This document shows positions 1-64,000 of a stretch of 64,000 nucleotides of DNA, one piece after another; the first letter of the stretch is position 1, and every line of letters begins with the position of its first letter. This stretch comes from Anderseniella sp. (GTDB lineage: Bacteria; Pseudomonadota; Alphaproteobacteria; Rhizobiales; Aestuariivirgaceae). The translations under genes were made by a program, and so were the position numbers. The stretch spans positions 1-64,000 of the forward strand of contig JANQOK010000023.1 of the NCBI GenBank assembly GCA_028289645.1, written 5' to 3'. Below the pieces are notes generated by a model, which saw nothing but the letters and a program-made list of their open reading frames with translations, was not told where the DNA came from and did no database searches.

Positions 1-166
1 CGGTCAGGGGCAAAATGGGCCCCGCCCTTCGGGTTTGAGGGAAAACACCCGCCTGAAGCTGAAAAATGCTCGACAAGGCACAAAGCCTTGCCTTGCGCTT
101 TTTCACCGTTATTCGGATGTTTTCCTTCAAACAGAATTGCATAGGATCAATGAGTACGGACCCTAG
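1..166 (-). repeat. Dispersed MITE-like repeat, partial copy 1
   Basis: Read in reverse complement, this segment aligns without gaps to 22993-23158, with about 18 mismatches over 166 positions counted by eye. The end at 161-166 (CCCTAG on the plus strand) matches the terminus of the complete copy. The other end lies before the window. Positions 33-132 can fold into one long hairpin with outer arm GTTTGA/TCAAAC. The CTAG terminus supplies the TAG stop codon of the neighbouring NicO gene. No coding capacity is visible. Confidence 0.8.
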
Positions 167-1260
167 ATCAGGGGTGTCGTGTTCGTGGCCGTTGCCCAGA
201 ACAATAATCCGCCGACGCATGCGATGAACAGCCCGCCCATGAATTTCAGACCGAAGGCGGTGCGGTCGAGCCAGACTGCACTGTCGCCGGAGTAGCGCAG
301 AGCCAGGTCGCGCGACTTGACCGCCACGCTGGCGATAATGGACACGGTAATCGCAGTTCCCAGCGCCATGACGAATGTTGCCGCCACCCCGGCCCAATAC
401 AGCCCCAGGGCGGACGAGAACAGCAGCACCAGGATGCCCCCCGTGCACGGCCTAAGGCCAACGGCAAAGGCAATGGTTACAGCCTTCCAGACATCCAACG
501 GTTGATCGAGCTCACTGGCCGACGGCATGTGGGCATGACCGCAGCCACAGTCGGGGCCGTGGTCATGGTGGTCGTGATGGTGGTGGTCGTCGTGACGATG
601 GTGGTCGTGATGATGGCCGACCGGAGCTGCAACGATGGTTGCGGCAGGCGCAAAACGCGGGCGCACGGCCTGCCAGACCAGCCAGATGCCGGTCAACGCG
701 ATCAATCCATAGCTTGTCGCCTCCAGGGCGATGGCGGTTGACTTGGCCATGCTGGCCGCTGTGGTAACCGTCAGCAGCAGGGCCGACACCAGGACAACGG
801 CGGTGATCGCCTGGAACAATGCCGCCATGAACGAGACCATCACGCCGCGCCTCAGCTGGCGCTCATTGGCGAGCAGCCAGGCCGAGATAACCGCCTTGCC
901 GTGGCCGGGTCCTGCCGCATGCAGAATGCCGTACACAAAACTCAGTGCCATCAAGGTCAGCGCCGCCGACCACGCAGAGCCGCGTTTCATTGTGTTCAAT
1001 GCCGCAGACATCTTGCCGTAAAAGGCTCGCTGCTGCGCCTTGATCCAGCCCGCCGGGTCACCGGTGAGGGTTGGAGTGGTATCGGCCCCAGCGGCGTTCT
1101 TGCGGCGCTGCAGCAGAAGTTGGCCAGGTTTCACCTTGGAGGTTTCGGCAGTGTCGGCCTGGGCTACAATGACAGACGCCGGCGCGTTGGCGTGCGCCAT
1201 ATGCCACCCGGGCAGACAGGCGGCAACAAGCGCAAGCAGGACAAAAACGAAGCGGATCAA
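163..1260 (-). CDS. NicO-family nickel/cobalt transporter (RcnA-like)
   Basis: This 365-residue inner-membrane protein of the NicO/RcnA family is predicted to move Ni2+ or Co2+ across the membrane. The N-terminus is a signal or first membrane segment (residues 1-25). It is followed by a periplasmic stretch and about six hydrophobic segments, including one with HAAGPGHGKA, a family motif. A cytoplasmic loop at about residues 215-245 is packed with His and Asp and ends in CGCGHAH, a likely metal-binding loop. A second conserved segment reads GLRPCTGG. It lies 16 bp downstream of the DUF1007 gene on the same strand, a common pairing. Direction of transport (uptake or efflux) cannot be told from sequence. 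Its stop codon lies inside the terminus of the flanking repeat. Confidence 0.9.
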   Translation of the reverse strand: MIRFVFVLLALVAACLPGWHMAHANAPASVIVAQADTAETSKVKPGQLLLQRRKNAAGADTTPTLTGDPAGWIKAQQRAFYGKMSAALNTMKRGSAWSAALTLMALSFVYGILHAAGPGHGKAVISAWLLANERQLRRGVMVSFMAALFQAITAVVLVSALLLTVTTAASMAKSTAIALEATSYGLIALTGIWLVWQAVRPRFAPAATIVAAPVGHHHDHHRHDDHHHHDHHDHGPDCGCGHAHMPSASELDQPLDVWKAVTIAFAVGLRPCTGGILVLLFSSALGLYWAGVAATFVMALGTAITVSIIASVAVKSRDLALRYSGDSAVWLDRTAFGLKFMGGLFIACVGGLLFWATATNTTPLI

Positions 1261-1276
1261 GATTTACCCCTTGCGG

Positions 1277-1969
1277 TTAGCTGGCTGCAGGTTTGCAGGA
1301 TACCGAAACCGGTTGGGCAAACAACGAGCCGAAGTCCTGTGGCTGTTCGGGCTGCCAATCCACCGGCTTTTCCGCCAGCTCCTGCCTTGTTTGTTCGATA
1401 TTCTCATCAAAAGCCAAAACACCGACATTGACGGCACAGCCTTTCGGCAGGTTGCCGATGGCTGAAACGGTTTCGCCCTTGATGTAGTCAAAGGCAATAA
1501 AAAAATCCGGGTCATAAATCTTGTAGGTGAAATTTGCGGTTGTCAGGTCAACCGGTGCAGCGAACGGCACGACAAACACCATGGACAGCCGGCCTTGGTC
1601 GTTGATGCGTTGGCCGTATTCGGTGACATCCGCGTAAGGTATGTCCCTGCCATTGGCTTTTGCAGCGGTGAAGTAGCGGAATTCTTTCAGGGCCCTGATG
1701 TTTTCTTCCACCACCGGTTGCAGTTCCGATGCGGTGTAAATGCCGTCCTTGTCGGCATCCATGCCTTCGGTGGCAGCTTCGGTGTAACCCTGGTCGAAGA
1801 TCCATTCCACATGGATGGCCGTGGCGCGGCCCTGGTCATCCAGAAGTATGTCGGAACGCATGTCCGACCAGACATGCGGGTGTGCGGACAAAGGTTGCGA
1901 CAACAGGCCAGCCGCAGCCATCAGTCCGGAAACGGCTACGATGTGATTTTTCGACAATACGATCATCAA
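1277..1969 (-). CDS. DUF1007 family periplasmic protein
   Basis: The 230-residue protein has a signal peptide (hydrophobic to about residue 29, then AHPHVW). HPHVW at the mature N-terminus is typical of DUF1007 proteins. The rest is a soluble domain with an acidic DADKDG stretch around residue 73 that resembles a calcium/EF-like loop. DUF1007 genes are frequently next to NicO metal transporters, as here, and the protein is presumed to act in the periplasm with the transporter, possibly as a metal-binding partner. The biochemical role is not established. The first gene of the two-gene operon; ATG start. Confidence 0.85.
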   Translation of the reverse strand: MMIVLSKNHIVAVSGLMAAAGLLSQPLSAHPHVWSDMRSDILLDDQGRATAIHVEWIFDQGYTEAATEGMDADKDGIYTASELQPVVEENIRALKEFRYFTAAKANGRDIPYADVTEYGQRINDQGRLSMVFVVPFAAPVDLTTANFTYKIYDPDFFIAFDYIKGETVSAIGNLPKGCAVNVGVLAFDENIEQTRQELAEKPVDWQPEQPQDFGSLFAQPVSVSCKPAAS

Positions 1970-2295
1970 GCGATCCGTTTGCAGGAAGCCGGAATTTCAG
2001 TTGTTAACTGCCGTTTGCAGCAAAATCGTGTTTGGACCGGGCATTATTGCGCAACTAAACTGATTTGCAAATTAACATTGGAACAGGTTGGTCGTGTGCG
2101 GCAGTGCTTATGTTGCCGGGAGTTGTAGCAGAATTCAGCAGAAATCCTAGATGCCAGAGGAAAATTTGCTGTCAATCATGCGCCTTGTTCTAACATATAT
2201 GTGACAGTGGATTGCCCGGTTGACTGTTGCATCCCGACGAATTTACCAGCACTTTCGGGCACATTCACACGAGCACGGTTTCAGGCAAGGAAAAC
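1970..2295. other. Intergenic region between divergent genes
   Basis: This 326 bp gap separates the minus-strand DUF1007/NicO operon from plus-strand ccdA and must hold both promoters. A TTTGCAAA palindrome lies near 2065. I see no RNA gene or convincing small ORF. An in-frame upstream ATG at 2227 would add 23 residues to CcdA but lacks a ribosome binding site. Confidence 0.5.
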
Positions 2296-3069
2296 ATGGG
2301 ACTGGACGTATCAATCTGGGCGGCATTCTTTGCCGGACTGCTGAGCTTTCTGAGCCCGTGCGTGCTGCCGCTGGTGCCTCCCTACCTGTGTTTCATTGCC
2401 GGGACATCGCTGGAGGAACTGACCGGTGAGGCGGAAACCAACCATGCCGTTCAGCGCAGGGCACTGGCCGCGTCGGTGCTGTTCGTGCTCGGTTTTTCGA
2501 CGGTTTTCATCGCGCTTGGCGCATCTGCCAGTGTGATCGGCCAGTGGTTGCGAGAAGCGACCACGTGGGAAATTACGGTCGGCAGCATGAATTTTCCGGT
2601 CCTGACCTCAGTTGCCGGCGTCATCATCATTGTCATGGGACTGCATTTTCTAGGCGCCTTCCGCATCGGGTTTCTGTCCCGTGAAGTGCGCTATCAGCAG
2701 GAGGCAAAGCCGGTCGGGCTGTTCGGCGCCTACGCCATCGGGCTGGCCTTCGCGCTCGGCTGGACGCCGTGCATCGGGCCGGTTCTGGCGGCCATCCTGA
2801 CGGTTGCCGGTTCGGCTGACAGCGTGACCAAGGGGGCGGGCCTGCTGGCGATATATTCGGCCGGGCTCGGCGTGCCGTTCCTGCTGGCCGCCGTCGCCAT
2901 GCCGCAGTTCCTGGTGTTCATGAAGAAATTCCGCCGGCATCTCGGCCTGGTCGAGAAAACCATGGGCGGCATGCTGGTGGTGACCGGCGTGATGTTCCTG
3001 ACCGGCACGTTCACCGCGCTGTCGTACTGGATGATCGAAACTTTCCCCGGCCTTGCTACCTTGGGGTAG
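2296..3069 (+). CDS. ccdA: Cytochrome c biogenesis protein CcdA
   Basis: The 257-residue integral membrane protein has six hydrophobic segments. It belongs to the CcdA/DsbD transmembrane family, which passes electrons from cytoplasmic thioredoxin across the inner membrane to periplasmic thiol proteins for cytochrome c maturation. The two conserved Cys-Pro motifs are visible: LSPCVLPLVP near residue 18 and GWTPCIGPVLA near residue 155. The ATG at 2296 was chosen over 2227 because AAGGA lies just upstream and homologues begin right before the first membrane segment. It is followed by two small genes on the same strand. Confidence 0.92.
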   Translation: MGLDVSIWAAFFAGLLSFLSPCVLPLVPPYLCFIAGTSLEELTGEAETNHAVQRRALAASVLFVLGFSTVFIALGASASVIGQWLREATTWEITVGSMNFPVLTSVAGVIIIVMGLHFLGAFRIGFLSREVRYQQEAKPVGLFGAYAIGLAFALGWTPCIGPVLAAILTVAGSADSVTKGAGLLAIYSAGLGVPFLLAAVAMPQFLVFMKKFRRHLGLVEKTMGGMLVVTGVMFLTGTFTALSYWMIETFPGLATLG

Positions 3070-3108
3070 AGTTGTCTCCATTCACTCGTATTCGAATGGG
3101 AGAGCGAC

Positions 3109-3363
3109 ATGAAAGTCACAATCGACATCGACTGTACACCGGAAGAGGCGCGTGCGTTTTTCGGCCTGCCTGACGTGCAGCCGATACAAAAGGCAATGAT
3201 GGACAAACTGCAGGCGCAGATGGAAAGCCAGATGGACCAGCTTGACCCGGCTGAAATCATGAAGACCTGGATGACACCGGGCATTGAGGGGTTCGGCCAG
3301 TTCCAGAAGGCCATGTGGGCGGCCGCGACCAGCGGATCATCGGCGAAACCAGACGAGAAGTAA
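3109..3363 (+). CDS. DUF6489 family small protein
   Basis: This 84-residue soluble protein begins MKVTIDIDCTPEEARAFFG, the hallmark of a small uncharacterised alphaproteobacterial family (DUF6489). Its middle, with repeated Gln/Met residues (about 25-50), is predicted helical and may be a short coiled coil. GGGAG lies 5-10 bp before the ATG. It follows ccdA by 39 bp and may be cotranscribed. The function is unknown. Confidence 0.8.
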   Translation: MKVTIDIDCTPEEARAFFGLPDVQPIQKAMMDKLQAQMESQMDQLDPAEIMKTWMTPGIEGFGQFQKAMWAAATSGSSAKPDEK

Positions 3364-3480
3364 GTGCAGCGTTTGCCAGCCAACACCATACAATGCTGTC
3401 GGCATCCAATGACAGAGACACAGGGCATCGGTCTACCAGTCGACCTGCTTCGACGAGCCGCTGCTTAAGGACAGGAACCC

Positions 3481-4002
3481 GTGAGTTACTTTCCACACGA
3501 TTTTGAAGGCGAGATCTCTCTGCATGGTGTCGGTAAGTCTCGCGTAATTACCTATAAGGTCCTGTTCATGCCGTCTCGCTTTGAGCATGAGCTACCGTTC
3601 GAAGAATTCCCGAGGCTGCGGGTTGAGGGAGAGATTGCTGACGTGCCTGTGCGCGGGGCATGGATGCCTGTCGGCGACGGCCGCCGGTATTTCATTGTTT
3701 CGCCGGCCATCAAGAGGCATACGGGGCTTGGTGTCGGTGACATCGTCGAGATGCGGTTTCGCATTGACGATCAGGACCATGTCGATGTGCCGGCAGCCCT
3801 CATGGATGCGGTTTCGGCGGACAAAGTCCTGCAGGCGCAATGGAATGCTCTGACGGCGGGAAAGCAACGGATGTTCGCGTTTCATGTGGCGTCGGCCAAG
3901 ACCGCGCCCACTGAGGCGAAGCGGGTAGGGGAAGCACTGGCCGCCATTGCGCAGGGGTGCACGATCCGCGACCTCAAAAGACGCAGGAAGTCAGCCGATT
4001 GA
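3481..4002 (+). CDS. DUF1905/YdeI-like (OmpD-associated family) protein
   Basis: The 173-residue cytoplasmic protein has an N-terminal DUF1905 beta-barrel-like domain (about residues 1-95). The C-terminal YdeI/OmpD-associated helical segment contains the pattern KTAPTEAKRVGEAL around residue 140. The start codon is GTG at 3481, preceded by AGGACAGGAA. Family members have been linked to outer-membrane protein or peptide-resistance phenotypes but the molecular role is unknown. Codon use is like its neighbours. Confidence 0.75.
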   Translation: MSYFPHDFEGEISLHGVGKSRVITYKVLFMPSRFEHELPFEEFPRLRVEGEIADVPVRGAWMPVGDGRRYFIVSPAIKRHTGLGVGDIVEMRFRIDDQDHVDVPAALMDAVSADKVLQAQWNALTAGKQRMFAFHVASAKTAPTEAKRVGEALAAIAQGCTIRDLKRRRKSAD

Positions 4003-4145
4003 GCTTTTCAAGTATTCGAGTTTGCAGGTGTTGCGGGCAGCTCGACAACCCCTGATTCCTTGACCAGGCACTGACAGACAGGGCTGAACGAGTGGTGCTT
4101 AATCTGCCGGGCTGCAGACTGGAAGAACTTGAAGGAGATGCATTT

Positions 4146-4541
4146 ATGCTGGAAGGGACATGCCACTGCGGCGATGTCAGTTGGACCCATGATGGCGCGC
4201 CTGCCGCCGTAACCGCATGCAGTTGTACGATTTGCCGCCGCTACGGTGCGCTTTGGGCGTATGGCCACCTCAACGACGATATCCGGGTCTCGGGCCGGAC
4301 CACCGCCTATCGGCGTGCAGATAGCGGCGATATTGACTTCCATTTCTGCCCGACATGCGGGTGCCTGAGCCACTATATCGCGACGGCAGCGAAACAAGAC
4401 GGGAGAGTCGTGACTGCGGTCAATGTGCGCATGAGTGAACCGGGTTCGGTTGAAGGCCTGCCCGTCAATCATTTTGACGGGCTCGAAACCTGGCACGCCC
4501 TGCCAAGCAACGGCCGAACCGTTCGGGATTTGTGGTTCTAA
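4146..4541 (+). CDS. GFA family (CENP-V/GFA domain) zinc protein
   Basis: This 131-residue protein belongs to the glutathione-dependent formaldehyde-activating (GFA) fold. Zinc-binding cysteines are visible as CHCGDVSW near the N-terminus, CSCTICRR around residue 25 and CPTCGC around residue 63. The ATG at 4146 has AAGGAG eight bases upstream; a GTG at 4092 in frame lacks one. Most members are of unknown substrate, so a formaldehyde role should not be assumed. It converges on the minus-strand OYE gene. Confidence 0.88.
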   Translation: MLEGTCHCGDVSWTHDGAPAAVTACSCTICRRYGALWAYGHLNDDIRVSGRTTAYRRADSGDIDFHFCPTCGCLSHYIATAAKQDGRVVTAVNVRMSEPGSVEGLPVNHFDGLETWHALPSNGRTVRDLWF

Positions 4542-4568
4542 GGACTCTGCCTAAATGATGCCTGGTGC

Positions 4569-5783
4569 TTACATGAACCGTTTCCGCCATGTTTCGCACC
4601 GCTTCGCATCGCGTGCATCATAGGCCTGCAAGGCGTCGGCCGGGCTGAGGTCAAACTGGTCTTCCCGGTCTTCACCGAGCGCGGTGAGGCGCATGGTGTA
4701 CCATGCCGTGATGCCGCCGCGCGGCGGTGCGTCGAAGACCGGGAAGTCCGGATCGCCACTTTCGCTCAACCACATGCTTGGCAGCGCCGGATCCAGGACC
4801 ATCGCCCTGGCGAGACTGACGGCATCAGCGCAGCCGCTCTCTACAGCGGCAATGGCCTGATCCCTGCTTTCAAAGCCGCCGGTCAACATGATCGGGACCG
4901 TCGTCACCTGCTTGGCCCGCCTGGAAAAGTCAGCGAAGTAGGGGCCGGTAGACGATGTTCCGTCGGAACTGGACGCGGCGCCGGGAAAGTAGGTGCCTCC
5001 GCTAATGTCGATCAGGTCAACGGACGTCTGATCGAGCATGCGGACCACGTCCAGCGCGTCGTCTTCGGTAAGGCCTCCAACCAGCTTGTCGGTCGAGTTG
5101 ATCTTGATGCCGATCGGGTAGGCCGATCCAACAGCATCTCGCACCGAGGTTATGACCTCGCGGATTATGCGGAACCGACCCTCAATTGTGCCGCCGTAGG
5201 CATCGGTCCTGTGATTGAAGAGAGGGGACAGGAACTGGCTGAACAGAAAACCATGACCGGCATGGATCTGGACGCCACCAAATCCGACGTCTTTCGCGAG
5301 CCTGGCGGTCGTGGCGTAGGTATCGGGCAGTTCACGGATGTCATCAAGGGACATGGCCTCGCACTGAAGACCCTCAACGTTCAGCGCGGACGGCCCTTTT
5401 GGCCGGCTTATCGGCAGGTGCGCAAGCGCACCGGCGTGACCGAGTTGTGGCCATATACTTGCGCCATTGGCTGATCCCCGCATTGCCAGGGCTTGCATGG
5501 CCTGCAGATCTGCATCCGGCACAAGCACCAGGTTGCCGGGTTTTTCCGGATAGCGGGGGTCTCCCTGCACCTCGCCGATCAGCGACAGTGCCACACCGCC
5601 TTCGGCCCACCTTTCATAAAGCCGCCCTTGTGCCCGGGTCGGGTTGCCTTTGCCGTCGCCGAGCGAGTCTGACATCGCTGACTTGATCAGGCGGTTTTTC
5701 AGGACAATGCCACAGGGCAGTTCCAGCGCACGTCCCAGCGCAGAAGCGGGTTTGCGGTGTTGCAGCGTCATTTGAGTCTCCAT
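4569..5783 (-). CDS. Old Yellow Enzyme-family NADH:flavin oxidoreductase
   Basis: The 404-residue FMN-dependent TIM-barrel ene-reductase probably reduces activated C=C bonds of alpha,beta-unsaturated carbonyls using NAD(P)H. Visible signatures are the N-terminal NRLIKSAMSD substrate/FMN segment, GVQIHAGHGFLFSQFLSPLFN (residues about 175-195, with the catalytic His-Ala-Gly-His region), and LTGGFESRDQA and the phosphate-binding segment near residue 300. It lies 65 bp downstream of an ArsR gene on the same strand. A TCGATAT motif 10 bp upstream of its start also occurs, duplicated, before arsR, so ArsR control is likely. Confidence 0.9.
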   Translation of the reverse strand: METQMTLQHRKPASALGRALELPCGIVLKNRLIKSAMSDSLGDGKGNPTRAQGRLYERWAEGGVALSLIGEVQGDPRYPEKPGNLVLVPDADLQAMQALAMRGSANGASIWPQLGHAGALAHLPISRPKGPSALNVEGLQCEAMSLDDIRELPDTYATTARLAKDVGFGGVQIHAGHGFLFSQFLSPLFNHRTDAYGGTIEGRFRIIREVITSVRDAVGSAYPIGIKINSTDKLVGGLTEDDALDVVRMLDQTSVDLIDISGGTYFPGAASSSDGTSSTGPYFADFSRRAKQVTTVPIMLTGGFESRDQAIAAVESGCADAVSLARAMVLDPALPSMWLSESGDPDFPVFDAPPRGGITAWYTMRLTALGEDREDQFDLSPADALQAYDARDAKRCETWRKRFM

Positions 5784-5792
5784 CGGAATATT

Positions 5793-5799
5793 TCGATAT
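5793..5799. promoter_or_regulatory. TCGATAT motif upstream of OYE gene
   Basis: TCGATAT occurs within TTTCGATATTTCG in the 65 bp gap between the ArsR gene and the OYE gene. The same heptamer is present twice before the ArsR gene at 6161-6178. It is a candidate second operator for the ArsR protein. Confidence 0.35.
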
Positions 5800-5848
5800 T
5801 TCGCTTTATCAGTTTCCAGTTAGGCTCCTGACGGTTTCCAGACACTGT

Positions 5849-6157
5849 TCAGGATTTCAGAAGTTCGTTTTCCACTGCTGCGAGGAATGCGCGAATGTTT
5901 TCCTCATCGCGGCGGTAGAACGTCCACTGTCCATGGCGTTCGGCAATCACCAAGCCGGCCTGTTTCAGCAGCCCCATGTAGTTTGAAATCGTGGACTGTG
6001 AGAGTTCCGCCTTCTCCTGGATATAGCCAACGCACACACCGTCGAGGCCGGCATGCTCCGGCAACGCGGGAGGAAAGTTTGAGCGGTCCTTCATCCATTC
6101 GAGGATTCTGCGGCGAACCGGATTGTTCAGGGCTGATATCGATTTTTCCAAGTCCAT
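5849..6157 (-). CDS. ArsR-family winged-helix transcriptional regulator
   Basis: The 102-residue protein is the size of a single ArsR winged helix. LSALNNPVRRRILEWMKDR is the typical first helices. The recognition helix lies in ELSQSTISNYMGLLKQAGLV, and the wing in AERHGQWTFYRRDEE. It lacks the CVC metal motif of metal-sensing ArsR proteins, so an organic or redox signal is more likely. It precedes the OYE gene in the same orientation, and a 10 bp-period direct repeat of TCGATATA overlies its promoter region, suggesting autorepression. Confidence 0.9.
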   Translation of the reverse strand: MDLEKSISALNNPVRRRILEWMKDRSNFPPALPEHAGLDGVCVGYIQEKAELSQSTISNYMGLLKQAGLVIAERHGQWTFYRRDEENIRAFLAAVENELLKS

Positions 6158-6160
6158 AAA

Positions 6161-6178
6161 TCGATATATCTCGATATA
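6161..6178. promoter_or_regulatory. Direct repeat TCGATATA, candidate ArsR operator
   Basis: TCGATATA at 6161-6168 is repeated exactly at 6171-6178, one helical turn apart, immediately upstream of the ArsR start codon (6157). A further GATATCGA lies within the first codons. The motif recurs before the downstream OYE gene. Confidence 0.5.
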
Positions 6179-6224
6179 CGGTTATATGTCAACCATATCG
6201 TCGCCGAACAATTGCTGACGCTGT

Positions 6225-6620
6225 CTAATCGTCAAGCAGGGCCGTTCCGTAGGAATTGTCGATGACGCAAAGCCAGCCGCCGGACGCCTGGCGGCGAAAC
6301 ACGTAGGTTGCGCGCCTGACGTCAGAGCCATCGGCTGCATCCGGCATCCCGGCATCGACAATGGTTTCCATGATCACGAGCGCGGTATCGCCAGCCTCGA
6401 TCACTCTCATGTCGCCCTGGGAGACCTTTACCCGGTGGTTGAAATGGTCAGCAATTGCCGTGAACGCCTTTCGGATCTGTTGCTTGCCGGTCGCCATGTG
6501 GCCCGGCTGTATTACCAGTGTCGCGTCCTCGGCATAAAAGCCCATCAGAGTGTCGAAATCCTCCGCAGTGATCGCCCGGTCGGCAGCCTCGATGAGGTTT
6601 TTCAGTTCATGGTCTGGCAT
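6225..6620 (-). CDS. SnoaL-like / DUF4440 polyketide cyclase-fold protein
   Basis: This 131-residue protein has the NTF2-like alpha+beta cone fold signature: LIEAADRAITAEDFDTLMGFYAEDATLV at the start, then HFNHRVKVSQGDMRVIEAGDTALV and a C-terminal strand GGWLCVIDNSYG. NTF2-like proteins of this group (SgcJ/EcaC, YybH) bind small molecules, and few have known reactions. It stands alone between the ArsR gene and the Ntn-hydrolase gene on the same strand. Confidence 0.82.
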   Translation of the reverse strand: MPDHELKNLIEAADRAITAEDFDTLMGFYAEDATLVIQPGHMATGKQQIRKAFTAIADHFNHRVKVSQGDMRVIEAGDTALVIMETIVDAGMPDAADGSDVRRATYVFRRQASGGWLCVIDNSYGTALLDD

Positions 6621-6701
6621 TTTCGGTTCCGGAAAGTGGTTGTGCGTATGCGGTACGCAGTCGTCTGTTAAAGCAACGGTATTTGGAGTCTTACGACAGT
6701 T

Positions 6702-8060
6702 TCAGTCGTTCGGATATGTCGCCACCCGCGGCGGAAACAAGTCGCTGGTCCAGCCGCGCACCATGCCATCGGTGTTGTAGAGCATCTCGACCTTGCCGGT
6801 TTTGTCTATGGCTATTATTCCGCCTTTGCCACCGCTGTTTTGGAGTTCCTTGAACACCACCCGATAAGCTGCTTGCACCAGTGTTTCTCCACCATGCCTG
6901 ATGCGCGCGGCGATCTCGTGTGCCACTGCGTGACGAATAAAGTATTCGCCGTGTCCGGTTGCGGAGATGGCGGCGCTTCGATTGTCGGCATAGGTGCCGG
7001 CGCCGATGATGGGTGAGTCGCCAACGCGACCCGGTATCTTCGAGCCGAAACCGCCGGTGGACGTGCCGGCAGCAAGATTGCCGCAGCGATCCCGCGCAAC
7101 AGCGCCTACTGTGCCACCGTTTGTTATGAGATCAGGCTGGTTGCTCAGCAGGCCAGTTGCGCGGCCTCCCCCGGCAGATGACAAACGCGCCTGCAATTGC
7201 CCGTTGCCTGACACCAGATAGGCGATCCGGAATGACGGTGTGCTCACAACCAGAAACCTGTTCAGGAACCTGGCCCGCACTGCCAGGGTTGTCGGTTTGG
7301 AAATGCCCAGGCTCTCGTTTGCTCCGACGGCGACCACAACATCGGCGCCGCGCTCATCCAGTTTCCTGACAACCAGCACATGGTTGAGCTGGCCGCCCAG
7401 AACCCCGCCCCATACACCAGAGAATCCAGCGACCTCCGGCGATATGGTTGCAGCCGGTTTCTCGACCGCTACATCTGCAGGAAGCGTGAGCTGTGAGAAG
7501 TTCCGGCCCGAGTTCAGAAAGTAGGACTGTTCAACCCGGGTTGCGCCGGCCTTGGCCAGATGGGCATCGGCGGCCGGGCCGGCCATCATCACATAGGGCG
7601 TGTCGTCCATGACCTGGCGTGCAGCGCTGATTGGATTTTGCAACTCGCGAACACTGGCGACCGCGCCTGCCCTGAGGTGGCGACCGTCCATGATAGATGC
7701 ATCCATCTCTATTTCTCCGGCTTGATTGGCGACGCTGCCTTTGCCGGCGTTGAAAATGCCGGAGTCTTCCATAGCGGCAACAACTGCCTCGACAACGTTA
7801 AGCGATCTATTGCCCGCTGCCAGCCGTTCACGGCCAATCCGTAGCTGCTGCTCGATAAATGCCTCCTTTGCGGGGCGGGGCGCGAAACCCCAGACCGCGC
7901 CGCCATGAACCGCAAGAGAAAATGTATCATTGTCGGCGCAGTTTCTGCCGAGCCCCTCGGCAGTCACCGGGGTGATACACGCGCAGAAAGCCATGCACAG
8001 AACGATTGAACCTGTGGTGGTCGACGAATTGATCAACTGACGAACTCCTGAGGTCGGCAA
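6702..8060 (-). CDS. Exported isoaspartyl peptidase/L-asparaginase (Ntn-hydrolase)
   Basis: The 452-residue protein belongs to the asparaginase-2/taspase Ntn family, which self-cleaves to expose a catalytic Thr and hydrolyses isoaspartyl peptides or asparagine. A signal peptide is visible (hydrophobic about 18-33, ending ...CITPVTAEG). The mature part starts with LAVHGGAVWG. The beta-subunit nucleophile is the Thr of NGGTVGAVARDRCGNLAAGTSTGG near residue 300. Substrate loops IGAGTYADN and SATGHGEYFIR follow. Usual members are about 300-340 residues. The excess here is an insertion of roughly 100 residues before the catalytic Thr (about 195-300), which is odd. Confidence 0.88.
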   Translation of the reverse strand: MPTSGVRQLINSSTTTGSIVLCMAFCACITPVTAEGLGRNCADNDTFSLAVHGGAVWGFAPRPAKEAFIEQQLRIGRERLAAGNRSLNVVEAVVAAMEDSGIFNAGKGSVANQAGEIEMDASIMDGRHLRAGAVASVRELQNPISAARQVMDDTPYVMMAGPAADAHLAKAGATRVEQSYFLNSGRNFSQLTLPADVAVEKPAATISPEVAGFSGVWGGVLGGQLNHVLVVRKLDERGADVVVAVGANESLGISKPTTLAVRARFLNRFLVVSTPSFRIAYLVSGNGQLQARLSSAGGGRATGLLSNQPDLITNGGTVGAVARDRCGNLAAGTSTGGFGSKIPGRVGDSPIIGAGTYADNRSAAISATGHGEYFIRHAVAHEIAARIRHGGETLVQAAYRVVFKELQNSGGKGGIIAIDKTGKVEMLYNTDGMVRGWTSDLFPPRVATYPND

Positions 8061-8132
8061 TTCAGGTTATCAGGCCACCCATGCTGCCACAAAGCAGTGC
8101 CGGCACCGCCCTCAGTTGTTCCGAAGCCGCGT

Positions 8133-9008
8133 CTAGAGCAAATGGTGGACTTCCGGCACAAACGTCTGGTCGTCCATTGGCGGGCGGACGTAGCCTGCCT
8201 GTTCCGGTCGATCTTCCAGCACAACAGTCTCCGGCGTCACGTCCTCGTACGGGATCAACGACAACAGGTGACTTATGCAATTGAGACGGGCATGTTTCTT
8301 GACGTCGGATGCCACTACATACCAGGGCGCCTGCTTGATGTCGGTATGGGAAAACATCATGTCCTTGGCCTTTGAATAGTCGACCCAGCGCTTGCGGCTT
8401 TCCAGATCCATCGGGCTGAGTTTCCAGCGTTTGGTCGGGTCGGTCAGGCGCTTCTGGAAGCGGCGTTCCTGCTCTTCGTCGCTGACCGAGAACCAGTATT
8501 TGATCAGCTGGATGCCCGCCCGGACCAACATGCGTTCAAACTCAGGGCAACTGCGCATGAACTCCCGGTACTCGTCGTCGCCACAGAACCCCATGACACG
8601 CTCAACGCCGGCGCGATTGTACCAGGACCGGTCGAAAATAACGATTTCACCTGCAGCCGGCAGATGCGGCACATAGCGCTGGAAGTACCACTGGGTCTTT
8701 TCCCGCTCCGTCGGTGCCGGCAAAGCGACTACATGGCAGATGCGCGGGTTCAGGGCTTCGGTGATACGCTTAATGGTGCCACCCTTGCCGGCAGCGTCGC
8801 GGCCTTCGAATATGATCGCGACCCGGTGGCCGGTGTGCTTCACCCATTCCTGCAATTTGACCAACTCGATCTGTTGCAGGGCCAGGGCCTTCTCATAGGC
8901 GGCGTTGGAGATTTTCTTGGGCCTGCCGTTGCCTAGATTTCCTGATTTGGCTGCGTTGGTAGCTGCTTGCGACTTGCCTTCGGGCTTTTTGACGGCGGTT
9001 TTCGACAT
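8133..9008 (-). CDS. ppk2: Polyphosphate kinase 2 (PPK2)
   Basis: The 291-residue PPK2-family enzyme transfers phosphate between polyphosphate and nucleotides. The Walker A motif is [15 protein letters not shown] (about residue 68). The Walker B/lid segments include [20 protein letters not shown] and LLRAGIQL-type helices, followed by [20 protein letters not shown]. The first 40 residues are a Lys/Ala-rich disordered extension. GGAGGGAAGG precedes the ATG. Whether it prefers GDP or ADP cannot be decided from the visible motifs. It is transcribed alone. Confidence 0.93.
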   Translation of the reverse strand: [291 protein letters not shown]

Positions 9009-9198
9009 GTTCCTTCCCTCCCTTTTGTGCCTTTACGGCATCACAGTTTAGGCCGACAGGTCAAGCAGGGCACAACAATGGATCGAAAATCCCTTGATCG
9101 CGTGCATCAAGGCAGGCGCAAATGTGCACGGGCGGGCGTTCGCCGCGATGGTCAGATTCCGGCGATGGTTCTGAGCGTCTTAAGGCCTCGATGAAAAC

Positions 9199-10068
9199 TT
9201 ATTCAGCCGCCACCGGCACCCGGCGAGTTATGCCAAGTACTGCGCCGTTGAGCGTTAACGGTTGGTCGGTTGCTGCACGTTCAGCTTCCGGCAGAACGTC
9301 CAGCGACGGCCACAGGCCGGTTTCCAGTGCGGCAGCATAACCTGCCGGAAGTCCTTGTGCCCGGATGCGGTCAGCGGCGGTGCGGGCATCGAACTCAAAT
9401 GCATGGTGCGTCATGCTGATGCCATCCTGTTCCGGCTTCAAGACAGACGCCCAGATGCGGCTGGTGCCGTCATTGGCGGGCATGCCAAGCGCACCTGAGT
9501 TGTGCCAGCATCGGTTGCCGATGACCCTGGTGAATGGAATGCCGGCATGCCCTGCAATCACCAGATCAGCCGCCGTCAGGTTCAGTTCGCGATGAAACTC
9601 AGCATCGGGCAGAGATGCAAACATGAAGCGGTTGGTTTGGCTGATCGAGCCATGCACGACCCGGGCCGAGATGCCGCCGATCGAGAACGTCAGTTGGCCG
9701 GGCAGGCCGGACATCCACTGTTTGCTGTGCGCAGACAGTGTCTTCAATGCGTGAGCATACCAGCGCACGGAAGCCATGTCGCAGGCCGAGCCTGCTTCAT
9801 ACCCGCATCCGCAATCGGCGCTGCCTGATGCAATCTGTTCTTCCACATTGCCCTTGATGGCATGCCATCCCCGCGCTGCCATGAACTGAACGCAAGCCTC
9901 GGTGTCGGCGCAGTAGGCAACCGCGTCTCCGGTGTGGATGACGTGGGCATCGCTTACGCCCATTGACCCTTGCAGAGCGGCCAGCGCTTCGAGCGCCTGC
10001 AAGTTGCCGTAGGCACCGCCACAGATCAGCACCGGTTCGGTGAAGGTTCCCAGATCAGCAGTTTTCAT
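9199..10068 (-). CDS. Divergent metallophosphoesterase-fold protein
   Basis: The 289-residue protein follows the layout of the calcineurin-like/YfcE phosphoesterase family. GDAVAYCADTEACV (motif II), GNVEEQIAS (motif III), a C-terminal AGHAGIPFTR (motif GH) and HNSGALGMPAND are all visible. However, the first metal motif, normally D-x-H-G-N, reads GGAYGNLQAL. Both the Asp and the His are replaced, so two metal ligands are absent. It may be a phosphoesterase with altered chemistry or a binding protein. It lies 6 bp downstream of the nitrile hydratase accessory gene and appears to be the last gene of that operon. Confidence 0.75.
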   Translation of the reverse strand: MKTADLGTFTEPVLICGGAYGNLQALEALAALQGSMGVSDAHVIHTGDAVAYCADTEACVQFMAARGWHAIKGNVEEQIASGSADCGCGYEAGSACDMASVRWYAHALKTLSAHSKQWMSGLPGQLTFSIGGISARVVHGSISQTNRFMFASLPDAEFHRELNLTAADLVIAGHAGIPFTRVIGNRCWHNSGALGMPANDGTSRIWASVLKPEQDGISMTHHAFEFDARTAADRIRAQGLPAGYAAALETGLWPSLDVLPEAERAATDQPLTLNGAVLGITRRVPVAAE

Positions 10069-10074
10069 GATTGG

Positions 10075-10434
10075 TCAGTCTCGTGTCTCGGCGCCGAGTT
10101 CAATCGGCATGCCGTGCGGTGTTGCCCTGGCAGCCCTGTCCCAGGCATCCTTGCGGTCCAGGCGTTCAGCTTCGCTCAACGCACCCTTTTGCTGAGTGAT
10201 CTTTTCGAGGGCGGCGAGCCAGCGCAGGTAAAAATTTTCCGCGGCATCGTCGGGACCCGCCGCGGCGATTTCCCGGCCCAGCGCATCAGCCCATTCGGTC
10301 CAGGTAAAAAGCCCCGTCTCGTGCAGTTTGACGGTCATGGCAAAGGCCTGGGCCTGCCACGGTTCGGCAAACACCGGCTCATCATCCTCGGTGATCAATC
10401 CGGGAAGCTGTCTTAGACCTTCAGGCAGGGACAA
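10075..10434 (-). CDS. Nitrile hydratase accessory protein (P14K-like)
   Basis: The 119-residue protein is homologous to the N-terminal half of nitrile hydratase beta subunits (EPVFAEPWQAQAFAMTVKLHETGLFTWTEW). In cobalt-type enzymes such a protein carries cobalt to the alpha subunit by self-subunit swapping. I place the start at TTG (10434), which has GGGAGAG five bases upstream and overlaps the end of the beta gene by 14 bp. An ATG at 10458 without a clear ribosome binding site is the alternative. Confidence 0.85.
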   Translation of the reverse strand: MSLPEGLRQLPGLITEDDEPVFAEPWQAQAFAMTVKLHETGLFTWTEWADALGREIAAAGPDDAAENFYLRWLAALEKITQQKGALSEAERLDRKDAWDRAARATPHGMPIELGAETRD

Positions 10435-11083
10435 GGTAACTCTCCCACAGGTCGGCATGCATGCAGTCTTTGGCCGAGGCATCCTCGCCCCAGAGCTCGC
10501 GGGCGGAGAACCTGACCGTGTACAGGTGCTGCGGGTTTTCACCCTTGCCGTGGGCATTGGTATCCGGGAATACATGGCCGTCGTGGTGAGAGACAATCTC
10601 ACCTGCGCATCCGCGCAGATAGCGCGGCAACCGGGTATGGCCGTCCGGGTTCATGCGACGGGCCCGCACCTTGCTGCCGATCGCGAACTTCGGCTTTGTG
10701 GCGAGGTCACGCACAGCCGGCCCGCCCTTGGCCAGAATGCCGGCAACCTCGTCGGCGCGGAAAGGATCACGGTGCAGGTCGCGCGGTGTCACTTCCTGGC
10801 GGCCCAGGTGGACTTCGCCCGGGACCACAAAACCGGTGTCCAGCATCAGCTTGATCAGGCCTTCGGTCCAGATCTGGTAATAGCTGGATGTCATGTACTT
10901 GGCGGGATGCATGCTTTCGCGGGCATGGCGGCCCTGGTCGATGTTCCACTGGCCGTAGAACCCCATTGCGAGCGTCAGTGCAAAGGCGCGTTTTTCCCAC
11001 TCCGCATGAAACACCGGTTCGTCGATTTCCGGGTCAATGGGGCCGAGGCCGTGCACGCCGCCGAGATCCTGACCACCGTTCAT
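10421..11083 (-). CDS. nthB: Nitrile hydratase beta subunit
   Basis: The 220-residue subunit begins [19 protein letters not shown], a classic nitrile hydratase beta N-terminus. It ends with the SH3-like barrel ([26 protein letters not shown]...G) that contacts the alpha subunit. With the alpha subunit it hydrates nitriles to amides. Its ATG overlaps the alpha stop by four bases (ATGA), which implies translational coupling and 1:1 production. Confidence 0.95.
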
Positions 11084-11724
11084 GATGCCACCTCGTCAGG
11101 GGACAGGGCCAGGCCGGTGCCGATCATGGAATTGCGGGTTACCAGGGTGGCAAGTTTCTCCTCGCTCCAGCCGTCGGTTCCATCGGGCCGCTGGGGGATG
11201 ACCAGATACCTGATTTCGGCCGTGGAATCCCACACCTTGATGCCGACGTTCTCAGGCAGCTGAACGCCAAACTCGGCCAGTACGCCGCGTGGGTCGGATA
11301 CGGCCCGGGACCGGTAGGGCGGCGCCTTGTACCACACCGGCGGCAATCCCAGGACGGGCCACGGATAACACGAGCACAGGGTGCACACGACCATGTTGTG
11401 GGTGTCAGGCGTGTTTTCCAGCGCCACCATGTGCTCGCCCTGACGGCCGATGAAGCCCATGTCGGCAATGGCATTGGTGGCGTCGGTGCGCAGTTTCTCC
11501 ATGAAGCCTGCGTCGGTCCAGGCCCTGGCGACCACCTGGCCGCCATTGCGCGGGCCGACCCGGGTCTCATAGGTTTCGATCAGTTCATCGAGTGCCGCAG
11601 GATCGACATAGCCCTTTTCCACGAGCAGGCTTTCCAACGCCTTGACCCGCAGTGCAGTCTCGGACAGTTCGGAATGCTCACCATGATGGTGGTGGTGATC
11701 ATGGTCATGGGTGTCGTGTGCCAT
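11080..11724 (-). CDS. nthA: Nitrile hydratase alpha subunit, cobalt type
   Basis: The 214-residue catalytic subunit carries the metal claw [11 protein letters not shown] (about residue 108). The Thr after the first Cys is the signature of the cobalt enzyme, where iron enzymes have Ser. The middle two-Cys/Ser set is normally oxidised to sulfinic and sulfenic acids. The first 15 residues are a His/Asp-rich tail ([17 protein letters not shown]) that could scavenge metal. I start at ATG 11724; an upstream GTG would add 18 unconvincing residues. No amidase gene lies nearby to use the amide product. Confidence 0.93.
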
Positions 11725-11812
11725 ATGGTGGGTTACTCTCTTGATTGACCGGATGCCATACTGCAAGCAAGTCGACAACCTAACAACTCACAAATTTACA
11801 AGGAAACCAAAC

Positions 11813-12496
11813 ATGACTGTGAAACTTGCGGGCATCAAGGCATGTGTGTTCGATGCCTACGGCACATTGTTGAATGTTCACGCGCCGGTGGCGCAGTTGT
11901 CGTCGCGCATCGGCAAGGACGCCGACGCAGTTTCCAAATTGTGGCGGCAGAAGCAGCTTGAGTACACCTGGCTGCGGTCACTGATGCAGGCATATGTGCC
12001 GTTCTGGCAGGTCACCGGTGATGCGCTCGACTATACGCTGGAGGCGTTTTCCATCGAAGACCAGGCGCTGCGTGACGACCTGATGGAGCTGTATCTTCAC
12101 CTCGCGGCTTACGATGATGCGGTTGCCTGTCTCAAAGTCCTGAAAGAGCTCGGAGTTGCCACGGCGATCCTGTCCAACGGGTCCCCCGACATGCTGGGTG
12201 CGGCGGTCAAGTCGTCCGGGCTTGATGCCTACCTGGACGAAAACATCTCGGTTGCCGACGTCGGCATTTTCAAGCCAGACCCGCGCGTCTACCAGCAGGC
12301 GGTGGACCGCATGGGTGTGACTGAACGAGCTGAAATCTGCTTTGTGTCGGCCAATACATGGGACGCGCAGGCGGCGAAGAGTTTTGGCTTCCAGGTCGCC
12401 CGGATCAACCGTTTCGGCCTCAAGGACGACCGCATACCCGGCACGCCCGACCTGCTGCTCGACAGCCTGGAAGAGCTGCCCGGCGTGGTCCGGTAG
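11813..12496 (+). CDS. Haloacid dehalogenase type II
   Basis: The 227-residue HAD-superfamily protein resembles L-2-haloacid dehalogenases. The nucleophile motif is VFDAYGTLLN (Asp at about residue 12), with AILSNGSPDML as motif II, VGIFKPDPRVY with the Lys of motif III, and FVSANTWDAQAAKSFG as the last motif with the Ser-Asn-Asp set characteristic of dehalogenases rather than phosphatases. The ATG at 11813 has AAGGA upstream. It is divergent from the nitrile hydratase operon and followed within 9 bp by a GST-like gene. Confidence 0.9.
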   Translation: MTVKLAGIKACVFDAYGTLLNVHAPVAQLSSRIGKDADAVSKLWRQKQLEYTWLRSLMQAYVPFWQVTGDALDYTLEAFSIEDQALRDDLMELYLHLAAYDDAVACLKVLKELGVATAILSNGSPDMLGAAVKSSGLDAYLDENISVADVGIFKPDPRVYQQAVDRMGVTERAEICFVSANTWDAQAAKSFGFQVARINRFGLKDDRIPGTPDLLLDSLEELPGVVR

Positions 12497-12505
12497 GTGG
12501 TCAAC

Positions 12506-13450
12506 ATGGCAGAATCCGCATCCGAAATCATCCTGCACAATTATCCGCAGTCGCCGGTGGCCGAAAAGGCCCGTGTGGCCTTTGGCATCAAGGGCCTGAC
12601 CTGGCGCGATGTGGAAATTCCGCGATTGCCGCCGAAACCGTTCCTGACTCTGCTCACCGGCGGCTACCGGCGCACGCCGGTGGTGCAGATCGGTGCCGAT
12701 ATCTACTGCGACAGCCAGTGCATCATCAGGGAACTGGAACGACGCTATCCGTCGCCGACGTTCTTTCCCGGCACAGATGCAGGCCTGATGTGGTGCCTGA
12801 GCCGATGGACAGACGGCGCCTTGTTCGACCTTGCCGTGAAAATCGTGCTGGGTTCGGCTGGCGATCAGCTGCCGCCGGATTTTGCTGCGGATCGCGGCAG
12901 GCTGTATCTCGGCGAAAACTGGGCGCAGGGCCTGAAAGCGGCCAATGCCGAATTGCCGCATCTTGTGTCACAGGTGCGTGCCCCGTTTGCCTGGCTCGAG
13001 CGCCAGCTTGGCGATGGCCGCGAATTCCTGCTGGGCAGCGCACCAGCCGCAATTGATGCACAGATGTATCATGTGGTGTGGTTTCTGCACGGCCGCTGGG
13101 ATCAGGGCCCGGCGTTTCTGTCGGAGTTCCCGGCGCTGGAGAGATGGCGGGAGACTGTCTGCAGACTCGGCCACGGCGACAGGGCGGACATGTCGCCGCA
13201 AGACGCGATCGAGCGCGCCCGGGCCTGCGAACCCGCGCCGATTGAAGGTCTCGATGACCATGATCCGCAGGGGCTTGAGCCGGGCATGCAGGTGACGATA
13301 TCGCCGGATCTCGATGGCGGTGAACAGCCGGTCGCCGGCGAAGTCGTGGCTGTCAGCAGAGATACAATCACGGTTCGCCGGTCCGAACCTGAAACCGGCA
13401 GTCTGCATGTGCATTTTCCGCGGGCTGGATACATGGTCAAACCGGTGTAG
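12506..13450 (+). CDS. Glutathione S-transferase family protein with C-terminal extension
   Basis: The 314-residue protein starts with a thioredoxin-fold GST domain: IILHNYPQSPVAEKARVAF, a GGYRRTPVVQIGADIYCDSQCIIREL segment with the cis-Pro and glutathione-binding CDS, and an all-helical domain to about residue 220. About 90 residues beyond usual GST length form a small beta-rich tail (MQVTISPDLDGGEQPVAGEVVAV). I prefer ATG 12506; GTG 12497 abuts the upstream stop. It is probably cotranscribed with the dehalogenase gene, hinting at shared detoxification. Confidence 0.85.
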   Translation: MAESASEIILHNYPQSPVAEKARVAFGIKGLTWRDVEIPRLPPKPFLTLLTGGYRRTPVVQIGADIYCDSQCIIRELERRYPSPTFFPGTDAGLMWCLSRWTDGALFDLAVKIVLGSAGDQLPPDFAADRGRLYLGENWAQGLKAANAELPHLVSQVRAPFAWLERQLGDGREFLLGSAPAAIDAQMYHVVWFLHGRWDQGPAFLSEFPALERWRETVCRLGHGDRADMSPQDAIERARACEPAPIEGLDDHDPQGLEPGMQVTISPDLDGGEQPVAGEVVAVSRDTITVRRSEPETGSLHVHFPRAGYMVKPV

Positions 13451-13517
13451 GACGGCGCGGTTGGTCAACAGCGGGATGGCCGTGGCACAATCCGCCTGAT
13501 CCTGTTGCCAGGTTGTT

Positions 13518-13898
13518 CTACCAGTGGCCTTTGCGGCGGTTCCAACGATACAGCAGATCGGCAAACCGGTTATATGCCAGACGGGCAACCGGGCGCACCG
13601 GGGCAGAACCTGCAAGCCTGCCGAGCCAGACGTCGCCGGGCGTGCGCAGCCATATTTCGATGGCGCAGTCGGCACCAGTGAAGTTCTCGCCGGTTGCATC
13701 GGTGCCATGCAGTCTGCGCCGCACATCCTCGACGCTTGCCGGAATGTGACTGAGCGCGTCCGGTTCGAGATTGATGTCGCGGAATTCGATCGCGCCGGCC
13801 TTGGCCGCCTTGACCAGCCGGCTCGACTGCCACTCAATTCCGCCATTACAAACCGGGCATTTGGTGTTGTACCATACGGTCAGTCTGGGCAGCGACAT
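13518..13898 (-). CDS. DUF393 / DCC-family thiol-disulfide protein
   Basis: The 126-residue protein begins with VWYNTKCPVCNGGIEWQ, the CxxC active-site-like motif of the DCC (DUF393) family related to thioredoxin folds. It ends RFADLLYRWNRRKGHW, the conserved C-terminus of this family. ATG 13898 was chosen, with GGAGA upstream; ATG 13937 in frame is possible. A redox role is assumed from the CxxC only. Confidence 0.82.
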   Translation of the reverse strand: MSLPRLTVWYNTKCPVCNGGIEWQSSRLVKAAKAGAIEFRDINLEPDALSHIPASVEDVRRRLHGTDATGENFTGADCAIEIWLRTPGDVWLGRLAGSAPVRPVARLAYNRFADLLYRWNRRKGHW

Positions 13899-13988
13899 GG
13901 GCAGCTTGTCTCCGGTTCGCGACCGGTATGAAACCATTTTCGGGCCTGGCTGAAAACTCACACATTGACGCAACAGGGCAGTCGCGAG

Positions 13989-15125
13989 CTAAGCCGTGAC
14001 CCGCTGCAATTTTGCCGATACGCCTGCGAGATGCTCTCCTGACCCATCGAGGTCAGGTTGATGGATAGCCTGCCAGTCCGGGTCTTGCTGACTGAACTGC
14101 GGATCGTTCAGTTGAACGAAGTCCTTGACAGCCTCGATGGCGGGCAAATCCGGTGGCGTGGTTGCAAGAAGTTTCATGAACCCGGCCAATGCCCGCAGCG
14201 TGCGCGCGAAACTCGGACGCAGGTCCGCACGCTCAGCAGCCGTTTCGCGAACAATGGTCTCAAAGGTTTTCGGCTCGCGTCCGCCGATTTTGCGTACATC
14301 GTTTGTCGGCGCGTTGACGGCAAAAGTGCCGCGGCGGTATTCATCGGCATAAATCTTCAGTTGCGATACGGCGGCTTCGGAATAGTTCGACGGCGGGTGC
14401 GCTTTCAGCGCCTTGAGCATCATTTTCTCGGAGATGTTCCGATACCTGACCCGGCGCCCCAGGGCCTTTCCCATGGCGGTGGCGATCTCGTTTGGAGACA
14501 TTAGCTCAGGACCGGTCGGGCGGTAGGTCTTGCCGGCGTGACTGGCCGGATCGCACAGTGCAGCAACGACGACACTGGCAATATCATCGCTAGATGGCGG
14601 TGCATTGGTTTTGACATCGCCGTCGCCCAGCGGCATGGCAAACAGGCCGAGATGTGCTGCCATGTCGAGGACCATCAGATAATTGTCGGCGAACCAGCCC
14701 ACATTGACCGTCGTTACGCCGATGTCCGGGCGCGCCCGGATCAGCATGTCGCTGAGATAGACTTCCCGGGTGAACAGGGAAGGGTGATCCCGGCTGGACA
14801 GCCACTGGCTGAGTGTCACGACGTGCTCCAGGCCTGCTTCAAAGGCGGCGGCAATGAATACGGCATTGAAGTGCAGGCCATTGGGTGCCGTTGGCGCACA
14901 CTGATAGGCCCGCTTTATCCCTTGCATCGCGGCCTGCATGTCTCGAAGGGCATACTGATTGCCGACAAAGACTTCGGCTCCGGCCCGCTCCAGCGCCTGC
15001 GAGCGACGATCCAGGCGTCTGACGAAAGCGCGAACCGGATAGCCTTTCTCAAGCAGTTGCAGGGTTGTCGGCAGTCCGGTCTTTCCGGCGGCGCTGGTAA
15101 CGAGAATTTTCGGTCTTGAAGACAT
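13989..15125 (-). CDS. NmrA-family NAD(P)-binding protein
   Basis: The 378-residue Rossmann-fold protein begins KILVTSAAGKTGLPTTLQLL, with a glycine-rich motif of the NmrA/atypical SDR type, and AFVRRLDRRSQALERAGAEV. Its NmrA domain covers about residues 5-260. The C-terminal 100 residues are an extra helical domain. Related QorB/NmrA proteins are NADPH quinone reductases or redox sensors. It is divergently transcribed from an HxlR regulator, with a perfect inverted repeat between them. Confidence 0.88.
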   Translation of the reverse strand: MSSRPKILVTSAAGKTGLPTTLQLLEKGYPVRAFVRRLDRRSQALERAGAEVFVGNQYALRDMQAAMQGIKRAYQCAPTAPNGLHFNAVFIAAAFEAGLEHVVTLSQWLSSRDHPSLFTREVYLSDMLIRARPDIGVTTVNVGWFADNYLMVLDMAAHLGLFAMPLGDGDVKTNAPPSSDDIASVVVAALCDPASHAGKTYRPTGPELMSPNEIATAMGKALGRRVRYRNISEKMMLKALKAHPPSNYSEAAVSQLKIYADEYRRGTFAVNAPTNDVRKIGGREPKTFETIVRETAAERADLRPSFARTLRALAGFMKLLATTPPDLPAIEAVKDFVQLNDPQFSQQDPDWQAIHQPDLDGSGEHLAGVSAKLQRVTA

Positions 15126-15169
15126 TGCGTTTGGTCCTTACTGATTAACTGCTTAGTTCAATAAAGTTA

Positions 15170-15190
15170 TTACTTTAAAAAATAAAGTAA
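15170..15190. promoter_or_regulatory. Inverted repeat, candidate HxlR operator
   Basis: TTACTTTA and TAAAGTAA flank a 5 bp A spacer, forming a perfect 8 bp-arm inverted repeat in the 80 bp gap between the divergent NmrA-like and HxlR genes. A related ATAAAGTTAT lies adjacent at 15161. HxlR proteins bind such AT-rich palindromes between divergent redox genes. Confidence 0.6.
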
Positions 15191-15205
15191 CATATTTGTG
15201 AGGTC

Positions 15206-15871
15206 ATGATGGCGAAAGTCCGTTCCTACAAACTGCTGTGTCCGATAGCGCGGGCGCTGGACCGGATCGGCGATCGCTGGACCCTGCTGATCCTGCGCGA
15301 CCTGCATGCCGGCCCGGCGCGGTTTTCCGATCTGCAACACGGATTGACAGGCATAGCCGCCAATTTGCTGACCGATCGACTTAACAAGCTGACGGCCGAC
15401 GGCCTGATCTCCAAGGATGCCGGCGCTCATGGCACAACACTCTATTCCCTGACGGAGATGGGCAGAAAGACGCGCGGCATCCTGTTTGACCTGGCACTGT
15501 TCGGCGGACTGTTCAGCCCGGAGGCCGAGGTGGTCGAGCCGGGAAACATGCGGACAGTTGCCGTTACACTGGGAACCGCCTGCCAGCGGGCGATCACCGC
15601 GGACATCAATGTCGAGGTTCAGTTCGTCATCAACGGCGAACCATTCGTGCTGGTGGCACGGGATGGGAGGGCCCTCATGCAGGCCGGGCAGGCCACTGCA
15701 CCTGATGTGGTGCTGGAGGCCTCTTACGCGGCGCTGCTATCCGTCTCGGAAGGCGAAATCAATATGGCCCAGTTCGCCCGGGATCATGCCCGCATCGCGG
15801 TGAACACACCGGGTAAAGAAGTTGAACTGATGCACCTGATGTCGGCAGCGATTGCAGTTTTTTCGCGGTAG
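15206..15871 (+). CDS. HxlR-family transcriptional regulator with SCP2-like domain
   Basis: The 221-residue protein has an N-terminal HxlR winged helix (LCPIARALDRIGDRWTLLILRDLHAGPARFSDL, residues about 10-100). Cys12 is at the position used by redox-sensing family members. The C-terminal half (about 110-221) looks like a SCP2-type lipid-binding fold, known in a subset of HxlR proteins. It probably represses both itself and the divergent NmrA-like gene via the inverted repeat at 15170-15190. Confidence 0.9.
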   Translation: MMAKVRSYKLLCPIARALDRIGDRWTLLILRDLHAGPARFSDLQHGLTGIAANLLTDRLNKLTADGLISKDAGAHGTTLYSLTEMGRKTRGILFDLALFGGLFSPEAEVVEPGNMRTVAVTLGTACQRAITADINVEVQFVINGEPFVLVARDGRALMQAGQATAPDVVLEASYAALLSVSEGEINMAQFARDHARIAVNTPGKEVELMHLMSAAIAVFSR

Positions 15872-15885
15872 CTGAACACCTTGTT

Positions 15886-18800
15886 CTATGTCGCAGTGTC
15901 CTCTGCGGTCTGCGGCTTGGGCCGTTTGCCCGTCAGGCGCATCGAGACAGAGCGGATTGCCACGTAGAACACCGGTGTCAGGAACAGACCGAGCAACGTA
16001 ACGCCGAGCATGCCGGAGAACACGGCCGTACCCAGCGCCTGCCGCAACTCGGCGCCCGGTCCGCTGGCGATGACCAGCGGCACAACGCCCAGGATGAACG
16101 CAAATGCGGTCATCAGGATTGGGCGCAGGCGCAGACGGCAGGCTTCAACCACGGCTTCCAGAAGGCCCTTGCCTTCATCTTCCTGCTGCCGGGCAAATTC
16201 GACGATCAAAATGGCGTTTTTCGCTGCCAGGCCGACCAGCACAATCAGTCCGATCTGGGTCAGGATGTTGTTGTCCATGCCGCGCACCATCACGCCAAGC
16301 AGGGCAGCCAGCATGGACAGCGGCACGATCAGCATGATGGCCATGGGCAGGGTCCAGCTTTCGTACTGCGCCGCCAGCAGCAGGAACACGACCGCAATGG
16401 CTAGGCCGAACAGGTAGATGGCTGTGTTGCCGGTCTGTTTTTCCTGCAGCGCCAATTCGGTCCATTCATAGGTCATGCCCTGCGGCAGGCTCTGCGCGGC
16501 CAGGTTCTCCATGATCTGCAGCGCTTCACCGGTGGAAACGCCGGGCGCGGTTGAGCCCTGCAGCGGCACCGAAACGAACTGGTTGTAGCGCTGCACCAGG
16601 TAAGGCCCGCTGGTATCGCGGATTTCCACCAGGGTTCCGAGCGGCACCAATGCGCCGGTGCTCGAGCGCACCTTGAGCCGTGCAATGTCGTCGCGTTCGA
16701 GCCTGAACGACTGGTCGGCCTGCATGCGCACGTCATAGCGTCGGCCGAAGGCGGTGAAATCGTTCACGAACGATGACCCGAGATTGAGCTCCAGCGTCTG
16801 GAAGATCGCGCCGATCGGCACCTGCAGCTGCTGCGCCTTAACCCGGTCGATCTCCAGATAGTAGGACGGGCTGGAGTTTGAAAACGTGGTGAACACACGG
16901 GTGACGCCGGGGGTCTGCTGCGCCTGTCCCATCATCGTGAATGCGGCGGCCAGCGCGCGATCCATCTTGGTGCCGCTGCGCTCCTGGATCTGCATCTTGA
17001 AGCCGCCACCCTGGCCAACGCCGCGCACCGACGGCGGTTGGATGGCGATGATGAAGGCTTCTTCGATCTGCTGCAGACGCCCGAACAGCGAGCCGATGAT
17101 CTGCTGAGAGGACTGGCCCTTCGCATTTCGGTCTGCGAAATCGTCGAAAGTCGCGAATATGGCCGCGGCATTGGTGGCCGATGTAAATGTCGCGCCCGAG
17201 AAACCGGCGAACGCAACCGCATCCTTGACGCCGGGTGTCTCCTTGATGATCTCGGTGGCACGCTGCACAACCCGGTCGGTACGGTCCAGTGAAGCGCCGT
17301 CGGGCAACTGGATGGCGACGATACCGTAACCCTGGTCAGTCTGCGGAATGAAGCCGCCGGGCACCTTGCCGAATGTCCACACGGTGAGGCCGATGAGCCC
17401 GGCATAGACCGCCAGGCCCATGACAGTGCGCCGCGACACAAGACCGACGACGCTGGCATACCCGTTGCTCGTCCTGTCAAAACCGGTATTGAATTTGTCT
17501 GCCGCCCAGCTGCCTATCCTGGCCAGGAAGAAATTTGACTTGGGCGCATCGTGCGGTTTCAGCAACAGGGCTGCCAGCGCCGGTGACAGAGTGAGCGAGT
17601 TGATGGCGGAAATCACCGTCGACGTGGCGATGGTGATGGCAAACTGCTTGTAGAAGGCGCCGGATATGCCCGGCACGAAGGCGGTCGGTATAAACACCGC
17701 GACCAGCACCAGGGAAATGGCAATGACCGCTGATCCGACTTCATCCATGGTGCGGTGGGACGCTTCCCTGGGCGACATTCCCGCCGCGATATTGCGTTCC
17801 ACGTTTTCGACCACGACAATGGCGTCGTCGACCACGATGCCGATCGCCAGAACCAGGCCGAACAGCGTCAGTGTGTTGAGCGAAAACCCAAGCGCCGACA
17901 TCACCATGAAAGTACCGATCAGCGACACCGGAATGGCGACGATGGGTATGATCGCGGTCCGCCAGGATTGCAGGAACACGATAACCACCAGCACAACCAG
18001 CAGAACGGCCTCGAACAGTGTCTTGTAGACCTCGTTCACCGACTCGGAAATGAACTCGGTCGGGTTGTAGACGATCTGGTACTCGATGCCGGGCGGGAAC
18101 GAGGTTTTCAACTGCTCCATGGCAGTGATGATCTCTTCCGCGCTCTGCAGGGCATTTGTGCCGGGCCTCTGGAAAATCGCCAGGGCAACGGCCGACTTGC
18201 CGTTGAGATAGGAGTTGGTGGTATAGCTCTTGGCGCCGATCTCCACCCGGGCCACGTCCTGCAGGCGGATCAGGCGGCCATCGTCGCCGGCCTTCACGAT
18301 CACATTGCGGAACTGCCGGACCGTGGAAAACCGTCCTTGCGTGGTCACCGTGTAGGTCACGTCAATGTCGCCTGGTGCGGGTTCGGCGCCAATGGCGCCA
18401 CCGGACACCTGGACGTTCTGCTCGCGCAGGGAGGCCAGCAGGTCTGCTGAAGTCATGCCGTACGAGGCAAGTTTCTCAGGGTCGATCCAGACCCGCAGCG
18501 AGTACTCCCGTTCACCGAAGATCGTCAGGTCGCCGACACCGTCGAGCCGCACCAGCACATCGCGGACATTGTTGCGGGCATAGTTCGACACGTAGAGCTG
18601 GTCCAGGCTGTCGTCGGGAGACAGCATGTGCACCACCATCATCAGGTTCGGCGAGCTTTTGCGGGTGGTTATGCCGACCCGGCGAACTTCCTCGGGCAGG
18701 CGCGGTTCGGCAATCGCCACCCGGTTCTGCACCAGCACCTGGGCATCGTCCAGGTCTGTTCCGCTCCTGAATGTAATGGTCAGCGACATGGTGCCGGCAC

Positions 18801-19056
18801 TGGTCGAGTTGGACGACATGTACAGCATGTTTTCAATGCCGTTGATCTCCTCCTCGATCGGCGCCGCCACAGTCTCGGCAACGGTCTCCGCATCCGCCCC
18901 GGCATAGTTTGCCGTCACCACAATGGTGGGCGGTGCGATATCCGGGTACTGGCCGACAGGCAGCTGGAAATACGAAATGGCCCCCATCAGCACGATCAGG
19001 ATCGAGATCACGCTGGCGAATATCGGCCGGTCGATGAAGAAGTGGGCAAAGCGCAT
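15886..19056 (-). CDS. RND multidrug efflux permease (HAE1/AcrB-like)
   Basis: The 1056-residue inner-membrane RND pump has twelve hydrophobic segments and two large periplasmic loops. Proton-relay residues are visible: the paired Asp in LAIGIVVDDAIVVVENVER (segment 4) and Lys in LVGLAAKNAILIVEFA (segment 10). The start FFIDRPIFASVISILIVLMGAI matches HAE1 pumps. It follows the adaptor gene by 12 bp. No outer-membrane TolC-like gene lies in the window, so an unlinked channel would be needed. Confidence 0.95.
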   Translation of the reverse strand: MRFAHFFIDRPIFASVISILIVLMGAISYFQLPVGQYPDIAPPTIVVTANYAGADAETVAETVAAPIEEEINGIENMLYMSSNSTSAGTMSLTITFRSGTDLDDAQVLVQNRVAIAEPRLPEEVRRVGITTRKSSPNLMMVVHMLSPDDSLDQLYVSNYARNNVRDVLVRLDGVGDLTIFGEREYSLRVWIDPEKLASYGMTSADLLASLREQNVQVSGGAIGAEPAPGDIDVTYTVTTQGRFSTVRQFRNVIVKAGDDGRLIRLQDVARVEIGAKSYTTNSYLNGKSAVALAIFQRPGTNALQSAEEIITAMEQLKTSFPPGIEYQIVYNPTEFISESVNEVYKTLFEAVLLVVLVVIVFLQSWRTAIIPIVAIPVSLIGTFMVMSALGFSLNTLTLFGLVLAIGIVVDDAIVVVENVERNIAAGMSPREASHRTMDEVGSAVIAISLVLVAVFIPTAFVPGISGAFYKQFAITIATSTVISAINSLTLSPALAALLLKPHDAPKSNFFLARIGSWAADKFNTGFDRTSNGYASVVGLVSRRTVMGLAVYAGLIGLTVWTFGKVPGGFIPQTDQGYGIVAIQLPDGASLDRTDRVVQRATEIIKETPGVKDAVAFAGFSGATFTSATNAAAIFATFDDFADRNAKGQSSQQIIGSLFGRLQQIEEAFIIAIQPPSVRGVGQGGGFKMQIQERSGTKMDRALAAAFTMMGQAQQTPGVTRVFTTFSNSSPSYYLEIDRVKAQQLQVPIGAIFQTLELNLGSSFVNDFTAFGRRYDVRMQADQSFRLERDDIARLKVRSSTGALVPLGTLVEIRDTSGPYLVQRYNQFVSVPLQGSTAPGVSTGEALQIMENLAAQSLPQGMTYEWTELALQEKQTGNTAIYLFGLAIAVVFLLLAAQYESWTLPMAIMLIVPLSMLAALLGVMVRGMDNNILTQIGLIVLVGLAAKNAILIVEFARQQEDEGKGLLEAVVEACRLRLRPILMTAFAFILGVVPLVIASGPGAELRQALGTAVFSGMLGVTLLGLFLTPVFYVAIRSVSMRLTGKRPKPQTAEDTAT

Positions 19057-19068
19057 GTGTCGTTGTCC

Positions 19069-20226
19069 CTAGTTCCTGGCTGCGACAGGCGGCAGTTCCT
19101 GCAGCTGCGGATCTATGGTCATGCCGGGGCGAACCCTGGCAAGGCCGTTGACCACGATTGTCTCGTCGCCCTTGAGGCCGGTCCGCACCAGGCGATAGCC
19201 GTCGATGCGCGGGCCGGGCCTGATCACCTTCGGGGTGAGCACATTGTTGTCGCCAACCACAAACACGATGCGCCGGTTCTGGTCCGTGCCGACAGCCTGG
19301 TCCGGGACCAACACGCCCTCATACTCATTTGAGCCGGGTATGGAGATGCGCCCGAACAGGCCGGGCTGCAGGAACAGGTCCGTGTTGGTTACGATCGCCC
19401 GCCCGCGCATGGTGCCGGTCGCGTCATCGATGCGGTTGTTGAGAAAGTCCAGATTGCCGGTGTGTTTCGGCTCGGTCTCGTCGGTAAGCTGTATCTTGAC
19501 CTCGTAAGGGGTCAGCCGTCCCGATGGCCGGGTGCCATTGCGGGCCAGCCTAGAATAGGCAAGGTAGGACCGCTCGTCGACATCGAAATAGAAGTAGATC
19601 GGGTCAAGCGACACAATCGATGCCAGCACGGTGGAATTTGCCTGCACCAGGTTGCCGACGGATATCAGGTTGCGGCCGATGCGGCCCTTCACCGGCGAAT
19701 AGATTTTCGTGTATCCAAGGTTTAGCTCGGCTGTACGGAGGCGGGCGGTGGCGCCGGCAAACTCTGCCTGTGCAGCCAGGTATTCCTGGCGGCGCTGATC
19801 CTGGGCAGACGCTGCGATGGTGCCGGAGGTGCGGAGTTTCTGGCCGCGTTCGAATTCTTCCTTGGTCAGGTCAAGCCGGCTCTGGGCAACCTCGACACTG
19901 GACTTGGCGTTTTCCAGCTCCGCCTCGAACTGCTTGCGGTCGATGGTGAACAGCAGGTCGCCGACCTCGACCAGCGCACCGTCCTTGAAGTGTATTTCCT
20001 GCAGATAACCGGCGACACGGGCGCGAAGCTCCACATCTTCCTTTGCTTCAAACCGGCCAGTGAATACATCGGTCTCGATGATTTTTTTGACAACTGGTTT
20101 GGCGACGCTGATCTTGGGGGCAGGCGGCGGCGCGGGTTCGGACTTTGGCGCGTCATCGCAGGCGGTGAGAAGCAAAGTGCCGGCAAACAGTAAAATGGCA
20201 GGCAGAATTGATTTACCTGTTGGCAT
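19069..20226 (-). CDS. RND efflux periplasmic adaptor lipoprotein
   Basis: The 385-residue membrane-fusion protein has a lipobox LLTAC (Cys at about 23) for attachment to the inner membrane, then a barrel-sandwich (ELRARVAGYLQEIHFKDGALVEVGD) and a coiled-coil hairpin (about 105-170) with LDLTKEEFERGQKL. The second half-lipoyl LGYTKIYSPVKGRIGRNL follows, with a beta-barrel to the C-terminus. It pairs with the RND permease downstream. A 16 bp palindrome lies 45 bp upstream of the start. Confidence 0.94.
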   Translation of the reverse strand: MPTGKSILPAILLFAGTLLLTACDDAPKSEPAPPPAPKISVAKPVVKKIIETDVFTGRFEAKEDVELRARVAGYLQEIHFKDGALVEVGDLLFTIDRKQFEAELENAKSSVEVAQSRLDLTKEEFERGQKLRTSGTIAASAQDQRRQEYLAAQAEFAGATARLRTAELNLGYTKIYSPVKGRIGRNLISVGNLVQANSTVLASIVSLDPIYFYFDVDERSYLAYSRLARNGTRPSGRLTPYEVKIQLTDETEPKHTGNLDFLNNRIDDATGTMRGRAIVTNTDLFLQPGLFGRISIPGSNEYEGVLVPDQAVGTDQNRRIVFVVGDNNVLTPKVIRPGPRIDGYRLVRTGLKGDETIVVNGLARVRPGMTIDPQLQELPPVAARN

Positions 20227-20270
20227 ATTCCAGTCCTTAAGAAGTCAGACATCCGGAGTTGTGAGGCGCA

Positions 20271-20286
20271 TTGCGCAGTTGCGCAA
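20271..20286. promoter_or_regulatory. Perfect palindrome upstream of RND operon
   Basis: TTGCGCAGTTGCGCAA consists of TTGCGCA, GT, TGCGCAA and sits 45 bp before the adaptor ATG. TetR- or MarR-family repressors of efflux operons bind such sites, but no such regulator gene is present in the neighbourhood. Confidence 0.45.
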
Positions 20287-20385
20287 GCGTTTAGTCGGTA
20301 CGCGAACCAAACTGTTACGGTTCAGCGTAATGCAATCTGCTGTGAACCTGAAATATGACAGTTTCGAGATCGTGGCGGCATGCGA

Positions 20386-20814
20386 TCAGTCGGCGAGGTG
20401 GTTTGGCAGCAGTTTGCTGAAAACCGCCACCAGGAAGGCCGTGCTGAGACCGAAACCCAGCAGTCCGGTAACCGACGCAAAGGCAGCATAAAGCCTTATG
20501 TTTTCAGCCAGGACAATGTCGCCATATCCCAGGGTCGTGTAGGTGACCAGGGCGAAATACACGGAAGTTCCGGGATCGGTGAAGGCGCCAAAAGCAATGA
20601 ACGACAATGCCCACAACCAGACCTGGACCGAGTGGGAAATGACGATAATGATGATCGCGACGCCCAGCAGAACTGCGGTAGAGAACAAGGGGCCCGACGC
20701 CCACAGTTTTCTGTTCAGCGACTTCAAAAGCCTTATATCGATTACCAGGAAGGCGACATGCAAGAACATGCAGATGCCCAACAGCACTGTTCCCCAGACC
20801 ATCTGACCCGACAT
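20386..20814 (-). CDS. Two-TM potassium channel family protein
   Basis: The 142-residue protein has an Ion_trans_2 pore. About four hydrophobic segments are visible, with the selectivity filter in YFALVTYTTLGYGDIVLAEN (TTLGYGD, filter residues GYG) between the last two. No cytoplasmic RCK domain is attached, so gating is unknown. Transcribed on its own, 78 bp from the CPBP protease gene. Confidence 0.88.
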   Translation of the reverse strand: MSGQMVWGTVLLGICMFLHVAFLVIDIRLLKSLNRKLWASGPLFSTAVLLGVAIIIIVISHSVQVWLWALSFIAFGAFTDPGTSVYFALVTYTTLGYGDIVLAENIRLYAAFASVTGLLGFGLSTAFLVAVFSKLLPNHLAD

Positions 20815-20892
20815 GGTTCTCCCCTTGTATCAATAGCTTGGGAAGCTAAGCAGCAATTTCCTGAGGTTTTCAAGTGGCAGTTGCCGGCCTGT

Positions 20893-21801
20893 TCAGATGG
20901 CGGTCAGGCCGCCGGGCCTCTGCCTGAGCAGGTAGACAATGAGCGAGGTGGCCGCCGCAAAGACCACGAAGTACACCAGCCCGGCCTCAATCAGCGCACG
21001 ACCGCCGACGAATAATGGCGGGCCGCTCTGCTCGATGACGATGAGACTGGTATTGCCGGTGCCGGAAAACGCCAGCCCGAACACGGACACCTGGACGAAA
21101 TCCCAGGCAAAATGGAAGCCGACGCCAAACCAGATCGAGTTGAAAAAATGCAGCGCCGCGATGTAGAAACCGGCAATCACCATCAGGTTGAAGAATGCGA
21201 TGATACCAAACTGGTTGTACTGGATATGCAGGAGCGCGTAGATGAACGCGTTTGCAATTACCAGGACAGGTGCCGGAACCGATCCTTCCCCCGACGCATA
21301 GCCATAGGCGCGATAGCGCACTTCCTCTGCAAATCCGATGCTTGCAAACTGAACCAGGCTGGTCAGCGTGGACCACAGGAATATGGTATCGAAGGGATCG
21401 GAAACTGACTTCACCACAACCCAGCCGAGCGACCATTGAAACAGGAAGATGACGGTCAGAATGTTGGCCGCGACAATGAAGCCGGATATCAGCATCACCG
21501 GCATGCGTGCATCGATGTTCATGCGCAGTTCGCGCGGATCACGCCGGTCCAGATAGACGAAACACAGGCGCACGAACTGGTATGTCAGCATCATCGCGAC
21601 TACCGAACTGACGATGATGGCCACGATCAGGAATCCCTGCATTTGCCTGAGGGCATCAGGATCATTGGTCGGGAGAAACAGGAATGCCGCGGCGGCCGTC
21701 AATGGGCCGATCAGAACGGTGCCGGCGGAACAGATCGCGACCCGCAGCACCCAGGCATACCAGACCCGCCGCGCCATGAACTCCGCCACCTGATGCAGCA
21801 T
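20893..21801 (-). CDS. CPBP-family intramembrane glutamic protease
   Basis: The 302-residue membrane protein has about eight hydrophobic segments and the CPBP (Abi/Rce1) motifs. GFAEEVRYRAY contains the EExxxR pair, LLHIQYNQ the first His, and GFHFAWDFVQ the second His. These form the glutamate-based active site buried in the membrane. Substrates are unknown; in other bacteria family members process or protect against peptides. No bacteriocin gene adjoins it. Confidence 0.87.
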   Translation of the reverse strand: MLHQVAEFMARRVWYAWVLRVAICSAGTVLIGPLTAAAAFLFLPTNDPDALRQMQGFLIVAIIVSSVVAMMLTYQFVRLCFVYLDRRDPRELRMNIDARMPVMLISGFIVAANILTVIFLFQWSLGWVVVKSVSDPFDTIFLWSTLTSLVQFASIGFAEEVRYRAYGYASGEGSVPAPVLVIANAFIYALLHIQYNQFGIIAFFNLMVIAGFYIAALHFFNSIWFGVGFHFAWDFVQVSVFGLAFSGTGNTSLIVIEQSGPPLFVGGRALIEAGLVYFVVFAAATSLIVYLLRQRPGGLTAI

Positions 21802-21918
21802 GTCTGTGTGTTACTCCGGTTACCGCCAAGCTTGCGTATAGCTGCAACGGGGCGAAGTTGAGGCCGGGGTGATCTGGGACGGTTTCACGCGGTGAGGGAT
21901 TACAGTGAGCGAATTGAA

Positions 21919-21944
21919 AAAGCCCCGGATCTCTCCGGGGCTTT
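21919..21944 (-). terminator. Rho-independent terminator (minus strand)
   Basis: AAAGCCCCGG, a 6-base loop and CCGGGGCTTT make a perfect 10 bp stem. Read on the minus strand it runs into TTTTTC. It lies downstream of the small exported gene at 22086 and would end that transcript. Confidence 0.8.
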
Positions 21945-22085
21945 CATGCTGGGCACCGGCCTGTCTTCGAACCGGCCTGGTAAGCGGGGTTTGGCGGCGG
22001 CTGAAGGGCAGAAGCGGCGACCAGCATGCAGGCAGTGATACGTCTGAAGGGGCATTGGTCGGTATCACGGCCCAAACGTCACCGA

Positions 22086-22397
22086 TCAGTTGTGCTTGCG
22101 CCGGTAGATGCGACGACTCTGCCGGTTCAGGCTGCGGTGCATTCGTGCGCGCTCGCTGCGTGTGACGACGCCGTCGGCCTTGAAGCGGCGTTCCTGATTG
22201 CGAAGGCGGGCCTGTCCGCGGATCAGCTGTCCGGTTTCGCGGAAGGTCAGTGAACCATCCTGGACGCCATCGAAAATCCGCAATGACTGGTTGTGCTGGC
22301 GCCAATCCGCGCCGGGAGTGGATTGGGCTGCAGCGGCGCCGGCCGCGAGCGTCAGGGCGAGAGTTGCAGCGACCGCGATCACGAGTGACCTGTTCAT
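22086..22397 (-). CDS. Small exported basic protein, unknown function
   Basis: The 103-residue protein has a clear signal peptide (MNRSLVIAVAATLALTLAAG...AAAQ). The mature part is rich in Arg and Gln, with two EF-hand-like stretches (DGVQDGSLTFRE and ADGVVTRSER). Its start ATG at 22397 has GGAGA six bases upstream. Divergent from the PepSY/two-component set, to which it may be functionally linked. No family recognised with certainty. Confidence 0.75.
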   Translation of the reverse strand: MNRSLVIAVAATLALTLAAGAAAAQSTPGADWRQHNQSLRIFDGVQDGSLTFRETGQLIRGQARLRNQERRFKADGVVTRSERARMHRSLNRQSRRIYRRKHN

Positions 22398-22537
22398 GTT
22401 GTTCTCCATCTGGCTTTTTTTGTTCTGCAGATCGGATAGTTTTGTTCCGATGCGAGAAAACTAGCCAAAGCCCGCTGAGGGCCCGCTGACAGATGATGTC
22501 AGTGTTTTGTCAGTTTTGAAGTGGTACCTGACGCCAA

Positions 22538-22996
22538 ATGGACGAGACCCTGCACCAGCCGGAAAAACAACCGAACCTGTCGCGCCGGACCTTTCTGATG
22601 GCCTGCGCTGCCCTGGTGGGTTGCGTGTTGGGAGGTGAGCCAGCCGCGGCGCAGGGCCTGCCGCCCCGGCAGCGTCGTCGTCGGCGCCGGCGCCGCGAGC
22701 GCAGGCGGCGCAGGTGGCGCAGGCGGGAACGCCGGCGCGAGCGCCGCCAATTGCGCGATGCCATCGAAAGCGGCGAAGTCAAGCCGCTGCATCAACTGAT
22801 GCGGAAGTTCACCAGACAAGTGGACGGGGAAGTGCTCGATGTTCGTTATCGCGAACGTGGCGGGAACCGGGTTTATATATTTATTGTGCTGCTGCCGGAC
22901 GGACGCGTCACCCGATATGTGATGGATGCCAGGAACGAGCGTATTTTTACCCTCGACGAGGCATTCGACCACTATGGTTTGAGGCACAGGGACTAG
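22538..22996 (+). CDS. PepSY-domain protein with Arg-rich linker
   Basis: The 152-residue protein starts with a Tat-like signal (NLSRRTFLMACAALVGCVLGG). A stretch of about 35 residues, mostly Arg, follows (about 46-72). A PepSY-like domain then begins LRDAIESGEVKPLHQLM and contains DGEVLDVRYRERGG and YVMDARNERIFTL. Small PepSY proteins are often encoded just upstream of OmpR-type regulators and kinases and may act as periplasmic inputs. Its TAG stop codon overlaps the first bases of the MITE-like element, so the original C-terminus may have differed. Confidence 0.8.
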   Translation: MDETLHQPEKQPNLSRRTFLMACAALVGCVLGGEPAAAQGLPPRQRRRRRRRRERRRRRWRRRERRRERRQLRDAIESGEVKPLHQLMRKFTRQVDGEVLDVRYRERGGNRVYIFIVLLPDGRVTRYVMDARNERIFTLDEAFDHYGLRHRD

Positions 22997-23263
22997 GGTC
23001 AGGACCCATTAATCTTATGCAATTCTGTTTGAACCAAAACATTCGAATGACCGTGAAACAGCGCAAGGCAAGGCTTTGTGCCTTGTCGAGCATTTTTCGC
23101 CTTCAGGCGGGTGTTTTGGCTCAAACCCGAAGGGCGGGGTCTATTTTGCCCCTGACTGTGTTGAAAGGGCTTGAAAACCGTCAGGTTTCCTGTGCCCTTT
23201 CGCCTTGTCAGACGCAAAATATCCTCCCGCAGAATGGATAAGATTAATGAGTCCTGACCCTAG
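22993..23263 (+). mobile_element. 271 bp MITE-like element with terminal inverted repeats
   Basis: The ends, 22993-23017 and 23239-23263, are inverted repeats matching 24 of 25 positions and both begin CTAGGGTCAGGAC when read inward. Inside, positions 23027-23126 can form a long imperfect hairpin capped by CAAGGCA/TGCCTTG. A second smaller hairpin (AAAGGGC...GCCCTTT) is in the right third. No ORF of note. A partial inverted copy occupies 1-166. It separates the PepSY gene from the response regulator gene. The transposase that would move it is not in the window. Confidence 0.75.
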
Positions 23264-23275
23264 GGTCCGGACCCT
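23262..23275. repeat. 14 bp perfect palindrome at element boundary
   Basis: AGGGTCCGGACCCT is its own reverse complement and begins at the last bases of the 271 bp element. It looks like a second, truncated terminus joined head-to-head to the element, or an operator for the regulator gene 43 bp downstream. Confidence 0.5.
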
Positions 23276-23317
23276 GGTTTGGCGTAGTAAGGGACGTAAC
23301 AAGGGGAGGTTAGGCTT

Positions 23318-23983
23318 CTGCGTATTCTGGTTGTAGAAGATGAACCGAAACTGTCGCAGGACGTGTGCCGGGTCCTGTCCGGCGCCGGCTTCGTGCCGGA
23401 AGTGGCAGAAGACGGCGAAGACGCCTGGTTTCTTGGCAGCACTGAAGACTATGCTGCCATCGTGCTTGATCTTGGCCTGCCGAAGATGGACGGCATAAGT
23501 GTGTTGCAACGCTGGCGCGAAGCAGACGTGACCATACCGGTGCTCGTGCTGACGGCAAGATCCGGCTGGCGTGAACGGGTGACCGGTATCGACGCGGGCG
23601 CTGACGATTACCTGACCAAACCGTTCCAGATGGAAGAGCTTGTCGCCCGGCTGCACGCCATTGTGCGCCGGACAGCAGGCAAGGCCACGTCATCCATCAC
23701 GGTCGGCCCGCTGACACTGGATGCCCGATTGATGCGGGTGTCGGTGGACGGTGCCCGTGTGAGCCTGACTCCGCTGGAATACCGTGCATTGACCTACCTG
23801 ATCTACAATGCCGGCCGGGTCGTGGCGCCACATGAACTCACCGAGCACGTTTACGGTATCGGCCAGGAACGGGGAAACAACAACCTTGAAGTGTTGATAG
23901 GCCGGCTCAGGCGCAAGATTGGCGCCAAGGTGATCGGCAATCGCCGCGGCTACGGTTACATCATAGGCGACGAGGCCGAATGA
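23318..23983 (+). CDS. OmpR-family response regulator (apparent CTG start)
   Basis: This 221-residue regulator has a receiver domain (RILVVEDEPKLSQDV, phospho-acceptor Asp in IVLDLGLPKMDG, Lys in LTKPFQ) and a C-terminal winged helix (about 130-221, ending RRGYGYIIG). The only codon giving a full N-terminus is CTG at 23318, with AGGGGAGG upstream. The first conventional start in frame, GTG 23363, would delete the acidic VEDE strand, and a stop codon precedes at 23297. It overlaps the histidine kinase gene by four bases. The 271 bp element lies 54 bp upstream. Confidence 0.88.
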   Translation: MRILVVEDEPKLSQDVCRVLSGAGFVPEVAEDGEDAWFLGSTEDYAAIVLDLGLPKMDGISVLQRWREADVTIPVLVLTARSGWRERVTGIDAGADDYLTKPFQMEELVARLHAIVRRTAGKATSSITVGPLTLDARLMRVSVDGARVSLTPLEYRALTYLIYNAGRVVAPHELTEHVYGIGQERGNNNLEVLIGRLRRKIGAKVIGNRRGYGYIIGDEAE

Positions 23984-25359
23984 TCTGGCGGTCGCTCAGA
24001 TTCCGGTTGTTTGCGGCTGCTGCTGTCTGCATTGTCGGCGCACTGGTGCTGTACTGGAGCGTGTTGAGCCAGGTTTTCGAACAGCACGTGTCGGAGCGAT
24101 TGTACAAGGAGCTGGAAGCCCACCTGAACCAGCTCACGACACGCCTGGAAGCATCCGACAGGGGCGAGATCACAGTGACGGATGTTCTTGACAACCCTCG
24201 GTTTGAGCGTCCGTTCGGCGGATTGTACTGGCAGGTCAGGACTGCAGGTGGAGAGGTGTTTTCGTCACGTTCCCTGTGGGACCAGACAATCACCGCACCG
24301 GGCGTTCAGGGCAGAACCGGCGAGATTTCCAGGCACCGCGATGTCAAATCCAATGCCGGAACCTTGTTGCTTGTAGAGCGAACCGTCGTCATGAAGGCGG
24401 GCCGCAAGGATCTACAGGTTCAGCTCGTCGTGGCCATGGACCAGAACGAGCTCAACACGGCACGGGCATCGTTTGCATCCGACGTGCTGATTCTTGTCTC
24501 GCTTCTGGCACTGTTCCTGTTCGCTGCGATGGCTGCCCAGACTCTGATCGGTTTGCGGCCACTGAGTACGCTCAGGCAGCGGGTCAAGGCGATTTCAAGC
24601 AACCGGCAGAATGTTCTGGAGGGCCAGTTTCCCAGTGAAGTGGAACCGCTGGTTGACGAGTTGAACGGCTTGCTCAATGAAAGGGCGGAAATGGTCGATC
24701 GCGCACGGGCCAGCGCATCGGATCTGGCGCATGGCCTCAAGACACCGCTGGCCATCCTGTCGGCCGAAGGCCGTGCCATCAAGGATGCCGGGCACGATGA
24801 AATTGCCCGTGAGATCGACCTGCAGATCGGGGTCATGAACCGGCAGATCGAACGGCAACTGGCCAGGGCCAGAGCGCGCGGACAACAAAGGCTCGCGGGG
24901 CAGGGTACGGAACTCAGGCCGGCGCTGAGCAAACTCATCCGCGCCTTCCGGCAACTGCCGCGCGGCGGGGAAATTTCCTGGCGCGAAGACATCGCAGACG
25001 GGCTTTATGCGGATATCGATCTGATGGACCTTGAAGAGGTTGCAGGCAACATTCTGGACAATGCGCGCAAGTGGACAGATGACGAAGTTGCAGTCAGCGT
25101 GAAGCTTGAGGGGCACAAACAAGTGGTAATCGCAGTTGAGGACAATGGCCCTGGTTTACCGCCTGAGCAAACCCTGGCGGTTACCCAGCGCGGCAGCCGC
25201 ATGGACGAGGACGCCCCCGGATCAGGTCTCGGCCTGGCCATCACGCAGGACATTCTGGAGATTTACAATGGCCACATGAGCATCGAAAACCTGCAACCGC
25301 ACGGGCTCAGGATCGAAATCATTCTGCCCGCATCAGGTACGGCGGGCGGTTCATCGTAA
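23980..25359 (+). CDS. Two-component sensor histidine kinase
   Basis: The 459-residue kinase has membrane segments near residues 10-30 and 165-185 flanking a periplasmic sensor domain. A HAMP-like linker follows, then a divergent H-box ASDLAHGLKTPLAILSAEGR with the phospho-His, then N-box DNARKW, VEDNGPGLPP and GSGLGLAITQDIL. The layout is of the PhoQ-like class. The ATGA overlap with the response regulator indicates coupling. Likely partner of the regulator and the PepSY protein. Confidence 0.93.
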   Translation: MIWRSLRFRLFAAAAVCIVGALVLYWSVLSQVFEQHVSERLYKELEAHLNQLTTRLEASDRGEITVTDVLDNPRFERPFGGLYWQVRTAGGEVFSSRSLWDQTITAPGVQGRTGEISRHRDVKSNAGTLLLVERTVVMKAGRKDLQVQLVVAMDQNELNTARASFASDVLILVSLLALFLFAAMAAQTLIGLRPLSTLRQRVKAISSNRQNVLEGQFPSEVEPLVDELNGLLNERAEMVDRARASASDLAHGLKTPLAILSAEGRAIKDAGHDEIAREIDLQIGVMNRQIERQLARARARGQQRLAGQGTELRPALSKLIRAFRQLPRGGEISWREDIADGLYADIDLMDLEEVAGNILDNARKWTDDEVAVSVKLEGHKQVVIAVEDNGPGLPPEQTLAVTQRGSRMDEDAPGSGLGLAITQDILEIYNGHMSIENLQPHGLRIEIILPASGTAGGSS

Positions 25360-25380
25360 GTCACGTGAAGGAGTTGAAAG

Positions 25381-25590
25381 ATGAGCGAGTTCAACTGGCA
25401 CACAGGCAACATTGTCCGGTCCACACCGGTTACGAAGAATTACAAGAATACCCAGAACGTCCGTCGTTTCCTGAAGGCGCAATGCGGCCCGGATTTCAGG
25501 TTCGACCGGCCCTTCATGCACTGGATCAAGGATGGCACAGACAAGACAATGGGCGACGTGGCCGACGAGTGGAAACGGCGGCATGGATGA
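25381..25590 (+). CDS. DUF6434 small protein
   Basis: The 69-residue protein reads FNWHTGNIVRSTPVTKNYKNTQNVRRF and DRPFMHWIKDGTDKTMGDVADEW, the conserved frame of the DUF6434/SAP-associated family. GGAG lies eight bases before the ATG. Basic, soluble; DNA binding is possible but unproven. It lies 21 bp after the kinase gene. Confidence 0.82.
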   Translation: MSEFNWHTGNIVRSTPVTKNYKNTQNVRRFLKAQCGPDFRFDRPFMHWIKDGTDKTMGDVADEWKRRHG

Positions 25591-25661
25591 GACGAAGGCA
25601 TGTCTCATCCAGCGCCACCACCTGCGACGGCTATGCACCGCGAGTATGACGGGAACCGAGA

Positions 25662-26624
25662 ATGAATTGCCTCACCCAACACAGTATTGAAGCCGCAAGG
25701 CGTCGAACTGGCGACAGGATACTGCAAACGCCGACCATCGCTCCCGCCCGATTGTCGAGGCTTGTCGGCCAGCAAGTGGCCCTTAAGCTGGAAAACCTTC
25801 AAATGGGCGGATCGTTCAAGCGACGCGGCGTGTTGAACAGGCTGCTGACACTTTCACCAGCCGACAAAGCAAGGAGACTGGTGGCGGTCAGTGGCGGAAA
25901 CTTCGGCATTGCTCTTGCGGAGGTCGGGGCTGAACTTATGCTTGATGTTGTCATTGTCCTGCCTCGCTCCGCTCCAGGGTCATCTGCCATGAGAATTGAG
26001 GCGGCGGGCGCCGAGGTGATCTGGACTGACTGTGTTGAAGCAGCGTTTGAACGGGCTGAACGCCTCAGCGGGAATGGTGATCTGCTCATCGACGACTGCG
26101 ATGACACAGTCATTGCAGCAGGATCCGGGACACTGGCCCTGGAATTTCTTGAAGCCCACCCTGACCTCACCGACATCCTGGTGTCGGTCGGTGGCGGTTC
26201 GATGATCTCCGGCGTTTGCGTTGCGGCAAGATCCAGAAATCCCAACATCAGGATCTGGGGAGTGGAAACTTTCGGGGCCGATGCGATGAGCCAGGCCATA
26301 GCAAAAGGCGGCCCGGTCAAAACACAGGTCACGTCAGCAATTTCGACTTTGGGTGTGCCTGAGGTCTCGCAGCTGTTTTATGATCACTGCAACAGTGTAG
26401 TTGAAAAGATTGTTCTGGTAACGGATGCAGAAGCGTTTGCCGGCGTGACTCAGTATGCCGAGATGTCGGGAATCTGGGCCGAGCCCGCGGCAGGTGCAAC
26501 GTTTCCAGCCCTGGCCAAGATTGCGCCAATACTCCCAGCAGACGCTACGATTGGTGTATTGATCTGTGGCGGTAACGCAAGTTTTGCCGATGTTGCCGCG
26601 TCGCAAACACCCAGGCCGGAGTAA
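25662..26624 (+). CDS. PLP-dependent threonine/serine dehydratase-like enzyme
   Basis: The 320-residue fold-type II PLP enzyme resembles catabolic threonine/serine dehydratases. The Schiff-base Lys is in LENLQMGGSFKRRGV (about residue 52). The phosphate-binding glycine loop is VSVGGGSMISGV (about residue 180). The C-terminal LICGGNASF matches the family. No regulatory ACT domain is present. It could also act as a hydroxyaspartate or diaminopropionate ammonia-lyase. Confidence 0.85.
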   Translation: MNCLTQHSIEAARRRTGDRILQTPTIAPARLSRLVGQQVALKLENLQMGGSFKRRGVLNRLLTLSPADKARRLVAVSGGNFGIALAEVGAELMLDVVIVLPRSAPGSSAMRIEAAGAEVIWTDCVEAAFERAERLSGNGDLLIDDCDDTVIAAGSGTLALEFLEAHPDLTDILVSVGGGSMISGVCVAARSRNPNIRIWGVETFGADAMSQAIAKGGPVKTQVTSAISTLGVPEVSQLFYDHCNSVVEKIVLVTDAEAFAGVTQYAEMSGIWAEPAAGATFPALAKIAPILPADATIGVLICGGNASFADVAASQTPRPE

Positions 26625-26719
26625 CGGAACGACAAACTCTGCGTCCGTTCCGGTTTCAATGGGCATTGTGCGTTCGATACCCATTCCTGACGCTCTGATA
26701 ACCAGTTGAAAATTCTACC

Positions 26720-26950
26720 ATGACGGGTATTCTGGAGGCAACAGACAACCTGTTCTGGGGGTGGCGAGGCACGGAGGAAAGCGTGACCCTTGTTCAGCTC
26801 ATCATGATCGGAATCTTTGCCGGTGTCGCCTATTTCCTGCTGCAGGTATTTGCAGATCTCGGTGACCAGAGTGCCGCGGTTCAGTTTGGCGGTTTCGCCG
26901 CAGTGCTGATGCTTATTGTTATCACCATCCGCAAAATGTTCCCCAGGTAG
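26720..26950 (+). CDS. Small membrane protein, two TM segments
   Basis: The 76-residue protein has hydrophobic segments at about 24-44 and 53-70 with a short acidic loop (DLGDQSA) between and a basic tail (RKMFPR). Codon use is that of a genuine gene. No family recognised. ATG start with no strong ribosome binding site. It converges on the following minus-strand gene. Confidence 0.6.
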   Translation: MTGILEATDNLFWGWRGTEESVTLVQLIMIGIFAGVAYFLLQVFADLGDQSAAVQFGGFAAVLMLIVITIRKMFPR

Positions 26951-26958
26951 ATTTGTAA

Positions 26959-27270
26959 TCAGTCTTGGGACGATGGGGCCGTGCTCTGGTCCAGATGTTT
27001 CCTGACGGCGGCTATCAACTCTTCGGTTCGCGCGATCTCGCCACCGATTGCCTGTTCAAAGTCGCTACCTTCGGTGCCGGTAGCTCCGGTCAGCCGGACC
27101 TCCAACTCGATCCCAAAAAACAATACCGTGGCCAAAAGCGCGGACGACTCAGGCGCCCGAGCGCGCAGCCTGGCCAGTGCGCTTAACGCCGTCTGGACAC
27201 AGGCCACCGCAGTCTTGTGATCATGTTCGCTCAGCTTCTGGGCGCGCACCAGAGCGTCGCGCACAAGCAC
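26959..27270 (-). CDS. Hypothetical helical protein, start uncertain
   Basis: The 103-residue segment is Ala/Leu-rich and helical, with convincing codon usage, and ends ...KHLDQSTAPSSQD. The first usable start is GTG 27270. Reading upstream in the same frame, coding-like sequence (SNDTLWQFAYDNAV) continues to a stop at 27355-27357. The true start may therefore be an unusual codon, such as ATC near 27321-27330 behind AAGGGA, or the gene is a fragment. No family recognised. Confidence 0.5.
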   Translation of the reverse strand: MLVRDALVRAQKLSEHDHKTAVACVQTALSALARLRARAPESSALLATVLFFGIELEVRLTGATGTEGSDFEQAIGGEIARTEELIAAVRKHLDQSTAPSSQD

Positions 27271-27620
27271 AGCGTTGTCATAGGCAAATTGCCAGAGCGT
27301 ATCGTTCGATTGGGGTAAGATGTGCCTGATTCCCTTTTCCGTCCGTCCGACAGGCTAGCGCTCAACTTGTAAATCGCAATGCGGCAACTGCAATTCATCC
27401 AGAACAGAATTACCGAACTGTCGATAACAGATGATGAATCGGAAAAATATATCAGGTTTGCACACGCCGCCCTCCAAAGCCCGCATGATGTCTCATCAAA
27501 CGGATGCCGTGTGCAAGCCTAGACCGATTCGCACAAAGAACATCGGCGATGTATCGGTTCGACGGTTTCGTGCGCAAGTCCACATGGTTGCCCTAAAGGT
27601 TTGCCGGCACAGCGCTCTGG
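27271..27620. other. Gap with possible extension of hypothetical gene
   Basis: The first 84 bases may still code for the N-terminus of the minus-strand hypothetical gene. From 27358 to 27620 I see no RNA gene, terminator with a T-run or convincing ORF. Confidence 0.4.
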
Positions 27621-28229
27621 TCAGCGCGATACCAGCTTCCTCAATTTTGCAACAGCGGTGTCGGTGTTTTCGCGAAACGCAATCGTGCTTTTGAAATTGC
27701 CCTCTGCGTCAACCAGGAAAACCGACGCCGTATGATCCATGGTGTAGTCGCCACTTTCGAGCGGTATCTTCCTGGAATAGACGTGCCAGGACCTGGCAAG
27801 GTCTGCAACGTCATCCGGCTTTCCGGTGATTCCGACAATGCGATCAGTGAAATTTGACACATAACTCTTCAAGATTTCGGGCGTGTCCCGTTCAGGATCC
27901 ACTGTTATGAAGAATGCCTTGATCGGTTCGCCCTCGTGCCCAAGTGTGTCCAGCCACGAGGCCATTTCATAAAGCGTTGTGGGGCATACTTCCGGGCAAT
28001 GGGTAAATCCGAAAAACACCGCGGTCGGGGACCCTTCGAACGCTTTCTCGGTTATCGGTTCTCCATTGTGATCGACAAGATTGAAAGGCTGGCCAATTCC
28101 CTTCGACTGAACGATTGTCTGGGACAATTGCCGGGGCGTGTCGGTGGTGGCGAGCCAGACACCTCCTCCGGTGACAATGAGGGCGGCGGCTGCCGCCCAG
28201 ATTGCCAGTCTCCTTTGCAGAGCGCTCAT
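27621..28229 (-). CDS. SCO-family copper protein (cytochrome oxidase assembly)
   Basis: The 202-residue SCO1/SenC protein is anchored by one N-terminal membrane segment (about 7-26) with a periplasmic thioredoxin-like domain. Copper ligands are visible: Cys-x3-Cys in FTHCPEVCPTTLYEM and the distal His in YTMDHTASVFLVD. SCO proteins deliver copper to the CuA site of cytochrome oxidase and reduce its thiols. Its ATG overlaps the stop of the PCu(A)C gene by one base, so both are made together. Confidence 0.93.
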   Translation of the reverse strand: MSALQRRLAIWAAAAALIVTGGGVWLATTDTPRQLSQTIVQSKGIGQPFNLVDHNGEPITEKAFEGSPTAVFFGFTHCPEVCPTTLYEMASWLDTLGHEGEPIKAFFITVDPERDTPEILKSYVSNFTDRIVGITGKPDDVADLARSWHVYSRKIPLESGDYTMDHTASVFLVDAEGNFKSTIAFRENTDTAVAKLRKLVSR

Positions 28230-28897
28230 CAGTTGCTGCTCCCGTGACCGGAGTGCTCACCGCCGTGCGCGTTCAGGTGCTTGCGGCTCTTGACGCTGAA
28301 CTCAACCTCGACGCTGCCGGCGTTTTTGAAAGTCAGTGTCGCCTTGCGGCTTTCACCTTCAGCCAGCGGTTCGGTCAGCTTCATGAACATGACGTGGTAG
28401 CCGCCAGGCTTCAGCATCACTTCTCCGCCTGCCGGAATTTCCAGGCCGTCCGCGAGCTCACGCATCTTCATGACGTCGTCCTGCATTTTCATTTCGTGGA
28501 TTTGAACCTCACCGGCAAACGCTGCCTGTCCGCCGACCAGAAAATCCGATGTGCTGCCGTTGTTCTTGATCATCATATAGCCTCCGGCAACAGGTGCCTT
28601 TGGGACGGTGGCACCGGCGCGAACATTGGTGATCACCAGATCTCCAACCGCATAGCTCGGCTGCTTCATCGATGAGTGGTCAGTGCTGGCACCGGACGAA
28701 GCGGCCAGAATTACCGTGCCGGGTGCCGAAGATGGTTGCGCATCCGGCAATTCAGAAGCGTGCACCACGGAATCAAGCTGGTCGGCAATCACAGCTTGCG
28801 ATGGTTGCTGCTTCGTTTGCGCCAGGGCGGCGGATGCCGTGATGAGGCTGGCTACCAGCGCCAGGGATATAGAGTCTATCTGCATTGTCGTCTCCAT
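28229..28897 (-). CDS. PCu(A)C-family periplasmic copper chaperone
   Basis: The 222-residue exported protein has a signal peptide (to about residue 27, ending SAALAQ). A 60-residue Ser/Ala-rich linker follows, then a PCu(A)C domain (about 75-205). The copper site H(M)x10Mx21HxM is present: VQIHEMKMQDDVMKM then GYHVMFMKL. The tail HGGEHSGHGSSN adds His. These chaperones carry Cu(I) to cytochrome oxidase with SCO, encoded immediately downstream. Confidence 0.92.
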   Translation of the reverse strand: METTMQIDSISLALVASLITASAALAQTKQQPSQAVIADQLDSVVHASELPDAQPSSAPGTVILAASSGASTDHSSMKQPSYAVGDLVITNVRAGATVPKAPVAGGYMMIKNNGSTSDFLVGGQAAFAGEVQIHEMKMQDDVMKMRELADGLEIPAGGEVMLKPGGYHVMFMKLTEPLAEGESRKATLTFKNAGSVEVEFSVKSRKHLNAHGGEHSGHGSSN

Positions 28898-29034
28898 TGC
28901 CGCGCGCGGACAGTCCTGCTGCAGCGGCCGAGTGGGGTTGTTTTTTGTAAGCTGAATTTCAATTGCAGCGGCTGATCTCAGCGTCGGGCAAGACCTAAAC
29001 GGGCCGCGCCGGGATTGCCGTATGGAGCTGCAGC

Positions 29035-29439
29035 CTAGATGAGCGGTGGCCCGCGCGTTGGCGTGCCGGCGTAGTGAACCGGCAGAAGCGCCGGATCATG
29101 AACCGCTGGCGCAGGATAACCGGCCACAGTACACGGCCGTGACCAGGCATGATCAGATACCGGCAGGATCGCAGCACCGGCCAGCCGGCAAAACTCACAA
29201 TCACTGAAGAAAATAGGGCCGCCGCTATCGTCGGTTCCGGATGGTGAATGGCAGATGACCGGCAAAGTGCCGTCGGGCAGGGCATAGGCGGACAGGTCAA
29301 CACTGGTTTGGGGAGAGGCTGCTGTCGGAGATACCGCCGGAACACTGTGGGCAAAGCTTGCGAAAAGCAGTGCGATCACACACAGCATGCGTGTCATCGT
29401 GCCGAGCGCCTTACGGCTTGTGTTTCCGGGTCGCTGCAT
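29035..29439 (-). CDS. Exported Cys-containing protein (DUF2946-like), copper locus
   Basis: The 134-residue protein has a signal peptide (RMLCVIALLFASFAHSVPA). It carries a CEFCRLAGAA motif near residue 80 and ends with His-containing VHYAGTPTRGPPLI, resembling DUF2946 proteins found beside copper genes. ATG 29439 has AAGGA five bases upstream; a longer frame from 29859 overlaps the divergent serine hydrolase gene and is not supported. It is first of a minus-strand run with PCu(A)C and SCO, 137 bp upstream of them. Confidence 0.75.
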   Translation of the reverse strand: MQRPGNTSRKALGTMTRMLCVIALLFASFAHSVPAVSPTAASPQTSVDLSAYALPDGTLPVICHSPSGTDDSGGPIFFSDCEFCRLAGAAILPVSDHAWSRPCTVAGYPAPAVHDPALLPVHYAGTPTRGPPLI

Positions 29440-29594
29440 CGTGTCCTTTTCCCCTCTACCAGCTATCACGCAGTATGCTGAATGGCGATTTGACACGTTG
29501 GCGCAGTGGATCTGGCACCTGGCTTGCTTGTTATGGCCGCAAGTGTTCGATCGCAGTTTGAGTGCCAGTTCAAATGCCTCAATATGAGACAGAT

Positions 29595-30806
29595 ATGCTG
29601 CGGGTATTGCTGGGAGCGGGGATTGTGATGGCGGGTGCCGGTCTGTTTTCGCCGGCCGAAGCGACGCCCGCCCATGAGCGCCTGGCGAAGACGGTTGCGG
29701 AAACCGCGGGCCCCAATCTCCAGCACCAGTTACAACATGTGCTCGACCACGCGGTTTCCCACACCCAACCGCATCCCGGCGCCGCCTTGCTCGCGATATC
29801 CAGATTGCATGGCGCCGACGACGCAGATCACCTTGCTGCCGCACTTGTAGTCGGGACACATAGCCAGTCCGACGACGCTCCGGTGTTCCTTAACACGCCA
29901 TTCGGTGTGGCAAGCATCACAAAGATGATGGTGGCGGCACTCACTTTTGTCTACGCAGAACGGGGCATGCTCGATCTTGACACACCGATCTCTGATCTGG
30001 TTGGCGGCAGCGGTTGGCTGTTGACACATGCCAGTCATCCGGAGTTCCGCGACAACCTGCAGTCTTCGACCCTGCGGGATCTGCTGGCGCATCGATCCGG
30101 TCTTCCCGATTACTGGCAGGGCGATGGGTTTTTGTCCTTGTGGCACAGGGCAAAGGACAAGAACTGGAACCCGACCGAACTGATCGACTGGGCGAGCCGG
30201 CAACAGCCTGCATGCGCACCCCGGTCATGTTTCAAGTACTCTGACACCAACTATGTCATTGTCGGTCTTGTGCTTGAGCAGTTGACTGTCCGTCAACTGC
30301 ACGAGCAGTTGCGGGCGGAGATTTTCAAACCGTTGCAGATGAATTGCAGCTGGATGTTCTTTCAGGAATCACTGCCCGTGGGCTGCGCTGAACCAACCCA
30401 TTCGTACGAGGGCGATCTGGACGTCACCGACAACAGGATGCAAAGCGCAGACTGGTCGGGAGGCGGCGTCTACAGCACCCTTGAAGATCAACTGAAACTG
30501 CTTCGCGGCCTGTTCACCGGCAAACTTGTCTCATCAAAAAGCCTGGCGGAAATGCAGCGATGGATCGAGAGCGACCTGGGCAACGACATTGAGTATGGGC
30601 TCGGTCTCTATAAAGCCAAGGCAGGCCCCGGCATGACGCTTATCGGGCATACCGGCATCCACAACGCGTTTTCATTCCTGTGGGTTGAAGAGGGCGTCCT
30701 TATCAGCGGCAGTCTCAACCAATCTGAAAATCACGCACTCAGCCAGCTTGTTTTCCCGGTTGTGCGGATATTGCGCGGCGGCGGTTACGGCAACCCTTCA
30801 CATTAG
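29595..30806 (+). CDS. Exported serine hydrolase (beta-lactamase/DD-peptidase family)
   Basis: The 403-residue class C beta-lactamase/AmpH-like hydrolase has a signal peptide (MLRVLLGAGIVMAGAGLF...EA). The nucleophile motif is SITK (GVASITKMM, about residue 107), the second motif YSDTNYVIVG, and the third HTG in LIGHTGIHNAFSF. The domain is full length. The start is uncertain between ATG 29574 and ATG 29595, neither with a good ribosome binding site. Substrate unknown: peptidoglycan peptides or esters are both possible. Confidence 0.86.
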   Translation: MLRVLLGAGIVMAGAGLFSPAEATPAHERLAKTVAETAGPNLQHQLQHVLDHAVSHTQPHPGAALLAISRLHGADDADHLAAALVVGTHSQSDDAPVFLNTPFGVASITKMMVAALTFVYAERGMLDLDTPISDLVGGSGWLLTHASHPEFRDNLQSSTLRDLLAHRSGLPDYWQGDGFLSLWHRAKDKNWNPTELIDWASRQQPACAPRSCFKYSDTNYVIVGLVLEQLTVRQLHEQLRAEIFKPLQMNCSWMFFQESLPVGCAEPTHSYEGDLDVTDNRMQSADWSGGGVYSTLEDQLKLLRGLFTGKLVSSKSLAEMQRWIESDLGNDIEYGLGLYKAKAGPGMTLIGHTGIHNAFSFLWVEEGVLISGSLNQSENHALSQLVFPVVRILRGGGYGNPSH

Positions 30807-30906
30807 AGCTACGTGGATTCGAATGCTCCATGCGGTCGCCCGGCCACGTCGAACGCGATCCGCTCATTCAGTTTGGCCGGGTGTTCCGGATCTGCTCTCA
30901 GGAACC

Positions 30907-31353
30907 CTATTCTGCCGCGACATTGCCGGCCAGTTCGTTCAGCGCCTGTTTGCAGCTTGCAAAGCGCTCCTCGGCGGCGCGAAGTTCCGCCCCGAGGGAT
31001 TCCAGGCGCGTGCTCAGCGTTTTCAGCAGAAGTTCGTTATAATCGATGTCTTCTCCACCATCTGCGGCCGTCTGAACAAGGCGCGCGATGTCCTTGACCT
31101 CCATTCCCAATGACCGCAACTGCTTCGACAATCGCAGCGAGCAAATGTCCTTGTAGCTGAACAGACGAAACCGCCCGCTTCGATGCGGGGTAATGATGCC
31201 TGACTGCTCATAGAAACGAATGGTGCGTGGTGTCATATCCAGGTTTTTTGACACCTCTCCGATTGTCATCAATGACTTGCCTGAGCTGCCATTGACCTGT
31301 GAAAGTTCGTTCAACAGGTTTGCAATTCTGGTTGTGGCTGTTGGTGCCGTCAT
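30907..31353 (-). CDS. MerR-family transcriptional regulator
   Basis: The 148-residue protein has the MerR winged helix MTIGEVSKNLDMTPRTIRFYEQSGIITPHRSGRFRLFSYKDI (about 29-75). A long antiparallel coiled-coil dimerisation helix (about 100-145) follows, and a single Cys lies near the end (FASCKQAL). It is not a metal-type MerR with paired cysteines. It lies 85 bp downstream of tfuA on the same strand, so it could belong to the YcaO/TfuA operon, but this is not certain. Confidence 0.88.
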   Translation of the reverse strand: MTAPTATTRIANLLNELSQVNGSSGKSLMTIGEVSKNLDMTPRTIRFYEQSGIITPHRSGRFRLFSYKDICSLRLSKQLRSLGMEVKDIARLVQTAADGGEDIDYNELLLKTLSTRLESLGAELRAAEERFASCKQALNELAGNVAAE

Positions 31354-31438
31354 CTCTCATACCCCCGTGTATCGCCGGCCGTTGGGCCCGTGCTTGGCGA
31401 CTGGCCAATCCCGGGAACCGTTGAGCCGGATAGTTTCT

Positions 31439-32173
31439 TCAGTTTTTTGCGTCCAAATCCTCGCACATCTCTATCCATTGTGATGTTTGGTTGAAGGTCC
31501 ATGGTTTTCCAGGCGCCACGGGCTCGTCCATGTCAGATTGCAGCCAGTCAACCAGTTCCAGTGCGTCTGCCTGTTTGGCGTCCACATATTTGGCTTTGGC
31601 AAGTTTGATCATCCGCTCGACGCGGTTTGCGTTCATGACCTGCATGTTTGCAAACACAGAGCGCAGGCTGAGCTCGGCATAGAACATCCGGTCGGCAACA
31701 GCTTTGGCATTTTTCCACTCTGTCTCGGAGATCAGGTTGTCCTTCATCATCGCATTGAGCGTTGCAACCACGTTTACGCGCGGTTCTGACAACGCCAGAT
31801 AGTTGAGTTCCGCCGGACCGTGGACCAGTGCAACATCGGAGTCATCGAACAGCGTGCCGGAGATGTAGTCATGGGCAATGGAGCCGATCGGGATCATGCC
31901 GAACGGCTGGCACTCGGCCGCGCGCAATGCGCCGAGGCTCGCAGCACCGGCAACCTTGGCGCCGCTTGAAAGGGCGAAGATAATCTCCTTGTGCCAGACA
32001 GACCTGGTCTGTTCGAAGTATCCATCGACAATACCAATTCTGGTCGCGCCATCGCGAACTGCCTGGGCGACATCTCCCCATGCCGCTGGACCGCGGACCA
32101 CGATGTCCGGACAGCGCTCCTTGATATTGGCAAGCTGACTGGCAAGGGTTGGGCCGGTAAACAGAACTTTCAT
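31439..32173 (-). CDS. TfuA-like protein (YcaO partner)
   Basis: The 244-residue TfuA-domain protein carries signature stretches VWHKEIIFALSSGAKVAGAASLGALRAAEC and FGMIPIGSIAHDYISG. TfuA proteins cooperate with YcaO enzymes to build backbone thioamides, probably by delivering sulfur; known cases are thioamitide RiPPs and methanogen McrA. The gene overlaps the YcaO gene end by four bases (ATGA). With only YcaO and TfuA and no separate dehydrogenase, a thioamide product is more likely than a thiazole. Confidence 0.92.
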   Translation of the reverse strand: MKVLFTGPTLASQLANIKERCPDIVVRGPAAWGDVAQAVRDGATRIGIVDGYFEQTRSVWHKEIIFALSSGAKVAGAASLGALRAAECQPFGMIPIGSIAHDYISGTLFDDSDVALVHGPAELNYLALSEPRVNVVATLNAMMKDNLISETEWKNAKAVADRMFYAELSLRSVFANMQVMNANRVERMIKLAKAKYVDAKQADALELVDWLQSDMDEPVAPGKPWTFNQTSQWIEMCEDLDAKN

Positions 32174-33414
32174 GCCGCCGCCGCCTTCAGGTTGCGTAAC
32201 CCGCGAGGCGTGACCTGGACACGTTCACCCTGAAGCGGCACCTGCAATTCAGTGGCAATGACACGTACGGCGCTGATGCCGAACCGCTCTGCCGGCAGGT
32301 CGATGGCAAACAGCTGGTCTATGCCGACCGCAGCCAGTTTCCGTGTCACATCGGCTACACCAGCCTCCACGTCGTGCTTGCCACCGCCGGTCCGGCTGGA
32401 TGCCGTGCAGGAGAATTTGTTGAGAGACAGTCGCTTGGCGGGGCCGGAAGCCGGCAGTCTTATCGCGTCGGCCGGCTCATAGTGCTTTGAACAGAAGTCG
32501 TCGCGCGCACCGGCCACGAGCGCCAGCCGGGCCTGGGCAGCTTCGGTTATGGCTTTCACCAGCGCATGGCCATATGAAGGATGACATCCGCAGCCACCAC
32601 AGGTGGCGGATGATGTTGCTTTGCCCTGGCCGTGCGTGGCGCCGAGAATGGCCATGACGCAGGGTATGCCGGTGTCGGTGCGCATCTCATAGACTTGCAA
32701 CGATGTATTTGATGAAGCGATGGCTTCCAGTATCACCGGCAGGCGCGGGTCTTCGTCTCCTGTTACTGCCAGCCGGGACCGCCTGATTTCTTCATCACCG
32801 GCAAACTGCCAGGACGCCAGGGCGTCACGTTCAACGAGCTCGCAGATGCCATGAAATATGGCCTCGTTGCGGCTGTTGCCCGACGCCAGCCCGTCGGACG
32901 TGACATAGAAGGCGTTGTTGAAATTCGGTGGGTTGACCCTGTGATCGAGGCCGACCAGGCTCCAGGGGACCAGAAACCGGTCTCCCGATACCAGGTTGGT
33001 CGCTTCAATCCATGACATGCTGTCATTTTCGTTCAGGCGATGAGGATGGCAGCGGGCAATGCGATCAAGGTCCACCGCTTCATGACCGCGGTCGCGCGCC
33101 TGGGAAACCGACAGTTTGACCGGGTCCTGCGGCGGGAATTCCGCGATTGCTGTCTCCGCCGCCTCCATTGCAGCCGACACCAGCGCTGAGTCGATATCGG
33201 CGCCCTTGCCCAAACTCACCGACAAACTGAGGGAATTCGGTCTGGTTGCAAACGCTATCGGCAGGCCCAGATTGTCCAGTCCGGTCAACTCGCCGAGCCT
33301 GGTGATGCCCAATTCGGAAAAATGCGGACGAATCCTGGATAACGTACGGCGTGCTCCGCAAATCCGGTCGTTCGCCGGATAGGATATCCTGGTCTCCGGT
33401 CTCGGCATCATCAT
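32170..33414 (-). CDS. YcaO-family cyclodehydratase / thioamide synthetase
   Basis: The 414-residue YcaO enzyme activates a peptide amide with ATP so a sulfur or side chain can attack. Visible family features are RISYPANDR, GITRLGELTGLDNLGLP, SLSVSLGKGADIDSALVSAAMEAAE with the ATP/Mg residues, a SGNSRNEAIFHGICELVERDA segment, and the Cys-containing CGGCGCHPSYGHALVKAITEAAQAR. I start at ATG 33414, which has AGGAG seven bases upstream; a TTG at 33525 would add 37 residues. TfuA follows with overlap, and a 59-residue peptide gene precedes, 188 bp away. Confidence 0.93.
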   Translation of the reverse strand: MMMPRPETRISYPANDRICGARRTLSRIRPHFSELGITRLGELTGLDNLGLPIAFATRPNSLSLSVSLGKGADIDSALVSAAMEAAETAIAEFPPQDPVKLSVSQARDRGHEAVDLDRIARCHPHRLNENDSMSWIEATNLVSGDRFLVPWSLVGLDHRVNPPNFNNAFYVTSDGLASGNSRNEAIFHGICELVERDALASWQFAGDEEIRRSRLAVTGDEDPRLPVILEAIASSNTSLQVYEMRTDTGIPCVMAILGATHGQGKATSSATCGGCGCHPSYGHALVKAITEAAQARLALVAGARDDFCSKHYEPADAIRLPASGPAKRLSLNKFSCTASSRTGGGKHDVEAGVADVTRKLAAVGIDQLFAIDLPAERFGISAVRVIATELQVPLQGERVQVTPRGLRNLKAAAA

Positions 33415-33508
33415 AGATTTGCTCCTGCCCGGTTTGGCAAGGCTGCTGGGTGAACTGTCAATAACTCGATCAATCTGAATGGTCCTGCTGACCTGATCAG
33501 GATGATTT

Positions 33509-33589
33509 TCAATCACTGCAATCAAAAATCATCGGCCTGATGTCTGTCAAAATGCCAGAGCAACTCTGCGGGTTCTGCCGAACCCGCAT
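33509..33589 (-). CDS. 26-residue ORF between peptide gene and YcaO
   Basis: ATG at 33589 opens a 26-codon frame with two cysteines (...NPQSCSGILTD...IFDCSD), preceded by CAGGAACA. The hairpin at 33567-33588 overlaps its first codons. It could be a second tiny substrate or only leader sequence. Weak evidence. Confidence 0.2.
   Translation of the reverse strand: MRVRQNPQSCSGILTDIRPMIFDCSD
33567..33588 (-). promoter_or_regulatory. Perfect hairpin downstream of the peptide gene
   Basis: TGCGGGTTC, loop of 4, GAACCCGCA make a 9 bp stem with no mismatch, 15 bp past the peptide stop. No T-run follows on the minus strand, so it is not a standard terminator. In RiPP operons such hairpins often limit read-through or stabilise the precursor mRNA. 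Confidence 0.6.
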
Positions 33590-33602
33590 TGTTCCTGTTA
33601 CT

Positions 33603-33782
33603 TCAGCACGACACCCGACCGGGCTCTGAACGCATGGTGAATACGATTGTCGACATCACGCCATTGTCAGTGAGGTCCGTGCCTGCAGCGCTGCCGGCCC
33701 GTGCCGAGATGGGAAACACCTGACCGTCTGCGGCGCGAACGGTGTTTGGGCACGATGTATCTGATGAGTAGGATGCGTTCAT
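33603..33782 (-). CDS. 59-residue candidate RiPP precursor peptide
   Basis: ATG 33782 to TGA 33603 encodes 59 residues: an N-terminus rich in Ser (MNASYSSDTSCPN), a middle AADGQVFPISARAGSAAG, and a C-terminus VFTMRSEPGRVSC. It has two Cys (residues 11 and 59, the last residue) and many Ser/Thr. GGAGA lies five bases before the ATG, one of the better ribosome binding sites in the region. It sits between the SARP-type regulator and YcaO/TfuA, all on the same strand. Placement, size and C-terminal Cys fit a substrate of YcaO/TfuA, but no homologue is recognised by eye and the core region is not known. Confidence 0.7.
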   Translation of the reverse strand: MNASYSSDTSCPNTVRAADGQVFPISARAGSAAGTDLTDNGVMSTIVFTMRSEPGRVSC

Positions 33783-33884
33783 TTGAGTCTCCGCCTGTTA
33801 AAGAATTTAGTTAACAGGCGAAGCGTAGGCGGTGATGTGTGATTCAAGTGTGATTTCAGGTCGCGGCGGCAATCACCTTGGGTG

Positions 33885-35906
33885 TTATGACAATCCGGCC
33901 ATGCGCAATCCCTCGACCAAATGCCTTGTATCATTTGCGTTTTTGTCCGGAACCAGCTCACTCAGCCGGTTGAGTTCGAAGCTGGGATAGTTTTCCCGAA
34001 CGGTCGCACTGTACTTTCTCGCGGTGCTCACATCCCCTGACATGGCATGAGATGCAGCAAGCAGGCGCGCGACACCAGGATTGCTTCGGTGCGGCTGCAA
34101 AATTGCAATTGCTGCCTTGTAGGCAGCCAGTTGATAGAGGATGCTGGCATGTATCCAGTCGTAATAGGCTGGCGGATCCGGATTGGACGCCTTGGCCTGC
34201 AGGCAGATTGCCAGTGCCTCGGCTCCCTGACCGGCATGAGACAGTGCGTCGGCATAGTCGGCCAGCATGTCCGCATCGTTTGGTATCAGATCCGCGGCGG
34301 CAGCAAAGTTTTCCAGGCTTTCATCATGGCGCCGCATGTACAGGTTGGTAAAGCCGAGTTCGCGCAGGCCGCGCCCGTCCATGGGATCAATCCTGATAGA
34401 CTTGCCGGCGTATTCCAGCGCTTCGACGAGCAAGTCGCTGGAGGTCATGCCGCGTACCAGCCTTTCCATGCTCAAGGTTCGCGACAGGCCGGAATAGGCG
34501 GGTGCAAAATTGTCTGCCTCATTTATCGAGCGGCGAAAACTGGCGCGCGCTTTCCTGATTTCAGGCAGATCAGAGTGCCACAGAAAGCGTCGACCATTGA
34601 GAAAATGCTGGTAGGCATTGCTGTTGTCGGTTGTCGTGGGAAACGCAACTTCGCGGCGTTCGATCGTCGATACGAGCTGGCGGACAATCTCGAAGCTCAG
34701 TCGTGAAAACAATCCCGGCAGGTCGTCCTCGCGCAACCGTTTGTCCAAGGCCATGAGACTCTCGGTTGTGCGCGCATCAAGCAAAAGAAAGGTCGCGGTT
34801 GATCCGTCATCGTTAGATTTGATGACGGTTGAGAGTATGTAATCGACGCCAAACCGCTTGCCGATGGCATCAAAGTCGCCACTGGCGTCCTGGCTGGCCA
34901 TGCGACCGCTGTGGGCGGCCAGCACGGCGATGCTGCGATAGCGGGTCAGCCCGACGGTAATGTCGTCTAGCAGGGCCTCAATCAACTGCACCGACGGACT
35001 TGCGCCGTGAGCCAGGCGAGGCGGCAGCAGGATCATTCTGGGCGCGCCGATCCTCTGGGTCTGCTCGGTGAGGTTTATCTTTTTCGCTGTGTCTGCCTGG
35101 TCCACATTGCCGGCGACGGTAAATGGCGCGAGCGCCGCTCTTGCGGGCTGTTGCTTGATGCCCATGGTGGTCGCAAGCTGCTCGGTCGACAGGCTCGGTT
35201 TGATGCCGTAATCGGTCAACAAGACCTGGCGGCAGCGATTGTAGACTTGCAGCGCCTTTGCCTGATTGCCCTGATCACACCAGAGTTTGATCAGAGTCCT
35301 GTAGGCCGCCTCATTGCTGGAATCCAGCTCCAGCAGATCATTGGCGACCTGTTCAATCTTTGCTGGCACCGTTTCTTGTTCCATCAGCGCCGAAAGGGCT
35401 GCGCTGCGGGCCGTCATCAGCTTGCCTGACAGCTCGAAGTGCCAATCCTCAAACTCGCGAGTGTCTATATCCACGGCTTGAAGCAGGGGCGAGGCAACCA
35501 TCTCAACAAAGGTCGTGAGACCTGAATAGTTCCCGGTTCTGGTGTCGTCGACAACATCATGGGCAAGCGCTGTTTCGAGATCAACCTGGACGCAGGCACT
35601 GTCGTAGGACACCAGCTTGCCGGACTTGACCAGAAGGCTTGCACCGTATTGCTTTTCAAGTTTTCTGACCTTTACCAGGAACTGCCGGAAACTTGCATTG
35701 GCCCTGGCCTTTTCAGCGGTGCCCCAAAGCATGGAGACCAGGCTTTGCTGGCTCACGGTGCGATCCGGTTGGCTGGCCAGAACCGCAAGAACAACGGCCA
35801 GTTTCTCAGGCGCCGGTATGGTTTGCCCTGATACCGTCACGTGAGGATAGCCGAACGCGTTCACCTTGTAGATCGGTTCACAGTCTTTCAGCTCGATCGG
35901 CCGCAA
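33885..35906 (-). CDS. SARP/BTAD-type transcriptional regulator with TPRs
   Basis: The 673-residue regulator begins with an OmpR-like winged helix (VNAFGYPHVTVSGQTI...SMLWG) and a bacterial transcriptional activator domain (BTAD, about 100-245, e.g. AYRTLIKLWCDQGNQAKALQVYNRCRQVL). A TolB/FlgO-like middle domain follows (about 275-400), then TPR repeats (about 420-600). The start is TTG at 35906 with AAGGAG eight bases upstream. It precedes the peptide gene by 102 bp on the same strand and probably controls the YcaO/TfuA locus. SARP regulators often drive secondary metabolite genes. Confidence 0.87.
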   Translation of the reverse strand: MRPIELKDCEPIYKVNAFGYPHVTVSGQTIPAPEKLAVVLAVLASQPDRTVSQQSLVSMLWGTAEKARANASFRQFLVKVRKLEKQYGASLLVKSGKLVSYDSACVQVDLETALAHDVVDDTRTGNYSGLTTFVEMVASPLLQAVDIDTREFEDWHFELSGKLMTARSAALSALMEQETVPAKIEQVANDLLELDSSNEAAYRTLIKLWCDQGNQAKALQVYNRCRQVLLTDYGIKPSLSTEQLATTMGIKQQPARAALAPFTVAGNVDQADTAKKINLTEQTQRIGAPRMILLPPRLAHGASPSVQLIEALLDDITVGLTRYRSIAVLAAHSGRMASQDASGDFDAIGKRFGVDYILSTVIKSNDDGSTATFLLLDARTTESLMALDKRLREDDLPGLFSRLSFEIVRQLVSTIERREVAFPTTTDNSNAYQHFLNGRRFLWHSDLPEIRKARASFRRSINEADNFAPAYSGLSRTLSMERLVRGMTSSDLLVEALEYAGKSIRIDPMDGRGLRELGFTNLYMRRHDESLENFAAAADLIPNDADMLADYADALSHAGQGAEALAICLQAKASNPDPPAYYDWIHASILYQLAAYKAAIAILQPHRSNPGVARLLAASHAMSGDVSTARKYSATVRENYPSFELNRLSELVPDKNANDTRHLVEGLRMAGLS

Positions 35907-36332
35907 TTCAGTTTCTCCTTCCGAGATAACTTGACGTTAACGTAAGATATAATTTTGAAACGCACCGCACTGACTTGCAGATCATGCCGTAAGGTCAGAA
36001 ATTCAATAACGCGATTGCGACATCTTTGCCGTGTCACAGCGACTCGAAATTGTCGTTCAACCTTACGTAGGTGGAGGTTAGCACAATACTACCAAAGCGT
36101 CTTCACAAAATATTCATGTGGCACAATAAGCTAACGGAAATTCAGTTCTTTGATCTATGTTAAAAAATGGATGTATATATAACGTTAGGTTATATAAATT
36201 ACCTTCGTGAAAAATCGCACCTTATGTATTTGTGTTCCCCAATTGCGAAACTTATCAGTAGAGATATCTTTTTAGATTATCTAAATGAGACAGCATTAAC
36301 ACCATATGGGTCTGTATGGGAGAAATGTGGTG
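35907..36332. other. AT-rich intergenic region with TAACGT-type motifs
   Basis: This 426 bp gap is visibly more AT-rich than the rest of the window. ACGTTAACGT, a perfect 10 bp palindrome, lies at 35934-35943, 28 bp before the regulator start. Related CTTACGTAGG (near 36063) and TAACGTTAGG (near 36180) follow. It holds the divergent promoters of the SARP-type regulator and the PilZ gene. An ORF at 36167-36418 has no ribosome binding site. Confidence 0.5.
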
Positions 36333-37271
36333 ATGAGTTTTTCGAAATCCGGCGATGCCTCGTTGACTGCGCAGCAGCTTTTCAACGAACAGGACCTGTC
36401 CGAAGACCCGGCATTTGAATTCGATTTCGGAACGTCTGCGAGCGCACAGGTTAACAGCGGTCCGGCTGGCGCCCCCATCAGCACCCACGAGGTGTCGAAT
36501 GCAATTGGCAGTGTCGCTGGCAACGCCTATCTGACAGCTGCAACAACGGACCTTGCGATGGCGGTCGACAAGACCATGACCGAAAGGGACTCATACGCTG
36601 ACCTGCAGCTGTATTTGCCCACTGAAGCCAGCGACCTGCGCAAACCCCTGGCGATCTTGCTCAAAACTGCCGGAGAAGATTTTGTACTGGGTGACATAAT
36701 GCTGTTGCCTGCAAGGATGCAGTTTGGACTGCGCATGGCAGCAAAACTGGCGATCGAGCCTGAAGATCCGCGGATTTCAACTGACGTTTTCGCAGACGCC
36801 TGGAAGCACATTGCCCGTGGCATGCTCGAGGCTGCTGATCTGTGTGAACAGGTCCAAACGAGGTGCGAAAAAAGAATCTATGACCTTTCGCTGCCCGCCG
36901 GGCTGCTACACAACGTGCTGGCCGGCAAGCATCCGTGCCTGGACCGAGCCGGCAATCTGTCGGTTCCAAACTGGGCAGAGCGCCGGGGATCGAAACGGTA
37001 TCCGTGCCAGGTTGAAGTCACTGTGGTGTCACAACGGCAGACACAAACGGGAATACTCAAGAATTTTTCGGCTGAGGGCCTGGGAATCACCGGTCTCAGC
37101 GGGTTCGAGATGAACGAAAGAGTGATCGTCAAACGAATTGTGGGTGATGACATCTCAGGCCAGATCCAGCGCTCGGACAGCAACTGGACTGGTGTCTTGA
37201 TGGACAAGGCGCTGTTCTTCGATGATCCGCTATATGGCCTGGTGGGGAAGACCAAGTCACTGCCATACTGA
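36333..37271 (+). CDS. PilZ-domain protein, c-di-GMP binding candidate
   Basis: The 312-residue protein has a helical N-terminal region of unknown fold (about 1-215). A C-terminal PilZ domain begins ERRGSKRYPCQVEVTV, holding the RxxxR-type motif of c-di-GMP receptors, and continues FSAEGLGITG (the D/NxSxxG motif appears as FSAEGLG). ATG 36333 has GGGAGA nine bases upstream. No partner diguanylate cyclase lies nearby. Confidence 0.8.
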   Translation: MSFSKSGDASLTAQQLFNEQDLSEDPAFEFDFGTSASAQVNSGPAGAPISTHEVSNAIGSVAGNAYLTAATTDLAMAVDKTMTERDSYADLQLYLPTEASDLRKPLAILLKTAGEDFVLGDIMLLPARMQFGLRMAAKLAIEPEDPRISTDVFADAWKHIARGMLEAADLCEQVQTRCEKRIYDLSLPAGLLHNVLAGKHPCLDRAGNLSVPNWAERRGSKRYPCQVEVTVVSQRQTQTGILKNFSAEGLGITGLSGFEMNERVIVKRIVGDDISGQIQRSDSNWTGVLMDKALFFDDPLYGLVGKTKSLPY

Positions 37272-37804
37272 CAGACTGCAAACGATTGCCAAACAAGTCT
37301 CCTGCAGCGTCGGCAGCAGGGCCGGCAACGGGGCTCCGGATTTGAAGTTCGCCCTCCGCTCCAACAAGGGTGGATTTCTCCGGGGCTCCCGTTGTCTGCC
37401 ATTCAAATACACCTGCATATCAGGTCCGACCCAGAGGTTGCCTTGCGCCCCATCTGATTTTCGACCATTGAGCATCGTGATGACACACGCGGCAATCTGC
37501 CAAATGGCAGATTTGACGATGAGCTTGGTTGAGGTGGTTGACTGCAAAATCGCCTTGCCCGCTTGCGAACTGGCAGCCTCCGGGGCGGGAACGGTCTATG
37601 ACGCAGGCGTTGCGCAGAATGACCGGTATGAGCAGTCGAGCATCATCGTCATCCTGTGCCGTTACCTGTTCCCCGGGACCACGTCTGTTCCAGTTTGATG
37701 CTCATCATGTGTCCAGGGTACTTGTTACTGTCTTTGGGCCGAACCTTCAGGGTCTCAAGTCGCTTGTTGATGGCTGCCAGGTTGGGCGCTAGGGTGATGC
37801 GCGC
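37272..37804. other. 533 bp gap without an assigned gene
   Basis: An inverted repeat lies at 37494-37513 (AATCTGCC, AAAT, GGCAGATT). A minus-strand 96-codon frame at 37257-37547 (with GRKSDGAQGNLWVGPDMQVYL) overlaps the end of the PilZ gene and lacks a good start. It may be a degraded gene. I support no feature beyond the inverted repeat. Confidence 0.4.
37494..37513. repeat. Inverted repeat upstream of MHYT-LytTR gene
   Basis: AATCTGCC-AAAT-GGCAGATT is a perfect 8 bp-arm inverted repeat, about 290 bp upstream of the MHYT-LytTR start. Function unknown; no T-run for a terminator. Confidence 0.35.
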
Positions 37805-38992
37805 ATGCTGACATTTACCTACGATGTTACACTTGTTGCGGCTGCATTGTGTATTTCCATGATTGCCGCGTTTACCGGCCTTACATTGACCAGCGGTCTG
37901 TCTGCACTTTCCCATGTCAAACGGAAAGTGTTTGTGAGCATGGCCGCGCTGGCGCTTGGTGGCGGTATCTGGTCGACTCATTTTGTGGCGATGCTGGCGC
38001 TGGAGCTGCCTGTTGATATTGGCTACGATCCGCTGCTGACGCTTGCCTCGGCAATGTTCGCGGTGTTGCTGGTCGGCATGGCCTTGTTGCTGATGCATTT
38101 CGGCAAACGCACCCGGCAGAACATTGTAGTTGCCGGGTTGCTGGTGGGCGCGGGCATTCTTTCCATGCACTATGTCGGTATGCTGGGCATACGCGGCTGC
38201 ATTCCGCAATTTGCGACCGTTGGCAAGATTCTGGCGGGCCTGGCCGCGGCGGTCATGGGTATCGCAGCAATTGGGATTTCCTATGCACGCAGGACCCAAG
38301 GCTCGGTTCTGACCGGCACAATTGTGTTTGGCCTGTCTGTGGTCGTCACTCATTTCACCGCCATGTACTGGACCGGATTTGCCCGGTTGCCTGCCGGCGT
38401 TGCAATAGAGCCGTCGATACACAACAGCCAACTGGCGATGATCGTGACACTTGCTGCGTTTGTGATTTGCGGGGCTTTCCTGTTGTCGGCCTCGACGTTC
38501 GCCCTGCAGCCGAGTGAAACTGCGGCTCACCCGGCAATCGCTGCACGCGCTCCTGAAGATGTGGTTGCACCTGCTGCAATTGCGGGGGGCGTTGCGGCAG
38601 CTGAGCCGCGCAGACCGGCTTCCGTGTTTCCGTTGGACACTGATCACGCGACCGGGAGGGCAAACCTTCAGGTGCCCTATGAGAGCGAAAACAAGATCTA
38701 TTTCGTAAAGTGTGATGACATCGCCGCGGTGCGAGCGGAAGGCCATTACACCTTGCTCTATGCCCGGGGCAAGAAGCTTTTCTGTCCCTGGTCGATCAGC
38801 AAATCCGCAACGAACCTGCCGGAGCCCATGTTCTTCCAGACCCATCGCAGCTACCTGGTGAACACAGAGAAGATTATCGCTTTTGAACGCCGCAAGGATA
38901 CCGGCATATGCATCCTGCAGGGCGAAGCAATCGAAAACGTACCGGTCAGCCGCTCAAAGGTCGGTGCCTTGCGCGAGTTGCTGGATCTGTAG
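37805..38992 (+). CDS. MHYT-LytTR membrane regulator (CoxC/CoxH-like)
   Basis: The 395-residue protein has an N-terminal MHYT domain of about seven membrane segments (residues 1-225), with motif triplets ...THFVAM, ...MHYVGM and ...THFTAM whose His/Met/Tyr are thought to bind metal and sense gases. A linker of about 60 residues follows. A C-terminal LytTR DNA-binding domain (about 290-395: KIYFVKCDDIAAVRAEGHYTLLY...FFQTHRSYLVN) ends it. CoxC and CoxH of Oligotropha combine the same domains, so it is a probable CO or O2 responsive regulator of the cox genes 162 bp downstream. Confidence 0.88.
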   Translation: MLTFTYDVTLVAAALCISMIAAFTGLTLTSGLSALSHVKRKVFVSMAALALGGGIWSTHFVAMLALELPVDIGYDPLLTLASAMFAVLLVGMALLLMHFGKRTRQNIVVAGLLVGAGILSMHYVGMLGIRGCIPQFATVGKILAGLAAAVMGIAAIGISYARRTQGSVLTGTIVFGLSVVVTHFTAMYWTGFARLPAGVAIEPSIHNSQLAMIVTLAAFVICGAFLLSASTFALQPSETAAHPAIAARAPEDVVAPAAIAGGVAAAEPRRPASVFPLDTDHATGRANLQVPYESENKIYFVKCDDIAAVRAEGHYTLLYARGKKLFCPWSISKSATNLPEPMFFQTHRSYLVNTEKIIAFERRKDTGICILQGEAIENVPVSRSKVGALRELLDL

Positions 38993-39005
38993 AATTCGAG
39001 CCGTA

Positions 39006-39039
39006 TTCGCATTTCGTGCCGGCATTTCGCATTTCGTGC
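39006..39039. promoter_or_regulatory. Perfect 14 bp direct repeats, candidate LytTR operator upstream of coxM
   Basis: TTCGCATTTCGTGC at 39006-39019 recurs exactly at 39026-39039, 20 bp apart. TTnnnG-type hits follow at about 10 bp spacing (39013, 39033, 39043). LytTR regulators bind direct repeats, and the CO-regulator RcoM uses TTnnnG triplets. The site lies in the 161 bp between the regulator gene and coxM. Confidence 0.6.
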
Positions 39040-39153
39040 AATTTGACGATTTGGTCGTGAATGGTGGCTCGCGTTGGCATGGCCATCGTTGAGATTCTGA
39101 AGCCTCGAAGTGGCACGGTCGGACAAAACGGCTGGCCCGAGGAGGAAACAGAA

Positions 39154-40008
39154 ATGATACCCGGTACCTTTGAGTATTATCGCCCGTCAGATCTGTCGGA
39201 AGCGATCAAACTGCTGACAACCCACGGCGATGATGCGCGCGTGATGGCGGGTGGCCACAGCCTGATCCCGATGATGAAGCTGCGCATGGCCGATATTCCC
39301 CATCTTGTGGACCTGCAGGACATAGATGCATTGCGGGGCATTGAAGTGGACGGGGATGCCGTCCGCATTGGCGCCATGGTGACACAGCATGAACTGATTG
39401 CTGATGAAGCCCTGTTCAAGGCGGCTCCTATCATCCGTGAGGCGGCCCTGCAGATCGCAGATCCACAGGTGCGGTATGTGGGAACGGTTGGCGGCAATGT
39501 GGCCAATGGCGACCCGGGCAACGACATGCCGGGCCTGATGCAGTGCCTGGACGCCGTGTTCAGCGTGCATGGTCCCGATGGCGAACGCGACATCCCGGCT
39601 CGCGAGTTTTATGAGGCGGCGTACTTCACTGCTCGTGAAGACGACGAGGTGCTGACCGCTGTGTCGTTCAAACCTCAGTCCGGCGGCTATGCGTACGAAA
39701 AGCAGAAGCGGAAGATTGGCGACTACGCCACTGCCGCCTCGGCTGTGCTGATCGCGAAAGACGGCGCGACCTGCAGTAGCGCGTCGATTGCGATGACCAA
39801 CCTATCCGACACGCCGATATACAGCCAGGCGGCGTCGGATGCGCTGATCGGCTCGGATCTGGGGCCAGATGCAGTGTCCGCAGCTGTTGACGCCGCTTTG
39901 GGCGAAATCGATCCCGCAGAAGACGGCAGAGGACCAGTCGAGTTCAAGAAACATGTGGCAGGCGTGATTTTGCGCCGTGCCATCGAGCGCGCCGTTTCAC
40001 GCGCTTGA
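39154..40008 (+). CDS. coxM: Carbon monoxide dehydrogenase medium (FAD) subunit
   Basis: The 284-residue FAD-binding subunit begins [16 protein letters not shown] and carries the FAD motifs [13 protein letters not shown] (about 30-42) and [16 protein letters not shown] (about 110-125). It passes electrons from the Fe-S subunit to the respiratory quinone pool. Chosen ATG 39154 has GAGGAGGAA upstream. It is 14 bp before coxS and starts the M-S-L order typical of form I clusters. Confidence 0.94.
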
Positions 40009-40022
40009 GGGAGGAACACACA

Positions 40023-40514
40023 ATGTCAAAAATGCACATCAAGATGACGGTGAATGGCAAGCAGGTGGAGACCCTGGCTGAACCCCGCGAATTGCTGATC
40101 CATGTACTGCGGGAACGCCTGGACATTACCGGGCCGCACATCGGTTGCGAAACATCCCACTGTGGCGCCTGCACCGTCGATATGGATGGCAAATCGGTGA
40201 AATCCTGCACCGTGTTTGCCGCCCAGGCCAATGGCGCCGACGTGACGACGATTGAAGGCCTAGGCGGGCCGGACAACCTGCACGTGCTGCAGGAGATGTT
40301 CAAGGAGCACCACGGCCTGCAGTGCGGTTTCTGTACCCCGGGCATGATCACCCGTGCGCATCGGTTCCTGCAGGAAAACCCCGACCCGACCGAGGAGGAG
40401 GTCCGCTTCGGCATGGCCGGCAACCTGTGCCGCTGCACCGGCTACCAGAACATCGTCAAGGCCATCATGGCAGCTGCATCTGAAATGAACGCAGCCAAGG
40501 AGGCGGCACAATGA
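40023..40514 (+). CDS. coxS: Carbon monoxide dehydrogenase small (2Fe-2S) subunit
   Basis: The 163-residue subunit has the plant-type cluster [15 protein letters not shown]...SC and the C-terminal four-Cys cluster domain CGFCTPGM...[10 protein letters not shown]. It carries electrons from the Mo site in CoxL to FAD in CoxM. GGGAGGA precedes ATG 40023. It overlaps coxL by four bases. Confidence 0.95.
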
Positions 40515-42937
40515 ACGAGATGAGCCCCACAAAGTCTGAACGCGCTGCCGCTCTGAAAGGACTCGGGACGTCGCGCAAGCGGGTCGAGGATTCCCGCTTC
40601 ACCCAAGGCAAAGGTAACTATATCGACGACATCAAGATGCCGGGCATGCTGTTCGGCGACTTTGTGCGCTCGCCCTATGCGCATGCCAGGGTGAAATCGA
40701 TCAATGCGGAAAGAGCGCTCGAAATGCCCGGCGTGATCGCCGTGTTGACGGCGGCTGACCTGGAGCCGCTCAGCCTGCACTGGATGCCGACGCTGGCCGG
40801 CGACAAGCAGATGGTCCTGGCCGACGGCAAGGTCCTGTTCCAGGGCCAGGAAGTCGCTTTCGTGGTGGCGGAGGATCGCTACATTGCCGCCGATGCCATC
40901 GAACTGGTGGAGGTTGACTACGAAGAACTGCCGGTTCTCATTGACCCGATGAAGGCTGAAGAAGATGGCGCGCCGATCCTGCGAGAAGATATTGCAGATC
41001 AGAAGACCGGCGCACATGGCGCCAGACGCCACCCCAATCACATCTTCACCTGGGAACAGGGTGAAAAAGAAGCGACCGAAGCCGTTTTGTCCGGCGCCGA
41101 CGTGGTGGCGGAGGAAACCGTCTATTACCACCGCACGCATCCGTGTCCGCTGGAGACATGTGGGTGCGTGGCTTCCATGGACAAGGTCAACGGCAAGCTG
41201 ACACTGTACGGCACATTCCAGGCGCCGCATGTGGTCCGGACAGTGGCGTCACTGCTGTCGGGAATTGCGGAGCACAATATCCGCGTCATCTCGCCTGACA
41301 TCGGCGGCGGGTTCGGCAACAAGGTCGGTGTCTATCCAGGCTATGTGTGCTCCATCGTTGCATCCATCGTGACCGGCGTGCCGGTGAAATGGGTCGAGGA
41401 TCGCATGGACAACCTGATGGCTACAGCGTTTGCGCGCGATTACTGGATGACCGGCAAGATCGCCGCTACGAAGGAAGGCAAGATCACCGGCCTGTGGTGT
41501 CACACGATCGCAGACCATGGTGCCTTTGACGCGTGTGCGGACCCGACCAAGTTTCCCGCCGGTTTCATGAACATCTGCACCGGGTCCTATGACATCCCGA
41601 CAGCCTATCTGGCAGTGGACGGAATCTACACCAACAAGGCACCGGGCGGTGTTGCCTACCGGTGTTCGTTCCGGGTGACCGAAGCGGCCTACTTCATCGA
41701 GCGCATGATCGAGGTGCTGGCCATCAAGCTGGACATGGACGCCGGCGAGCTGCGAAAGATCAACTTCATCAAGAAGGATCAGTTCCCATACAACTCGGCA
41801 CTGGGTTGGGAGTTTGACTCCGGTGACTACCACACCGCCTGGGACAAGGCGATGCAGGCGGTCGACTATGACGGGCTGCGCAAGGAGCAGGCCGAACGGG
41901 TCGAAGCCTTCAAGACCGGCGAGACCCGCAAGATGATGGGTATCGGACTCGCCCACTTCACCGAGATCGTCGGTGCTGGACCGATGAAGAACTGCGATAT
42001 CCTCGGCATGGGCATGTTTGACAGTTGCGAGATACGCATCCATCCGACCGGGTCGGCAATCGCGCGGCTTGGCACCATTTCGCAAGGCCAGGGCCATGCC
42101 ACGACCTTCGCCCAGATTCTCGCCAGCGAAATCGGCATATCGGCCGACGATATCACCATCGAGGAAGGTGACACCGACACCGCACCCTACGGGCTCGGCA
42201 CCTATGGCTCGCGCTCAACCCCGGTAGCCGGTGCGGCGACGGCCATGGCCGGTCGGAAAATCCGCGCCAAGGCGCAGATGATCGCCGCCTATCTGTTGGA
42301 GGTGCACGACAACGACATCGAGTGGGATGTGGACCGTTTTGTGGTCAAGGGTGCTGAAGAGCGCTTCAAGACCATGAAGGAAGTGGCCTATGCGGCCTAC
42401 AACCAGGAGATCCCGGGCGTTGAGCCGGGCCTTGAGGCGGTGAGCTATTACGACCCGCCGAACATGACCTATCCGTTTGGCGCCTATGTCTGTGTCATGG
42501 ATATTGATGTTGACACCGGCGAACATGAGATCAGGAAGTTCTATGCACTGGACGATTGCGGCACGCGTATCAACCCAATGATCATTGAAGGCCAGGTGCA
42601 TGGCGGGTTGACCGAGGCGCTGGCCATCGCCATGGGTCAGGAAATCGCATATGACGATATGGGTACCCACAAGACCTCCACGCTGATGGATTTCTTCATT
42701 CCGACAGCTTGGGAAACCCCGCATTACCTGACCGACTTCACCGAAACGCCAAGCCCGCACCATCCCATTGGCGCCAAGGGCGTGGGCGAAAGCCCCAATG
42801 TGGGCGGTGTCCCGGCCTTCTCCAACGCGGTCAACGATGCGTTCCGGGCGTTCGGGGTGGATCATACTCACACCAACATGCCGCACGACCATTGGCGGAT
42901 CTGGAAAACCGCCAAAGACCTTGGCATGCACGACTAG
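40511..42937 (+). CDS. coxL: Form I carbon monoxide dehydrogenase large subunit
   Basis: The 808-residue molybdopterin-binding catalytic subunit oxidises CO to CO2. The active-site loop reads [12 protein letters not shown], i.e. AYxCSFR, the form I signature whose Cys holds the Cu of the Cu-Mo centre (form II proteins read AYRGAGR). Mo-pterin segments IGGGFGNK and [13 protein letters not shown] (with the catalytic Glu) are present. The protein is full length. This is the key gene showing that the host can use trace or higher CO. Confidence 0.96.
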
Positions 42938-42997
42938 CTGTTGCGCCCGGCTTGAAACCGGGCGCGGCACCTGCCAGCGCTGGGAGTGAACACGCAA

Positions 42998-43873
42998 ATG
43001 ACCTGGACAGACATCAAATCTGATCTTGCCGGTGCCGGTTATGTGGCGTCCGATGAACTGGCCATGGCGGTTCACATCTCGCAGACCCTGAGCCGGCCCT
43101 TGCTGCTGGAGGGCGCTGCAGGTGTCGGCAAGACACAGATTGCAAAGACACTTGCCCAGATACTCGACACACGACTGATACGGCTGCAGTGCTATGAGGG
43201 CCTGGACGCGGCCACTTCGATCTATGAATGGAACTATCAGCGCCAATTGTTGTCGATCCGCGTGGCAGCGGAAGAGGACGTCGCTTCCGCGGAGATCGAA
43301 GACAGGATCTTCTCCGAGAAATATCTGCTTAAACGTCCGCTGCTGGAAGCCATCCAGCAGGACGTGCCGCCGGTTTTGCTGATCGACGAAATAGACCGGG
43401 CGGACGAAGAGTTCGAGGCTTACCTGCTGGAGCTGCTGTCGGACTTCCAGATTTCCATTCCCGAGCTTGGAACTATTGTGGCCACGACCAGACCCCACGT
43501 CGTGCTGACCGCAAATGGAACGCGCGACCTGTCGGATGCGCTGCGCCGGCGCTGCATCTACTCGTTTGTCGACTATCCGGACAAGAGAACCGAGCTGGTG
43601 ATCCTCAAGACCCATTTCTCGCAGTTGAACGGCCATCTTGCCGAACAGATTGTCGGATTCGTGCAGGCACTGCGCAAGGAAGACCTGGAGAAAAAGCCGG
43701 GCGTAGCGGAACTGCTGGACTGGACGGCAGCGATTTCCGGGCTGGGCATCAACGATCTTAGTGACGACCCGGCGACCTTGCAGGCAACGCTGGTCTGCCT
43801 GTTAAAAACCCAGGCCGATCAGGCTGCGGTGCCGACTGAGGTGGCGCAGCGCCTTGTCGGTAAGGCGGCGTGA
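42998..43873 (+). CDS. coxD: CoxD, MoxR-type AAA+ ATPase for CODH maturation
   Basis: The 291-residue AAA+ ATPase has Walker A GAAGVGKTQIAKTLA (about 32), Walker B VLLIDEIDRADEEFE (about 128) and sensor 1 VVLTANGTRDLSDAL. CoxD is needed to build the CuSMoO2 centre. GTG 42986 is an alternative start. It overlaps coxE by one base (TGATG). Confidence 0.93.
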   Translation: MTWTDIKSDLAGAGYVASDELAMAVHISQTLSRPLLLEGAAGVGKTQIAKTLAQILDTRLIRLQCYEGLDAATSIYEWNYQRQLLSIRVAAEEDVASAEIEDRIFSEKYLLKRPLLEAIQQDVPPVLLIDEIDRADEEFEAYLLELLSDFQISIPELGTIVATTRPHVVLTANGTRDLSDALRRRCIYSFVDYPDKRTELVILKTHFSQLNGHLAEQIVGFVQALRKEDLEKKPGVAELLDWTAAISGLGINDLSDDPATLQATLVCLLKTQADQAAVPTEVAQRLVGKAA

Positions 43874-45060
43874 TGCAAACGACCCGGTTTCTTGAGCGCA
43901 GCGGTTCAATTGCAGAGCGGGTGACCGACTTCATGTCACATCTGCGCGGCAATGGCATTCCTGTCGGCTTTGTGGAAACCGATGCGGCCATGCGGGCGTT
44001 TGCGAGCATCGACGTGCTCGATGTCAACGCCGCAAGGATGGCGCTGAAGGCAATCTGCGCGCGCAGTGAGGACGGGTTTGAACGGTTTGACGAGCTGTTT
44101 ATGGCGTTCTGGCTGAACCGGGGACGCGAGAAAAGCGGCGGCGCGAAGCGTGGCAAGATCCGTAACAATGCCAGCCAGCGCTCCAATCTCAGCCTGGGAG
44201 ACGGCGGGCCCGCCGACAGGTCATCCGGTACGCAGTCTGAAGTCGATGCCGACGGGACGGGCGATGCGTCGAGCGGCGGTGAGGGAAAACTGGTGGCAAG
44301 CCGGATATCAAACCTGGAAAAGACCGACTTTCGTCAATTGATGACACCGGACGCCTTGGCGCAGGCAGAACAGGTTGCCCGTTTGATCGCCCGGCAAATC
44401 CGGGACCGGCGCTCGCGCCGCCGGCGCGCTGACAATAGCGGCAAACTGATCGATCTCCGGCGGGTTGCGCGTGCAGCGGTTCAAACCGGTGGCGAGCCAC
44501 TGAACCTGTTCAGGCTCAAAAGTCCGGACCGGCCGGTGACACTGGTGACGCTGCTCGATGTGTCCGGATCGATGACCGTCTATGCGCGGGTGTTCCTGGC
44601 CTTTCTCAAGGGCCTGATGAGCACAGACCAGAAAACCGAAGCGTTCCTGTTCCACACCAAGCTGGTGAACATCGGCGAGGCATTGCGGGATCACGATACA
44701 TTGCGAGCCATAAACCGGTTGTCGATGATGGCGCAGGGTTTTGGCGGCGGGACAAAGATCGCCGGCAACCTGGCCAGTTTCAATGCGCAATACGCCCGGC
44801 GGATGGTCAATGGCCGAACCGTGGTGATCATATTGTCGGATGGCTATGACACCGATGCGCCCGAAAAAATGGCATCGGAGATGCAACGCCTGAAAAAGCG
44901 CGGATGCAAGGTTATCTGGCTTAACCCGCTGAAGGGGTGGAAGGACTACGCCCCGGTTGCACAAGGCATGGCGGCGGCGCTGCCGTTCGTAGATTTTTTT
45001 GCGGCGGCCAACACGCTGGATTCCCTGAAGGCTATCGCCCCTCATCTGGAGGCGTTGTGA
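43873..45060 (+). CDS. coxE: CoxE, VWA-domain protein for CODH maturation
   Basis: The 395-residue protein ends in a VWA domain with the MIDAS motif DVSGSMTVY (about residue 230), TKI in GGGTKIAGN and LSDGYDTD. The first half is helical and charged, with an Arg-rich patch (RDRRSRRRRADNSGK). MoxR ATPases (coxD) act with VWA partners in cofactor insertion. One-base overlaps on both sides show tight coupling. Confidence 0.92.
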   Translation: MQTTRFLERSGSIAERVTDFMSHLRGNGIPVGFVETDAAMRAFASIDVLDVNAARMALKAICARSEDGFERFDELFMAFWLNRGREKSGGAKRGKIRNNASQRSNLSLGDGGPADRSSGTQSEVDADGTGDASSGGEGKLVASRISNLEKTDFRQLMTPDALAQAEQVARLIARQIRDRRSRRRRADNSGKLIDLRRVARAAVQTGGEPLNLFRLKSPDRPVTLVTLLDVSGSMTVYARVFLAFLKGLMSTDQKTEAFLFHTKLVNIGEALRDHDTLRAINRLSMMAQGFGGGTKIAGNLASFNAQYARRMVNGRTVVIILSDGYDTDAPEKMASEMQRLKKRGCKVIWLNPLKGWKDYAPVAQGMAAALPFVDFFAAANTLDSLKAIAPHLEAL

Positions 45061-45911
45061 TGGGCAACATGGACATCTTCGAGCTGGCATCTGAGCTGAA
45101 GGCGGAAGGCGAGGCGTTTGCGCTCGCCACTGTGGTGCGCACCGTGTCGGTGACCGCCGCCAAGGCCGGTGCCAGGGCGCTGGTGCGTTCGGACGGTGTC
45201 ATAAGCGACGGATGGATCGGCGGCGGCTGTGCCAGGTCGGCGGTTGTAAAGGCGGCCAGGCAGGCGATTGCGTCCGGCACGCCGCAACTTGTGTCTGTTC
45301 AACCGGAGGACCTGCTGGATGAACAGGGTGTCACCCCCGGCGAGGAAGTGGGCGGTGTCAGCTTTGCGGCGAACTTCTGCCCCAGCAAGGGGACAATGGA
45401 TATCTTTGTCGAACCGGTTCTGCCGAAACCTGAACTTGTGATCTTCGGATCCAGTCCGGTTGCCGTCGCGCTGGCTGAGATGGCGCCGGCGGTGGGGTAC
45501 GTCTGCACAGTCTGCGCACCGGTGGATCAGCACAGGGAGTTTGCCGCTCCCGCCAACATGGTGGCCCGGTACACACCTGACATGGCGGGCAAGCGGCAGC
45601 GTTTCGTGGTCATCTCGACCCAGGGCAATGGCGACGCAGCGGCCACCAGAGACGCGCTCTCACTGCCGGCCGATTTTATCAGCTTTGTCGGCAGCAAGGC
45701 AAAGGTGAAGTCGCTCAGGCAAAAGCTCACGAGCACAGGGGTCAGCGAGGACAGTTTCGACGGTATCAAGGCACCGGCCGGGCTGGATCTCGGGGCCATC
45801 ACACCGGAGGAAATCGCCTTGTCCATTCTGGCGGAGCTAACGGCGTTCCGCAGGCGGGGCCAACGCGGTGAAACGGCTGCGCAAGGCGCAGCGTCAGAAG
45901 ACCGGGCATGA
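45060..45911 (+). CDS. coxF: CoxF, XdhC-family molybdenum cofactor insertion protein
   Basis: The 283-residue XdhC/CoxI protein has an N-terminal domain (GWIGGGCARSAVVKAA, about 45-60) and a C-terminal Rossmann domain (ELVIFGSSPVAVALAEMAP; DFISFVGSKAKV). XdhC proteins stabilise or sulfurate the molybdenum cofactor before insertion. ATG 45060 overlaps the coxE stop by one base, and coxG follows after 78 bp. Confidence 0.92.
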   Translation: MGNMDIFELASELKAEGEAFALATVVRTVSVTAAKAGARALVRSDGVISDGWIGGGCARSAVVKAARQAIASGTPQLVSVQPEDLLDEQGVTPGEEVGGVSFAANFCPSKGTMDIFVEPVLPKPELVIFGSSPVAVALAEMAPAVGYVCTVCAPVDQHREFAAPANMVARYTPDMAGKRQRFVVISTQGNGDAAATRDALSLPADFISFVGSKAKVKSLRQKLTSTGVSEDSFDGIKAPAGLDLGAITPEEIALSILAELTAFRRRGQRGETAAQGAASEDRA

Positions 45912-45989
45912 GAGAAACATTCAGCAACACCATAACCGCGCGTTCCGGGTGAGACCTGCATCGAGCGAATATCATGAGGAAGACAGACT

Positions 45990-46442
45990 ATGGAACTTAA
46001 GGACGAAGTTCGGATCGCGGCGCCGAGAGAGCAGGTTTACGCGGCCCTCAACGACCCCGAAATACTGAAAAAGTGCATTCCGGGCTGCGAGGAACTGATC
46101 AAGCATTCCGACACCGAGCTTGAAGCGAAGGTGACACTCAAGATCGGACCGGTGAAGGCGCGATTTTCCGGCAATGTTGTTCTTGATCCCACCCAGGCTC
46201 CTGACAGTTTCTCGCTGCAGGGAGAAGGCAATGGCGGTGTGGCCGGGTTCGCCAAGGGTGGTGCGGACGTGGGACTGGCCGAAGACGGTGACGAAACAGT
46301 CCTGACATACCAGGCCAAGGCTGCGATTGGCGGCAAGCTCGCCCAGCTGGGCAGCCGGCTGGTCACCAGCACGTCGCGAAAGCTGGCTGCAAAATTCTTT
46401 GCCAGCTTTGCCAAGGAGCTCAATGCCGATCCGGTTGTATGA
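45990..46442 (+). CDS. coxG: CoxG, SRPBCC-fold membrane/quinone partner of CODH
   Basis: The 150-residue SRPBCC protein begins MELKDEVRIAAPREQVYAALND and carries the family signature CIPGCEELIK...DTELEAKVTLKIGPVKARFSG. CoxG recruits the CO dehydrogenase to the membrane and has been linked to quinone delivery. Longer homologues have a C-terminal hydrophobic anchor. This one stops at ...ELNADPVV, without a membrane segment. Confidence 0.9.
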   Translation: MELKDEVRIAAPREQVYAALNDPEILKKCIPGCEELIKHSDTELEAKVTLKIGPVKARFSGNVVLDPTQAPDSFSLQGEGNGGVAGFAKGGADVGLAEDGDETVLTYQAKAAIGGKLAQLGSRLVTSTSRKLAAKFFASFAKELNADPVV

Positions 46443-46574
46443 CCACGAAGCCCGGGGGGAGGGCCGGTCCCGTCGCCGGGAACAGCGGCGGGGCCGGAAT
46501 TGCCCTGGCTTGAAGCTTACTCCTTTGATTTGACCGGTGGGCGCGCAGCAGCGCCGCTGCCGCCATAACCAAAA

Positions 46575-46599
46575 GGCCGGATGCGATCAGCATCCGGCC
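46575..46599 (-). terminator. Rho-independent terminator (minus strand)
   Basis: GGCCGGATGC, loop GATCA, GCATCCGGCC: a perfect 10 bp stem. On the minus strand it is followed by TTTT. It lies 53 bp downstream of the large minus-strand gene ending at 46653. It may also serve the cox operon from the other side. Confidence 0.75.
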
Positions 46600-46652
46600 C
46601 TGGATTTGTTGGAACTAGCGGGCCCGGGGAGTGGCGGGCTCAACGCCGATTC

Positions 46653-49600
46653 CTATTTGCGATCCCGGCGAGACCGGATGCGGCGCTGTTTGCGCTTGTG
46701 CGTCACGATCTTGCGGCAGTTGGGCTTGTGGCCGACGTAGCCCTTCTTGCACTTCCTGGAAAAGTGAGCCTTCGGGGTAACGCAGCGCTTGCCGTTCCAG
46801 CGCGCCGGACGACGGCACTTGGTGACCTTTTCGCGCACCTTCTTGGCACACCAGATCACGGCACCGCTGCGGGCGACACGATAGCTCTTCCATCCTTTGG
46901 GGATGGCGCGCCTGGAGGCGACCTTTTTCCAGGTCTTGCGGCACTTGAGCACCTGCTTCTTGCCGGGCTTGCCGCACCACAGCGCACGGCCCGCCTGCGG
47001 AACCCGCCGCACGGTCCAGCCCTTGTGGCGCAGGTTGCGAACACGCGACGCCGACACTTTCTTCAGGCCGCGCGGGCAGCTGCTGACCTCGGGCAGGCAA
47101 CGGCCATGTACCGGAGAAAAGCCCGGCTTGCAATTGTCAGACGGAGGTTTGACCTTGCCTGGGCCCGGTGCCGGCGTGTGATCAAGCGGGTTCTGTTCGC
47201 ACAGCTTGGGCGCCAGCGTGGCAGTTGCCTGTGCCTTGTCATCGCTCTTGTCGGTGTTCTTGCTCGGAACAGTCGCGGGGGCGACGATCTCGACACGGTT
47301 GGTCACCTTGCATTTGAGCAGTCTGGCGGTGGCCACCGACCCGGAAAGCGTGACATAGAACGATTTGACCGAGCCTGCACCCAGTGCGACCGGCGCACTT
47401 GTCTGGCACAGACCACCGGTGCAGGACAGGCCTTGCGACAATGGTGTCAACTGGGCGTTGGCAGGAAACAGTTCCCGGAATCTGATGACATCATTGAAGC
47501 TGGCGGGTCCGGTATTGGTCACCTTGACCTGCCAATTGACACACCAGCGATTGCTGTCCGTGCGCTCGCAGCTTTCACCGGCTGTTTTTTCAATCTTGAG
47601 ATTGCTGGTCAGCGGCAAAGGTTGCTTTTCCGGGTCCTGCCCGCACATATCCTGTGGAATCTGTGCAACAGCCTTGGAGCCGTCATCCGCCGGGTTGGTG
47701 TTCCGCCGCGAACCACCAGGCGCCCGCAGGATATGCGCACGGTTTTCTACACGGCAATTGTTGTTGCGGACGATCTGCTTGGGAATGCGCATCCATGTCA
47801 GAAACGATACGTCGTCACCGGGAGCCAGATTGGCTGTGTCGTATTCGCAACGGTAGCCGTTGCCTACTCCAGATCCACAGTTCCAGGGGCTTCCACTGAA
47901 CTGTACCGAATTGGCGCCCGCCATCGGTACGTCGCGAACAACCAGGGGTGCATTGTAGGCATTGAGCCCTGAGTTCTTCACCGTGACCTGGAAAGAACAC
48001 AGGATGTTGTTCTGATCGTGGTTGCACGACAGCACCTTCTTCTTCAGCGACAGATTGGTGCGCTTCGGTGGCGGATCGTCTGGTGTCTTGCAGTCGTCGC
48101 CCGGAACTTTCGCAACTGCCATGCCGCCGTCATCCAGCGGATTGGTGTTCCAGCGGGAACCGCCGGGTGCGCGAAGGATCTTGGCGACGTTTTTCAGGCG
48201 GCACCTGGCAAAGCTGCTCGGCACTTTTGCAACTGCCGTCAGTGAGATGCTGGCACCTGTCGGCAGGACCACGTTTGGCCGCCGGCAGTGATAGTTTGCA
48301 GCACCAACCGTCCAGCAGTTCCACAATGAACCGAAGCTCAGTGTGGCTCCGCCGGGATTGACCAGGCGTTCGGATATCCGGATCGGGCCGGCATAGGTGT
48401 CAGGTCCGGTATTCCTGATCCGGATCCTGTAGCGGCATCTCCAGCCGTCCGCGACGGCCTTGCACTTTTTGAACACCGCCCGTTTGGTCAGTTTCAGATT
48501 GGCGTTGAATTCGATTTGCGGTGGTGGAAATTCCGTCGGCACGTCCGGCGGTACACTGTCGCCAGGAGGCGTGAAACCGGCGATCGGCCAGTCTTCCGCA
48601 CCTGGCGCGGCAAGCAGGTCCTCGCTTGCGGACGGGACCTGGGCGTCGCCGGACTGCCAGATCTCCACATCACCCAGATGTCCGCTCTTGTCAGGGTCAC
48701 CCAGCTTGCCGTCATAATCGACAAAGTAGGATTGGGATGGCGGCGTGTTCTGTGGACGCAGCAACGAAACGTCATTGCCCTGCAGGCCGTGAACATCCGC
48801 CTGCTCGCGAGCTGATGCTGCATCTTGCGATGCTCCGCTCTGCAACAAGCGGTCGCCGGTGACCCACAACGTGGCATCGGGTGTGCCAGGCTGCAGTGCG
48901 CCGGTCTGGCTGTGCTGAAAGCCGAGCGCGATGCCGCCGTTGGACTGGTTGTGTGCGCCGGATTTGCCGATGGCGTAGCCATCTTCGTCCCTTGTCCAGA
49001 CCGGTGCGCCGTTGCTGCCGGCGCTGTCCGTGCGGCTGTACCTGACGACCGCCGATGCTGCGGGTTCAGCAAAGCGTGAAGGCACATCGGTGGCGCGCTG
49101 CTCACCGCGCTGGGCGAGATACAGCCGGCCGGACCTGTCAAACAGCATGTCGGTGACCGGGCCGGTTCCGGGCAGGTCTGATACCGTCAGTTCGAGGCGG
49201 GCATCGCTGGTAAAGCTGCCATCTTCGCCAACACCAACCGACCAGATCTGCGGCCCGTCAGCGACGGCGTAGTAAAGCCGGCCCTGATAATGGGCCATGC
49301 CGGCGACCCGGCGGTGCTTCTGGGTCTGACCCCAGGTTGCCGGATCCGCACCGTTGAAGGCAGAGCTGCGGATATCAGCGGTCCGGCCATCGTCCTCGAT
49401 TGCGGCGAGGCCGGCAGCTGACCGGCCATCAGTTCCGTGATTGAAGCTGTCGATGACCTGGCCGTCCATGTCGATACGGTAAATCAGGCCGGTCTCGAGA
49501 TCCGATACAAAAAACTGTCGCTGCGCCTTGTCGAAGACTATGTCACCGATACCGGCACCGGTATTGTTGGGCAGCGTGGCGAACGGCGTCACTTCGCCGG

Positions 49601-50126
49601 TTGTGCCATTGACGCGCCAGATCGAGCCGGGATTGCCATCAGGACCGAACTGGCCGGCCATCCAGCGGGCGTCCGGCTGACCGATCCTGACGCGGTCAGC
49701 CTTGCCGTCGCCATTGCGGTCGGGAACGACGATTTCAAGCCCGAAATAGGATGTTGAGCCGAGATAAATGTCGGGCGCGGCGCGGTCCTGGCCGTCATCA
49801 AGCGCGATGGCAAACACCTGGCCGACCTGGGCTGCGGTAACGCGATGCTTGATGGCGGGGTCTGAAAGCGTGCCCCGGGGTGCGTGTGCGAAATCCCGAA
49901 GCGAGAGCACCTGCGCAGAGGGCCCGTCAAGATCGATGAAACGGTCCTCTGACGAACTGACATTGCCTGAAAATCCGGTGACGATGGAATCGCCCGGGAC
50001 CAGCATGCTGCCGGTGCCGGCAGCACTAAGGGCATGGCCGGAGTTGAGGGTAACGGCCGCCGCGGCAGCCAGCGCGAAGGCGCATAGGGTGTTTGTGGAA
50101 CTGCTTGCGTAGAGTTGGTTGAACAT
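46653..50126 (-). CDS. Giant exported beta-propeller, Cys-repeat protein with basic tail
   Basis: The 1157-residue protein has a signal peptide (about 1-40). A beta-propeller-like region rich in DG/NG loops (about 60-450, e.g. VPDRNGDGKADRVRIG) follows. Three copies of a DUF11-like domain each hold conserved Cys and the phrase ILRAPGGSRxNTNPxDDG (about 570-920). The C-terminal 130 residues are Lys/Arg/Cys-rich, with a duplicated unit (KKV...KGW...RV...G...WC.K). ATG 50126 has AGGAG seven bases upstream. Probably cell-surface or secreted. It faces the sigma/anti-sigma/protease operon. Function unknown. Confidence 0.8.
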   Translation of the reverse strand: MFNQLYASSSTNTLCAFALAAAAAVTLNSGHALSAAGTGSMLVPGDSIVTGFSGNVSSSEDRFIDLDGPSAQVLSLRDFAHAPRGTLSDPAIKHRVTAAQVGQVFAIALDDGQDRAAPDIYLGSTSYFGLEIVVPDRNGDGKADRVRIGQPDARWMAGQFGPDGNPGSIWRVNGTTGEVTPFATLPNNTGAGIGDIVFDKAQRQFFVSDLETGLIYRIDMDGQVIDSFNHGTDGRSAAGLAAIEDDGRTADIRSSAFNGADPATWGQTQKHRRVAGMAHYQGRLYYAVADGPQIWSVGVGEDGSFTSDARLELTVSDLPGTGPVTDMLFDRSGRLYLAQRGEQRATDVPSRFAEPAASAVVRYSRTDSAGSNGAPVWTRDEDGYAIGKSGAHNQSNGGIALGFQHSQTGALQPGTPDATLWVTGDRLLQSGASQDAASAREQADVHGLQGNDVSLLRPQNTPPSQSYFVDYDGKLGDPDKSGHLGDVEIWQSGDAQVPSASEDLLAAPGAEDWPIAGFTPPGDSVPPDVPTEFPPPQIEFNANLKLTKRAVFKKCKAVADGWRCRYRIRIRNTGPDTYAGPIRISERLVNPGGATLSFGSLWNCWTVGAANYHCRRPNVVLPTGASISLTAVAKVPSSFARCRLKNVAKILRAPGGSRWNTNPLDDGGMAVAKVPGDDCKTPDDPPPKRTNLSLKKKVLSCNHDQNNILCSFQVTVKNSGLNAYNAPLVVRDVPMAGANSVQFSGSPWNCGSGVGNGYRCEYDTANLAPGDDVSFLTWMRIPKQIVRNNNCRVENRAHILRAPGGSRRNTNPADDGSKAVAQIPQDMCGQDPEKQPLPLTSNLKIEKTAGESCERTDSNRWCVNWQVKVTNTGPASFNDVIRFRELFPANAQLTPLSQGLSCTGGLCQTSAPVALGAGSVKSFYVTLSGSVATARLLKCKVTNRVEIVAPATVPSKNTDKSDDKAQATATLAPKLCEQNPLDHTPAPGPGKVKPPSDNCKPGFSPVHGRCLPEVSSCPRGLKKVSASRVRNLRHKGWTVRRVPQAGRALWCGKPGKKQVLKCRKTWKKVASRRAIPKGWKSYRVARSGAVIWCAKKVREKVTKCRRPARWNGKRCVTPKAHFSRKCKKGYVGHKPNCRKIVTHKRKQRRIRSRRDRK

Positions 50127-50630
50127 TGCTGATCTCCTGCCGGCGAACCGGCTCTGAAAGGTGAATTTGCGCGAAGGCCTGCTCCGCGTTGTTGTCACCT
50201 CGTTAGTCACGCCGGGGCAGGAAATGGTTGTGCGTGAACTGTTTCCGCAGCCTGTACGGAAGACGAATTGCGCAGTTTCAGGCCGCCGTGCCGAAGCCCG
50301 TTGCTGAATGGCCTTGGCTGAAATTGCATATTGAAAACAGATGTTTACCGCTTCTTAGAGCAGCGGAGGTGCGCCGGCGGCGGGCAGGTTGTGCAAATTC
50401 TCACAGATCAGTTACTGCGGCCGCGCTATGAAGGTGGCCAACTGGAACACAGAGTGGACGGCGCCCACCGGATGGTTTGACCAAAGGCAAGCCCAACTGG
50501 ATGAGAGCACCGTCAGACACAACCAAATTCGGCGTGATGTGACTAACGTTACATGGATCCGCCATCTGTGACGCAGCGACTTGTCGAAACTGGGAGGAGC
50601 CAAAGAGCCAGGACGTACAGGAGTATTGTT
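50127..50630. other. Intergenic region with EEP-like remnant
   Basis: About 500 bp between two divergent transcription units. It holds the promoters and a short frame at 50428-50571 resembling the N-terminus of an endonuclease/exonuclease/phosphatase gene (listed separately). I see no RNA gene. Confidence 0.4.
50428..50571 (+). pseudogene. Possible remnant of EEP-family nuclease gene
   Basis: The frame reads MKVANWNTEWTAPTGWF, very like the MKIATWNTEWA start of endonuclease/exonuclease/phosphatase family proteins. It loses similarity after about 20 residues and stops at 50571, whereas intact genes are about 250 codons. No ribosome binding site is visible. Confidence 0.35.
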
Positions 50631-50786
50631 ATGCGCATCAACAAGGCAGGATTGACCGAAACAGTCGTCGTCACCGCTGCGTTGGTGCCCGGTGCGCCGA
50701 TACACGGCAACACTTTTCCGGCCCGGCAGAGGGCTGACGGCGACCTTATTCGAAAAACCAGATGGAGGCGGCATGAGCACGTTTGA
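50631..50786 (+). CDS. 51-residue ORF upstream of the sigma factor
   Basis: ATG 50631 has AGGAG eight bases upstream, and the frame runs to TGA 50786, overlapping the start of the sigma factor gene by 14 bp. The peptide begins MRINKAGLTETVVVTAALVPG. It could be a leader peptide coupling translation to the sigma gene. No homologue recognised. Confidence 0.4.
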   Translation: MRINKAGLTETVVVTAALVPGAPIHGNTFPARQRADGDLIRKTRWRRHEHV

Positions 50787-51549
50787 CCCACCGTCCATGT
50801 TCCCGCAACTGTCCGTGCGCCGTCATTTCCGCGCCCGGGACAAGGGTGCGGTTTCGAGCGAGTTCGGAAATCCGCCCCTGCCCGACACCGGGCAGGTCAC
50901 GGGGCGAGGATCCCAATGCACAGGTGGCCGCGTCGCCGCCGCCGCTGGCAAGCTTTTTCCAGGATGCCGACCGGCCCCGGACAGCACGGCAGGCAAAGGT
51001 GATGATCGCGATCTGATGACGCGTATTGCAGATGCCGATGCGGCTGCCATGAAAATCCTGTTTGCGCAGCACCAGCTGCGCGTGTTCAGGTTTGTTGAAC
51101 GGATATTGCGCAACCCGGCCATAGCCGAGGAACTGACCAACGAGGTGTTTCTGGAGGTATGGCGCGGGGCGCGAAATTTCCAGGGCCGCTCTTCCGTCAC
51201 CACATGGATACTGGCGATTGCCCACAAACGCTCACTCAATGTGCTCAGAAAACGGCGCGAACTGAGTTGGAACGAAGACGATGCCGTCCAGATTCCGGAT
51301 CACCAGGACGATCCGGAAGTTGCCAGCCAGAAGGCCGACAAAAGTGCATTACTGCGCAAATGCTCCGATGCGCTTGCCCCGCTGCATCGGGAAATCATTG
51401 ACCTCGTCTACTACCACGAGATGTCAATCCGCGAGGCGAGCGAAGTCCTCAACGTTCCGGAAGGAACAGTGAAAGCCAGGTTGTTCAATGCCCGCAAGAA
51501 GCTCCAGGAGCTCTTGACGGCAGCAGGTGTGGATCGAGGTTGGCCATGA
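50773..51549 (+). CDS. ECF-type RNA polymerase sigma factor
   Basis: The 258-residue sigma-70 group 4 factor has a helical region 2 (LFAQHQLRVFRFVERILRNPAIAEELTNEVFLEVWRGA, about 95-135) and region 4 (LHREIIDLVYYHEMSIREASEVLNVPEGTVKARLFNARKKL, about 205-245). The first 85 residues are an extra N-terminal extension not seen in most ECF factors. ATG 50773 has GGAGG upstream. It overlaps the anti-sigma gene by four bases. Confidence 0.92.
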   Translation: MSTFDPPSMFPQLSVRRHFRARDKGAVSSEFGNPPLPDTGQVTGRGSQCTGGRVAAAAGKLFPGCRPAPDSTAGKGDDRDLMTRIADADAAAMKILFAQHQLRVFRFVERILRNPAIAEELTNEVFLEVWRGARNFQGRSSVTTWILAIAHKRSLNVLRKRRELSWNEDDAVQIPDHQDDPEVASQKADKSALLRKCSDALAPLHREIIDLVYYHEMSIREASEVLNVPEGTVKARLFNARKKLQELLTAAGVDRGWP

Positions 51550-52214
51550 ATCCGAGCAAACAAGCAATGTCAAAGCATGACGAAATCGAACTGCTTCTGC
51601 CGTGGTACGTTACCGGCAAACTCGACGCCGGAGATGCCGCCCGTGTCGAGGCGCATCTGGCAGCGCACCAGGACCTGCAGGATAGCCTGGACCTTATGGT
51701 CAAGGAGCGAAACGAAGCCGGGCATCTCAATGAAGCCGAGGTTTTGCGACCGACCACCACGCCTGACCGGTTTATGATGGAGTTCATTTCCGGCACGGTT
51801 GACCAGAAACCCGGCCTGTGGCTCCGCTTCAAACAGGCGCTGACAGCACCAACACCCAGTGCCGTCAGTTGGGCAGGCGCGGTCGCGGCGCTGGTTATCA
51901 TGGCGCAGGGTGCTGCCATCTTCATGCTCGCCCAGCCGGAGCCCGGCCGCGAATACCACGAGGCTGCCGGTGTGTCGCGGCCAGCGCTGACTGGAACCTT
52001 TGCACTGGTTCGCTTTGCTGACGCGGCACCGGCATCGGAGATTGCCGCACTGCTGAGCGAGCTGAACATCAAAATAACCGAAGGCCCCAGGGCAGGGCGG
52101 CTGTTCAAGGTGCGTCTCGGCGCGGCTGACCTGGGCACGGATGATCGTCGGCGGCTGCTGTCGGCACTGATGGCGCGTCCGGACCTGGTGGTGTTTGCGA
52201 CGGAAACCAGATGA
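51546..52214 (+). CDS. Anti-sigma factor, single-pass membrane protein
   Basis: The 222-residue protein begins with an anti-sigma helical domain (DEIELLLPWYVTGKLDAGDAARVEAHL, about 9-35, lacking the zinc Cys/His of many ZAS proteins). A linker, one membrane segment (WAGAVAALVIMAQGAAIFML, about 105-125) and a periplasmic domain follow. It should hold the ECF sigma factor inactive until an envelope signal releases it. It overlaps the protease gene by four bases. Confidence 0.88.
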   Translation: MNPSKQAMSKHDEIELLLPWYVTGKLDAGDAARVEAHLAAHQDLQDSLDLMVKERNEAGHLNEAEVLRPTTTPDRFMMEFISGTVDQKPGLWLRFKQALTAPTPSAVSWAGAVAALVIMAQGAAIFMLAQPEPGREYHEAAGVSRPALTGTFALVRFADAAPASEIAALLSELNIKITEGPRAGRLFKVRLGAADLGTDDRRRLLSALMARPDLVVFATETR

Positions 52215-53893
52215 ACAATGCCGTGACGACATACGCACGTCACAGAAGACGCGGTCAGCTGGCACTCCTGTGTGTGCTGGCTGCGGTATGTGCCTGCCTG
52301 GCAACATTGCGCAGTCAACCAGCTGGTGCCGCGACAATCCCCATCACAGTGCTGCCCGACCTGGCGCTTCAGGACGGCAGCGTTCTTGAACCGATGCAGA
52401 TCAACTGGCGGTGGAGAATGCGCATGCGCAAGCGTTTCCGCCGGCACGCTCTGCGCCGCATGCACCGGCTCAGGAAGAAGCGGCGGCAATGGCGCAAGCG
52501 CCGCAGGCACAAACAGCATGTTGCGGCTGCCAAAAAACGGCACCATGCCCAGGCCCATCCGGTATGCATCGGCGGACGCGTGAAGGCCCGGCGCTGCCGC
52601 TGCCCGCACAAGGCGGTGCGGTACAAAATCCGGCGCCGCGTGTACGGCTGCATGTGGGCCGACAAGCGACCGGCGATACCCGGCGTGTCGGGTTCCGTGC
52701 CGAACCGGACAGGCGAAACGGTGTTTGCAAGCATCAGCACGCCTGCCGCCGGCAGGGTTGCGGCGCCGCGCTTTGTCGCCGGAGACGTAGTGGTGATGAT
52801 GCGCCGGGGCGCCAAGGCAGAAGTGGCAGAGGAAGTGGCGAGGAAGTTCCGCCTGGAGATAACCGGCCGCTGGACTCTTGACCTGACCAATACCCGTCTG
52901 GTGCGGTATCGTATTCGTGATAGGCGCTCAGTTGCGCAGGTGATCGCCGCCTTGCGTGGTGATCCAAGGGTGGTGGCATCACAGCCCAATTACCAATACA
53001 CAGAGCAGGCCGGACGGCAAAAACTGCCATCCGCTGACCTTCAGTATGCGCTCAGGAAAACCGATGTTGTCTCAGCGCACTCTCTCACGCGCGGACGCGG
53101 CGCGCGCATTGCGATTATCGACTCCGGCATCGACGTGACCCATCCCGACCTGGCCAACGCGGTCAAGGCCACATTCGATGTTGCCGGTAAGGCTGCCGCC
53201 CGGCCTGGTGACCACGGCACCGCAATCGCTGGCATTATCAGGGCGCGGGGGCTGCTGCGCGGTGTCGCGCCTGAGGCCTCACTGCTGAACGTGAACGTGT
53301 TCCGGTCGTCTCGCAAAAACCGGTCTGCATTCGCCACCACAGTCAATATCCTGCGCGGCCTCGACTGGGCCGTGTCGCGGCGGGCCCGGATCATCAATAT
53401 GAGCCTCGCCGGGCCGGATGACCCTTTGCTGCGCCAGGCAATCAACGCCGCTTACCGCAAGCGCGCGATTATTGTGGCAGCGGCGGGCAATGGCGGCGCT
53501 GGCGCCCCGTCTGCCTATCCGGCGGCTTATCGGGAAGTGATTGCCGTCACTGCCACGGATGTTGCCGACCGTGTTTACGGGTCGGCCAACCGGGGCAGCT
53601 ACATTGCTGTTGCCGCTCCCGGTGTCGATATTCTGGCTCCGGCACGCGGGCATGCCCATATGCTGCAGACCGGCACCTCATTTGCCGCCGCCCATGTCAG
53701 CGGCATCATCGCGCTGATCGTAGGACGGGCGCCGAAACTGACGGCGGGTTCGGTGCTGGATCTGCTCAGCAACTCGGCTGGCGACCTCGGCCTGCCGGGA
53801 CCGGATGACACGTTCGGCGCGGGGCGTGTCAGCGCATTGAAATCATTGACCCTGCTACAAGAACACAAAAAAACCTCCAGGTACCTCAAATGA
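52211..53893 (+). CDS. Exported subtilisin-like S8 protease with Arg-rich pro-region
   Basis: The 560-residue protein has a signal peptide (to about 42). A very basic segment (WRMRMRKRFRRHALRRMHRL...RKRRRHK, about 60-100) and a Cys-containing motif (VCIGGRVKARRCRCPHK) follow, then an inhibitor-like pro-domain (about 185-270) and a complete subtilisin domain. Catalytic Asp is in IAIIDSGIDVTHPD, His in GDHGTAIAG, and Ser in GTSFAAAHVSG. Overlaps both neighbours. It may process the large Cys/Arg-rich protein encoded opposite. Confidence 0.9.
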   Translation: MNNAVTTYARHRRRGQLALLCVLAAVCACLATLRSQPAGAATIPITVLPDLALQDGSVLEPMQINWRWRMRMRKRFRRHALRRMHRLRKKRRQWRKRRRHKQHVAAAKKRHHAQAHPVCIGGRVKARRCRCPHKAVRYKIRRRVYGCMWADKRPAIPGVSGSVPNRTGETVFASISTPAAGRVAAPRFVAGDVVVMMRRGAKAEVAEEVARKFRLEITGRWTLDLTNTRLVRYRIRDRRSVAQVIAALRGDPRVVASQPNYQYTEQAGRQKLPSADLQYALRKTDVVSAHSLTRGRGARIAIIDSGIDVTHPDLANAVKATFDVAGKAAARPGDHGTAIAGIIRARGLLRGVAPEASLLNVNVFRSSRKNRSAFATTVNILRGLDWAVSRRARIINMSLAGPDDPLLRQAINAAYRKRAIIVAAAGNGGAGAPSAYPAAYREVIAVTATDVADRVYGSANRGSYIAVAAPGVDILAPARGHAHMLQTGTSFAAAHVSGIIALIVGRAPKLTAGSVLDLLSNSAGDLGLPGPDDTFGAGRVSALKSLTLLQEHKKTSRYLK

Positions 53894-55368
53894 TAAAGAC
53901 ACCAATACTCATCGTGGGGGCCGGCCCGACCGGCCTGATGCTGTCGGCGCAGCTGCACCGCTACGGCGCACCGCATGTCATTGTTGATCGCAAGGCCGGG
54001 ATTACCGAGGCCAGCAAAGCCCTGGCGGTGCAGGCCCGGACACTTGAACAGTACCGTCAACTGGGCATTGCAGATACGGCGATCGAGAACGGATTCATGG
54101 CCAGAAGCGCCCGGTTCATTATCAATGGCCGGATCAGGGCCAACGCGCCGCTCGGTGAAATCGGCCAGGGGCTCAGCCCGTACCCGTATCTGTTCATCCT
54201 TGAGCAGTCTCGCAATGAGGCGTTGCTTCTTGATCACATCAGTTCGTGCGGTGGCCAGGTTCAATGGTCGACAGAGGTAGCAGAACTGCAGGACCATTCC
54301 GACGGTTATGCAGGTGTCCTGAAACACCACGACGGGACTTCGGTGCCGTTCCAATGCCAGTACCTAATCGGGTGCGGTGGGGCAAGCAGCCCGGTCCGAC
54401 ATTTCCTCAACATGCCGTTTCCCGGTGCCACCAATGAGCAATCGTTCTTCGTTGCGGACATCAACCTGGACAGCGAGCTGGAAAAACACGGCCTGCTGCT
54501 GGTGATCAACCAAAGCGAGTTCTTTGCGTTTTTTCCCATGGCGGGACGGAACCACTACCGCGCTGTCGGGGTGTTGCCGCCGGCCATTGCTGACGGCGAA
54601 GACTTTCCGTTCGCGGTGCTAAAATCCCACATTGAGGACAATCTCGGATTTCCGGCGGAAATCACAGATCACTCCTGGCATTCCTCCTACCGGGTGCACC
54701 ATCGCATTGCCGACAGCTTTTGCGCCGGCGATGCATTTCTGGTGGGGGACGCCGCGCACATTCACAGCCCGGCCGGCGGGCAGGGGATGAACACCGGCCT
54801 GGGAGACGCGGTCAATCTTGGCTGGAAACTGGCTGCCGTGGTCAATGGCTGGACCGGACCGGCCATACTGCGTTCCTACAATGAAGAACGCCGGCCGTTC
54901 GGCGTGCGGCTGGTGCATACGACAGACCGGGCATTTTCCGTGATGGTTTCAAAGTCGGCTGTGGCGCGGTTTGCACGCACCCGTATCCTGCCGTACTGGC
55001 TGAGTACGGTGCTACGGTTCAACAAACTGCGCCGGCTGTTGTTCAAGACCATCTCACAAACCGTCATCGATTACCGCAGGAGTCCACTGAGCGATGGATC
55101 GGGCTCGCGAGCGGTCCGCAGCGGCGACCGGTTTCCCTGGTTCGAGTGGGAGGGCGGCAACAGTTTCGAATGGCTCGCGAACGTGGGATATGTGGTGTTG
55201 CGGTTTGACAGCAACGAGGTGGTCGAGATTCCTGACTGGAATGGCCCTGTCACCGAGATCGATGTGCCCGAGCCTGCTGCGGCGGCGGCTGCGAAGGCAG
55301 GACTTTCGGCGCGTGGCATCGTGACTGTCCGGCCCGATATGCACGTCGCGCATGTTTCACCCGGATGA
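53890..55368 (+). CDS. FAD-dependent aromatic monooxygenase (PheA/TfdB type)
   Basis: The 492-residue flavoprotein hydroxylase begins ILIVGAGPTGLMLSAQL (GxGxxG). It continues AGITEASKALAVQARTLEQYR, and the second FAD motif is FLVGDAAHIHSPAGGQGMNTGLGDAVNLGWKL (about 285). These are the marks of group A phenol/polyketide hydroxylases. It lies in an ATGA-coupled operon after sigma, anti-sigma and protease genes, an unexpected partner. Substrate unknown. Confidence 0.9.
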   Translation: MIKTPILIVGAGPTGLMLSAQLHRYGAPHVIVDRKAGITEASKALAVQARTLEQYRQLGIADTAIENGFMARSARFIINGRIRANAPLGEIGQGLSPYPYLFILEQSRNEALLLDHISSCGGQVQWSTEVAELQDHSDGYAGVLKHHDGTSVPFQCQYLIGCGGASSPVRHFLNMPFPGATNEQSFFVADINLDSELEKHGLLLVINQSEFFAFFPMAGRNHYRAVGVLPPAIADGEDFPFAVLKSHIEDNLGFPAEITDHSWHSSYRVHHRIADSFCAGDAFLVGDAAHIHSPAGGQGMNTGLGDAVNLGWKLAAVVNGWTGPAILRSYNEERRPFGVRLVHTTDRAFSVMVSKSAVARFARTRILPYWLSTVLRFNKLRRLLFKTISQTVIDYRRSPLSDGSGSRAVRSGDRFPWFEWEGGNSFEWLANVGYVVLRFDSNEVVEIPDWNGPVTEIDVPEPAAAAAAKAGLSARGIVTVRPDMHVAHVSPG

Positions 55369-55521
55369 CAATGAAGCGCAAATAGCCCTGTTCCCGGAAG
55401 TGATGCAGAGCCTGGGTGACGGCTTCCTGATCAAGCTGCTGTCTGGATTCCGCGATGCAATTTGATATTCTGTCCTGCGTGGTGCAATCGCACATTGAAG
55501 AGTGCAGGGGTCGGTCAGCCG

Positions 55522-57090
55522 GTGAGACATCAACTGAGACGGGTGTTGAGCGGAAGCTTTCCCACATTGCAGGGTATCGCCGCACAATTTGCAAGGATGA
55601 TATGCTTCTGGTTCGTCATGGTACTGGGCGCGGATGCCGCCTTTGCGCAGGAACATAGGCGAACCCTGACTGGAGGCTGGGATAATTTCCCGCCGTTTTC
55701 CTACTTGGAAAATTCCAGGGGTATTCCGCGCTGGAACGGGCTTGACGTTGAGCTGCTGCACGAGATCGCAGTACGGGCCGGTTATGTTGTGGCGGCGCAA
55801 GAGACCACCTGGTCGCAGCTTGTGGATGGCATCAACAACGGCAGTTTTGATATTGCAGCGCAGGCCACTCGCACACCGGCACGAGAAGAGTTTGCGCATT
55901 TCTCCATTCCCTACCGGTCGGAGACGATGGTGCTTGTTTTGCCAAAACAGCACAATGTCAGGCTCGACATCTCTGATATCCCCAAACTGATCCAGGTATT
56001 CAGGGATACCGGATTTCGCCTTGGCGTTGTGACCGGTACAGCATTTCCGGACCCGCAGATGCGCAATTTCATAGGCAACCCCGGTTATCACGGCGCCATT
56101 TTCCATCGCAGTCCTTCCGGACTGGTGACGAGCCTGCTGGATGGCGATATTGACGGTTATTTGACCAATCAGGTTCTGGGTGCGCATTTCATCGAAACGA
56201 TGGGGGCGGCAGACCGCCTGGAGGAACATCCGCTGAAGGTGAACAGTGAGCTGCATCTGATGTTCAGCAAGAAAACCGTGCCCATCGAGGTGGTGGAGAA
56301 GTTCAATGCAGCCATCGCCAGCCTCAAAAGCGATGCCACGTACAGCCGCTTGAATGCGAAGTACACCCTGCCGGTCCTGGTGAAACTGTCGCTGGACAGC
56401 AACTGGTTCAAGCTGATGGACCTGGTCGGCACCATTGCATTTGCGATTTCCGGACTGCTGCTGGCCATTCGCTACAACTACGATGTGTTCGGCGCCCTGG
56501 TTCTGGCGGCGCTGCCGGCGGTGGGCGGCGGCGTGGTGCGCGACCTGATCACCAATCGTGAGGAATTGTCTGTGCTGGCGTCGCCGATCTATATCCAGAT
56601 TGTCGTTTCACTGGTTGTCGGCGGCTATCTCGTACTCCGGCTGGCAGCGCTGGTGCGGCGCAGCACGTTTGGCGCCCTGGCTGCGGACCAGGTGGAACGA
56701 CGCCGGATGCATATTGGCTACATGGTGCAGGTATGTGACGCGATCGGCCTTGCCGCCTTCACCGTGACCGGTGTCGTGGTGGCGCTTGTCACCCAGTCAC
56801 ATCCGTTGTGGATCTGGGGCCCGGTCCTTGCCGCCATCACGGCCGCCGGCGGTGGAATCCTGCGCGACGTGGTGCGTTCGGACCCGGACATCCCTCTGCT
56901 CAAGGGTGAGCTGTATCCCGAAATCGCGGTGCTGTGGGGCTTGCTTTTGTCGCTGTTCTTCATGTGGGAAGCGCGGCTGCTGAACAGCCACGACATCCAT
57001 ATCGGCATTGTAGTGACGTTCGTCGGCGCGCTGGCGACCCGCCTGCTGACCATGCATCTGGGCTTGAAGAGCCCACGCTTTTCAACTTGA
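55522..57090 (+). CDS. Substrate-binding protein fused to TRIC-type channel
   Basis: About 522 residues. A signal/hydrophobic segment (MICFWFVMVLGADAAFAQ) leads into a solute-binding domain of the amino-acid (SBP_bac_3) class (TLTGGWDNFPPFSYLENSRGIPRWNGLDVELL to about residue 290). A TRIC/UPF0126 membrane domain with six segments and two glycine repeats (AVGGGVVRDL, AAGGGILRDV) follows. The start is uncertain: GTG 55522 has AGGGG upstream, and ATG 55597 is the other option. The fusion suggests ligand-gated or ligand-supplied transport. Confidence 0.85.
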   Translation: MRHQLRRVLSGSFPTLQGIAAQFARMICFWFVMVLGADAAFAQEHRRTLTGGWDNFPPFSYLENSRGIPRWNGLDVELLHEIAVRAGYVVAAQETTWSQLVDGINNGSFDIAAQATRTPAREEFAHFSIPYRSETMVLVLPKQHNVRLDISDIPKLIQVFRDTGFRLGVVTGTAFPDPQMRNFIGNPGYHGAIFHRSPSGLVTSLLDGDIDGYLTNQVLGAHFIETMGAADRLEEHPLKVNSELHLMFSKKTVPIEVVEKFNAAIASLKSDATYSRLNAKYTLPVLVKLSLDSNWFKLMDLVGTIAFAISGLLLAIRYNYDVFGALVLAALPAVGGGVVRDLITNREELSVLASPIYIQIVVSLVVGGYLVLRLAALVRRSTFGALAADQVERRRMHIGYMVQVCDAIGLAAFTVTGVVVALVTQSHPLWIWGPVLAAITAAGGGILRDVVRSDPDIPLLKGELYPEIAVLWGLLLSLFFMWEARLLNSHDIHIGIVVTFVGALATRLLTMHLGLKSPRFST

Positions 57091-57202
57091 TGCGAGAGCA
57101 GTTCGGCGGCGGGGTGACAATAACGCGGTAACCGTAGTAGAAAGCACTGGTTCGCAGGTTAATTGACGTAGCGGAATTGTTAACTTTTCGAGGTCAGACT
57201 TC

Positions 57203-57313
57203 ATGACGGAAAGAGAGTCACCCACCCGGCGTGCTCCGACAACCAAAAAGACGGCGAATAAAAAGACTTTAGCACCGGAGCACCTGCCAACCTTGGAAAG
57301 GTTGAGAAGATGA
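57203..57313 (+). CDS. 36-residue basic peptide, coupled to next gene
   Basis: ATG 57203 to TGA 57313 encodes MTERESPTRRAPTTKKTANKK... ending LERLRR, a Lys/Arg/Thr-rich peptide. GAGG lies about ten bases upstream. It ends in an ATGA overlap with the following 69-residue gene, so the two appear translationally coupled. No family recognised. Confidence 0.5.
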   Translation: MTERESPTRRAPTTKKTANKKTLAPEHLPTLERLRR

Positions 57314-57519
57314 TTGTGCTTGTCATGTCTGTCTGCCTCTACGTCGAGGCCAGTACCTGTAAAAACGTGCACCTGACTTATTCTGCCCAGTCGGTGTCGC
57401 CGATGCAATGCATGATGGGTGGCCAGGCGCAGATCGCGCAATGGAGCAATGGCCATCCGAAATGGCAGGTGAAGCGGTGGAAATGTGTCTCGGCAGCGGA
57501 GATCACCAAGGACATCTGA
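57310..57519 (+). CDS. Conserved 69-residue small protein
   Basis: The protein reads MIVLVMSVCLYVEASTCKNV, then SPMQCMMGGQAQIAQWSNGHPKWQVKRWKC, resembling a small family widespread in Rhizobiales in which CMM..AQ..IA.W...HP.W.V.RW.C is conserved. It has four Cys in all. Probably exported or membrane-associated. Start ATG overlaps the 36-residue ORF stop. Confidence 0.7.
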   Translation: MIVLVMSVCLYVEASTCKNVHLTYSAQSVSPMQCMMGGQAQIAQWSNGHPKWQVKRWKCVSAAEITKDI

Positions 57520-57574
57520 GCAACCGGGTACACCGTGCCGGTGAAATCGCAGGCGCCGGCCGCGGAGCTCAAAA

Positions 57575-57598
57575 AACCCCGGCACATGGGCCGGGGTT
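57575..57598 (-). terminator. Rho-independent terminator of rplM-rpsI
   Basis: AACCCCGGC, 6-base loop, GCCGGGGTT: perfect 9 bp stem. On the minus strand the stem is followed by a run of six T. It lies 25 bp downstream of the rpsI stop. Confidence 0.9.
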
Positions 57599-57622
57599 CT
57601 GGATTTCGTGTTCCTGGCCGGT

Positions 57623-58102
57623 TTAGCGTTTCGAGAACTGGAAGCTGCGGCGGGCCTTGGCCTTGCCGTACTTCTTACGTTCAACGACACGCGAGTCACG
57701 GGTCAGGAATCCGCCGCTCTTGAGCGTCGGGCGCAGACCCGGCTCAAAATAGGTCAGCGCCTTGGAAATGCCGTGACGCACCGCGCCGGCCTGGCCGGAC
57801 AGGCCGCCGCCGCCCACCGTGCAGACAATGTCAAACTCGTCCTTGCGCTCACAGGCTTCCAGCGGCTGCTGGATGATCATGCGCAGGGTGGGGCGCGCGA
57901 AATATTTTTCAATTTCACGGTCATTGATGGTGATCTTGCCGTTGCCGCGCTTGATCCAGACGCGGGCAACCGCGTCCTTGCGCTTGCCGGTGGCGTATGA
58001 CCGGCCCAGGGCGTCGATTTTCGGCTCGGCAGGTGCAGCAGCTTCCGGCGCCGTGCCCATTGCTTCGCCGAGGTTTTCCAGTGTGGTGGTTTCTTCAGCC
58101 AT
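57623..58102 (-). CDS. rpsI: 30S ribosomal protein S9
   Basis: The 159-residue protein is a full-length S9: [33 protein letters not shown] then [44 protein letters not shown] and the basic tail [14 protein letters not shown], which reaches the ribosomal P site. The N-terminal 30 residues are an alphaproteobacterial acidic extension. It follows rplM after 4 bp. Confidence 0.98.
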
Positions 58103-58106
58103 TACC

Positions 58107-58571
58107 TTAACCTCTCAGCGAGTTCTTGGGGTTCATGCCCTTGACGTCGATAATCTCGGGTTGCTGTGCTTCATGGGGATGTTCGGATCCGGCGAAAATG
58201 CGCAGGTTCGACAACTGATCACGGCTCAGCGGTCCGCCAGGCATCATGCGCTTCACGGCTTGCTGCAGCACGCGCTCGGGGAAACGGCCCTCGAGCAGGT
58301 GATCGGCCTTGGCTTCGCGAATGCCGCCGGGATACCCGGTGTGGCGGTAGTAGGTTTTCTGGGTGCGCTTGTTGCCGGTCAGCACCACCTTGTCGGCGTT
58401 GATGACGATGACATTGTCACCCATGTCCATGTGAGGGGTGAAAGAAGGCTTGTGCTTGCCGCGAAGGCGGGTGGCAATAACGGCGGCGAGACGCCCTACC
58501 ACCAGACCTTCGGCGTCAATCAAAATCCACTTCTTCTCGATTTCGGATGCCCGAATGGAAAAGGTTTTCAT
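58107..58571 (-). CDS. rplM: 50S ribosomal protein L13
   Basis: The 154-residue L13 begins [32 protein letters not shown] and contains [33 protein letters not shown]. Normal length. First gene of the rplM-rpsI operon. Confidence 0.98.
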
Positions 58572-58752
58572 GACAGATCAGTCCTGAGTGATTGAATTAT
58601 CGACCGGATACCTGCTGACCCATTTCGGCCGGGCACCCTGCTGGCGATGGGTTCTACGCCTACCCGGTGATCGGGTCAAGGGCATTCTGAAATCTACTTT
58701 TTAATTATATTATTGATTTAAAACAGTAAAATATATGTGGTATTATTTTACC

Positions 58753-59181
58753 TCACACATTTCCCATGAAATAAGTGGCCTCCGAGCTTGCCACCAGCTT
58801 GCCATCGGACTCCGAGATGATGTCCACCCGGGCCACGGTGAGGGTGCGGCCGTGTTTTATCAGGCGGATATGCGCCACGATCGGGCCAGGCTGCGGTTTG
58901 CGCAAGAAAGAGATGGCCAGGTTGGTGGTCACCGCCAGCCGGGCCGCGTCCCTGTGATGCGCCAGCAGCAGCACGTATATGGAAAAATCCACCATCTCCA
59001 TCATGGCCGGCCCGGAAACAGTACCGCCGGGCCGCAATTGCTGTTCGCCCGCCAGCAGGCGGACATGGGCTTCTCCAGGCTCCAGTTTAACAATCTCATA
59101 ATTGACGCCGTCGCGTAGCGCCTGCGGGAATTCCGCCCGCAAAAACTCGAAAACCTGCTCCGCCGACCATTTGAGTGCCAT
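58753..59181 (-). CDS. PaaI-type hotdog thioesterase
   Basis: The 142-residue hotdog-fold protein begins MALKWSAEQVFEFLRAEFP and contains LRPGGTVSGPAMMEMVDFSIYVLLL, which carries the catalytic Asp/Glu position in a central helix, then LAVTTNLAISFLRKP. It probably hydrolyses acyl-CoA thioesters. ATG 59181 is chosen; a longer frame to 59295 would overlap the divergent gene. The 180 bp between it and rplM is AT-rich and empty. Confidence 0.87.
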   Translation of the reverse strand: MALKWSAEQVFEFLRAEFPQALRDGVNYEIVKLEPGEAHVRLLAGEQQLRPGGTVSGPAMMEMVDFSIYVLLLAHHRDAARLAVTTNLAISFLRKPQPGPIVAHIRLIKHGRTLTVARVDIISESDGKLVASSEATYFMGNV

Positions 59182-59293
59182 TCGCCTGCATCCCGCCAAA
59201 GTCCGTTCAACCCAGTCTCCGGTTTTGGGCGAACCAGGCATTCTCGTCAATGACACTTCCCCCGCAATCTGCGGTGCCGTACAATCCGTTTTC

Positions 59294-60022
59294 ATGAAGG
59301 GCTATGCCGACATTGCTGTTTTGACAGGCACCGCGCTGGTTGTCGTGTGTGGACAACCGGTGCTTGCCGTGACGGATCAGACGCGTCTGCCGCAGATACA
59401 TTTCGTTGCGGCACCCGGTCCCGGGCTGGGCACAGCGCCGTTTGATCCCCAGCCCGGCGACGAGCCGTTGCTGCAGTTGTCCCCGGATGACGACACCGGC
59501 TCCCACGAGACTAATGACACCAATGACAGCGGCGAGGACAGTCCTGAACAGCTGGCGCCGGCCCTTTCCACGGTGGAGACCATCGAATTGACGCCGGACC
59601 TGGCGAAGCGGGCGATTGACGGTTTTATCAGGCTCAAGAAGAATTATCAGGACACCGATATTGCCGAATATGAATCGCTCGAGCAGTTTGTTGCCGAAGC
59701 CAAGGAAGGCCCGGCACTTGAAAAGGACATCAAGAGTTTCGGCTTCAAGACGGTCGGCGAGTGGAATACGGCAATCACCTCGGTGAGTTTCGCCTATGCA
59801 GCGTTGTCGGGAACCCATGAAGACGAGATCAGGCAGGAGCTTGAAAACATCAAGAGCGAGGTTGACCTTGACGATCAAATGAAACAATCACTGATTGATG
59901 GGCTGCAATCCATGCTGCCATCGGAAAACAACAAGAAGATCGTCGGCGACCTCAACAAGCAGAAAGACTGGGCGGAGAAGTTGAGATTGCTTGAAGAATC
60001 CGGCGAGGAAGCTGATCATTGA
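59294..60022 (+). CDS. Exported hypothetical protein
   Basis: The 242-residue protein has a signal peptide (MKGYADIAVLTGTALVVVCGQPVLA), an acidic Asp/Ser/Thr-rich linker (about 60-85) and a helical domain (about 95-240, e.g. LAKRAIDGFIRLKKNYQ, SFGFKTVGEWNTAITSVSFAYAAL). No family is recognised with certainty. It overlaps the enoyl-CoA hydratase gene by one base (TGATG). Confidence 0.75.
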   Translation: MKGYADIAVLTGTALVVVCGQPVLAVTDQTRLPQIHFVAAPGPGLGTAPFDPQPGDEPLLQLSPDDDTGSHETNDTNDSGEDSPEQLAPALSTVETIELTPDLAKRAIDGFIRLKKNYQDTDIAEYESLEQFVAEAKEGPALEKDIKSFGFKTVGEWNTAITSVSFAYAALSGTHEDEIRQELENIKSEVDLDDQMKQSLIDGLQSMLPSENNKKIVGDLNKQKDWAEKLRLLEESGEEADH

Positions 60023-60819
60023 TGAGCCAGGCTCCGCTATTGTCCATTGAAAACACCGGCAGCATCCTGCGGCTGACGCTGATGCGCGGTGCACAGCGCA
60101 ATCCGCTGTCATTTGCGATGCTTGACGCGATTGTCGGCGCGCTGGAGGCGGCTGCGGCTGACAAATCGGTACGCGCCATTATTATTGCCGGCGAGGCACC
60201 GGGGTTTTGCGGCGGTCATGATCTTAAGGAAATGACCTCGCACCGCATCGACGAAGATGGCGGCAGGGCCTTCTACGAGGCTCTGTTTGCACGCTGCTCT
60301 GAGATGATGCAGATGATCGTCGCGCATCCGAAGATCATCATTGCCGAGGTCAACGGGATTGCCACGGCCGCCGGCTGCCAGCTGGTCGCGGCATGCGACA
60401 TGGCGGTTGCCGGCGCTTCCGCACGGTTCGGAGTCAACGGCATCAATTCCGGCCTGTTCTGTTCCACGCCGATGGTGGCCCTGTCGCGCAATATCGGCCG
60501 CAAGCGCGCCATGGAGCTGTTGACCACGGGAGCGCTGATGAATGCCCACGAGGCCATGACGGCCGGTATTGTCAACCGCATCTGCGCCGATGATGATCTT
60601 GGCAAGACCACGCAGCAACTTGCCGCTACGCTGGCCGAGCGGTCGCAGGCCGTTCTGGCGCTGGGCAAGAAGGCGTTCTACGAGCAAATCGAAATGCCGC
60701 TGGATCAGGCCTATCGGCACACCTCGAAGGTCATCGTCGACAACATGATGATGAAGGACGCGCAGGAAGGCATTGGCGCATTTCTCGACAAACGCAAACC
60801 GGAATGGAATGACGAATGA
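60022..60819 (+). CDS. Enoyl-CoA hydratase/isomerase family protein
   Basis: The 265-residue crotonase-fold enzyme has an oxyanion-hole segment AGEAPGFCGGHDLKEM (about 60) and NGIATAAGCQLVAACDMAVA (about 115). The family catalytic Glu pair region reads GVNGINSGLFCSTPM, lacking the usual Glu, so a hydratase function is not certain. It is coupled by one- and four-base overlaps to its neighbours. Confidence 0.88.
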   Translation: MSQAPLLSIENTGSILRLTLMRGAQRNPLSFAMLDAIVGALEAAAADKSVRAIIIAGEAPGFCGGHDLKEMTSHRIDEDGGRAFYEALFARCSEMMQMIVAHPKIIIAEVNGIATAAGCQLVAACDMAVAGASARFGVNGINSGLFCSTPMVALSRNIGRKRAMELLTTGALMNAHEAMTAGIVNRICADDDLGKTTQQLAATLAERSQAVLALGKKAFYEQIEMPLDQAYRHTSKVIVDNMMMKDAQEGIGAFLDKRKPEWNDE

Positions 60820-61247
60820 CCGGTCTTGAACCGCGTATCTCCATTGTGACGCTCGGGGTGGACGACATGAAACGTGCCAGAACGTTTTATGAACGCCTGG
60901 GCTGGAGCGCTTCGGCATCGTCCAACGACAATGTCACCTTCTTCAATATGGGTGGCATGATCCTCGGCCTGTATGGACGCGAAGCGCTGGCAGAAGATGC
61001 CCAGGTCGAGTTTTCGCCCTGCTCGTTCACAGGCGTGTCGCTGGCGCACAATTGCGAGAGCGAAGAGCGGGTGGATGCGGTCATGGCGTTTGCCGAAGCA
61101 GCCGGCGCCAAGGTGGTCAAACCGCCTGAAAAAGTGTTCTGGGGCGGGTATTCCGGCTATTTTTCCGATCCGGACGGTCATTTGTGGGAAGTTGCCCACA
61201 ACCCGTTCTTCCCGCTGGATGACGACGGCCGGATCACCGCGCCATGA
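60816..61247 (+). CDS. VOC (glyoxalase/bleomycin-resistance) family protein
   Basis: The 143-residue single VOC protein reads RISIVTLGVDDMKRARTFYERLGW, then WGGYSGYFSDPDGHLWEVAHNPFFPLDD, with the conserved metal Glu in WEVAHNP. Substrate unknown. ATGA overlaps on both sides link it with enoyl-CoA hydratase and CoA-binding genes. Confidence 0.88.
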   Translation: MTGLEPRISIVTLGVDDMKRARTFYERLGWSASASSNDNVTFFNMGGMILGLYGREALAEDAQVEFSPCSFTGVSLAHNCESEERVDAVMAFAEAAGAKVVKPPEKVFWGGYSGYFSDPDGHLWEVAHNPFFPLDDDGRITAP

Positions 61248-61774
61248 ACCACGACGATTACGAGGCGGGCTACATCCGCAAAATCCTGGAAGACGTCAGA
61301 ACCGTCGCCGTGGTCGGTGCGTCCTCCAATGAAGCCAGGCCGTCTTTCTTTGTGACCAAGTATCTGATCGACAAGGGCTACAGGGTGTTTCCGCTAAACC
61401 CCGGCATGGCCGGCAAGGAGATCTGCGGACGCACGGTCTATGCATCCCTGACCGACGTGCCGGAGGCGATCGACATGGTCGATATTTTTCGCAACTCCGC
61501 CGTGGCTGCAAGTTTTGTCGATCAGGCGCTGACGCTGAAGCCGGTCCCGAAAGTCATCTGGATGCAATTGACGGTGCGCCATGACGAGGCGGCTGCCAGA
61601 GCCGAGGCGGCAGGTGTGCGGGTGGTGATGAATCGCTGCCCAAAAATCGAATACGGCAAGTTGTCGGGCGAATGGGGCTGGGTCGGCGGCAATTCCGGTG
61701 TGATCTCATCTAAGAAACAGTCGCTGCACGGGTCCGGCAAGATGCAGAGCCTCGGCATCGTCAAGCAGCCGTGA
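61244..61774 (+). CDS. CoA-binding domain protein (YccU-like)
   Basis: The 176-residue protein has a CoA-binding Rossmann domain (VAVVGASSNEARPSFFVTKYLIDKGYRVFPLNPG, then LTDVPEAIDMVDIFRNS) and the C-terminal VVMNRCPKIEY motif of the YccU family. It probably senses or binds CoA or acyl-CoA; biochemical role undefined. It ends the four-gene coupled run that began at 59294. Confidence 0.87.
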   Translation: MNHDDYEAGYIRKILEDVRTVAVVGASSNEARPSFFVTKYLIDKGYRVFPLNPGMAGKEICGRTVYASLTDVPEAIDMVDIFRNSAVAASFVDQALTLKPVPKVIWMQLTVRHDEAAARAEAAGVRVVMNRCPKIEYGKLSGEWGWVGGNSGVISSKKQSLHGSGKMQSLGIVKQP

Positions 61775-61792
61775 CCTGCCAATGCAGTGTTT

Positions 61793-61812
61793 TTGTTCTC
61801 TAAAAAGAACAA
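61793..61812 (+). promoter_or_regulatory. Inverted repeat in metY leader
   Basis: TTGTTCT, loop CTAAAA, AGAACAA: perfect 7 bp arms, 77 bp before the metY ATG, followed by TTGTTTGTTTT. It may be an operator, a weak terminator of the upstream operon, or part of a leader structure. GCTAAA occurs 21 bp further on. Confidence 0.4.
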
Positions 61813-61889
61813 TTGTTTGTTTTGCCGCCCTTTGCTAAAACGCTGCTCCTGCACCGACCATTCTTTTCCGTTCTCAAGGAGCATTTCAC

Positions 61890-63170
61890 ATGAGCGATCA
61901 GCAACCGGGCTTCGACACACTGGCCATTCACGCAGGTGCAAAGCCTGATCCGGCAACCGGCGCGCGTGCCACGCCGATCTACCAGACAACGTCGTTTGTG
62001 TTTGATGATGCCCAGCATGCAGCAGATCTGTTTGCCTTGCGCGCTTTCGGGAACATCTACACCCGGATCATGAACCCGACCCAGGCCGTGCTGGAAGAGA
62101 AGGTGGCGGCCCTTGAAGGCGGTACCGCAGCCCTTGCGACAGCGTCAGGTCACTCCGCCCAGCTGATCATCTGCCATTCGCTGATGATGCCGGGCGACGA
62201 GATCGTCTGCGCCCGCCAGCTGTATGGCGGATCGATCAATGCCTTCAACCATTCCTTCAAGTCGTTCGGATGGAACGTGGTGTGGGCAGACATTGACGAC
62301 ATCTCGTCGTTTGAGAATGCCATCACGGAGAAGACCAAGGCGATCTTCATTGAATCGATCGCCAATCCGGGCGGCCGAGTGACCGACATGGAAGCCATCG
62401 CGGCTGTAGCCAAGAAGGCGCATGTGCCGCTGATCGTCGACAACACTCTGGCCTCGCCTTACCTGTGCCGCCCCATCGAGCACGGCGCCAACATCGTTGT
62501 GCAGTCGCTGACCAAGTTCCTTGGCGGCCACGGCAATTCCATGGGCGGCGTCATTGTCGACGGTGGCAATTTCGACTGGGGCAAGAACAAGGGCCAGTTC
62601 CCGATGCTGAGCGAGCCCAATGCATCCTATAACGGCGTCACCATGTATGAGACCTTCGGCAACATCGCCTTTGCGATCACCTGCCGGGTATTGGGCCTGC
62701 GCGATCTGGGACCGGCGATTTCTCCGTTCAACGCATTCCAGATCCTGACCGGCATGGAAACCCTGTCACTGCGCATGCAGCGCCATTGTGACAACGCGCT
62801 GAAAGTGGCCGAATGGCTGTCGAACGATCCCCGGGTGTCCTGGGTCAGCTACGCCGCGCTTCCCGGCGACAAGGACCATGACAACCAGAAGAAATATGCG
62901 CCAAAGGGCGCCGGTGCCGTGTTCACCTTCGGCCTGAAAGGCGGCTATGATGCGGGTGTCGGCACCGTGTCCAAGGTTGAGCTGTTGTCTCACCTTGCCA
63001 ATGTCGGTGACACCCGTTCGCTGATCATCCACCCGGCGTCGACAACACACTCGCAGCTCACGCCCGAGCAGCTTGAAAGTGCAGGCGCCGGTGCGGACGT
63101 AGTGCGCCTGTCCATCGGTATTGAGGATGTTGCCGACATCATTGCCGATCTCGACCAGGCGATGAGCTGA
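61890..63170 (+). CDS. metY: O-acetylhomoserine sulfhydrylase
   Basis: The 426-residue Cys/Met-metabolism PLP enzyme (fold type I) has FDTLAIHAGAKPDPATGARATPIYQTTSFVF at the start. The PLP-binding Lys lies in IVVQSLTKFLGGHGNSMGGV (about residue 210), and the C-terminal VRLSIGIEDVADII is the family signature. It makes homocysteine from O-acetylhomoserine and sulfide. AAGGAG lies nine bases before the ATG. Confidence 0.94.
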   Translation: MSDQQPGFDTLAIHAGAKPDPATGARATPIYQTTSFVFDDAQHAADLFALRAFGNIYTRIMNPTQAVLEEKVAALEGGTAALATASGHSAQLIICHSLMMPGDEIVCARQLYGGSINAFNHSFKSFGWNVVWADIDDISSFENAITEKTKAIFIESIANPGGRVTDMEAIAAVAKKAHVPLIVDNTLASPYLCRPIEHGANIVVQSLTKFLGGHGNSMGGVIVDGGNFDWGKNKGQFPMLSEPNASYNGVTMYETFGNIAFAITCRVLGLRDLGPAISPFNAFQILTGMETLSLRMQRHCDNALKVAEWLSNDPRVSWVSYAALPGDKDHDNQKKYAPKGAGAVFTFGLKGGYDAGVGTVSKVELLSHLANVGDTRSLIIHPASTTHSQLTPEQLESAGAGADVVRLSIGIEDVADIIADLDQAMS

Positions 63171-63173
63171 CGC

Positions 63174-64000
63174 TCAGACGGACGCCGCCGCGGGCGACAC
63201 GGATGTCCGCGGCGAGCTGCACAGCGCGTGCAGATGCCATATGCAGGCGGTGAGGACGACGAGGGCGCCGCCTTGGTGGATCAGGCCCAGGGTGATCGGC
63301 ACCTGGGCCAGCAGTGTCCAGATGCCGAATCCGATCTGCGCCAGCACGGCCAGCAGGATCGCGAACCCCGACATGCGCACAGCCGGCGGATACGTCTCGC
63401 TCATGGCGCGCATGGCATGCAGCAACGCCAGCAGCGCGATGACGTAGGCCAGCATCCGGTGCTGAAATTGCACCGTGAGAACGTTTTCAAAGAAGTTGCG
63501 CCACGTGGGCTCCATGGCCAGCAGCCCGTTTGGAATGATCCGGCCATCCATAAGCGGCCACGTGTTATGTGACAGACCGGCATCAAGACCGGCGACAAAT
63601 CCGCCCAGTGCCGTTTGCGCGATGATCAGCCCGGTCAGGATCAGTGCTGGCCAGCCCAGGCTGAGCGTGGTGGCCGGCGGGCGTTTGTCCCGGCCAATGC
63701 CGAATGCGGTCCACACGATCGCAGCAAAGATGATGGTTGCCAGGGTGAGGTGAGCGGACAGCCGGTACTGGCTCACATCGGTGCGCTCCACCAGGCCCGA
63801 TTTCACCATGTACCAGCCAAGTGCGCCCTGCAAGCCGCCCAGCACGAACAATGCCAGCAGCCTGGGAATCTGGGACTTATGCAGCCTGCCGGTCAGCCAG
63901 AAGAAGGCGAAGGGTATGAAAAATGCCACGCCGATGGCACGGCCCAGGAAGCGGTGACCCCATTCCCACCAGTAGATGAACTTGAACTCGTCCAGGCTCA
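63174..64000 (-). CDS. ctaA: Heme A synthase (COX15/CtaA), 5' end outside window
   Basis: Partial: coding continues past 64000. About 275 residues are visible, with seven hydrophobic segments and conserved His in WWEWGHRFLGR, LSAHLTLATI, FQHRMLAYVI and GLIHQGGALVVL. It converts heme O to heme A for cytochrome oxidase, which fits the SCO and PCu(A)C genes elsewhere in the window. The stop codon is at 63174, 4 bp from the metY end. Confidence 0.93.
   Translation of the reverse strand, partial: SLDEFKFIYWWEWGHRFLGRAIGVAFFIPFAFFWLTGRLHKSQIPRLLALFVLGGLQGALGWYMVKSGLVERTDVSQYRLSAHLTLATIIFAAIVWTAFGIGRDKRPPATTLSLGWPALILTGLIIAQTALGGFVAGLDAGLSHNTWPLMDGRIIPNGLLAMEPTWRNFFENVLTVQFQHRMLAYVIALLALLHAMRAMSETYPPAVRMSGFAILLAVLAQIGFGIWTLLAQVPITLGLIHQGGALVVLTACIWHLHALCSSPRTSVSPAAASV

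Follow-up and report, generated by a model that had tools for sequence, protein, structure and literature searches.

A SARP-linked YcaO-TfuA locus with a short, conserved peptide gene as a probable RiPP locus in an alphaproteobacterium

Does a 59-codon open reading frame (ORF) lying between a SARP-like regulator gene and a YcaO-TfuA gene pair in a marine-type alphaproteobacterium (Anderseniella sp.) encode a RiPP precursor, and if so, which part of it becomes the product? The products known from YcaO-TfuA pairs were traced to Actinobacteria in a 2021 survey, which placed most of the detected pairs in Proteobacteria (PMC8120280). We examined a 64-kb window (i.e., the whole stretch of DNA analyzed). 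ORF and Pfam checks bore out the gene order given by a first-pass annotation made from the sequence: a TTG-started SARP (BTAD-TPR) gene, the 59-codon ORF with its ribosome binding site, ycaO, and tfuA, all on the minus strand, with the last two genes overlapping by 4 bp (32170-32173; Table 1). Pfam matched TfuA (E = 1.3e-36), YcaO (E = 1.2e-62), BTAD (E = 4e-10), and TPR. The longest frame of ycaO starts with TTG; comparison of the sequences suggests that the ATG at position 33414 is the start, since the relatives point there. No protease, exporter, or RRE was recognized in the Pfam scan of ten neighboring proteins.

Table 1. Features of the locus, with positions numbered from the first nucleotide of the window
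Feature	Position	Strand	Evidence or remark
SARP-like regulator, BTAD + TPR, 673 aa, TTG start	33885..35906	-	ORF and Pfam; homologs at related loci
Direct repeat TCACAC-N5-TCACAC, 11-bp period, candidate SARP operator	33837..33853	-	Also in G001, G003, G015, L024
TACGCT, -10-like hexamer, 9 bp past second repeat	33822..33827	-	By eye; equally spaced TACGGT in G003 and TACGAT in G001
Hairpin in presumed 5' leader, overlapping part of the ribosome binding site	33789..33823	-	z = -5.06; window only
Putative precursor peptide gene, 59 aa, ATG, GGAG ahead	33603..33782	-	Conservation, dN/dS
Conserved core FTMRSEP, residues 48-54	33621..33641	-	Tandem copies in G015 and G010
Intercistronic hairpin, precursor/ycaO gap	33559..33596	-	z = -4.25; G003, -4.30; G015, -3.44
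YcaO, McrA-thioamidase-like, 414 aa	32170..33414	-	Pfam, NCBIfam, structure match
TfuA, short, 244 aa	31439..32173	-	Pfam, NCBIfam, structure match
MerR-family regulator; possibly a cassette member, this genus only	30907..31353	-	Pfam, neighborhood comparison

The 59-aa ORF is a real gene under purifying selection. Orthologs occupy the same position in three genomes of the same genus (G001, 69%; G003, 63%; G005, truncated at a contig end), and the three full-length pairs gave dN/dS values (ratios from dN and dS) of 0.19, 0.27, and 0.26; the ORF is thus more than a chance frame. The first-pass annotation had made its reading depend on conservation of the frame at syntenic loci and on a coding type of substitution, and both were observed. 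Its statement that the peptide has no recognized homolog holds for families (i.e., neither Pfam nor NCBIfam matched the 59-mer), but its expectation of a conserved leader followed by a variable core was reversed, with a dN/dS of 0.03 to 0.20 in residues 36 to 59 versus 0.29 to 0.39 in residues 1 to 35. The Cys residues that it pointed out, at position 11 and at the C terminus, are real in the window sequence but are not conserved in the relatives; the terminal Cys is missing from G001, G005, G015, L024, and G010. The distribution of the locus is patchy, as it was not found in two other genomes of the genus (G002 and G004). A cultured member of the genus, Anderseniella strain Alg231_50, has been reported (PMC9860996). 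A profile of the peptide yielded three matches at an E value of 0.01 among 397 genomes of the order (i.e., the window, G001, and G281), and the last of these (E = 0.003) was set aside as false because it lies inside an 846-aa open frame, which we take to be a helicase. A plasmid search with the G015 peptide gave no match. The peptide searches missed the G010 precursor, which came to light only when the sequence upstream of the G010 ycaO gene was read.

The position of the likely product emerged from the relatives of the YcaO protein. In the immediate YcaO clade (7 rows; support, 100/99), which comprises the window, G001, G003, G005, L024, G015, and G010, a precursor gene with a T-(M/V)-R core adjoins ycaO at all seven loci, representing four genera. 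The core is single in the first five of these loci, while the G015 precursor contains three 19-aa copies (a 57-bp repeat) with the core FTMRSEP, and the G010 precursor contains four 12-aa copies with the core VLTTMR. T-(M/V)-R is present in 12 of the 12 cores, and for the six precursors whose start is known, the first core T falls at residue 49, 49, 49, 49, 50, and 49. Within DGVMFTMRSEPTE of G015 and within VLTTMR of G010, the only differences between copies are synonymous. The peptides diverge strongly between lineages, and the core is kept. Since TVR also occurs once in the leaders of the window and G001 peptides (residue 14), the triplet alone is not diagnostic. Tandem copies with synonymous-only differences inside the core are a signature of a RiPP precursor, and the copied segment marks the part that is likely to become the product. 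This signature is closest in logic to that of the thiovarsolins (i.e., a repeated APR and a YcaO-TfuA thioamide). The invariant T-(M/V)-R and the tandem copies make the substrate and its core readable from evolution, and an orphan locus type thereby becomes testable as one mass, one bond, and one operator.

For both enzymes, the best NCBIfam models and the best solved structures belong to McrA thioamidation in methanogens. YcaO scored 170.9 bits against TIGR03266, below the equivalog cutoff of 365 bits, and TfuA scored 155 bits against NF033432, below the cutoff of 235.2 bits; the structure matches were MJ1094 (6pe3; E = 2.5e-34) and 6xp8 (E = 2.4e-36), respectively. In contrast to the methanogen system, no McrA is present in the setting, and a small peptide is encoded in the operon. 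The genome encodes three further YcaO proteins, which are paralogs placed in other clades of the YcaO tree.

We consider it probable that this is a small RiPP locus comprising a 59-aa precursor, a thioamidating YcaO-TfuA pair, and an operon activated by the SARP, and that a sulfur-modified peptide cut from the short precursor protein is its product. The first-pass annotation had likewise proposed the ORF as the precursor and YcaO-TfuA as the modifying pair, which conservation and coding selection support. The precursor would consist of an N-terminal leader, ~45 residues long, in which the block G-x-x-(F/Y)-P-(I/V)-S is conserved, followed by the core around F-T-M-R-S-E-P. The ATP-dependent YcaO and TfuA would exchange a backbone amide oxygen in this core for sulfur; TfuA is reported to receive its sulfur from thiocarboxylated ThiS (PMC13063428), and the genome contains two ThiS-family genes. 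As a best guess, we would place the thioamide at the Met-Arg bond, much as the thiovarsolins have theirs at Pro-Arg (PMC6511847). A housekeeping protease may then release the short peptide, and the hairpin 3' of the precursor gene may allow more precursor than enzyme to be produced.

The similarity to McrA-thioamidation models also fits a reading in which YcaO-TfuA modifies an unlinked housekeeping protein (cf. McrA and uL16) and the peptide acts as a conserved microprotein with a regulatory role. Conservation of the core is unusually high for a RiPP, and the Escherichia coli YcaO thioamidates uL16 at Met82 (PMC13063428). We nevertheless judge this reading to be decidedly unlikely, because the strong variation of the peptides by lineage and the multiplication of the core in tandem in two genera are features that a microprotein does not need, because the patchiness of the locus is unlike a housekeeping function, and because, according to the same source, the YcaO enzymes suspected of modifying uL16 have no tfuA gene nearby.

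Formation of an azoline or amidine on the precursor is likewise improbable. YcaO enzymes can form azolines, amidines, and thioamides alike, the core bears Ser/Thr, and the window precursor contains Cys; however, the TfuA partner and the McrA-type YcaO indicate thioamidation, Pfam revealed neither a cyclodehydratase partner nor a dehydrogenase in the scanned neighborhood, and the invariant T-(M/V)-R lacks Cys, although its T could in principle cyclize. The Ser/Thr-rich peptide of the window, with its terminal Cys beside a YcaO-TfuA pair, also recalls the thioamitides (thioviridamide family), and the first-pass annotation had drawn this comparison while remarking that a Cys decarboxylase gene was absent. 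None was indeed recognized among the ten neighboring proteins, and the Cys residues that had prompted the comparison are those not conserved in the relatives. We therefore rejected the idea of an AviCys ring at the C terminus of the product as extremely unlikely.

The thiovarsolin system of Streptomyces varsoviensis (VarA/VarY/VarT) is similar in that a YcaO-TfuA pair lies beside a precursor with a short Arg-containing core, which is single or tandem among relatives, and in that it has no dedicated protease (PMC6511847). Deletion of varA, varY, or varT ended thiovarsolin production (PMC6511847). The two systems differ in the core (A-P-R, i.e., APR/GPR, versus T-M-R-S/A) and in the accessory genes: none of varO, varL, varS, and varP was recognized among the ten scanned proteins, nor were ATP-grasp, amidinotransferase, or heme-oxygenase-like genes among the Pfam-scanned neighbors. 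The locus described here has a SARP regulator and is alphaproteobacterial.

The BTAD domain of the regulator exceeded the Pfam cutoff, while its N-terminal DNA-binding domain remained subthreshold (Trans_reg_C; E = 0.0063); among eight related regulators scanned, BTAD was found in seven (all but L080). A well-supported clade of the YcaO tree comprises 16 loci; a SARP gene was found at 14 of them, and the other two stop at contig ends. The SARP profile is unspecific, also matching adenylate-cyclase-TPR proteins located close to two of the genome's other YcaO genes (L014 and L015). The 11-bp-period direct repeat precedes the precursor gene at five of the five loci that have the T-(M/V)-R core type and an upstream SARP, with the motif picked after viewing the window and three of the loci closely related. 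In G015, no heptamer pair at 11 bp matches better than 5/7, and one copy of the reversed control pattern is likewise present in the genome. No such repeat precedes the precursor gene in G010, where the SARP gene is downstream of tfuA, and G435, G338, and L026 contain no pair of at least 6/7 at 11 bp. Classical SARP operators consist of heptamers with 4-nt spacers (PMC5930380, PMC10972967). The repeat, which lies beside the presumed -10 region, matches this form and is a candidate operator through which the adjacent SARP would activate the precursor-ycaO-tfuA operon. Streptomyces SARPs (e.g., PimR and AfsR) share BTAD and an 11-bp-period repeat near the -35/-10 region (PMC5930380, PMC10972967); the present regulator differs in that it is alphaproteobacterial, is about 670 aa long, and has TPR at its C terminus, and in that Pfam detects no NB-ARC in it. 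The link to a SARP may offer a handle for switching such clusters on. The tandem-core relatives, the direct repeat, and the SARP-linked YcaO clade are additions to the first-pass annotation.

An extension that we regard as a long shot is a signaling circuit, in which the TPR of the SARP would sense the thioamidated T-M-R peptide and the SARP would activate its own precursor operon via the repeat. Such a circuit would resemble an RRNPP pheromone loop. It would explain the higher conservation of the core than of the leader, the multiplied cores, and a TPR regulator that travels with the precursor; if true, alphaproteobacteria, Rhizobium included, would possess a protease-resistant thioamide pheromone.

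More than 500 YcaO-TfuA clusters were reported in Rhizobium (Malit et al. 2021, PMC8120280), and the terms SARP, BTAD, and "repeat" do not occur in the main text of that article. Both annotated Rhizobium records inspected have the same order (BTAD regulator, short ORF, YcaO, and TfuA), but they differ from the window in a 47-aa precursor ending in LTHALKFR or similar without the T-M-R core, in a YcaO identity of about 41%, and in an 88-aa downstream gene. In the YcaO tree, the Rhizobium loci form a sister clade (98/95). Relatives of the locus occur on Rhizobium plasmids, and these plasmid loci are included in the wider YcaO clade; Rhizobium strains are easily manipulated.

On the minus strand of the window, the genes for a BTAD-TPR (SARP-like) regulator of 673 aa, a 59-codon ORF, YcaO, and TfuA follow one another (sequence and Pfam), with a 4-bp overlap between ycaO and tfuA, just as the first-pass annotation had read this stretch. 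The genome (4.8 Mb; 23 contigs) has Anderseniella MAGs as its nearest named relatives (Parvibaculaceae, Hyphomicrobiales) and carries four YcaO genes. On sequence evidence, the 59-codon frame is a gene, as had been proposed: a peptide search (E 0.01) of 60 genomes (its own and those of relatives) gave matches in five, the window itself included, and dN/dS over the whole ORF is 0.19, 0.27, and 0.26 for the pairs among the window, G001, and G003 (two genomes of the same genus). Identity to the 59-mer is 69% in G001, 63% in G003, and 36% in G015 (another genus), and 20 residues are visible at a contig end in G005 (same genus). A conserved leader and a variable core had been expected, and the reverse was found: for the same pairs, dN/dS is 0.03, 0.10, and 0.20 in residues 36 to 59 and 0.38, 0.39, and 0.29 in residues 1 to 35, which places the stronger constraint on the C-terminal core side.

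Coordinates of features in the window and at other loci of interest
Feature	Sequence	Position	Strand
SARP-like regulator	window	33885-35906	-
Hairpin at ribosome binding site	window	33789-33823	
59-codon ORF (presumed precursor; core FTMRSEP, residues 48-54)	window	33603-33782	-
YcaO	window	32170-33414	-
TfuA	window	31439-32173	-
MerR	window	30907-31353	
Another YcaO-TfuA pair of the window's genome	L016 (G000:C20:108000-127000)	8461-15685	
YcaO-TfuA of a different type	L015 (G000:C6:774000-793000)	8951-12167	
196-aa ORF before YcaO	L025 (Yoonia sediminilitoris)	6337-6927	

The motif T-(M/V)-R occurs in 12/12 cores over seven loci, with Met in 11 of the 12; a script also returned TVR at position 14 in the leaders of the window and G001 precursors, and these two matches were left out of this count. 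The precursor of G015 (104 aa) has three tandem 19-aa units around DGVMFTMRSEPTE, and that of G010 (same family, another genus; 92 to 93 residues; TTG start) has four copies of a 12-aa unit around VLTTMR(S/A)Q; within DGVMFTMRSEPTE and VLTTMR, respectively, all DNA differences between the copies are synonymous. L024, a locus from a MAG labelled Rhizobiaceae group, has the single core FTMRSVPT. Six precursors have a known start; the first core T is residue 49 in five of them and residue 50 in the other, and the leader block G-x-x-(F/Y)-P-(I/V)-S is common to five of the six, the G010 leader reading RRLFPV.

In the thiovarsolins, whose APR core is repeated, YcaO-TfuA install the thioamide at the Pro-Arg bond; production is lost when varA, varY, or varT is deleted, and the cluster is described as having no specific protease (PMC6511847). 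The window's precursor family would follow the same logic with T-M-R in place of APR, and the accessory genes were not seen among the window's neighbours scanned. The window's YcaO and TfuA come nearest to McrA-thioamidation models (both under cut-off), their nearest solved structures are MJ1094 (6pe3) and a TfuA (6xp8), respectively, and the genome has two ThiS-family genes; these features support a predicted thioamidation over azoline formation. The literature covered contained no work joining SARP, YcaO, and Alphaproteobacteria, and the main text of PMC8120280 has no SARP, BTAD, or "repeat"; a prior listing of the precursor elsewhere is possible.

The YcaO tree (38 proteins) contains a clade of 16 rows (support, 100/99), which takes in the window's group (seven rows; 100/99), a Rhizobium-like group (six rows; 100/99), and Devosia, G1025, and G955 (97/90); the Yoonia YcaO is sister to this clade (90/89). 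A profile built from 11 SARPs of the clade's loci found a SARP at 14/16 of them; the two without a match (G005 and G015) stop at a contig end, where G015 still shows the closing codons of a SARP-like frame. Because eleven sequences trained the profile, the independent matches in the tree are G338, G1048, G924, and G992 only; those outside it are G057 and the plasmid loci L057 and L058. The profile had no match at 15/15 more distant class loci or at L060 to L063, all with a flank of only ~1.4 kb, and its matches extend to adenylate-cyclase-TPR proteins close to two of the other YcaO genes in the window's genome. Pfam found BTAD in 7/8 of these regulators scanned (not found in L080), and the SARP position in G010 is 3' of tfuA. 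A short ORF adjoins every clade YcaO whose neighbourhood was read; its length is 47 or 42 to 43 aa for the Rhizobium-like members, 58 aa for Devosia, and 71 aa for G955. At L079 (G1025:C11:526000-542000), SARP, two precursor-like ORFs (83 and 142 aa) with a leader in common, YcaO, and TfuA are found, and in the 142-aa ORF a 13-aa unit around (G/A/S)R(S/T)(D/G/N)PS(D/E)R occurs six times. The 196-aa ORF of Yoonia sediminilitoris ends in GDAADF repeats, with a BTAD-TPR regulator on the opposite strand. An 88- to 94-aa protein directly follows tfuA at the Rhizobium-like loci L036 to L039; the one scanned matches no Pfam family.

With a YcaO profile at E 1e-85, matches came from 6/69 genomes of the family (G015, G010, and four of Anderseniella type) and from 9/297 of the Rhizobium-like family. 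At 1e-80, 6/397 genomes sampled in the order matched (four belong to a single Rhizobium-like genus, and the others are the window and G001), and at 1e-75, 15/385 sampled in the class (besides the window, 14 more distant ones); a single scan across named genomes gave six loci. With the cut-off at E 1e-40, nothing matched in G002, and G004, G006, G008, and G014 gave weak matches only; this absence is uncertain because two of these assemblies are 85 and 82% complete. At the same threshold, 125 plasmid records matched (119 from Rhizobium); both Rhizobium records inspected have the order BTAD, 47-aa ORF, YcaO, and TfuA, from which we infer that the Rhizobium-like genus (g32) is Rhizobium. The MerR gene is also present in G001 (by search) and in G003 and G005 (by reading), with no match at E 1e-20 in G002 and G004, the two genomes of the genus that seem to lack the cluster, and may be part of the cassette in the window's genus.

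Between SARP and precursor, TCAC-N7-TCAC is a candidate operator present at 5/5 loci of the T-(M/V)-R core type with SARP upstream (the window, G001, G003, G015, and L024); by chance it arises in 0.1 to 0.4% of 20,000 shuffles of each spacer. Since the motif was picked after seeing the window and three of the loci are close kin, independent confirmation comes from G015 and L024. The pattern TCACACNNNNNTCACAC occurs once in the window's genome, as does its reversed control. SARP operators are described as heptamers with 4-nt spacers, mostly overlapping the -35 (PMC5930380 and PMC10972967). With a period of 11 bp, the paired heptamers agree at 7/7 positions in the window, G003, and L024, at 6/7 in G001, and at 5/7 in G015; the spacers of G249 and G1048 have 6/7 pairs, and those of G435, G338, and L026 have none of 6 or more at 11 bp (the 30- and 23-bp spacers of G1025 and G955 were too short for this test). 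By eye, a TA-N3-T hexamer lies 9 bp past the repeat in the window, G001, and G003, TATAGT lies 7 bp past it in L024, and the nearest -10-like hexamer in G015 is TAATGA, an incomplete fit. A hairpin with a 13-bp stem overlaps the ribosome binding site of the window's precursor gene (z -5.06). Among the three loci folded between precursor and ycaO, an intercistronic hairpin has z -4.25 in the window, -4.30 in G003, and -3.44 in G015.

The YcaO-TfuA loci L015, L047, L049, and L056 are of a different type present in the class, with a 74- to 101-aa upstream protein, which carries YEHGI.IKWG...YYVP in three of them and, in the one scanned (L015), has no Pfam match. At L016, another YcaO-TfuA pair of the window's genome adjoins a LanM-type lanthionine synthetase (DUF4135 and LANC_like), along with a weakly matching haem-oxygenase-like protein (Pfam E 4e-6, slightly below cut-off), and this is a possible lanthipeptide-thioamide hybrid locus.
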